From a virus, in IMG/VR virus record IMGVR_UViG_3300020172_003813, positions 1 to 23,939 of that record: DNA of 23,939 nt, one strand, 5' to 3'. Of the stretch, positions 1-23,939 are shown one piece after another; position 1 is the stretch's first letter; every line of letters begins with the position of its first letter. The translations under genes were made by a program, and so were the position numbers. Below the pieces are notes generated by a model. It was not told where the DNA came from and made no database searches. It saw only the letters and a list, made by a program, of their open reading frames with translations.

Positions 1-2385
1 GCCCTGAGCACACACCATGCTCAGTTTGGCGGTGAGACCAAGCAGCAGGCTATCAATTCAATGCGTGCCTACCAGGAACTCATTGACAAACTGCAAAGTA
101 TTGGCAACCCTGAATCGCTCAAGATTGCTGCGCAGTTGCGTCAGAATAATTTTGACAACATGCTCAATACGCGCCTGTCTGCAGCAGATGCCATGGCCGC
201 GCAGAAGATTGCCACGATCAGCAAAGACACGCCGCAGGCCCGTGCTGCGATCGGCGACATTGTCAAAACTGAGACTGAGTTGGCGCTGAAACAGGCGCGC
301 GACTACGAAAAGGAGTTGTGGACCGCCGCGATCGGCGATATGACAAAGCCTACGACCATTACTCGGCAGCAAAAAGTGCCCATGGAGGGCAGAGAGGCTG
401 AACGTATTTTTGATCGCACTGGTAAATGGCCACAAATCACATTTAATCAGCAGATGCTCAAGGCCCCCGTCATCAAACCTCAGGCCACGGTTGATGCGTT
501 CTTGAACCGTGCTGCTGGCGTTGGCGAAGCCCTGTACGACGATGCCATTCCAGGACCTGTGCGCAAGATCATGGAGTCGCTGCGCGTGGACAAAGATGCT
601 GTGCAGCATTTCAAGGCCGGCAAATCGACACAGGAGTTCCTGGACACCAAGCAAGTGCCCTACGGTTTTAAGCCCACTGCGGGCGAGATTGGCGTTGATG
701 AGTTGGTGAACTACCGCTCCGAGCTTTTGAAAATGGCGCGTGAAGCTGCAGGCAGTGGCCAAGTGAGTAACGCTGAGTTCTACGGCGCATTGGCCGAGGG
801 CATGCTTAACGATCTAAACAGCCTAAAAAGCCCTCTTTTTGATCAAGCGCGCCAGTATTCCAAGAGCCTGAACGACGTCTTTACTCGAACCTTTGCTAAG
901 ACTGCGTCCATCACAGGTGACACCACCCGTGCCGGCGCAGAGCGCCTGGCTCCCGAGTTGCTCGTGATCCGCGCCTTCGGCACCAATGCTGATGTGACGT
1001 CATTGCGTATGGAGCAGATTGAAGAGGCCGTGAAGTTTGGTCGGACGCAATACGACGAAGCAGTAACAAAGTTTGGCAAAAACAGCCAGCAGGCTAAGAA
1101 CCTCAAGCCCATGGCAGAGCTGTCGGACACAAATGTGGTGTCGATCCAGGATGCACAGAACCGTGTGCTGCGCTTGCTTGCCGCTGACGCAATAACAACG
1201 GTCTATGACCAGGCCAAGGGCACTTACGTCCAGAAGCTCAACACTGCCAAGCTCACAAAGTTTGCACAGCAAAACGCCCCAATGCTCGAGAAGTTGGGCA
1301 TCATGGACGACCTGCGCGACGCGGCGCATGCAAGCAATTTGCTCACGCAAGTGGCCAACCAGAATAGCGCCCTAAACAAGGCCGTCAAAAACCAAACAGC
1401 GTTTGCTCAGGTGCTGTCAGTGGAGAACCCCAGCCGCGCTATCAACGACGCGCTGACAAGCAAATTCCCAGTCAAGAACATCTCCAACATTGCCAAGTTG
1501 GCCAAGGCCGGTGGCGGCGATTCAGTGGATGGCATGAAGTCGGCTTTGTACGACTATGCCTACACCAAAGCAGGGGGCAATTCGTCAGGGAAATTTAGCA
1601 TTCAAGCTTACGAAGACGCGCTGTTTAGTCCTATTGCACAAAACCAGCCTTCCATGGTGAACATCATGCGCTCCACCGGCTTGATGACGCTCACGGAGAT
1701 CAAGGACTTGCGCCGTTTGATCAACCCCATGGTGCGCATTGAAGCCGCCGTGAAAAACAACCTCCCTCTGGATGACATAATTCAAGGCGCTGATGTGGTG
1801 ACTGACCTGGCACTGCGTGTTGTGGGTGCCCGGATTGGTACCGCTGCGGCCCCAGGGGGGCCCGGTTCTTTGATCGCTGCCTCTGCGGGCTCCAAAGCCA
1901 TTCGTCAAATCTTTGACAACTTGCCCAACGCTACTGTGCGCCAAATCCTGGAAAATGCGGCAAAAGACCCGGAAGCCATGGCCATTCTTTTGGACAAAGG
2001 CCGCACACAGAAACAACAGATTGACATTGCCAACCGCCTGCTGAATTACCTCGGCAGTATGGGTGTTTCAGTGGGCAAAACCGCGGTCACGCCAGCGCTC
2101 AACTACCTCGCGCCAGACGAGCCACGGCCCGCGCAACTGAGAGAAACACCACAGCCTCCTTTTACCCCCGAAGGCGCGGCGGCGCGGCAGTTGCGCCAGC
2201 TGCCTACGGCACCCAGCACGCGGGGTGTGCCGGGGATCACGGACACCGGGCCGAAGCCTCCTGGTCAAGGCAGCAGCGGTGCCCCAACCAACGCCAACGC
2301 GCGGGCCATGTTCCAATCGCTTTTTCCGTTTGACACGGTCAGTCAAATGGCGGGGGCGCAGGCGCAGCAGCTTCCGAGGCAGTAA
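1..2385 (+). CDS. Probable phage virion/internal protein, 5'-truncated by window edge
   Basis: The frame is open from base 1, so the gene very likely begins upstream and the first internal ATG (61) need not be the start. At least 794 residues are visible. The protein is mostly predicted helix, rich in Ala, Gln, Lys and Asn, with no enzymatic motif I recognise. A Gly/Ala-rich stretch lies at about residues 600-640, and the last 110 residues are a Pro/Gln/Gly-rich linker ending in a short LFPFDTVS motif. I recall such a motif at the C-terminus of large virion-associated proteins of uncultured tailed phages. Size, composition and the tail suggest an internal virion or DNA-ejection protein, but this is inference. 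Its 3' end overlaps the convergent nuclease gene by 47 bp, and no terminator separates them. Confidence 0.6.
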   Translation, partial: ALSTHHAQFGGETKQQAINSMRAYQELIDKLQSIGNPESLKIAAQLRQNNFDNMLNTRLSAADAMAAQKIATISKDTPQARAAIGDIVKTETELALKQARDYEKELWTAAIGDMTKPTTITRQQKVPMEGREAERIFDRTGKWPQITFNQQMLKAPVIKPQATVDAFLNRAAGVGEALYDDAIPGPVRKIMESLRVDKDAVQHFKAGKSTQEFLDTKQVPYGFKPTAGEIGVDELVNYRSELLKMAREAAGSGQVSNAEFYGALAEGMLNDLNSLKSPLFDQARQYSKSLNDVFTRTFAKTASITGDTTRAGAERLAPELLVIRAFGTNADVTSLRMEQIEEAVKFGRTQYDEAVTKFGKNSQQAKNLKPMAELSDTNVVSIQDAQNRVLRLLAADAITTVYDQAKGTYVQKLNTAKLTKFAQQNAPMLEKLGIMDDLRDAAHASNLLTQVANQNSALNKAVKNQTAFAQVLSVENPSRAINDALTSKFPVKNISNIAKLAKAGGGDSVDGMKSALYDYAYTKAGGNSSGKFSIQAYEDALFSPIAQNQPSMVNIMRSTGLMTLTEIKDLRRLINPMVRIEAAVKNNLPLDDIIQGADVVTDLALRVVGARIGTAAAPGGPGSLIAASAGSKAIRQIFDNLPNATVRQILENAAKDPEAMAILLDKGRTQKQQIDIANRLLNYLGSMGVSVGKTAVTPALNYLAPDEPRPAQLRETPQPPFTPEGAAARQLRQLPTAPSTRGVPGITDTGPKPPGQGSSGAPTNANARAMFQSLFPFDTVSQMAGAQAQQLPRQ

Positions 2386-3043
2386 GCCGCTCCATCCACT
2401 GCGCCTTGAATTCCTCGAATTCTCGGCCGGTGGTGGTAAATTCTTGGGTCGTCCCGTCCTGCACTGAAATCAGCACCGCGGCATAGTCAATTGACGTGCC
2501 GTGCCGCCAGTCATGCGCCACCGCATAGGCGGCCAGCTGGTGGAAGTAGTCGGTGATGTACTCGTGGCGCTTGGGCCGGACCGACTGCTTGAAGTCAATG
2601 ATGGCCAGCTTGCCGCGGTACGTGGCCACCAGGTCGGTCGTGCCGGCGTAGCGGTTTTGATAGTACAGCCCTACCTCCGAACCGTGGACCGCGGAGAGCG
2701 CACCAAAGTACTTGTTGGCCAGGGTGAACGCCATCTGGTGGCCCTTCATGGCCTGCCAGTCGGTGCCAAACCGCATCGCATCGCCGCTGATGATGCACTC
2801 CAGCGTGGCGTGCATGTTCGTGCCAATGTAGGCCGCCTGCTCCTTTTGCCGGTCCGCCTCGGCCTGCCCAATCCGGTCGGCCCACTGCTTGAGCGCTGTC
2901 TTGTCCTTGGTGCGATCGAGCACAGTGGTCACCGACGGGACATGTACGTTTTCTGAGATTTTATATACACGTCCGTTGGATGTGTCACTTCGCTCAAGCT
3001 TTTCGTACACATACGGGGTTGACCAGGGGATTAAATGAGCCAT
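2339..3043 (-). CDS. PD-(D/E)XK nuclease, RecB/Cas4-like phage exonuclease
   Basis: A 234-residue nuclease probably acting on DNA ends in phage recombination or replication. The RecB-type motifs appear in order: GTNMH with His78, a Glu near residue 123, GTTDLV with Asp137, IIDFKQS with Asp150 and Lys152, and QLAAY with Gln169. This is the metal-binding core of the PD-(D/E)XK superfamily. No four-cysteine iron-sulfur cluster of the Cas4/AddB type is visible, so it resembles stand-alone phage exonucleases. The start at 3043 follows a good ribosome-binding site (GGAGAGGAG, about 7 bases away). The start overlaps the end of the upstream SNF2 helicase gene by 13 bases, so the two are translated from one minus-strand operon. 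The C-terminal tail is Ala/Pro-rich. Confidence 0.88.
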   Translation of the reverse strand: MAHLIPWSTPYVYEKLERSDTSNGRVYKISENVHVPSVTTVLDRTKDKTALKQWADRIGQAEADRQKEQAAYIGTNMHATLECIISGDAMRFGTDWQAMKGHQMAFTLANKYFGALSAVHGSEVGLYYQNRYAGTTDLVATYRGKLAIIDFKQSVRPKRHEYITDYFHQLAAYAVAHDWRHGTSIDYAAVLISVQDGTTQEFTTTGREFEEFKAQWMERLTASEAAAPAPPPFD

Positions 3044-4482
3044 GTTTTGATCTCCTCTCCAAGCACTTGGGTTGCAATGTCGATTTTTGCACGCAGCGCC
3101 TTGACGATCTTCTCGTCCACGGTGCCCACGGCAATCAGGTCGATGTAGGTCACGTTTTTGGTCTGGCCAATACGGTGTGCGCGGTCCTCGGACTGCAGGC
3201 GCTTTTCTAGGTCAAAGCTGTTGCTGTAGTAGACCATGGTGCTGGCGGCTGTAAGCGTCAAACCATAGCCCCCGGTGCTTGGATTGCCCACAAAAAACCT
3301 CATCTCGCTGTCCGGCTTTTGGAACTCCTCCAGCACTCGTTTGCGCTCATCCCCGTCGGTGTCCCCGTAGTACATCCCCACGGCGTTCATCCCGTATTCC
3401 TTGGACAGGGCCAGCTTGATGGCCTCAATGTCATGCCGGTAGGTGGCCCAAATGATGATTTTGCCGTCCGTCTCCTCTACGACGGAAAGCAGCTCGTCCA
3501 TGCGTTTGTTGGGCAATTCCAGCACCGTGCCATCGTCCAACTTCACGTGGCCACAGACGATTTGATGCATGCGCATGATCTGCGTGAGCGCATTGACCGT
3601 GCTTACCAGCCCCCCACTGACCTGTGCCAAGGCCATCGTGCGCATCTCGTTGTAGGCCTTCTGCTGCTCCGGTGTCAGGTCCACTTCCCGCTTGACATAG
3701 AGCTTGTCAGGCAGGTCCAGGCACTCCTCCTTTTTCACCCGAAACGCAAAGCGGTCGAGCTTTTCCTTCAGCTCGTCCAAACGCCTGTAGCCCACAATTT
3801 GCTTAAAAGTGTGGGTGTTGAGCTGGCGCTCCACCGTCACGGCGTAGCGCGCCTGGAAAACGTAGTAACTACTCACATCCAAGCAGTTGTCAGAGAGAAA
3901 TGCGCATTGTTGGTACAAATCCATCGGGCTTTTGGTGACCGGGGAGCCGGTGAGGATGCGCCTGAACCGCGCGCCACGGCCCACCTTTTCGGTGTTTTTG
4001 CTGCGGGCCGAGCCAGGAGTCTTGATGGTGGTGCTCTCGTCCACCGCCATCATTGCGTTGTGCACAAGCAAGAAGCGCTTGGCATACGCAGTACCCTTGG
4101 CCGTGCTAAACGCCTCGATGTTCATCACCAAAATCTTTAAATCCTCGGTGACGGTGAACAGCTCGTCCAAGGCTTTTTGCTCCGCTTTACGGGGAGAGGA
4201 ACTCCACAGGGCCATGCGATAGACTACGTGCGACGGCAAATGTTTTGGGATTTCGGTGTCAAACCAGTTGCGGTAGACTCCTTTTGGCGCTACGATCAAA
4301 AACCCGTTGAGCCGGCCCTTGTCGTAGAGCATGGCCACGTTGTTGATCAACATGAAGCTTTTCCCAGTGCCCATGTCCGCGAAAAGGGCCGCTACCGGGT
4401 ACTCCCAGAAGCGCTGAAGGTAGACCTGTTGATGGACAAAAGGCTTGTTTTTAAAGGGGTAGGTCGCTAAAAACTGAGTCAT
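3031..4482 (-). CDS. SNF2-family (SF2) DNA helicase/translocase
   Basis: A 483-residue ATP-driven double-stranded DNA translocase with both RecA-like lobes. Lobe 1 carries Walker A ADMGTGKS (about 35-42), a DEST Walker B variant (148-151) and motif III LTGSP (about 177-181). Lobe 2 carries IIIWATYRH, GGYGLTLTAAS and motif VI SEDRAHRIGQ (about 431-440), the signature of SNF2 proteins. I chose the ATG at 4482 because a purine-rich site (CAGAAAGAGA) precedes it, as at other starts in this window. An in-frame ATG at 4512 would lie inside the leader hairpin. It is first in a two-gene minus-strand operon with the nuclease, divergent from the replication genes. Phage SNF2 helicases are common in replication modules, often beside a nuclease; the exact role is not established. 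Confidence 0.93.
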   Translation of the reverse strand: MTQFLATYPFKNKPFVHQQVYLQRFWEYPVAALFADMGTGKSFMLINNVAMLYDKGRLNGFLIVAPKGVYRNWFDTEIPKHLPSHVVYRMALWSSSPRKAEQKALDELFTVTEDLKILVMNIEAFSTAKGTAYAKRFLLVHNAMMAVDESTTIKTPGSARSKNTEKVGRGARFRRILTGSPVTKSPMDLYQQCAFLSDNCLDVSSYYVFQARYAVTVERQLNTHTFKQIVGYRRLDELKEKLDRFAFRVKKEECLDLPDKLYVKREVDLTPEQQKAYNEMRTMALAQVSGGLVSTVNALTQIMRMHQIVCGHVKLDDGTVLELPNKRMDELLSVVEETDGKIIIWATYRHDIEAIKLALSKEYGMNAVGMYYGDTDGDERKRVLEEFQKPDSEMRFFVGNPSTGGYGLTLTAASTMVYYSNSFDLEKRLQSEDRAHRIGQTKNVTYIDLIAVGTVDEKIVKALRAKIDIATQVLGEEIKTWLI

Positions 4483-4532
4483 GGTGTATCTCTTTCTGGC
4501 AGGGGCTTGCAATGTCCTGCGAAGATAGTGTA
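4483..4532 (-). promoter_or_regulatory. Leader and weak promoter of the SNF2-nuclease operon
   Basis: On the minus strand a TACACT -10-like box (4532-4527) is followed by a hairpin with GCAGG/CCTGC arms, then CCAGAAAGAGA and the ATG at 4482. The hairpin plus purine-rich site copies the leader design of the plus-strand promoters further right. No convincing -35 box is visible (TTTCTT at 4555-4550 is poor). The -10 lies inside the perfect palindrome AGTGTACACT (4527-4536) that also holds the plus-strand -10. Confidence 0.45.
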
Positions 4533-4567
4533 CACTGATGGCTGGAACTAAGAAAGGAGAAATTCAA
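4507..4567 (+). promoter_or_regulatory. Sigma70-like promoter and ribosome-binding site of the replication module
   Basis: TTGCAA (4507-4512), an 18-base spacer and TACACT (4531-4536) form a plausible promoter for the plus-strand module. The -10 sits in the perfect 10-bp palindrome AGTGTACACT (4527-4536), so this region could drive both directions or bind a symmetric repressor. The AAGAAAGGAGAAATTCAA before the GTG at 4568 closely matches the ribosome-binding site of the gene at 11611 and decides the start. Confidence 0.5.
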
Positions 4568-4912
4568 GTGCCTAAAGTTTACGTTGTCTCAGAGACTACG
4601 CAACACAACATAGCAAGCGCTCTGGACTATGGCCAGATCGAAACCATTTTGCCGCCCAACGCGCAAATTGCTTTCTCAGTTGTACCGACAGTCCGCCGTA
4701 TCCAGCGCAAGCTGGAGAAATTTACCGATGAGGACTACCTGCTTCTCATCGGTGACCCCTCTGCCATAGGCATTGCCTGTGCAGTAGCTGCCAGTAAAAA
4801 TCATGGCCGCTTTAAGTGTCTCAAGTGGGACAAGCGGGAACGCCGCTACATTCCACTGGAGGTTGATTTATTTAAGAAAGGAGAAAGTGATGAGTCTTAC
4901 GAATTTGTTTGA
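4568..4912 (+). CDS. Conserved phage protein of unknown function
   Basis: I do not recognise a characterised family. The 114-residue protein starts with GTG at 4568, chosen because a strong site (AGAAAGGAG) lies 8 bases upstream. An in-frame ATG at 4538 touches the -10 box and has no ribosome-binding site. The sequence looks like a compact alpha/beta fold: a beta-strand PKVYVVSE, a hydrophobic strand DYLLLIGDPSAIGIACAVAA around residues 55-75, then a basic segment with a KWDKRERRY stretch near 90. It is the first gene of the replication module and overlaps the next by 23 bases. A role in DNA replication or its control is suggested only by position. Confidence 0.7.
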   Translation: MPKVYVVSETTQHNIASALDYGQIETILPPNAQIAFSVVPTVRRIQRKLEKFTDEDYLLLIGDPSAIGIACAVAASKNHGRFKCLKWDKRERRYIPLEVDLFKKGESDESYEFV

Positions 4913-5444
4913 GACTGATGCAGGTGCGTACAAGTTATCTGATGACCAGGTCTCTGGTATTGCAGGTCTTGCCAAGCGTGCCAAGATGCTTGAGAAAGAG
5001 ATCGCTGAGATGGAGGAAACTCTTAGCGAGCGCAACGAGCAGTATCGAAAGCTCACTGAGCAGACTATCCCTGAGGCCATGGCCGAGACAGGGATGCGAA
5101 AGTTTGTCATGGAGGACGGCAGCAGCATTGACGTCAAGCCGTTTTACGGTGCCAGCATTCCAAAGGCACGCCAGGCAGAAGCGTACAAATGGCTGCGCGA
5201 CAACGGTTTTGACGACATTATCAAGAACACCATCAGCGTCCGCTTTGGGCGCGGTGAAGACGAGCTTTCCGCCCGTCTACTGAATCTCCTGGGCACGCAA
5301 GGCTTCCCTGCCGAGCAGGCGCAGAAGATAGAGCCCCAGACCCTCAAGGCCTGGGTCAAGGAACGTGTCGAGAAGGGTCAGCCCGTTGACACTGAGCTTT
5401 TTGGCGTATTCATTGGCCAAAAAGCTATCATTAAATCAAACTGA
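4890..5444 (+). CDS. Coiled-coil phage protein of unknown function in the replication module
   Basis: A 184-residue protein. The ATG at 4890 is preferred over an in-frame upstream ATG (4803) because GAAAGGAGAAAGTG precedes it and the upstream part would lie wholly inside the previous gene. Residues about 22-58 form a predicted coiled coil (heptad-like KRAKMLEKEIAEMEETL and following). Then come a beta-rich middle with MRKFVMEDG and a helical C-terminal half with DELSARLLNLL. The coiled coil suggests an oligomer. It ends 16 bases before the candidate ssDNA-binding protein gene, so they are probably co-translated and may work together. No enzymatic motif is visible. Confidence 0.75.
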   Translation: MSLTNLFETDAGAYKLSDDQVSGIAGLAKRAKMLEKEIAEMEETLSERNEQYRKLTEQTIPEAMAETGMRKFVMEDGSSIDVKPFYGASIPKARQAEAYKWLRDNGFDDIIKNTISVRFGRGEDELSARLLNLLGTQGFPAEQAQKIEPQTLKAWVKERVEKGQPVDTELFGVFIGQKAIIKSN

Positions 5445-5460
5445 AACAAGGAACTTAATC

Positions 5461-6234
5461 ATGGCAAAGAACGATATTGCGGAACAAAAGGCCAGCACCG
5501 CACTGGCGATTATGGGAGAGTTGGAGCAGGACGCTGGCGTGGGTTTTGATGGGATGACACAGGACGACTTTGCATTGCCGTTCCTGCGTTTGCTCACCAA
5601 CACCAGCCCGGAAGTTGGAGAAGTTGATGGTGCCCTTCCCGGCATGGTTTTCAACTCCGTGACGGGGGAGCTTTATGACGGCAAGAAGGGTATTACCGTT
5701 ATCCCTTGCGCTTATCTGCGCCAGTACATTGAGTGGACTCCACGCGGTCAGGGAAGCGGTGCACCTGTGCATATCTACCCTGCGACCAGCGACATCTTGT
5801 CGAAGACTCACAAAGAGCCTGGTGACAACAAAGACTACCTGGACAACGGCAACTACATTGAGAACACCGCCAACTATTACGTGATGGTAATGGGCGAGTC
5901 TGGATTCCCTGAGCCGGCTCTCATCACCATGAAATCCACGCAGCTGAAAAAGAGCCGCAAGTGGAATTCCATGATGCAGTCGGTCAAGATGTCTGGTAAG
6001 AACGGCATGTTCACGCCGCCGATGTACAGCCAGTTGTACCTGCTCTCCACCACGGCTGAGTCTAATGACAAGGGCAAGTGGTTCGGCTGGGAGGTGGCAC
6101 GTATTGGCCCTGTCGAGTCAACTGCGGTATATGCCGCTGCCAGGAAATTTGCCCTGTCGATCAGCGCGGGTGACGTCAAGGTAAAGCATGAGGGTGAAAT
6201 GAGCGCGCCAGCTAACGGCCCTGCTCCCTTTTGA
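5461..6234 (+). CDS. Candidate phage ssDNA-binding protein
   Basis: A 257-residue protein starting at the ATG at 5461 (AAGGAAC about 8 bases before). It looks beta-rich and has many aromatic residues (for example QYIEWTPRG near 88-96, NYYVMVMGESGF near 139-150, KWFGWEVARIG near 207-217), as expected for an OB-fold or similar ssDNA-binding surface. The protein ends in APF; ssDNA-binding proteins commonly end in a Phe that recruits partners, though here the preceding residues are not strongly acidic. Position between nuclease/helicase and primase/polymerase genes fits the T7 gp2.5 place in a replication cluster. The assignment is inference from position and composition; the family itself is one I associate with phage replication loci of unknown biochemistry. 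Confidence 0.55.
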   Translation: MAKNDIAEQKASTALAIMGELEQDAGVGFDGMTQDDFALPFLRLLTNTSPEVGEVDGALPGMVFNSVTGELYDGKKGITVIPCAYLRQYIEWTPRGQGSGAPVHIYPATSDILSKTHKEPGDNKDYLDNGNYIENTANYYVMVMGESGFPEPALITMKSTQLKKSRKWNSMMQSVKMSGKNGMFTPPMYSQLYLLSTTAESNDKGKWFGWEVARIGPVESTAVYAAARKFALSISAGDVKVKHEGEMSAPANGPAPF

Positions 6235-6239
6235 TTTCA

Positions 6240-6334
6240 GGGGCCGAAAGTGTTCGGGAGACCGATAGTTGAGCTTTGCCATGTAGCTCATGGCAGGCAA
6301 CATACGGGTACCCCTCTTGGCATGAGTAGGCCCC
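6240..6334 (+). promoter_or_regulatory. Structured RNA leader before the primase gene
   Basis: The 120-base gap before the primase gene can fold extensively. GGGGCC (6240-6245) can pair with GGCCCC (6329-6334) to close the element. Inside are CCGAA/TTCGG (6244-6257) and GCCATG/CATGGC (6278-6294, loop TAGCT). A competing stem GAGCT (6271-6275)/AGCTC (6285-6289) cannot form together with the second hairpin, so two exclusive folds exist. The start codon follows 20 bases later after GAAAGAAGAA. It matches no riboswitch class I know. Confidence 0.35.
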
Positions 6335-6354
6335 ACCCGCAATAGAAAGAAGAA

Positions 6355-7887
6355 ATGACCGACATAACCCGGTTCAAAGCGATTTTTTCCGGCCTGGATA
6401 TCGCTTATGGAACATACAAAATTGAGTCGTCCCGAGGAGACGGGAAACAGGCAGGCAAGGCCGTTGTGGTGCGCAAGCCACCAACTGACGACCTGTGGAT
6501 CAAGCACCTGGAAGGCGTTGAACCGAGTCTGGGAATTATCCCAATCCGGGCAGATAACTCCTGCATCTGGGGCTGTATTGACATTGACCAGTATCCACTG
6601 GACCACGTCGGCCTCATAAAAAAGGTCAGGAGCCTTGAACTCCCCATGGTGGTGTGCCGTAGCAAGTCCGGCGGGGCACACGTGTTCTTGTTTGTCCAAT
6701 CGCCCATTCCTGCTGCAGAGATGCAGCGGTTTCTCAACGCCTGTGCCGCTTTGCTGGGCGAGGCCGGCCGGGAGATTTTTCCCAAGCAAGCTGCAATCCT
6801 GGTGGACCGCGGCGACACGGGCAACTTTCTCAACCTGCCTTATTTTGGCGGAGACCAGACAACGCGCTACGCCATCAGGGACGATGGTTCGGCCGCAACA
6901 CTGGAGGAGTTTTATGCCCTGTACGACCAGTGGGTACAGCCCCCAGACCTCAAGTACCCAGAAGAGCCCAAGGAGCCTGACCATCCCATCAAGGACGGCC
7001 CTCCCTGCCTGCAGGCGCTGTGCGCCCAGGGCGTGCCAGAAGGCACCCGCAACAACGCCCTGTTCAACATTGGCATCTACCTCAAGAAGGTGATTCCCAT
7101 CCACTGGGATGACGCCATGGTGGAGCACAACCTGAAGTACGTCTCACCCCCGCTGCCCAACAATGAACTGCAAGTCCTCGTCAAGCAGCTGAGTAAAAAA
7201 GACTACAAATACAAGTGCAAGGACGCGCCATTACACAGCTTTTGCAACAGCGGCCTTTGCAGGACTCGCAAGCATGGGATCGGGGCTCACGGACCAGACT
7301 CCCCGCAAATGTCCTCTCTGTCCAAGTACAACTCCGAGCCGCCGCTGTGGTTTCTCGACATCAACGGCAAACGCATTGAACTCGACACCGAGAGCCTGTT
7401 TGTACAGGCCTCATTCCAGAAGGCCTGCGTTGAAAAAATCAACCTGTTGCCGCCCACACTGCGTAAGCAGGACTGGGAGCAGATGCTCAATGCACTGCTC
7501 AAGGAAATGGTGGAGACTGAGCAGATTACCGAGGCCAGCGAAGACACCAGCATCACCGGCCGCTTCAACGACCTGCTTGAAGAGTTCTGCACGCACCTGC
7601 AACAGGCAATGGACCGTGATGAAATCCTCATGGGCCGCCCATGGACGGATGAAAATGAGGCCAAGACCTACTTCCGCATGAAGGACTTGGATGCGCACCT
7701 GGTGCGCAACAACTTCAAGGGCATGACTGCACCAAAGATGGCGCAGCGCCTGCGGGATCAGGGCGGGGAACCCATCAGCCTCTTCCTCAAGAACCGCGCT
7801 GCACGTTGCTGGAAAATCCCACGCTTTAGCCGCCAAGACGCCCCATTTGACACGCCAGAGCAGCGCACTAACCGGAGCCCATTTTGA
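6355..7887 (+). CDS. Archaeo-eukaryotic-type primase (TOTE-like AEP), probable replication primase
   Basis: A 510-residue primase of the AEP superfamily, expected to make primers on ssDNA for the polymerase encoded downstream. The catalytic acidic pair is CIDIDQY with Asp76 and Asp78. The second motif is SKSGGAHVFLF (103-113) with the conserved His109, followed by FPKQ (142-145) and GNFLNLPYF (156-164), all features of the AEP domain seen in TOTE conflict systems and phage primases. A helical PriCT-like region follows (about 220-290), ending in a Cys/His cluster at about 286-305 (CKDAPLHSFCNSGLC) that may bind zinc. The last 150 residues are helical with no motif I know. No fused helicase domain is present, so unwinding must come from another protein. 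The stop overlaps the next start as TGATG. Confidence 0.85.
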   Translation: MTDITRFKAIFSGLDIAYGTYKIESSRGDGKQAGKAVVVRKPPTDDLWIKHLEGVEPSLGIIPIRADNSCIWGCIDIDQYPLDHVGLIKKVRSLELPMVVCRSKSGGAHVFLFVQSPIPAAEMQRFLNACAALLGEAGREIFPKQAAILVDRGDTGNFLNLPYFGGDQTTRYAIRDDGSAATLEEFYALYDQWVQPPDLKYPEEPKEPDHPIKDGPPCLQALCAQGVPEGTRNNALFNIGIYLKKVIPIHWDDAMVEHNLKYVSPPLPNNELQVLVKQLSKKDYKYKCKDAPLHSFCNSGLCRTRKHGIGAHGPDSPQMSSLSKYNSEPPLWFLDINGKRIELDTESLFVQASFQKACVEKINLLPPTLRKQDWEQMLNALLKEMVETEQITEASEDTSITGRFNDLLEEFCTHLQQAMDRDEILMGRPWTDENEAKTYFRMKDLDAHLVRNNFKGMTAPKMAQRLRDQGGEPISLFLKNRAARCWKIPRFSRQDAPFDTPEQRTNRSPF

Positions 7888-8132
7888 TGTTAAAAATTGA
7901 CGGACATGACGACGCGATCCTCGGCCCTGCTTGCATATGGCGGGGCTCCAGCCGGGTAGATGTGCTGGTGTACGACGCCGAGCTTATCCGTGAAAATTTA
8001 ATGCGTGATGGCATGACCAGTGAAGATGCACGCGAGTTCATTGAGTTCAACATTGAATGCGCCTATGTCGGGGAGGACACCCCCGTCCTTGTTTGGACAC
8101 AGGACATGTGGGATGAAGGGGAAGAGGAATGA
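7887..8132 (+). CDS. Small conserved phage protein, unknown function
   Basis: An 81-residue acidic protein (ATG at 7887, overlapping the primase stop; CGGAG about 11 bases upstream). The motif sequence YDAELIRENLMRDGMTSEDA, then EFIEFNIECAYVGEDTPVLVW, belongs to a small phage family I recognise from many unrelated tailed phages but whose function is unknown. It lies between primase and UvrD-like helicase genes with overlaps on both sides (TGATG and ATGA), so its amount is tied to theirs. The acidic C-terminus ends DEGEEE. Confidence 0.75.
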   Translation: MLKIDGHDDAILGPACIWRGSSRVDVLVYDAELIRENLMRDGMTSEDAREFIEFNIECAYVGEDTPVLVWTQDMWDEGEEE

Positions 8133-9628
8133 CTACCACCAAGGTGTTCGGTCCCCCTGGTACAGGAAAGACGACCTTCCTGCTCAAGGTGGTTGAAACA
8201 GAGCTTGAGGACAAGGTCCATCCGACAAAGATCGGCTACTTTGCCTTTACCAAGAAGGCCTCCACTGAAGCCAAGGATCGGGCCATTCAAAAGTTCCCGC
8301 ATCTGAACCCGGACACCGACTTCCCGTTCTTCCGCACGCTGCACAGTCTGGCCTACCGGTGCCTGGGTATCGGCACCAAGGACATGATGTCCCCTGAGCA
8401 CTACAAGGAGTTTGCCCAGGAGGCGGGGATTGAGTTGGCCATTGAAAACGGTGACGAGGAGTTTGCGGTCAAGGTTGACCATCCCATCCTTAACGAGATC
8501 AACATTGCACGGATCAAGGGCCTCGACCTGCGCACCCATTACAACCAGTCCAACATGGACATCGAGTGGTTCCACTTTGAGTATGTGGAACGCGCCTACC
8601 GGCACTACAAGACCTCACACGCCCTGCTGGACTTCACCGACCTCTTGGAGTACGTGCTGCTGGAACCCGAGCGCCTTCCCAACCTGGAAGCCCTGATCAT
8701 TGACGAGGCGCAAGACCTGTCCCGTTTGCAATGGAGGCTGGTAGAGCAACTCGCGTTGCGCTCCCAGCGCTGCTTTTTGGCAGGCGACGACGACCAGGCG
8801 GTTTACACCTGGGCCGGAGCAGACGTCAGCAGCTTCTTGAGCTTTCCCGGCGAGGTCAAGGTGTTGGACCAGTCCTACCGCGTGCCCTCAAAAATACACG
8901 CCTTGGCCAACCGCGTGGTAACGCGTATCAAAAACCGCCAGCCCAAAATCTGGAAGGCCCGCGAAGAGGCCGGCAGCGTCAACTACTACAACGACTTCCA
9001 GCAAATCGACATCAGCCACGGCAACTGGCTCATCCTGGCCAGCGCCAACTATATGCTCAACGACATGCACGAATGGATCAAAAGCCAGGGCCTGCTGTTC
9101 GAGCGCCACGGGAAGCGCAGCGTAAGCGAGGCGGTTCTGATTGCCGTGCTGGGCTGGGAAAAGCTGCGCAAGGGCGGCGAAGTGCCCTACCCGGTTGTCA
9201 AGCAAATCTACAAGTACATGGACGGTAGTTTTATCAAGCATGGCCACAAAATGCTGCGCACGGCGGACACAACCATCAGCTACACCCTTGACCTGCTGAA
9301 AGAAAAGCACGGACTTCTTTCTGCAGTGATCTGGCACGAGGCGTTGACCAAGATCAGTGAAGACCGCCGGGACTACATGGTCTCGCTCTTGAAACGCAAT
9401 ACACGGCTCACGGGCCACGTGCCCATCAAGCTGTCCACGATCCACGGTGCCAAGGGCGGCGAGGCAGACAATGTGCTGCTGCTGTCCGACCTGTCTACCC
9501 GTTCTGCAAGAGAATACGACAGGAATTCTGATGACATCAACCGCCTGCTGTACGTGGGCATCACCCGTGCCAAACAAACGCTGCATGTTGTCCTGCCAAA
9601 AAACGAACAAAAAGGCTTCCGGTTATGA
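8129..9628 (+). CDS. UvrD/Rep-like superfamily 1 DNA helicase
   Basis: A 499-residue 3'-5' type SF1 helicase. Motifs in order: Walker A GPPGTGKT (8-15), FAFTKKA (motif Ia, about 38-44), FRTLHSLAYR (68-77), DEAQD Walker B (192-196), GDDDQAVYTWAGAD motif III (219-232), QSYR motif IV (248-251), STIHGAKGGEAD motif V (436-447) and YVGITRAK motif VI (475-482). It is shorter than UvrD (about 720), with reduced 1B/2B subdomains, as in many phage members. The start at 8129 follows GGGGAAGAGG and overlaps the previous stop as ATGA. With no DnaB or T7 gp4-type helicase in the window, this is a candidate for fork unwinding, though recombination or repair is equally possible. Confidence 0.93.
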   Translation: MTTTKVFGPPGTGKTTFLLKVVETELEDKVHPTKIGYFAFTKKASTEAKDRAIQKFPHLNPDTDFPFFRTLHSLAYRCLGIGTKDMMSPEHYKEFAQEAGIELAIENGDEEFAVKVDHPILNEINIARIKGLDLRTHYNQSNMDIEWFHFEYVERAYRHYKTSHALLDFTDLLEYVLLEPERLPNLEALIIDEAQDLSRLQWRLVEQLALRSQRCFLAGDDDQAVYTWAGADVSSFLSFPGEVKVLDQSYRVPSKIHALANRVVTRIKNRQPKIWKAREEAGSVNYYNDFQQIDISHGNWLILASANYMLNDMHEWIKSQGLLFERHGKRSVSEAVLIAVLGWEKLRKGGEVPYPVVKQIYKYMDGSFIKHGHKMLRTADTTISYTLDLLKEKHGLLSAVIWHEALTKISEDRRDYMVSLLKRNTRLTGHVPIKLSTIHGAKGGEADNVLLLSDLSTRSAREYDRNSDDINRLLYVGITRAKQTLHVVLPKNEQKGFRL

Positions 9629-11502
9629 AACGTGACATCAAGACCATGTCCATGTTTCCTCGGATTTCAGAGTGGCTGCCCCCTCAGTCATTCCCCAATT
9701 TGAGCGAAGCCAAGGAGATTGCGATCGACTTGGAGACCTGCGACCCGAACATGGAGTCCCTGGGCCCCGGTTGGCCCCGCAATGACGGCTACATTGTGGG
9801 CTACGCCATTGCCGTGGACGGCTGGACCGGCTATTACCCGGTTGCCCATGCTGGTGGCGGCAATCTGGACAAGCGCATCGTGGAGCGATGGATCAAGGAC
9901 GTCCTGGCCACGCCGGCCGACAAGGTCATGCACAACGCCGCCTACGATCTGGGCTGGCTTAGGGCCGCCGGATTTGAAGTAAGCGGCACCATTTACGACA
10001 CTATGCTGGCCGCGCCAGTGCTGGACGAGAACCGCTTTAGTTACGCCCTAAACTCCCTGGGCTTTGACTACCTCAAGGAGGTCAAGTCCGAGCAGGGCTT
10101 GAAAGAATCCGCCTCGGATTTTGGCGTGCACCCCAAGAAGGAGTTGTGGAAGCTGCCGGCCATGCACGTGGGTGAGTACGCCGAGCAGGACGCGGCGCTT
10201 ACCTTGAAGCTGTGGCACCACCTGAAGGTGCTCATGCGCAAGGAGGAGGTTGAGTCCGTCTTCAACTTGGAAACAGAGGTGCTGCCTGTCCTTGTTAACA
10301 TAACGCTAAAGGGCATCAACTTCAACCGGGTCAAGTGCGAGCAGGAAATGGCCAAGATGCGCGGCAAGGAAACAGAAATCCTGAAGTACTTGAAGAGCCA
10401 GGCCGGCATGCAGGTGGACATTTGGGCCGCGCAGTCCATCGCCGCGGCCTTTGACCGCCTGGCCATCCAATACCCCAAGACCGCCGCCGGTGCGCCCAGC
10501 TTTACCAAGAGCTTTTTGGACACCCACGAGCATCCCCTGGCCAAAATGATCCTGGAGGCGCGCGAACTGAACAAGACCCACGGCACGTTCTTGGAGCCCT
10601 ACTTGAAGCACAGCGCCAAGGATGGGCGCATCCACACCCATTTCAACCAGATGCGCAACGAGGACGGCGGCACGGTGACGGGCCGTCTGTCAGCGTCCAA
10701 CCCCAACCTCCAACAAGTGCCCGCGCGCCACGAGATCATTGGCCCCCTGGTGCGAGGGCTGTTCCTGCCCGAGGACGGCCAAATCTGGGCTGCCAACGAC
10801 TTCTCCTCTCAGGAGCCGCGCCTGCTGGTGCACTACGCCACCCTGTTGGGCCTGCCGGGTGCGGAGAAGATGGCGCAGGCCTACCGCGACAACCCCGACA
10901 CGGACTTCCACCAGATGGTGGCCGACATGGCCGGCATCAAACGCAAGGCCGCCAAGACCATCGGCCTGGGCCTGATGTACGGCATGGGCAAAGCCAAGCT
11001 GGCCAACAGCCTGGACCTGCCCTTGGACGAGGCCAGCGAGCTGATCGCCACCTTCCACAGCAAGGTCCCATTCCTGAAGGGCACCGTGGATGCGGTGATG
11101 AAGCGCATTGAGCACCCGGCCTCTGGCGGGTCCATCCGCACGCTCCTGGGCCGCAAGTGCCGCTTCCCGCTGTGGGAGCCCGTGGAATGGGGCGTGAACA
11201 AGGCGCTGCCACGTGAGCAGGCAGCCATGGAATACGGCTCACGGATCAAGCGCGCGGGCACCTACAAAGGCTTGAACAAGCTGATCCAGGGCTCAGCGGC
11301 CGACCAGACCAAGGCGGCCATGGTGGCGTTGCACAAGGCGGGGTTTAGCTTGATGCTGCAGGTGCATGACGAGGTGGCGCTGTCGGTGCGCAACATCGAC
11401 GAGGCTCGCGCCGCTGCTGACATCATGGCCAAGGCCGTGACGTTAGAGGTGCCTTCCCGCGTTGACGTGGAGACTGGATTAAATTGGGGAGATGCGGCAT
11501 AA
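9625..11502 (+). CDS. Family A DNA polymerase with 3'-5' exonuclease domain
   Basis: A 625-residue replicative polymerase. The N-terminal proofreading domain has DLE (Asp35, Glu37), NAAYD (104-108) and YAEQD (185-189). The polymerase domain has TGRLSASNPNLQQVP (352-366), motif A NDFSSQEPR with Asp392, motif B from Arg440 to Gly453 with Lys444 and Tyr452, and motif C QVHDEV (579-584) with Asp582. No 5'-3' exonuclease domain is present, as in T7-like polymerases. At the position matching E. coli Pol I Phe762 and T7 Tyr526 it has Leu448. Motif B aligns without gaps: Arg754, Lys758, Phe762 and Tyr766 match 440, 444, 448 and 452. Its start overlaps the helicase stop as ATGA, and a terminator follows 43 bases after the stop. 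Confidence 0.96.
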   Translation: MKRDIKTMSMFPRISEWLPPQSFPNLSEAKEIAIDLETCDPNMESLGPGWPRNDGYIVGYAIAVDGWTGYYPVAHAGGGNLDKRIVERWIKDVLATPADKVMHNAAYDLGWLRAAGFEVSGTIYDTMLAAPVLDENRFSYALNSLGFDYLKEVKSEQGLKESASDFGVHPKKELWKLPAMHVGEYAEQDAALTLKLWHHLKVLMRKEEVESVFNLETEVLPVLVNITLKGINFNRVKCEQEMAKMRGKETEILKYLKSQAGMQVDIWAAQSIAAAFDRLAIQYPKTAAGAPSFTKSFLDTHEHPLAKMILEARELNKTHGTFLEPYLKHSAKDGRIHTHFNQMRNEDGGTVTGRLSASNPNLQQVPARHEIIGPLVRGLFLPEDGQIWAANDFSSQEPRLLVHYATLLGLPGAEKMAQAYRDNPDTDFHQMVADMAGIKRKAAKTIGLGLMYGMGKAKLANSLDLPLDEASELIATFHSKVPFLKGTVDAVMKRIEHPASGGSIRTLLGRKCRFPLWEPVEWGVNKALPREQAAMEYGSRIKRAGTYKGLNKLIQGSAADQTKAAMVALHKAGFSLMLQVHDEVALSVRNIDEARAAADIMAKAVTLEVPSRVDVETGLNWGDAA

Positions 11503-11544
11503 TGGAGTTGGAGTCAATGCAGTTGCCTCCCTCCTGTTAGAGTT

Positions 11545-11576
11545 TGGGCCGGGGGTAAAATTCCGGCCCATTTTTT
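11545..11576 (+). terminator. Rho-independent terminator after the polymerase gene
   Basis: TGGGCCGG (11545-11552) pairs with CCGGCCCA (11563-11570) around a 10-base loop and is followed by six T (11571-11576). It closes the replication module. The next gene starts 35 bases later without a clear promoter between, so read-through or a weak promoter must feed it. Confidence 0.85.
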
Positions 11577-11610
11577 CACACATTCGCAAGTCTTTAGAAA
11601 GGAGAATTCA

Positions 11611-12024
11611 ATGGCAATGCCCCTTAAGATACGAGAAACAGTTGTCCCTGCTTACCCAGAGCCATACGCACGTCAATCTGTACGTGTGGTGGCGGCACGC
11701 AAGCGCGGCCGTCCAAGAAAGAACGGACGCCCGAAAAAGAGTATCTACGAAAAGACTCGTGCCTCGCCCTCTAAGCGCGAGGGGCAGCGTTACATGAGCG
11801 TCTCTATGCCTGAGGAGGCGTACTTTATGCTTAAGGAAGTTGCTACCTTCTACGAAGTCGGGATGGGCAACTACATGTACAGCCTCATCCTCCCCGCCTT
11901 CCATCACGCCTACGAAGAATCTCTCACCCTGCAACGCATCGCCGCCAACAAAGAAAAAGCCAAACAGAAAGCCCCAGATGAAATACCTAACCGAGATGGC
12001 GTTCCCCGTCGAACTCACTTTTGA
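11611..12024 (+). CDS. AT-hook plus putative ribbon-helix-helix DNA-binding protein
   Basis: A 137-residue basic protein with two adjacent AT-hook cores, GRPRK (33-37) and GRPKK (39-43), in a strongly basic segment. AT-hooks bind the minor groove of A/T-rich DNA. Residues about 59-102 (YMSVSMPEEAYFMLKEVATF and beyond) could be a beta strand followed by two helices, as in Arc/CopG ribbon-helix-helix proteins; this part is a guess from pattern. The C-terminus is again basic. A strong ribosome-binding site (AGAAAGGAGAATTCA) precedes the ATG. It is first after the polymerase terminator, so it could be a regulator or nucleoid-like protein at the head of the next block. The A/T-rich tract before the 12647 promoter is one possible target. 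Confidence 0.72.
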   Translation: MAMPLKIRETVVPAYPEPYARQSVRVVAARKRGRPRKNGRPKKSIYEKTRASPSKREGQRYMSVSMPEEAYFMLKEVATFYEVGMGNYMYSLILPAFHHAYEESLTLQRIAANKEKAKQKAPDEIPNRDGVPRRTHF

Positions 12025-12217
12025 AGTACTCCCGGCTATGCAAGTGGAGGACACGGAATTGCCCGCGCTGCTGGACATCACCAAGGTTCTGTTGACCGTC
12101 AAGGGCCCGAGCGGCAAGCCCCGCCAGGTGGACATCACCAAGACGCTGACTGAGGAGCAGATCATGCTGCTTGAGGATGAGATCATGGAAAACTACAGTG
12201 AAAATCCTGCGCTTTGA
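11978..12217 (+). CDS. Small protein of unknown function
   Basis: A 79-residue protein starting at ATG 11978 (CAGAAAG about 6 bases upstream), overlapping the AT-hook gene by 47 bases in another frame. ATG 11996 is an alternative start. It looks beta-strand rich (ELTFEVLPAM, LLDITKVLLTVKG, RQVDITKTL) and ends in an acidic helix (TEEQIMLLEDEIMENY). I recognise no family. It overlaps the following acetyltransferase-like gene by 20 bases, so the three genes form a translated chain. Confidence 0.6.
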   Translation: MKYLTEMAFPVELTFEVLPAMQVEDTELPALLDITKVLLTVKGPSGKPRQVDITKTLTEEQIMLLEDEIMENYSENPAL

Positions 12218-12638
12218 ACGCAACGACGAGGCCGTAGCCTGGGCCAAAAAAGTCATCGGCATCGACGGCATGACGGGGGACGTCACCACCGTGAGCCTGG
12301 TAGACGACAAGGAGGAGTTCTTGGCCGTCACCGTCTTCTCTGCCCACACAGGCACCAACATTGACATGCACATCGCCGCGCGGCCCCGGAGTAATTGGTT
12401 CTCGCGCAGGTTCTTTAAAGCATCCTTTGAGTTGCCCTTTCTCGTGCTCCAAGTACCGCGGGTCACGGGTCTCATCCGCGCAGAGAACTCGGACGCCCAG
12501 CGCTTTGTCTCTCGCCTGGGCTTTCAGTACGAAGGACGCATGCGCAAGGCCTTCCCAGATGGCGGAGACTTGACACTGTACAGCCTGCTGAGAGAGGAGT
12601 ACTTGAAGCATCCCTGGAATAAAAATAAAATTATTTAA
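12198..12638 (+). CDS. GNAT-like acetyltransferase domain protein
   Basis: A 146-residue protein if started at GTG 12198, where GGAA lies 8 bases upstream and the product begins VKILRFERNDEAV, as I would expect for this type. TTG 12171 and ATG 12177 are in-frame alternatives. The C-terminal part, VTGLIRAENSDAQRFVSRLG then FQYEGRMRKAF, resembles the end of GNAT folds, where the Asn and the helix after it contact the acetyl-CoA pantetheine and the GF(x)EG turn follows. The N-terminal part fits the early GNAT strands. Many phages carry such proteins; substrates are unknown. The 3' end is AT-rich and overlaps the upstream element of the next promoter. Confidence 0.68.
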   Translation: MKILRFERNDEAVAWAKKVIGIDGMTGDVTTVSLVDDKEEFLAVTVFSAHTGTNIDMHIAARPRSNWFSRRFFKASFELPFLVLQVPRVTGLIRAENSDAQRFVSRLGFQYEGRMRKAFPDGGDLTLYSLLREEYLKHPWNKNKII

Positions 12639-12708
12639 AAAAGTTGTTGACAGTTGATATAGCCGTGCTAAGATCGGATTGCAATCACAGAAAGAGAGAA
12701 AGACTGCC
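12618..12708 (+). promoter_or_regulatory. Sigma70-like promoter with UP-like A/T tract and palindromic leader
   Basis: TTGACA (12647-12652), a 16-base spacer and TAAGAT (12669-12674) form a strong promoter. A 26-base almost pure A/T tract (12618-12643) lies just upstream, where the RNA polymerase alpha C-terminal domain would bind an UP element. The palindrome GATTGCAATC (12677-12686) spans the expected +1. The leader ends with CAGAAAGAGAGAAAG before ATG 12709, the purine-rich site shared by several units here. Confidence 0.75.
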
Positions 12709-12963
12709 ATGACTAAAAAGTCCACACCCAAGGCCGGCCGGGCCTTCAAGCAACTTGCCTCTACAGGTAAGTACGTCAGCACCGGCAAGGTGCTGATTGG
12801 TTTAGGTTATCAACCCAAGGTGGCCCATTTAGATCGCGATGCGGAGCTGATTCAAGGCGTTTTGCTTGGCACCCATCGGCCTTTCCTGACCATCACGCAA
12901 GTTGCTTACGTGCTGGTGCTGATCCTCCTGTTTGCAAGTCTCTTCATTTCCTGCAAGTCATGA
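12709..12963 (+). CDS. Small C-terminally anchored membrane protein
   Basis: An 84-residue protein. The ATG at 12709 follows AAAGAGAGAAAGACTGCC. The first 40 residues are basic (MTKKSTPKAGRAFKQLAS). Residues about 60-81 form one strongly hydrophobic helix (VAYVLVLILLFASLFIS) ending CKS. This suggests an inner-membrane protein with the basic part in the cytoplasm. It is the first gene under its own strong promoter, so early expression is likely. The function is unknown; membrane-acting early phage proteins can block superinfection or alter host physiology, but nothing here proves that. The Cys at position 82 is not in a lipobox. Confidence 0.72.
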   Translation: MTKKSTPKAGRAFKQLASTGKYVSTGKVLIGLGYQPKVAHLDRDAELIQGVLLGTHRPFLTITQVAYVLVLILLFASLFISCKS

Positions 12964-13454
12964 GAAAGCGCAGCAGCTACCGCCCGCGGGCCGTGCTCCA
13001 GAATCCCCTGGAGTTTGTCCTGTCAGGGTTGCGCCCCTTGCGGGATGTGCCGGGCGTTTTCCTGGACCTGCAACTCAAGAACCGCGCAGCGCTGGAAGAG
13101 GTCCGGCGCGGGCGGGCCACCAAGGCAGACATTGACACCCTTGTTGGTGCCTTCAACATTGCGGAGGCGCTGGCCCTCAAGGGTCTTGGATGCGACTGGC
13201 TGGAAGAAATCAATGCCGCCCAAACTGCTCTGCTTGAGCTGGTGCGCCGGGGCATTGAACGAGAAATGAGGTTCATCATGACCGCGAAGCAGTGGGAGGC
13301 ACTGAAGCTGGTGATGGACCTGCATGAGGAGCAGCTGGCTAACGCCACTGTTCTGGACATCGAGAAGGCGCACGACTTTGTTGAGGCGGTTATCCGCCAA
13401 GGCAAGGCCCGTGCAATTGTTCAACTGAACGCCCAAAGGAAACCACATGACTAA
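12960..13454 (+). CDS. Conserved phage protein of unknown function
   Basis: A 164-residue protein starting in an ATGA overlap with the membrane protein gene. The beginning RKRSSYRPRAVLQNPLEFVL, then LRPLRDVPGVFLDLQLKNRA and RGRATKADIDTLVGAFNIAE, matches a family I recall from many phages of Betaproteobacteria and Pseudomonas, always labelled hypothetical. The N-terminus is strongly basic and the rest all-helical. No catalytic motif is seen. It overlaps the next gene by 8 bases. Confidence 0.75.
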   Translation: MRKRSSYRPRAVLQNPLEFVLSGLRPLRDVPGVFLDLQLKNRAALEEVRRGRATKADIDTLVGAFNIAEALALKGLGCDWLEEINAAQTALLELVRRGIEREMRFIMTAKQWEALKLVMDLHEEQLANATVLDIEKAHDFVEAVIRQGKARAIVQLNAQRKPHD

Positions 13455-13983
13455 ATCTGATCAAATCCGCGAACATTTTCGCAACCACCCAAACGCCAGA
13501 GTGCCGGAGGTGGTGGAAAAATTTAAAGCCTCCAGGCCCATGGTGTACAAGCTGCACAAGGAGATTAAAGCGGAGCTGCCTGATACGGTGCCAATGCCGA
13601 CCGCAGAGCACGAGGCAACGTCCCGGGCTTCCTCCCTGATAAGCAGGTCCAAGCTCACAGACAAGCAGCGCAAGGAGCGCGCAGCGAAGTACTTCCCAGA
13701 CGCTGCAAAAGTCAGTGTGGGCAAGGTATTGGAGGCGCGTGGCCAGGACTACGGCAAGTTCCGGGACAGCGCCGCGCTGATGCAGGGCATCAAACGGCTA
13801 CTCGCGGACCACGCAGCACGGCACAACAAGCTGTTTGCTGATGACCAGTGGGAGGCCTTGGAGATGATCGTCCACAAGATCAGCCGCATCGTCAACGGCA
13901 ACCCCGACAAAGTTGACCACTGGGTGGACATTGCAGGCTACGCCACCCTGGTGGCCGACCGCCTTGAAGGCATTGATCGTTAA
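13447..13983 (+). CDS. HTH plus DUF6378 (MazG-like) protein
   Basis: A 178-residue two-part protein (AAAGGAAACCAC before ATG 13447). Residues about 1-42 resemble a winged or simple helix-turn-helix (DQIREHFRNHPNARVPEVVE then a recognition-like helix SRPMVYKLHKEIK). Residues about 90-175 resemble DUF6378, a MazG-like all-helical fold: RGQDYGKFRD (98-107), EALE with Glu136 and Glu139, KISRIVNG (144-151) and DHWVDIAGY with Asp157 and Asp161. The Glu/Asp set would bind the metal in an NTP pyrophosphohydrolase. Phage MazG-like enzymes may lower alarmone or modified-nucleotide levels; here that is inference. The fused HTH part is unusual for such a small protein. Confidence 0.7.
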   Translation: MTKSDQIREHFRNHPNARVPEVVEKFKASRPMVYKLHKEIKAELPDTVPMPTAEHEATSRASSLISRSKLTDKQRKERAAKYFPDAAKVSVGKVLEARGQDYGKFRDSAALMQGIKRLLADHAARHNKLFADDQWEALEMIVHKISRIVNGNPDKVDHWVDIAGYATLVADRLEGIDR

Positions 13984-14045
13984 GTAACCCCAACCGACAC
14001 GGTCTGTTATCAGGCACGGTCATTTTTAAAGAAAGTGAGAAAGTC

Positions 14046-14363
14046 ATGAAGAAAATTATTGGAGCCACGAAGGCCTGGTTGCCCGAGTACAGCCGCCTGA
14101 GCCCTGAGGACATGCAGGGCGACAAGGCGGTTGAATCGCTGGCGTTCTGCTCCGCCGACATGCGGACAAGCGGCTGGACCTACGTAGGCGAGGCCACCAT
14201 CACGGTGGACATGCTCTTGACGCCTAACGAGCTGGTTGCCAGCAAGATCGAGACCTTGAAGACGCAACAGGCAAAGGTGCGTGTGGAGGCTCAGGAAAAG
14301 CTCAACCGGCTGGAGGACATGATCCAGAACCTCCTGGCCATCACCTACGTGGGGGAGTCATGA
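14046..14363 (+). CDS. Conserved coiled-coil phage protein, unknown function
   Basis: A 105-residue protein; ATG 14046 follows AAAGAAAGTGAGAAAGTC, the purine-rich site type of this phage. The N-terminal part (IIGATKAWLPEYSRLSPEDM, then FCSADMRTSGWTYVGEATIT) matches a small phage family I recall without known function. Residues about 62-98 form a coiled coil (ASKIETLKTQQAKVRVEAQE and on). It starts a run of genes linked by ATGA overlaps, and overlaps the next tiny gene by four bases. Confidence 0.75.
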   Translation: MKKIIGATKAWLPEYSRLSPEDMQGDKAVESLAFCSADMRTSGWTYVGEATITVDMLLTPNELVASKIETLKTQQAKVRVEAQEKLNRLEDMIQNLLAITYVGES

Positions 14364-14482
14364 TTTCGGCCTGCAGCCGCTGTTCATGGCCCTTTCCTAC
14401 CGGGCCGCTGCCCCCGTATCAAGGCCCACGGACCCCAAGCGGGCCGGTGTATCCCGCTGATGCGGAGGAGGCACCGCTATGA
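14360..14482 (+). CDS. Possible 40-residue proline-rich protein
   Basis: An open frame fills the gap between two genes and overlaps both by ATGA (14360-14363 and 14479-14482). The 40-residue product is Pro/Gly-rich (PFPTGPLPPYQGPRTPSGPV) with Cys5 and Cys8. No homologue is known to me. The double coupling supports a gene, but low complexity and GC-rich sequence could produce this by chance; it may only serve to carry ribosomes to the next start. Confidence 0.4.
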   Translation: MISACSRCSWPFPTGPLPPYQGPRTPSGPVYPADAEEAPL

Positions 14483-14925
14483 ACGTCTGGACAATTACGT
14501 GGCGCTGGGCCGATGGCAGCGGTTCGGGGATCGTGCCTTTCGGGTTCACGGACAAGAAAGTAGCCGAGGTGTCTGTGCAGGTTTTGCAGCAAGAGGGCAG
14601 CAAAATATATGAGCTGGGGGATTTGACGCTGGTGGACACATTGGGAATATTGCCGAAGCCCTTGGCCAGGATAGGGGAGACGGAGGTGTATCTCGACCGC
14701 CAGGTGCCTCACTACGGGGCAACGGGCAAAACACCATTTGAGCCCAACGCCTTGCCGCTGCGTCTGCTTAATGCACTGTATGCTGAGGACATCACGGCGC
14801 TAGAGCACGTGGTGTGCTGGACAGAGTGGCAGTTGCTGAAAATCCCGAACTTGGGCCGCAAGTCGATTGATGAGCTAAAGAGCTACTTGCACAGCAAGGG
14901 CCTGGCATTGAAGGAGAAAGCATGA
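14479..14925 (+). CDS. Phage protein with RNA polymerase alpha-subunit C-terminal-domain-like module
   Basis: A 148-residue protein with a very strong ribosome-binding site (GGAGGAGG). Residues 92-146 read as an alpha-CTD: LLNALYAEDITALEHVV, then WQLLKIPNLGRKSIDELKSY, then HSKGLALKE. Against E. coli RpoA from memory it aligns without gaps at offset 170. The DNA-contact residues Arg265, Asn268, Gly296, Lys298, Ser299 and Glu302 match Arg95, Asn98, Gly126, Lys128, Ser129 and Glu132; only Cys269 differs (Ala99). The sigma-contact residues near 259-261 are not kept. The first 80 residues (including VAEVSVQVLQQEGSKIYELG) are not recognised. It may bind UP-type DNA or alpha partners and so redirect host RNA polymerase. 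A general helix-hairpin-helix DNA-binding role is the alternative. Confidence 0.8.
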   Translation: MNVWTITWRWADGSGSGIVPFGFTDKKVAEVSVQVLQQEGSKIYELGDLTLVDTLGILPKPLARIGETEVYLDRQVPHYGATGKTPFEPNALPLRLLNALYAEDITALEHVVCWTEWQLLKIPNLGRKSIDELKSYLHSKGLALKEKA

Positions 14926-15242
14926 GCATGAACACGCCGTTCCACATAAGGCAGCGTGAGTTCAACGACTTCAACGCCGGCAACCCGCTGGTGTGGGAAT
15001 ACTTTGAACGCTTCACGCTCCAGGCCGTCAACGCCGGCCACAGGAAGATCAGCCATTGGCTCATCATCAACCGCATCCGCTGGGAAGTGGTGATGACCAC
15101 CACGGGCGCGGACTTCAAGATTTGCAACAACTTCATTGCGTTCTACGCGCGCTTGTTCGTCAAAGTGCATCCGCAGTACCGCTTCATCTTCAACCTCAAG
15201 CGCATGGAAGACGAGCCATGGCACGAGGACATGCCGTTATGA
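14922..15242 (+). CDS. Conserved phage protein of unknown function
   Basis: A 106-residue protein (AAGGAGAAAGC before ATG 14922; ATGA overlap with the alpha-CTD-like gene). FNAGNPLVWEYFERFTLQAV, GHRKISHWLIINRIRWEV and FKICNNFIAFYARLFVKVHP form a pattern I recall from many phage and prophage proteins in the replication or early region, all of unknown function. It is aromatic-rich, basic in the middle, and acidic at the end (EDEPWHED). A nucleic-acid role is possible because of the basic helix but is not shown. Confidence 0.72.
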   Translation: MSMNTPFHIRQREFNDFNAGNPLVWEYFERFTLQAVNAGHRKISHWLIINRIRWEVVMTTTGADFKICNNFIAFYARLFVKVHPQYRFIFNLKRMEDEPWHEDMPL

Positions 15243-15481
15243 CGGAGTTTGAAACAACCGTCTGCGGCATACCCTGCCGCGTCCGCGTGACGGAATGGGA
15301 GCCGTACTGCCCGCCCGTCCTGCGCGCCGACCCTGATGACAGCTCTGAGGAGGAGGGCGGGCATGGAATCTGGGAAATCCTCGACCGCAACGGCCGACCC
15401 GCGCCGTGGCTGGAGCGCAAGATCACTGGGCAGGAACTGGCTCAGCTGGAACACGAAATTTACAATCACATGGAGAACTGA
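15239..15481 (+). CDS. Small conserved acidic phage protein, unknown function
   Basis: An 80-residue protein from ATG 15239, coupled by ATGA to the previous gene. The pattern ETTVCGIPCRVRVTEWEP then an acidic loop (DPDDSSEEEGG) and WEILDRNGRPAPWLERKIT matches a short phage family known to me only as hypothetical. It may be a beta-barrel-like domain; two Cys (9 and 13) are not arranged as a clear metal site. Confidence 0.72.
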   Translation: MTEFETTVCGIPCRVRVTEWEPYCPPVLRADPDDSSEEEGGHGIWEILDRNGRPAPWLERKITGQELAQLEHEIYNHMEN

Positions 15482-15482
15482 A

Positions 15483-15695
15483 ATGGAACTCAAGACAAAA
15501 CGACGAACCTTTAAAGAGGTGGCCGCCACGGCCCATGCCAAGGGCCACGCCGATGGCTATGCTGATGCGGTCCAACTGCACGCGCAGGTCCGGGATGCGC
15601 TGCAGGCCGAAAACAAGCGGCTGCAGGCGTGCCTGGACAAGGGTATTTGGTCACGGCTCACGGACCTGTTCAAAGGGGGCCGTCATGATCTTTGA
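15483..15695 (+). CDS. Small coiled-coil protein, unknown function
   Basis: A 70-residue basic protein; ATG 15483 follows GGAGAACTGAA. Residues about 12-52 form one long helix or coiled coil (HADGYADAVQLHAQVRDALQ then AENKRLQACLD). The end is basic and aromatic (WSRLTDLFKGG). It overlaps the next gene by 11 bases. No family recognised. Confidence 0.65.
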   Translation: MELKTKRRTFKEVAATAHAKGHADGYADAVQLHAQVRDALQAENKRLQACLDKGIWSRLTDLFKGGRHDL

Positions 15696-16005
15696 AGAAT
15701 GGTGGGACCAATTGACCAAGGCAGAGCACAAGCGGATTGGGGCGTCCAACGCCCGGTTCGTCTGGGAAGAGTGCCAGAAGTACACCCTCATGACCATTGA
15801 GGACGCCTGCAAGGCCCAGGTGGCCTACGACCAGGGCATGAGGGATGGGCGCGAGCGCTTTGAGGTGCACATTGCCGGCTGGACCCTCACCCCCGGCGTG
15901 CAGCCTGGCATGATTTGGATCAAGGACGCCGGCGGCGAAGGCGGCGACTTTCACATCCACGAGCTGGCCGAGGTCATCGGCAAGTTTTATGCAGCGCGGT
16001 TTTAA
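15685..16005 (+). CDS. Hypothetical phage protein
   Basis: A 106-residue protein; ATG 15685 follows AAGGGGGCCGTC and lies inside the previous gene. The first half is helical (EEWWDQLTKAEHKRIGASNA then ARFVWEECQKY), the second beta-rich with aromatic and Gly residues (IAGWTLTPGVQPGMIWIKDA). His155-like catalytic patterns are not seen. The N-terminal WW..L...E..R..... region resembles small phage proteins of unknown role. It ends 17 bases before the next start. Confidence 0.65.
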   Translation: MIFEEWWDQLTKAEHKRIGASNARFVWEECQKYTLMTIEDACKAQVAYDQGMRDGRERFEVHIAGWTLTPGVQPGMIWIKDAGGEGGDFHIHELAEVIGKFYAARF

Positions 16006-16022
16006 ATTACAAAGGAAAAATC

Positions 16023-16256
16023 ATGAGACCTGACAACATGGACAAGACAGAGCAGACGGTATACATCCTCAACGGGATCACCCTGGTGCCGCATTACAAC
16101 CTTTCCTGCTACGTGGCTCCGGGCTTCACCAACACCACCCCCACGAAGGTGTGGTCCGCGAACCAACTGCTGGACGAGGGCGCGGTGAAGAGCAGTGCCT
16201 TCCTGTGGCCAAGAGGCCTGTTGGCACAGGCCAGCTACCCAGGGCGGCTCACATGA
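16023..16256 (+). CDS. Hypothetical small phage protein
   Basis: A 77-residue protein with AAAGGAAAAATC before ATG 16023. It is neutral, with a short beta-rich middle (TVYILNGITLVPHYNLSCYV). I do not recognise it. The end overlaps the XRE-like gene by ATGA. Confidence 0.6.
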   Translation: MRPDNMDKTEQTVYILNGITLVPHYNLSCYVAPGFTNTTPTKVWSANQLLDEGAVKSSAFLWPRGLLAQASYPGRLT

Positions 16257-16588
16257 GCGCGCAAGAAGGAATTGAGGTCATAGACGTTGGCGAGGAAAAG
16301 CTGATGACCCCGCAAGAGATTGTGCAGGCCTTGATAGCAAAAGGCTGGCGGCAGGTGGACATTGCGAACAGGACAAAGATTGCAAAGGCGGATGTCAGTC
16401 GCATCTATACGGGGCAGTTGAAGAAAGTCTTTCACCTGCGCTACTTTGCTCTGATCAACATCATCAACGAACCGCCCCCTGTAAGGGTAGTCAAGCCCAC
16501 CAAGGCCATTGTCAAGAAGAAGTCGGTGCAGTACATGAAGGGATTTGCTGCTGGCGTTGCATCGGCCAAGGAGGATTGCCATGGATGA
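16253..16588 (+). CDS. XRE/Cro-type helix-turn-helix DNA-binding protein
   Basis: A 111-residue protein from ATG 16253. Residues about 18-70 are a lambda-repressor-like HTH: TPQEIVQALIAKGWRQVDIA, recognition helix KADVSRIYTGQLKKV, then a closing helix. The C-terminal part (about 75-98) is basic (RVVKPTKAIVKKKSVQYMKG). It is a candidate phage regulator that could bind the palindromes in the promoter leaders, but no binding site is assigned. It lies in a coupled operon rather than in the usual divergent repressor/Cro arrangement. Confidence 0.75.
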   Translation: MSAQEGIEVIDVGEEKLMTPQEIVQALIAKGWRQVDIANRTKIAKADVSRIYTGQLKKVFHLRYFALINIINEPPPVRVVKPTKAIVKKKSVQYMKGFAAGVASAKEDCHG

Positions 16589-16703
16589 CGGAGACTACAC
16601 GGAACTTGATGAGTTTATGTACCGGGTGACTATCGTCATCATCTTCCTGATGACGATTGTCTTCCTCGCTGGCGTGGCTGGCTTTATTTGGGCTTTTATA
16701 TGA
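16581..16703 (+). CDS. 40-residue single-pass membrane protein
   Basis: A tiny gene with an excellent ribosome-binding site (AAGGAGGATTGCC before ATG 16581), overlapping the previous gene by 8 bases and the next by ATGA. The product has an acidic N-terminus (MDDGDYTELDEF) and a hydrophobic helix from about residue 16 to 40 (TIVIIFLMTIVFLAGVAGFI). It is probably an inner-membrane peptide. Its size and shape fit small toxins, holin-like or modulator peptides, but no family can be named. Confidence 0.7.
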   Translation: MDDGDYTELDEFMYRVTIVIIFLMTIVFLAGVAGFIWAFI

Positions 16704-16948
16704 ACACGGAAGACAGTGAATTTGAGCGCATCGAACGCGAGACTTTGCGCCGAGCAGCGTTCCAGCGCAAAGTGGACGATGCTATGAGGATTGCGTTTGA
16801 GGCAGCGTGGGACGATGATGACACGCAGGTCTACAAGAAGCCGTGGGTTGGGCTGACTGAAGATGAAGCGTTTGTTTGCAGAGGGCGTGACTATTTTGAA
16901 ACTTACAAAGCCATTGAAGCCAAACTCAAGGAGAAGAACAGTGACTGA
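16700..16948 (+). CDS. Hypothetical protein with C-terminal PWVGLT module
   Basis: An 82-residue, highly charged helical protein from ATG 16700, coupled by ATGA to the membrane peptide gene. The second half has KPWVGLTEDEA, then YFETYKAIEAKLKEKN. This short module occurs on many phage proteins of unknown role, usually at the C-terminus, and appears again in the next gene. Asp-rich DDDDT lies at about residues 38-42. Confidence 0.65.
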   Translation: MNTEDSEFERIERETLRRAAFQRKVDDAMRIAFEAAWDDDDTQVYKKPWVGLTEDEAFVCRGRDYFETYKAIEAKLKEKNSD

Positions 16949-17291
16949 GAAGCAAGACAAGCCGGTGGGGTTTGAGATGGCGCAGCATGTGGCGTGGCGT
17001 TTCAAAGACCCAAAAGACGGGCATTGGTTGTACACAACACACCTTGTTGATTTAAGTAAAAAATATTGGCGGCTCAAAAACGAGTTGTTTGATCCGCTTT
17101 ACACCGCCCCACCCCAGCGCCCGTGGGTTGACCTGACTGATGAGGAGGTGCGGTTTTACACGGGGAAGCACCGGGCGCTGGTCAATGCGCACTACGACAA
17201 AGTGGCGGACACCAACAGCATTACTGAGGCATTTGACAGCACGGCCTTTTACAAAGATGTTTCAGCCGTTTTGAAGGAGCGCAACACATGA
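16941..17291 (+). CDS. Hypothetical protein with second PWVxLT module
   Basis: A 116-residue protein from GTG 16941, chosen because AAGGAGAAGAACA precedes it; it overlaps the upstream gene by 8 bases. Residues about 10-55 include WRFKDPKDGHWLYTTHLV and an aromatic YWRLKNELFDPLY. This is followed by RPWVDLTDEEV and a C-terminal KDVSAVLKERN, parallel to PWVGLTEDEA and AIEAKLKEKN of the preceding protein. The shared tail shows duplication of a module between neighbours. Function unknown. Confidence 0.65.
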   Translation: MTEKQDKPVGFEMAQHVAWRFKDPKDGHWLYTTHLVDLSKKYWRLKNELFDPLYTAPPQRPWVDLTDEEVRFYTGKHRALVNAHYDKVADTNSITEAFDSTAFYKDVSAVLKERNT

Positions 17292-17464
17292 CTGAATACT
17301 TCTACCCCAACTACCCGAGGCTGTACCGGATTGGGGGAGAGTATGCGCCGGGGCTGGCCAGGCTGTTTGGGGCGCATGAGTGCCAAGAGGGTAAGGCGCA
17401 TGAGATTAAGGATGGACAATGCACCCAATGCGGCGTGCATGTGCTGAACAAGGAGCGGACATGA
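17288..17464 (+). CDS. 58-residue protein with a possible zinc site
   Basis: A short gene with AAGGAGCGCAACAC before ATG 17288 and ATGA overlaps at both ends. The N-terminal half is Tyr/Pro-rich (EYFYPNYPRLYRIG). The C-terminal half has Cys32, His38, Cys45 and Cys48 (HECQEGKAHEIKDG then QCTQCG), spacing that could bind one zinc ion. No known family. Confidence 0.62.
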   Translation: MTEYFYPNYPRLYRIGGEYAPGLARLFGAHECQEGKAHEIKDGQCTQCGVHVLNKERT

Positions 17465-17739
17465 AACAAGGCTTTGAACTGGGCCCGGACGAGAGGGAGG
17501 AGGCGGCGTCCTTGCAGGAGGTCATGACGGCTCTCGGCTCACGGACCATGGTCCAGGTGGTTATCCTGACCGCGGGTGGGCAGAAGTACGCCCTCATCGG
17601 GCCGGTGATTCAAGACCCGCGGGTTGAAGGGTTCAACGAAGTGACAGAGATTGAGTTTGGCGACCTGATCCCCATGGAAATAGCGGGCAAGATGCTCTCA
17701 GGGGAGCACAAGCGCTGGCTGGGGACGCAGCTGCAGTAG
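17461..17739 (+). CDS. Hypothetical phage protein
   Basis: A 92-residue acidic protein; ATG 17461 follows AAGGAGCGGAC. A likely beta-rich core (MVQVVILTAGGQKYALIGPV) is followed by an acidic EVTEIEFGDLIPMEIAGKML. It is the last plus-strand gene before the repeat and minus-strand HNH-like gene. Function unknown. Confidence 0.65.
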   Translation: MKQGFELGPDEREEAASLQEVMTALGSRTMVQVVILTAGGQKYALIGPVIQDPRVEGFNEVTEIEFGDLIPMEIAGKMLSGEHKRWLGTQLQ

Positions 17740-17740
17740 G

Positions 17741-17819
17741 GTCAGCGGCCGGGACCGTCCACGCGGTCCGTCTAGGCAACGGCCTGGTCAGCGGCCGGGG
17801 CCGTCCACGCGGTCCGTCT
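17741..17819. repeat. 33-bp direct repeat, two copies
   Basis: Copies at 17741-17773 and 17787-17819 differ at one base. Each contains an inverted repeat with arms GGACCG/CGGTCC (GGGCCG in copy 2) around TCCACG. Copy 2 covers the C-terminal codons and stop of the minus-strand HNH-like gene; copy 1 lies in the gap after the plus-strand gene. The duplication therefore seems to have copied the 3' end of the HNH-like gene. It could serve as a bidirectional transcription end, but there is no T-run. Confidence 0.8.
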
Positions 17820-18099
17820 CTTCAAGATTGTCCATGCGGATGTCCGTGCGGTCCCCATTCAGGAACCTGAGGCGGTTCTCGGTCCAATGGCCCATGCACA
17901 GGAACCACGCGACTTTGGCGGCCAGGTAGGACGTGCCTTCAAACCGAACACGTAATTCAGGGGTGTCCTTTGTGGTCTCGGTGCCCGCAAACTCGCCACG
18001 CAGCCGTCCATAACGCCAGATCAGCACGCCATTGCCGCCTTCACGGTATGACAGCATCTCACGCATGTAGGCAAGGGTGTTAGGATCAGGTTTGCTCAT
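17788..18099 (-). CDS. Degenerate HNH-endonuclease-like protein
   Basis: A 103-residue protein on the opposite strand to its neighbours. Residues about 20-92 follow the phage HNH layout: VLIWRYGRLRG, a SYLAAKVAWFLCMGHW helix, then RLRFLNGDRTDIRMDNLEE. The usual HNH sequence has His in the AHRVAW helix, His in the DHINGD strand and Asn in DNR. Here these positions are Ala61, Phe79 and Ile87; only the last Asn91-Leu92 is kept. The protein is thus probably not a nuclease and may bind DNA only. The ATG at 18099 follows GAAAGGAACGACGTC. It probably arrived as a homing-type element and decayed. Confidence 0.72.
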   Translation of the reverse strand: MSKPDPNTLAYMREMLSYREGGNGVLIWRYGRLRGEFAGTETTKDTPELRVRFEGTSYLAAKVAWFLCMGHWTENRLRFLNGDRTDIRMDNLEETDRVDGPGR

Positions 18100-18132
18100 G
18101 ACGTCGTTCCTTTCAACGATGTAAGGGGAAGT

Positions 18133-18163
18133 GAAGCCCGGGTGGTCAAAACACCTGGGCTTC
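18133..18163. promoter_or_regulatory. 12-bp inverted repeat upstream of the HNH-like gene
   Basis: GAAGCCCGGGTG (18133-18144) pairs with CACCTGGGCTTC (18152-18163) around GTCAAAA, with one G-T pair. It lies 33 bases before the minus-strand ATG at 18099, like the hairpins in other leaders here. No T-run follows on either strand, so it is more likely a leader hairpin or operator than a terminator. Confidence 0.55.
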
Positions 18164-18528
18164 GCGCATTTGGCAGTGTCAAAGGGTATTTTACAGGGAA
18201 AAAAGGGGGAAGGGGGGAGGTTCGCGGACCGCGGACCGGGGATTTTGGCATTTCAGTATACCTTTTCTACAAGATTGGTTTCGTTTAACAGCAGTGTAAC
18301 TATTGGATAGTGGAGTAATGGTGTAATAACATAACTAGATCAATAGGTTACGAGTGATTACATGGTTTTATAGAAGTGTGATGGTGTAATTAACATAAAA
18401 TGCGCGCGCGACTTTTTTTTCTGCTTATGAATGAAAGTAATCTTGTAGAATATGTTACTGAAAGGCTGAATTTGAACGGGGAAGGCCTTGTATTCGTGTT
18501 GCCCGTGGACTTGTTGTACACTGTATGC
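18164..18528. other. Structured non-coding region, possible origin or control region
   Basis: About 365 bases hold no convincing gene. From the left: a 26-base pure purine tract with G-runs (18195-18220), a GC-rich GCGGACCGCGGACCGG, then about 160 bases of A/T-rich DNA with imperfect direct repeats, and a GCGCGCGCG run followed by eight T (18402-18420). The reading frame of the gene at 18529 stays open back to 18400 and could begin at 18400 or 18427, but no ribosome-binding site is seen there. A G-rich tract next to an A/T-rich repeat region is typical of replication origins, but this is inference. Confidence 0.45.
18318..18398. repeat. Pair of 17-18 bp direct repeats in A/T-rich DNA
   Basis: ATGGTGTAATAACATAA (18318-18334) and ATGGTGTAATTAACATAA (18381-18398) differ by one extra T and are spaced 63 bases. 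A shorter GTGTAA lies at about 18294. They look like iterons or binding sites. Confidence 0.6.
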
Positions 18529-18747
18529 ATGAATATCGAAAAAAACATCCCAATGCCTGATGGCGCGGAGTCCCGGACGAGTTATCCATTCATTCGGATG
18601 GCGGTTGGGGACAGCTTTTTGATTCTTGACGCTACATGGATCAAGAACCTGCGTAGCGCCGCCTACATGCACGCGCGCCGTCACCCAGGGGTTAGGTTCA
18701 CCTGCAGGCGGTACGGCGAAGGCTGGCGGCTCTGGAGGGTTGCCTGA
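18529..18747 (+). CDS. Small conserved phage protein (YPF-MxVGDSF family), unknown function
   Basis: A 72-residue protein. MNIEKNIPMPDG, YPFIRMAVGDSFLIL, AAYMHARRHPGVRFTCRR and GWRLWRVA follow the pattern of a small family found in many phages, whose members typically begin M-x-IEKN-x-P-x-P; that is why I chose ATG 18529. No ribosome-binding site is visible there; GTACACTGTATGC just upstream echoes the control region at 4527. A longer product from 18427 or 18400 cannot be excluded. The basic C-terminal half suggests DNA or RNA binding. It overlaps the terminase gene as TGATG. Confidence 0.72.
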   Translation: MNIEKNIPMPDGAESRTSYPFIRMAVGDSFLILDATWIKNLRSAAYMHARRHPGVRFTCRRYGEGWRLWRVA

Positions 18748-19433
18748 TGGCTACTGGTAAGGACGAGAAGTTCTTGGCTGGCAAAAGCCTGGGGGGCCGT
18801 CCAGCGGTTGTCGAGGCCCGCGTGACGGGGCCCGTTAAAGCCCACAGGCCAAAGGTCCTGACGCCCCAGGAATGGAAGTTCGTCGAAGAGTTCTGCGCGG
18901 GCGATGGCCACGTCACCTTGAAAGAGGCGGCCCTGCGGGCCGGGTACAGCGAGACATGGGCCAGGAGCCGGGCGCGGGAACTGACTGATCCTGAGGATTC
19001 CCCGCACATCGTGGCCGCGATCCAGACTCGCCGGCGCGAGCTGGGTGAAAAGTACGGCACAACCTTCGAGCGGCACATGCGGGACCTGCAGGTCATCCGC
19101 GACCAGGCATTGGCTGCAGGGGCCTACGGCGCGGCCGTCCAGGCCGAATACCGGCGCGGCCAGGCCCTCGGGTCCATCTACATCGACCGCAAGGAAATCA
19201 GGCACGGCACGATTGACAGCATGAGCAAGGAAGAGGTCACCCGCAAGCTGGAAGAAATCAAGCGTTTGTACGGCGGCGGGACTGCCGGGCCCATTGTGGA
19301 CGTGACCCTTAAACAGATCGAAGAAGAACCTGAGGATGAAGACAATGGCGTTGAAACCCGAAGCGAACCTGTACAAGAGGCTGAAGGAAAACCTCCCAAG
19401 CTGCCATTTCACCCGAATCGAGTCAAGGGTTAA
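18747..19433 (+). CDS. Terminase small subunit
   Basis: A 228-residue DNA-packaging protein that would recognise phage DNA and load the large terminase. Residues about 38-72 form the DNA-binding HTH of the Terminase_2 type (LTPQEWKFVEEFCAGDGHVT, LKEAALRAGYSETWARSRA), followed by HIVAAIQTRRRELGEKYG and a long helical oligomerisation region (about 110-175). The Lys/Pro-rich start and acidic, Pro-rich end are probably flexible. GGAGGGTTGCCTG precedes ATG 18747. The large subunit gene is not next to it; a nuclease gene overlaps its 3' end by 89 bases. The packaging site may be the nearby non-coding region. Confidence 0.82.
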   Translation: MATGKDEKFLAGKSLGGRPAVVEARVTGPVKAHRPKVLTPQEWKFVEEFCAGDGHVTLKEAALRAGYSETWARSRARELTDPEDSPHIVAAIQTRRRELGEKYGTTFERHMRDLQVIRDQALAAGAYGAAVQAEYRRGQALGSIYIDRKEIRHGTIDSMSKEEVTRKLEEIKRLYGGGTAGPIVDVTLKQIEEEPEDEDNGVETRSEPVQEAEGKPPKLPFHPNRVKG

Positions 19434-19764
19434 CCTGGGCATACCGGACTGCCTGTTGGCATTCCCGCATGGTCTGTTCGTCATGGTGGAACTCAAGGTG
19501 GTCAAGCGGGGCCGCAAGGTCAACCTGTCCCCGCACCAAGTGGCGTTTCAGATCAAGCACGCCGACCTGCGCTGCCCGACCTACATCCTTGTCCAACACC
19601 AGCCGGCCGGCACCGCTCACGCGAGCAAGTCTGAACTGCTCCTGTACGCCGGCGAGCAAGCGATTGACCTGGTCAACTTTGGCATCGACACCCCGGCAAT
19701 GGCCCGTTGGCCGTGGACGGGCATCAGCTGGGCAGAACTGAGAAAGTTTTTGGTGGCCGCTTGA
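19345..19764 (+). CDS. VRR-NUC-like PD-(D/E)XK nuclease
   Basis: A 139-residue nuclease. RIESRVNLGIPD (24-35) with Asp35, VMVELKVV with Glu49 and Lys51, and LSPHQVAF with Gln65 give the small VRR-NUC core, seen in phage Holliday-junction resolvase-like enzymes. I prefer ATG 19345 (GAGG 9 bases upstream) over ATG 19336. The first 89 bases lie inside the terminase gene in another frame, so both genes share this DNA. Next to the terminase, a role in trimming branched DNA before packaging is plausible. The final part (WPWTGISWAELRKFL) is aromatic-rich. The stop overlaps the next promoter's -35. Confidence 0.85.
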   Translation: MALKPEANLYKRLKENLPSCHFTRIESRVNLGIPDCLLAFPHGLFVMVELKVVKRGRKVNLSPHQVAFQIKHADLRCPTYILVQHQPAGTAHASKSELLLYAGEQAIDLVNFGIDTPAMARWPWTGISWAELRKFLVAA

Positions 19765-19835
19765 CCGACCGGCCGAAGTCATGCTAGGATCATTTGACCT
19801 GGGATCATCCAGGCAAACTAGAAAGAGAGAAAGTC
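19761..19835 (+). promoter_or_regulatory. Sigma70-like promoter with hairpin leader
   Basis: TTGACC (19761-19766), an 18-base spacer, TAGGAT (19785-19790). The expected +1 is near 19797, where a hairpin CCTGG/CCAGG (19798-19813, loop GATCAT) starts. CTAGAAAGAGAGAAAG follows, then ATG 19836. Confidence 0.7.
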
Positions 19836-20051
19836 ATGGAAAAATTGAGCTGGCAGCATTTGCGCGCGCTTGGGAAGACGGACAACGGCAACCGTTGGTA
19901 TCCTGCAGAGGATATCGCCGAGTTTTTTTCGGGGCTGAGGCCTCCCAGTAGAGCTTGGCCCAACAGCTATGCAAAATCGGCGCAGACGCTGAAATTCGCA
20001 AAGTGGCTGCGGGAGACCAGACCAGAAACGGCCGCCAAAATCGGTCTATGA
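19836..20051 (+). CDS. Hypothetical small phage protein
   Basis: A 71-residue basic protein from ATG 19836 after GAAAGAGAGAAAGTC. It has many Trp (residues 6, 21, 41 and 57) and a basic helix (YAKSAQTLKFAKWLRETRPE). The form (WQHLRALGKTDNGNRWYPAE) suggests a small DNA-binding fold such as a wHTH, but no family is recognised. It is first in a unit with its own promoter. Confidence 0.65.
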   Translation: MEKLSWQHLRALGKTDNGNRWYPAEDIAEFFSGLRPPSRAWPNSYAKSAQTLKFAKWLRETRPETAAKIGL

Positions 20052-20197
20052 ACCGCCGGGACCGCGAGCGCCTGGCGGCCGCGCGTCTAAAGCAAATCAG
20101 GCCGCCCTTGTCAAAGCACCCCCCAGATCAAAAGCCTCTGGCCGCCAAGCTTTTTTTCTGGTGGCTGATCCATAAAATATTTGGCGGGGGCAGTTGA
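20048..20197 (+). CDS. Possible 49-residue basic, hydrophobic-tailed protein
   Basis: A short frame coupled to the previous gene by ATGA (20048-20051). The N-terminus is very basic (MNRRDRERLAAARLKQIRPP), the end aromatic and hydrophobic (LFFWWLIHKIF), perhaps membrane-associated. It ends inside the next -35 box. No ribosome-binding site is seen apart from the coupling. Confidence 0.45.
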   Translation: MNRRDRERLAAARLKQIRPPLSKHPPDQKPLAAKLFFWWLIHKIFGGGS

Positions 20198-20278
20198 CAA
20201 GTTGATTTGAGTTGACCTAAAATCGTAATCAGGCCGCGCAATCCGCAAGGCCGTAACCCTAGAAAGAGAGAAAGCAAA
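20194..20278 (+). promoter_or_regulatory. Sigma70-like promoter with hairpin leader
   Basis: TTGACA (20194-20199), an 18-base spacer, TAAAAT (20218-20223). ATAAAATATTT (about 20172-20182) lies upstream. A GGCC...GGCC hairpin with an inner GCG/CGC (20232-20252) starts at the expected +1, followed by CTAGAAAGAGAGAAAG and ATG 20279. Confidence 0.75.
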
Positions 20279-20737
20279 ATGGAAATGAACGCACTCATGC
20301 AAGCCTTGGTGAAAGACCTGGCTGAGCAAATGCGCCCTTTGATCGATGAGCAGATAGCCACTTGGGCAAAGGATAAATTGCTGGACAGTCTGGGCCGCAC
20401 GATGGACCAGAAAATGGACGACAAAATCGAGGATTGGATGAATGACAGCTTGGCAGAAAAGCTGGCCCAATTGAACATCAACCAAAGGGCTGACGTTGAC
20501 CTGACCGACCTGGCTCAGCACCTGACCGGCGGGCAAATTGAAGTCATGGCCCGGCACGTCAACCTGGCGGACCTGGCGGCTGAGCTGGCCGACAGCCATT
20601 CGGACGACATTGCGGAACATATCAGCCTGTCCGACCTGGCGTCTGAGATAAACGTAACCGACCTGGCCGGCGAGATCGACATAGAAGATTCGATCAAGTC
20701 GTTCTTTAGTGACAATCGATTGACTATCAGCTTTTGA
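20279..20737 (+). CDS. Repeat protein with (V/I)xLxDLAxEL repeats, unknown function
   Basis: A 152-residue acidic protein after GAAAGAGAGAAAGCAAA. The first 65 residues are helical (MQALVKDLAEQMRPLIDEQI; MDQKMDDKIEDWMNDSLAEK). The rest is built from short repeats: VDLTDLAQHL, VNLADLAAEL, ISLSDLASEI, NVTDLAGEI and a decayed IDIEDSIKSF. I recall similar DLSDLA-type tails in other phage and plasmid proteins without known function. The repeats may form a solenoid or oligomer. Alone under a promoter with the next two genes. Confidence 0.7.
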   Translation: MEMNALMQALVKDLAEQMRPLIDEQIATWAKDKLLDSLGRTMDQKMDDKIEDWMNDSLAEKLAQLNINQRADVDLTDLAQHLTGGQIEVMARHVNLADLAAELADSHSDDIAEHISLSDLASEINVTDLAGEIDIEDSIKSFFSDNRLTISF

Positions 20738-20749
20738 AAGGACCCCTCG

Positions 20750-20980
20750 ATGAAACCCCTTAAGAATGTGCAGAAAATCACACATCTAATGACCCGAAAT
20801 CCTGGGGGTCCCCTGGCCCAGGCGTTTGTGATCGAAGCAGTTCGACGCTACGCGGGGGAGATTGTGGCCGCTGGCCGGCCACAGGAAAATCCTCGGGCCA
20901 TCATCAGCGCGCCGTACTGGTATGACACCGGCCTGGCAATCGCCAGCCAGTTGGACCACTGGTCCAATCTTGACCTCTAA
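20750..20980 (+). CDS. Hypothetical small phage protein
   Basis: A 76-residue protein; GAAAGGACCCCTCG precedes ATG 20750. It is basic at the start, with a helical middle (GPLAQAFVIEAVRRYAGEIV) and an aromatic APYWYDTGLAIASQLDHW end. No family recognised. It follows the repeat protein by 12 bases. Confidence 0.65.
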   Translation: MKPLKNVQKITHLMTRNPGGPLAQAFVIEAVRRYAGEIVAAGRPQENPRAIISAPYWYDTGLAIASQLDHWSNLDL

Positions 20981-20995
20981 CTCAAAGGCAGAATC

Positions 20996-21229
20996 ATGAA
21001 TCCAGAACTTGAAGAGCTCTACATGAGCAATCACATCCAGGCCCTGGCCGATGCTAATCACCGCGCGGCCGCCCTGATGCAGCAACGCGGCGGCGGGTTC
21101 GCGGCCGCCCTGGGCGTTGCCTACCATCGCGCAGACAGTGGAAACCAGGCGCGCATCTTAAGCGCGTTCGGCCATTTGTTCGAGCGGTATCGGCGCGAGG
21201 CCAGCGAAGCGCTGGCAATAGTTGACTAA
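20996..21229 (+). CDS. Hypothetical small helical phage protein
   Basis: A 77-residue all-helical protein; AAAGGCAGAATC precedes ATG 20996 (ATG 21023 is an alternative). It contains HIQALADANHRAAALMQQRG, a Gly/Ala stretch (GGGFAAALGVAY), and ends FGHLFERYRREASEALAIVD. The tail could form a coiled coil. No family recognised. The stop lies at the -35 box of the next promoter. Confidence 0.65.
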   Translation: MNPELEELYMSNHIQALADANHRAAALMQQRGGGFAAALGVAYHRADSGNQARILSAFGHLFERYRREASEALAIVD

Positions 21230-21313
21230 TTGGCAGGGTTTTATTTTTAGTGTAATATTCAGGTGTCGGGAAAATTTTCCCGGCGCAACATCCACCAGAA
21301 AGCGAGAAATCAA
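21230..21313 (+). promoter_or_regulatory. Sigma70-like promoter with 16-bp perfect palindrome
   Basis: TTGGCA (21230-21235), a 17-base spacer, TAATAT (21253-21258). The perfect palindrome CGGGAAAATTTTCCCG (21267-21282) starts at the expected +1 and could be an operator or, as RNA, a short stem. CCAGAAAGCGAGAAATC and ATG 21314 follow. Confidence 0.75.
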
Positions 21314-22363
21314 ATGGCACATATGATCGACACCACCACCGGCCGCGCCGCTATTGCTTATGCCGGGCTCACCCCTTGGCATGGCCTGGGCCAGGCCCTG
21401 ACACCCGGGGCCAGCATTGAAACCTGGACTCGCGAAGCGGGCCTAAATTACGACGTTCTTGGCAGCCCTGTCCAGTACAAGGCAACGCCGGCCGGCCTGG
21501 CCGGCCTCGGCGGTCCCATCACAAAAACATGGGATCAGCGAAAAGTGCTTCATCGCAGCGACACCGGCGCGGCCCTGGCCGTTGTGTCGAATGCTTACAA
21601 CGTCGTGCAGCCCGGCCAGGTTATGGACTTTTTCCGCGAGCTGGTGAACCTGGGGGGCTTTCAACTCGAGACCGCCGGGGCCCTCAGTGACGGCCGGCGG
21701 GTCTGGGCCCTGGCCAGCGTAGGCGATGCTGCGCCGGTGGTTAGCTCTGACCTAGTGAAACCCTACCTGCTGCTGGGCACGTCCTACGACGGGACCATGG
21801 CCACCGTTGCAAAATTTACGGCCATTCGCGTCGTCTGCAATAACACGATAACGGCCGCTGTTGGTGGCTACAGTGGCGGCCGCGTGATCAAGGGCGAAGG
21901 CGAGAAAAACCTGGGTTATCTTAAGTCGGCGGTGCGCGTGTTGCATAGTGAGCGATTCGATCCTGAGTCGGTCCGGCTGCAGCTGGGCATTGTGGCGAAT
22001 GCGTTCGAGAATTTTCTGGTGCAATCCCGCCAGCTGGCCGGCCAGGGTATGGATAAAACCGACGCGGATGCATTTGTCACTGAGCTACTGCGCCCGTACC
22101 ATACCAGCGCGCGCCCGGTGGCCGAGTCGAAAGCCTACGTTCGCATCATGCAATTATTTAATGGCGCGGCCCTGGGTTCTGACCTGCCCGGTGTAAGTGG
22201 CACCCGTTGGGGCATGTTGAATGCCGTAACTGAATTAGTCGATCACGAACGCGGCCGCTCGAATAACACCCGCATCGAGTCCGCATGGTTCGGCACTGGT
22301 GCCGCGCTTAAGGCGCGCGCCGCCGAGATGCTGGCCGATGCTGACCTGGGCGTGCCCGCATAG
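21314..22363 (+). CDS. DUF932 / phage-plasmid-like family protein
   Basis: A 349-residue protein of the DUF932 family (phage/plasmid-like protein, TIGR03299 type). Diagnostic segments are TPWHGLGQAL near residue 21, SNAYNVVQPGQVMDFFRELV near 96, VKPYLLLGTSYDGTMATVAK near 151 and TAIRVVCNNTITAA near 172. FEVL-type motifs are seen at the end in an altered form. Family members occur on phages and plasmids; their function is not established, to my knowledge. It stands alone between a promoter and a strong terminator and is therefore an independent transcription unit. ATG 21314 is chosen for the purine-rich site before it. Confidence 0.88.
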   Translation: MAHMIDTTTGRAAIAYAGLTPWHGLGQALTPGASIETWTREAGLNYDVLGSPVQYKATPAGLAGLGGPITKTWDQRKVLHRSDTGAALAVVSNAYNVVQPGQVMDFFRELVNLGGFQLETAGALSDGRRVWALASVGDAAPVVSSDLVKPYLLLGTSYDGTMATVAKFTAIRVVCNNTITAAVGGYSGGRVIKGEGEKNLGYLKSAVRVLHSERFDPESVRLQLGIVANAFENFLVQSRQLAGQGMDKTDADAFVTELLRPYHTSARPVAESKAYVRIMQLFNGAALGSDLPGVSGTRWGMLNAVTELVDHERGRSNNTRIESAWFGTGAALKARAAEMLADADLGVPA

Positions 22364-22386
22364 CCCTGGCCGCGTAACCCTTGAAA

Positions 22387-22410
22387 CCCGGCCGCGCGCC
22401 GGGTTTTTTT
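22387..22410 (+). terminator. Rho-independent terminator after the DUF932 gene
   Basis: CCCGGC (22387-22392), loop CGCGC, GCCGGG (22398-22403), then seven T. The 24 bases are identical to the terminator at 23451-23474. Confidence 0.92.
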
Positions 22411-22414
22411 ATTG

Positions 22415-22499
22415 TTGACGCCCATTTTATTTTTAGCCTAGAATCGCGTTAGGCCGGGCATGGTGCCCGGCCACCAGAAAGCAAGAAAGTGAGAAAATT
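22415..22499 (+). promoter_or_regulatory. Sigma70-like promoter with strong hairpin leader
   Basis: TTGACG (22415-22420), an 18-base spacer, TAGAAT (22439-22444). A 9-bp stem GGCCGGGCA/TGCCCGGCC (22452-22472, loop TGG) starts at the expected +1. CCAGAAAGCAAGAAAGTGAG precedes ATG 22500. Confidence 0.8.
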
Positions 22500-23204
22500 A
22501 TGCTTAAGACAATTCGAATATCGGCCAATGGTAAGACCGGCCCGATAGCCGTCACCTACCGCGCCGGCCAACACCACACTTTCGGCACGTGCCCGGCCAC
22601 CTGCGCCCTGAACCCGAACGGCCAGCATGGCGCGGACCTGGTGGATACCGAATACCTGGCCGCGTTATATGACGCGGTGCCCCCTGATGGCCAGGCGTGG
22701 ACATATTCGCATTTTGCTTTTCAGCACTTACCGAAACCCGCGCCCGGGAAAACAACAATAAATTACAGCGCCGACACAATGGCCCAGGCCGTGGCCGCCG
22801 TTCGCGCCGGGCACCCCGCCACCGTGGCCGCGCCGGCCGGCACCGTCTGGCCGTACACGTTTCAAGGCGTGCGGTTTATCCAATGCCCCGAACAGCTGAG
22901 CCCGGCCGGGTCCGGGTTTACATGCGCATCATGCGGCGGCGGCCGGCCGCTATGCGCGCGCGGCGCGCGGGAGTACGTTATCGTTTTTGTTGCCCATGGT
23001 AGCCAGGCCGCGAAAGTGGCCGCCGGTGCCGCCGATCCGGGCGGATGTTATGCCGGCCAGGGCCACGCGGCCATAGCGTGGCACGCCACCAGGACCAAGG
23101 GCGCGCCCGATGACGCCGTGGCCGTGGCCGTTTTCGCCCGCTCACTACCGGCCGAGTCGTTACTGCGCCACCATGTAGCCGGCGATATTGGGCTCGCAGC
23201 ATGA
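22500..23204 (+). CDS. Cysteine-rich DUF7227/gp88-like phage protein, segments in permuted order
   Basis: A 234-residue protein. It starts like the family (ISANGKTGPIAVTYR, GTCPATCALN with Cys31 and Cys35). Then come LVDTEYLAALYDAVPPDGQA, WTYSHF, INYSADTMAQAVAAVRAG and the Cys group IQCP (129), FTCASCGGGRPLC (142, 145, 152), then EYVIVFVAHGSQAAK. In the family order I remember, a GCYAE..G...HW segment ending in RHNxAGDLPG follows the first CPxxC. Here it is absent there and instead forms the C-terminus: GGCYAGQGHAAIAWHATR (181-198) to RHHVAGDIG (about 223-231). Cys183 belongs to it. The Cys set suggests a metal or iron-sulfur site. Function unknown. Confidence 0.72.
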   Translation: MLKTIRISANGKTGPIAVTYRAGQHHTFGTCPATCALNPNGQHGADLVDTEYLAALYDAVPPDGQAWTYSHFAFQHLPKPAPGKTTINYSADTMAQAVAAVRAGHPATVAAPAGTVWPYTFQGVRFIQCPEQLSPAGSGFTCASCGGGRPLCARGAREYVIVFVAHGSQAAKVAAGAADPGGCYAGQGHAAIAWHATRTKGAPDDAVAVAVFARSLPAESLLRHHVAGDIGLAA

Positions 23205-23425
23205 ACCCCGGCCGCTCGCGCATGGTGCAAGTTATGCATCTAGACCGTGTCGGACTAGTCCGAGTCTCCTTGTCTGAAGAGCTGGCCGAGTATCGGGTCC
23301 TTGCTACCGGTTCAACCGGCGAATCGGTGGCCGAGTACTTCACTGACGATCGGACCGATGCCCTGGGCACGGCCGATGCGATGCTGGCGGAGCTGGCGAA
23401 TCGGGCCGGTTGGCCCTGGCCGTAG
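23201..23425 (+). CDS. Hypothetical small phage protein
   Basis: A 74-residue protein coupled by ATGA to the previous gene. A beta-rich half (MVQVMHLDRVGLVRVSLSEE and EYRVLATGSTG) is followed by an acidic helix (EYFTDDRTDALGTADAMLAE). No family recognised. A terminator follows 25 bases after its stop. Confidence 0.62.
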   Translation: MNPGRSRMVQVMHLDRVGLVRVSLSEELAEYRVLATGSTGESVAEYFTDDRTDALGTADAMLAELANRAGWPWP

Positions 23426-23450
23426 CTCGCCGGTTTAACCCCAATTCAAC

Positions 23451-23474
23451 CCCGGCCGCGCGCCGGGTTTTTTT
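23451..23474 (+). terminator. Rho-independent terminator, second copy
   Basis: CCCGGC/GCCGGG stem with CGCGC loop and seven T. All 24 bases match 22387-22410. It ends the last transcription unit of the window. Confidence 0.92.
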
Positions 23475-23522
23475 GCGTCGGTATCTGACCAAATGCTTAA
23501 ACCATCGGGCAATTAGGGCGTA

Positions 23523-23541
23523 ACCAGGGCGCGCCCCTGGT
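23523..23541. repeat. 7-bp inverted repeat
   Basis: ACCAGGG (23523-23529) and CCCTGGT (23535-23541) around CGCGC. It is the first of several palindromic elements in a gene-free 465-base stretch. Confidence 0.6.
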
Positions 23542-23589
23542 GGCCGATACCAGGTCCGCGGCGCGAGCCCCTCGAGCCCTGGACCGTGC

Positions 23590-23651
23590 GCCGGGTATCG
23601 TGCGCCAGCTGGCCGCTCGAGCCGGGCATCGTGCGCCAGCTGGCCGCTCGA
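23590..23651. repeat. 31-bp tandem repeat, two copies
   Basis: Copies 23590-23620 and 23621-23651 differ at one base. Each holds the 10-bp palindrome GCCAGCTGGC and a CTCGAG. Confidence 0.85.
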
Positions 23652-23652
23652 G

Positions 23653-23716
23653 CCGCTCCCGTGTTTGTATGTCCGCTCCCGTGTTTGTATGTCTCGATAT
23701 ACAAACATGGGAGCGG
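23653..23716. repeat. 20-bp direct repeat with inverted third copy
   Basis: CCGCTCCCGTGTTTGTATGT occurs at 23653-23672 and 23673-23692. Its first 18 bases recur inverted at 23699-23716 with one mismatch, giving an 18-bp stem around an 8-base loop (23691-23698). Confidence 0.85.
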
Positions 23717-23776
23717 CCAATTACTGCAGCTGCAGTTATTCGGTCCGCCCAATTACTGCAGCTGCAGTTATTCGGT
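23717..23776. repeat. 28-bp direct repeat carrying 14-bp palindromes
   Basis: Copies at 23717-23744 and 23749-23776 are identical. Each contains the perfect palindrome ACTGCAGCTGCAGT (23723-23736 and 23755-23768). Confidence 0.85.
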
Positions 23777-23796
23777 GCCCTGGTGGCCGCCGGCCC

Positions 23797-23939
23797 GTGG
23801 CCGTCGACCAGGTGCTCGCCGATCTGGTGGCCGTCGACCAGGTGCTCGCCGATCTGGTGGCCGTCGACCTGGTGCTCGCCGACCTGGTGGCCGTCGACCT
23901 GGTGCTCGCCGACCTGGTGGCCGTCGACCTGGTGCTCGC
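23797..23939. repeat. 30-bp tandem repeat array reaching the window end
   Basis: Four full copies (23797, 23827, 23857, 23887) and a partial fifth (from 23917). Copies 1 and 2 differ from the later ones at one or two bases. The unit contains GTCGAC and is itself two related 15-base halves sharing CGACCTGGTG. In the plus frame from ATG 23707 it stays open to the end and would encode alternating VDLVL and ADLVA five-residue units. No ribosome-binding site precedes that ATG, so I do not call a gene. Confidence 0.88.

What the first reader, a model, noticed from the sequence alone, without database searches (positions are those of the whole stretch)
14479..14925. Phage protein carrying a near-complete RNA polymerase alpha-CTD with the DNA-contact residues kept
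Residues 92-146 align without gaps to E. coli RpoA (offset 170, from memory). Arg265, Asn268, Gly296, Lys298, Ser299 and Glu302, the UP-element contacts, are all present (Arg95, Asn98, Gly126, Lys128, Ser129, Glu132); only Cys269 is Ala. The sigma-contact residues and the alpha N-terminal domain are missing, and an unknown 80-residue domain takes its place. A protein that can hold UP-element DNA but cannot assemble polymerase could compete with host alpha-CTD, or tether another factor to promoters. It has one of the best ribosome-binding sites in the window, and the phage's own 12647 promoter has an A/T-rich UP-like tract.
Basis: partly seen in the sequence, partly recalled or inferred. Interest (0 to 1): 0.82.

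Follow-up and report, generated by a model that had tools for sequence, protein, structure and literature searches.

The report
Phage protein with borrowed polymerase alpha-CTD
A small protein of a freshwater phage ends in the DNA-gripping domain of the host RNA polymerase alpha subunit; many unrelated phages have fused this same domain to other small proteins, so it looks like a reusable DNA-binding part for meddling with host transcription, though nobody appears to have tested that.

Summary
The 148-aa ORF at 14479-14925 carries an RNA polymerase alpha-CTD over residues 92-146 (Pfam PF03118, E=6e-10; best structural and sequence matches are all RpoA). Arg265, Asn268, Gly296, Lys298, Ser299 and Glu302 are kept, Cys269 is Ala, the sigma-facing 261 determinant is lost, and there is no alpha N-terminal domain. 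Residues 1-87 match no family or fold.

Five full-length relatives exist, all in uncultured phage contigs (59-74% identity), under purifying selection (pairwise dN/dS 0.10-0.32). The five core DNA contacts are invariant; Glu302 is Ala in one relative. The nearest isolate, DSL-LC04, lacks the gene.

It is not a one-off. One scan of viral contigs gave 76 loci with alpha-CTDs, none a full RpoA, joined to some 25 different partner segments. Related phages carry the same partner gene with and without the domain. Across these proteins Arg265, Asn268, Cys269 and Glu302 are kept far more than other polar positions (p about 0.001-0.002).

Most likely it is an A/T-DNA-binding accessory protein acting in trans at UP-element promoters. 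That step is inference. The kind is already annotated in databases; the architecture here is new and I found no experimental study.

The parts
14479..14925 (+). 148-aa protein gene: unknown N-terminal domain + RNA polymerase alpha-CTD
   Evidence: full-length relatives in 5 viral contigs; pairwise dN/dS 0.10-0.32
14479..14739 (+). N-terminal domain, residues 1-87, predicted beta-beta-alpha-beta plus further strands; no known family or fold
14752..14916 (+). alpha-CTD module, residues 92-146, aligning without gaps to E. coli RpoA 262-316; DNA contacts Arg95, Asn98, Gly126, Lys128, Ser129, Glu132
   Evidence: PF03118 E=6e-10; PDB sequence hits; Foldseek to 1lb2_E TM 0.83, rmsd 1.6
14464..14471 (+). 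Shine-Dalgarno-like GGAGGAGG, 7 nt before the ATG
12647..12674 (+). sigma70 extended -10 promoter (TTGACA-16-TAAGAT with TGC) at the head of the co-directional gene run that includes the alpha-CTD gene
   Evidence: core conserved in L001 at 2992
12618..12646 (+). 93% A+T UP-like tract (12 of 15 specified UP-consensus positions in register, 13 of 15 when shifted by 1-2 nt); overlaps the 3' end of the upstream gene; not conserved in L001
12960..13983 (+). two upstream genes of the same accessory block, conserved in L001 and G002; the second carries DUF6378 and an HTH-like N-terminus by eye
14046..14363 (+). gene immediately upstream, 105 aa, unknown
14922..15242 (+). gene overlapping the 3' end of the alpha-CTD gene, 106 aa, unknown; overlap suggests translational coupling

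Best explanation
The gene is a phage accessory protein made by fusing a captured RNA polymerase alpha-CTD to a small phage-specific N-terminal domain. SHOWN: the alpha-CTD identity, absence of the alpha-NTD, retention of the DNA-contact face and loss of the sigma-contact face, purifying selection, and recurrence of the same module in many unrelated phage proteins. INFERRED: the module binds the minor groove of A/T-rich DNA as host alpha-CTD does, in trans and without assembling polymerase; at UP-element promoters (host rRNA promoters, possibly the phage's own early promoter) it competes with or substitutes for the polymerase's own alpha-CTDs and so shifts host RNA polymerase between promoters. 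The N-terminal domain probably supplies oligomerisation or a second partner. The related complete genome DSL-LC04 has no annotated RNA polymerase, so such a phage would depend on host polymerase throughout infection, which makes a polymerase/promoter modulator sensible.
For: Domain: PF03118 E=6e-10; all significant PDB sequence hits are RpoA, profile E=1.6e-11 to Francisella alpha1; Foldseek matches to alpha-CTD in DNA or regulator complexes (1lb2_E TMt 0.83 rmsd 1.6; 1z3e_B 0.85; 9zum). DNA face: Arg95, Asn98, Gly126, Lys128, Ser129 invariant in six members. Across phage alpha-CTDs, with the positions fixed by the search pattern excluded, R265 (0.90-0.95), E302 (about 0.8), C269 (0.73-0.83) and N268 (0.60-0.81) against a mean of about 0.3 for other polar sites, p=0.001-0.002, while the 261 determinant is 0.19-0.35 and residue 287 about 0.05. 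Selection: dN/dS 0.10-0.32 overall, C-domain 0.07-0.20. Recurrence and detachability. No annotated RNAP in DSL-LC04. Precedent that phages target this interface: T4 Alt/ModA modify alpha Arg265 (PMC2988021); LUZ19 Rac causes the alpha-CTD to be cut from polymerase (PMC7552054).
Against: No binding or expression data. The N-terminal domain is of unknown fold and could carry the real function, with the alpha-CTD only an anchor. The UP-like tract at the phage's own promoter is not conserved in L001. The gene is absent from the nearest isolate phage, so it is dispensable in the lineage. Some phage alpha-CTDs have lost Lys298 (His or Phe in L022-L024), so DNA binding need not be universal. The window module is among the more diverged ones (39 bits against 49-80 for most others).
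Confidence: 0.5

Rival explanations
1. The alpha-CTD is a general-purpose A/T-DNA anchor, and the protein's activity lies in the N-terminal domain (for example a nucleoid-associated, replication or anti-defence function) and has nothing to do with promoters.
For: Alpha-CTDs are fused to some 25 unrelated partner segments, at either end or inserted in the middle, which fits an all-purpose anchor. In L021, L022 and L024 the fusion gene lies directly upstream of polA.
Against: Several phage alpha-CTD fusions carry sigma region 4, pointing to promoter work for at least some of them. PADLOC finds no defence-system match.
Confidence: 0.23
2. Protein decoy: the module mimics host alpha-CTD to sequester host activators or inhibitors that bind alpha-CTD (CRP, Fis and Spx types) rather than binding DNA.
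For: Thr285 and Glu286 of the 287 determinant are kept in the window protein; the fold matches alpha-CTD bound to Spx and CAP.
Against: Val287 and Glu288 are replaced by Trp and Gln, and this face is poorly kept across phage alpha-CTDs while the DNA face is well kept.
Confidence: 0.1
3. Tether or adaptor: the N-terminal domain binds host polymerase or a phage factor and the alpha-CTD docks it on phage promoters with A/T upstream tracts, activating them.
For: The 12647 promoter has the best UP-consensus match in the window (13 of 15, only 2 of about 47,800 positions), and its core is conserved in L001. Sigma4-alphaCTD fusions exist in other phages.
Against: The UP tract is not conserved in L001; no polymerase-binding motif is known in the N-domain.
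Confidence: 0.12
4. Neutral mosaic passenger: small phage accessory proteins shuffle modules, and this fusion has no consistent function.
For: The same N-modules occur with and without alpha-CTD in related phages; the gene is absent from DSL-LC04.
Against: Purifying selection on both domains and selective retention of the DNA-contact face.
Confidence: 0.05

Closest known systems
Bacterial RpoA alpha-CTD (PF03118), best matches in sampled Betaproteobacteria and E. coli
   Same: Fold, gapless alignment, 265 determinant kept
   Different: No alpha-NTD; Cys269Ala, Lys271Tyr; 261 determinant lost; 287 determinant half lost; 43-48% identity
[quoted passage not shown]
   Same: Small phage proteins with an alpha-CTD
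   Different: Only the CTD is matched (64-77 alignment columns of the 148-aa query in the best uncultured-phage rows); function unknown there too
Bacillus phage vB_BmeM-Goe8 QDP42789 'RNA polymerase subunit alpha' (210 aa)
   Same: Phage protein with an unrelated N-domain plus alpha-CTD, PF03118 E=4e-22; a homologue in SBSphiC lacks the CTD
   Different: Different N-terminal domain; Herelleviridae
Erythrobacter phage vB_EliS-L02 ORF40
   Different: Known from the paper text only; sequence not compared here
T4 Alt/ModA and LUZ19 Rac
   Same: Phage strategies acting on the host alpha-CTD/UP-element interface
   Different: ADP-ribosyltransferases and an acetyltransferase-like protein, not alpha-CTD look-alikes

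Membership tests
PF03118 RNA_pol_A_CTD domain | Match above the curated cut-off | tested here: met
   39.1 bits against 23.8, E=6e-10
PF03118 RNA_pol_A_CTD domain | Alpha-CTD fold rather than a generic HhH | tested here: met
   Top Foldseek PDB hits are RpoA chains or alpha-CTD; no other HhH family in the top 50. Model pLDDT about 77-87 over most of the domain
PF03118 RNA_pol_A_CTD domain | 265-determinant DNA-contact residues | tested here: met
   All kept except Cys269Ala; Glu302 is not invariant in the family
PF03118 RNA_pol_A_CTD domain | Binding to UP-element DNA | not testable with these tools
   Needs gel shift or footprinting
RNA polymerase alpha subunit (RpoA) | Alpha-NTD for dimerisation and beta/beta' assembly | tested here: not met
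   148 aa only; NCBIfam rpoA models score 23-38 bits against cut-offs of 228-523; no NTD family found
RNA polymerase alpha subunit (RpoA) | Sigma-contact 261 determinant (258, 259, 261) | tested here: not met
   Glu, Pro, Ala in the window protein
Phage alpha-CTD accessory proteins | Small phage protein with alpha-CTD fused to a non-RpoA segment, in a phage genome | tested here: met
   phage context from DNA polymerase, terminase small subunit and Pam3 gp33-like neighbours
Known anti-phage defence families | PADLOC model match | tested here: not met
   No match

The most novel reading that the evidence does not exclude
Phages repeatedly capture host alpha-CTD and shuffle it as a plug-in minor-groove A/T reader, including fusions to sigma region 4-like domains, building their own promoter-recognition proteins that bypass polymerase assembly and rewire UP-element use; the window protein is one member with a new effector domain.
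Probability: 0.3. Interest if true: 0.75.

Novelty: new variant of a known kind. Interest (0 to 1): 0.5.

Why it matters
The alpha-CTD/UP-element contact drives the strongest host promoters, and known phages attack it with enzymes. Proteins that simply reuse the domain would be a second, common and untested route to the same interface. The repeated fusion to unrelated partners, with the DNA face kept and the sigma face lost, makes a clear and cheap test possible: does a free alpha-CTD module change UP-dependent transcription in a cell?

Tried and rejected
Full RpoA or contamination: rejected; no NTD, phage neighbourhood, phage-only full-length relatives. Generic HhH: rejected. Hits in INPHARED to 'phage' records OR84/OR85 and MT83: the two MT83 records read (MT835508, MT836419) hold a ribosomal-protein operon with full rpoA, that is bacterial DNA, so these hits were set aside. 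Searches for the N-domain alone in viral contigs, phages, PHROGs, Pfam and PDB found nothing beyond the family. GTDB genomes hold no full-length relative by the pattern scan. Tree of 59 alpha-CTD columns: phage modules are scattered among bacterial RpoA rather than forming one clade, but supports are weak, so multiple captures are only suggested. Rfam and tRNA scans of the window: nothing.

Full report
OBSERVATION. The ORF 14479-14925 is real, 148 aa. Residues 92-138 match Pfam PF03118 with E=6.1e-10, 39.1 bits against a curated cut-off of 23.8, and nothing else in Pfam matches. NCBIfam rpoA models hit the same stretch but far below their cut-offs, as expected for a lone C-terminal domain. Every significant PDB sequence match is an RpoA. 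AlphaFold2 on six family members gave mean pLDDT 74 and pTM 0.45, so the relative placement of the two domains is not reliable, but the C-terminal domain is at about 77-87 in the well-aligned stretch, and Foldseek places it on alpha-CTDs solved with DNA, CAP or Spx (TM by target 0.83-0.85, rmsd 1.4-1.6 A). Residue 269 is Ala, 271 is Tyr, and the 261 determinant is Glu, Pro, Ala in place of Asp, Asp, Glu at 258, 259 and 261.

FAMILY. Full-length relatives were found in only five IMG/VR contigs, at 74, 62, 59, 59 and 59% identity; the last three have identical coding sequence over the 435 bases compared although they come from different metagenome records. None was found in GTDB genomes, INPHARED phages or plasmids (where annotated hits are rpoA). 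Arg95, Asn98, Gly126, Lys128 and Ser129 are invariant; Glu132 is Ala in L001. Pairwise dN/dS (Nei-Gojobori) is 0.10-0.32 for the whole gene and 0.07-0.20 for the C-domain, so both halves are under purifying selection; synonymous distances are large in some pairs and the ratios are rough.

PHAGE. Genes along the window match phage DSL-LC04, a 61.5-kb lake phage, and G002, a 61.5-kb uncultured relative. Its DNA polymerase is 77% identical to DSL-LC04's. DSL-LC04 has no PF03118 match and no annotated RNA polymerase. The alpha-CTD gene lies in the small-gene accessory block after the DNA polymerase, next to genes conserved in L001 and G002; in G002 the block is on the opposite strand.

PROMOTER. 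TTGACA-16-TAAGAT with an extended -10 at 12647 is the head of the co-directional run containing the gene. Its core is conserved in L001 while much of the flanking sequence is not. The tract 12618-12646 is 93% A+T and gives the best match to the UP consensus in the window (13 of 15 specified positions at a 1-2 nt shift, 12 of 15 in register; two places of about 47,800 score 13; the consensus itself is from memory). L001 scores only 3-8 of 15, and part of the window's tract is the coding end of the gene 12171-12638. So the promoter is supported, its UP element only in this genome.

THE DOMAIN IS A SHUFFLED PHAGE MODULE. A single scan of viral contigs with an alpha-CTD alignment returned 76 loci; in none is the ORF a full RpoA (lengths 83-265 aa, a few cut by contig ends). 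Together with other scans I compared 73 phage proteins, 72 of which my alpha-CTD profile detected; Mycobacterium phage Zenteno07 gp68 fell below it. Clustering their non-CTD parts gave about 25 unrelated segments: a helical phage module (LRDxxA...AYxxADxMLxxR) in the largest group, sigma70 region-4-like HTH domains (Pfam PF04545 E about 1e-8 in the same chain as PF03118), beta-rich pieces and coiled coils by eye, and C-terminal extensions. The alpha-CTD sits at the C-terminus, at the N-terminus (L088, L102, L110) or inside another module (L087), by reading the sequences. In one lineage the same partner gene, after the same roughly 81-aa upstream neighbour, is found with the alpha-CTD (L033) and without it (L034, L035). 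The L024 partner module likewise occurs without it in L034-L036. In Herelleviridae, Goe8 has the domain and its SBSphiC homologue does not. Database names show the kind is already annotated, and one isolate paper lists such an ORF without study (PMC9127768). My literature searches found no experimental work, within an open-access library only.

DNA FACE KEPT, SIGMA FACE LOST. The 76-locus scan used a pattern covering E. coli positions 292-300, so those columns were excluded from testing. Using only loci from that scan, R265 is kept in 0.90-0.94, E302 in 0.81, C269 in 0.74-0.83 and N268 in 0.60-0.71, against a mean of 0.31-0.32 for 22 other polar positions; one-sided Mann-Whitney p=0.001-0.002 (with all proteins). 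Positions 258, 259 and 261 are at 0.19-0.35 and 287 at about 0.05. Columns are not independent and sampling is uneven, so the p-value is indicative. A subset (L022-L024) has lost Lys298.

MECHANISM. Host alpha-CTD binds A/T-rich upstream DNA through Arg265 and Asn268 (PMC11434276), and phages are known to act on this contact: T4 ADP-ribosylates Arg265 (PMC2988021) and LUZ19 Rac leads to cleavage of the alpha-CTD from polymerase (PMC7552054). A free alpha-CTD that keeps the DNA face but lacks the NTD and the sigma face would be expected to occupy UP-like DNA without bringing polymerase. I therefore favour competition or substitution at UP-type promoters, with the N-terminal domain adding oligomerisation or a second contact; this is inference. 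Rivals are a plain A/T anchor for an unrelated N-domain activity, a promoter adaptor, and a decoy for host activators.

VERDICT. The protein is a new architecture within an already annotated but uncharacterised kind. The wider pattern of repeated capture and shuffling, including sigma4-alphaCTD fusions, is more interesting than the single gene.

Noticed in passing
L121, L123, L124, L125 (183 aa) and L066 (235 aa); L065 similar by eye: Phage proteins joining a sigma70 region-4-like HTH to an alpha-CTD (PF04545 about 1e-8 plus PF03118 in the same chain for L121 and L066); the L121 protein also has a Mor-like C-terminal HTH. They may be phage-made promoter-recognition hybrids.
   Followed up: partly
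L087/L091 (153 aa) and L110 (144 aa): The alpha-CTD is inserted inside the helical DYFA/AYxMADAMLxAR phage module, or placed before it, showing the order is freely shuffled.
   Followed up: partly
window 12618-12674 and L001 2967-3019: Core of an extended -10 sigma70 promoter is conserved between two phages while its A/T-rich upstream tract is not.
   Followed up: yes
window 7884-8132: 82-aa protein whose DSL-LC04 homologue is annotated 'RNA polymerase sigma-G factor'; Pfam finds no sigma domain, so the annotation looks doubtful.
   Followed up: partly
INPHARED records MT835508, MT836419 (read); OR844994, OR846589, OR847224, OR848276, OR849874, OR851339 and other MT83 records (hits only): The two records read hold ribosomal-protein operons with full-length rpoA, that is bacterial DNA in 'phage' records; the others look likely to be the same from their RpoA hits.
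   Followed up: partly
window 13447-13983: Neighbouring gene with DUF6378 at its C-terminus and an HTH-like N-terminus by eye, conserved in the same accessory block; a possible regulator.
   Followed up: no
L034 1964-2146 and 2384-2569; L035 4363-4551: Tandem small genes that are free-standing copies of the N-modules found fused to alpha-CTD in L024 and L030.
   Followed up: partly
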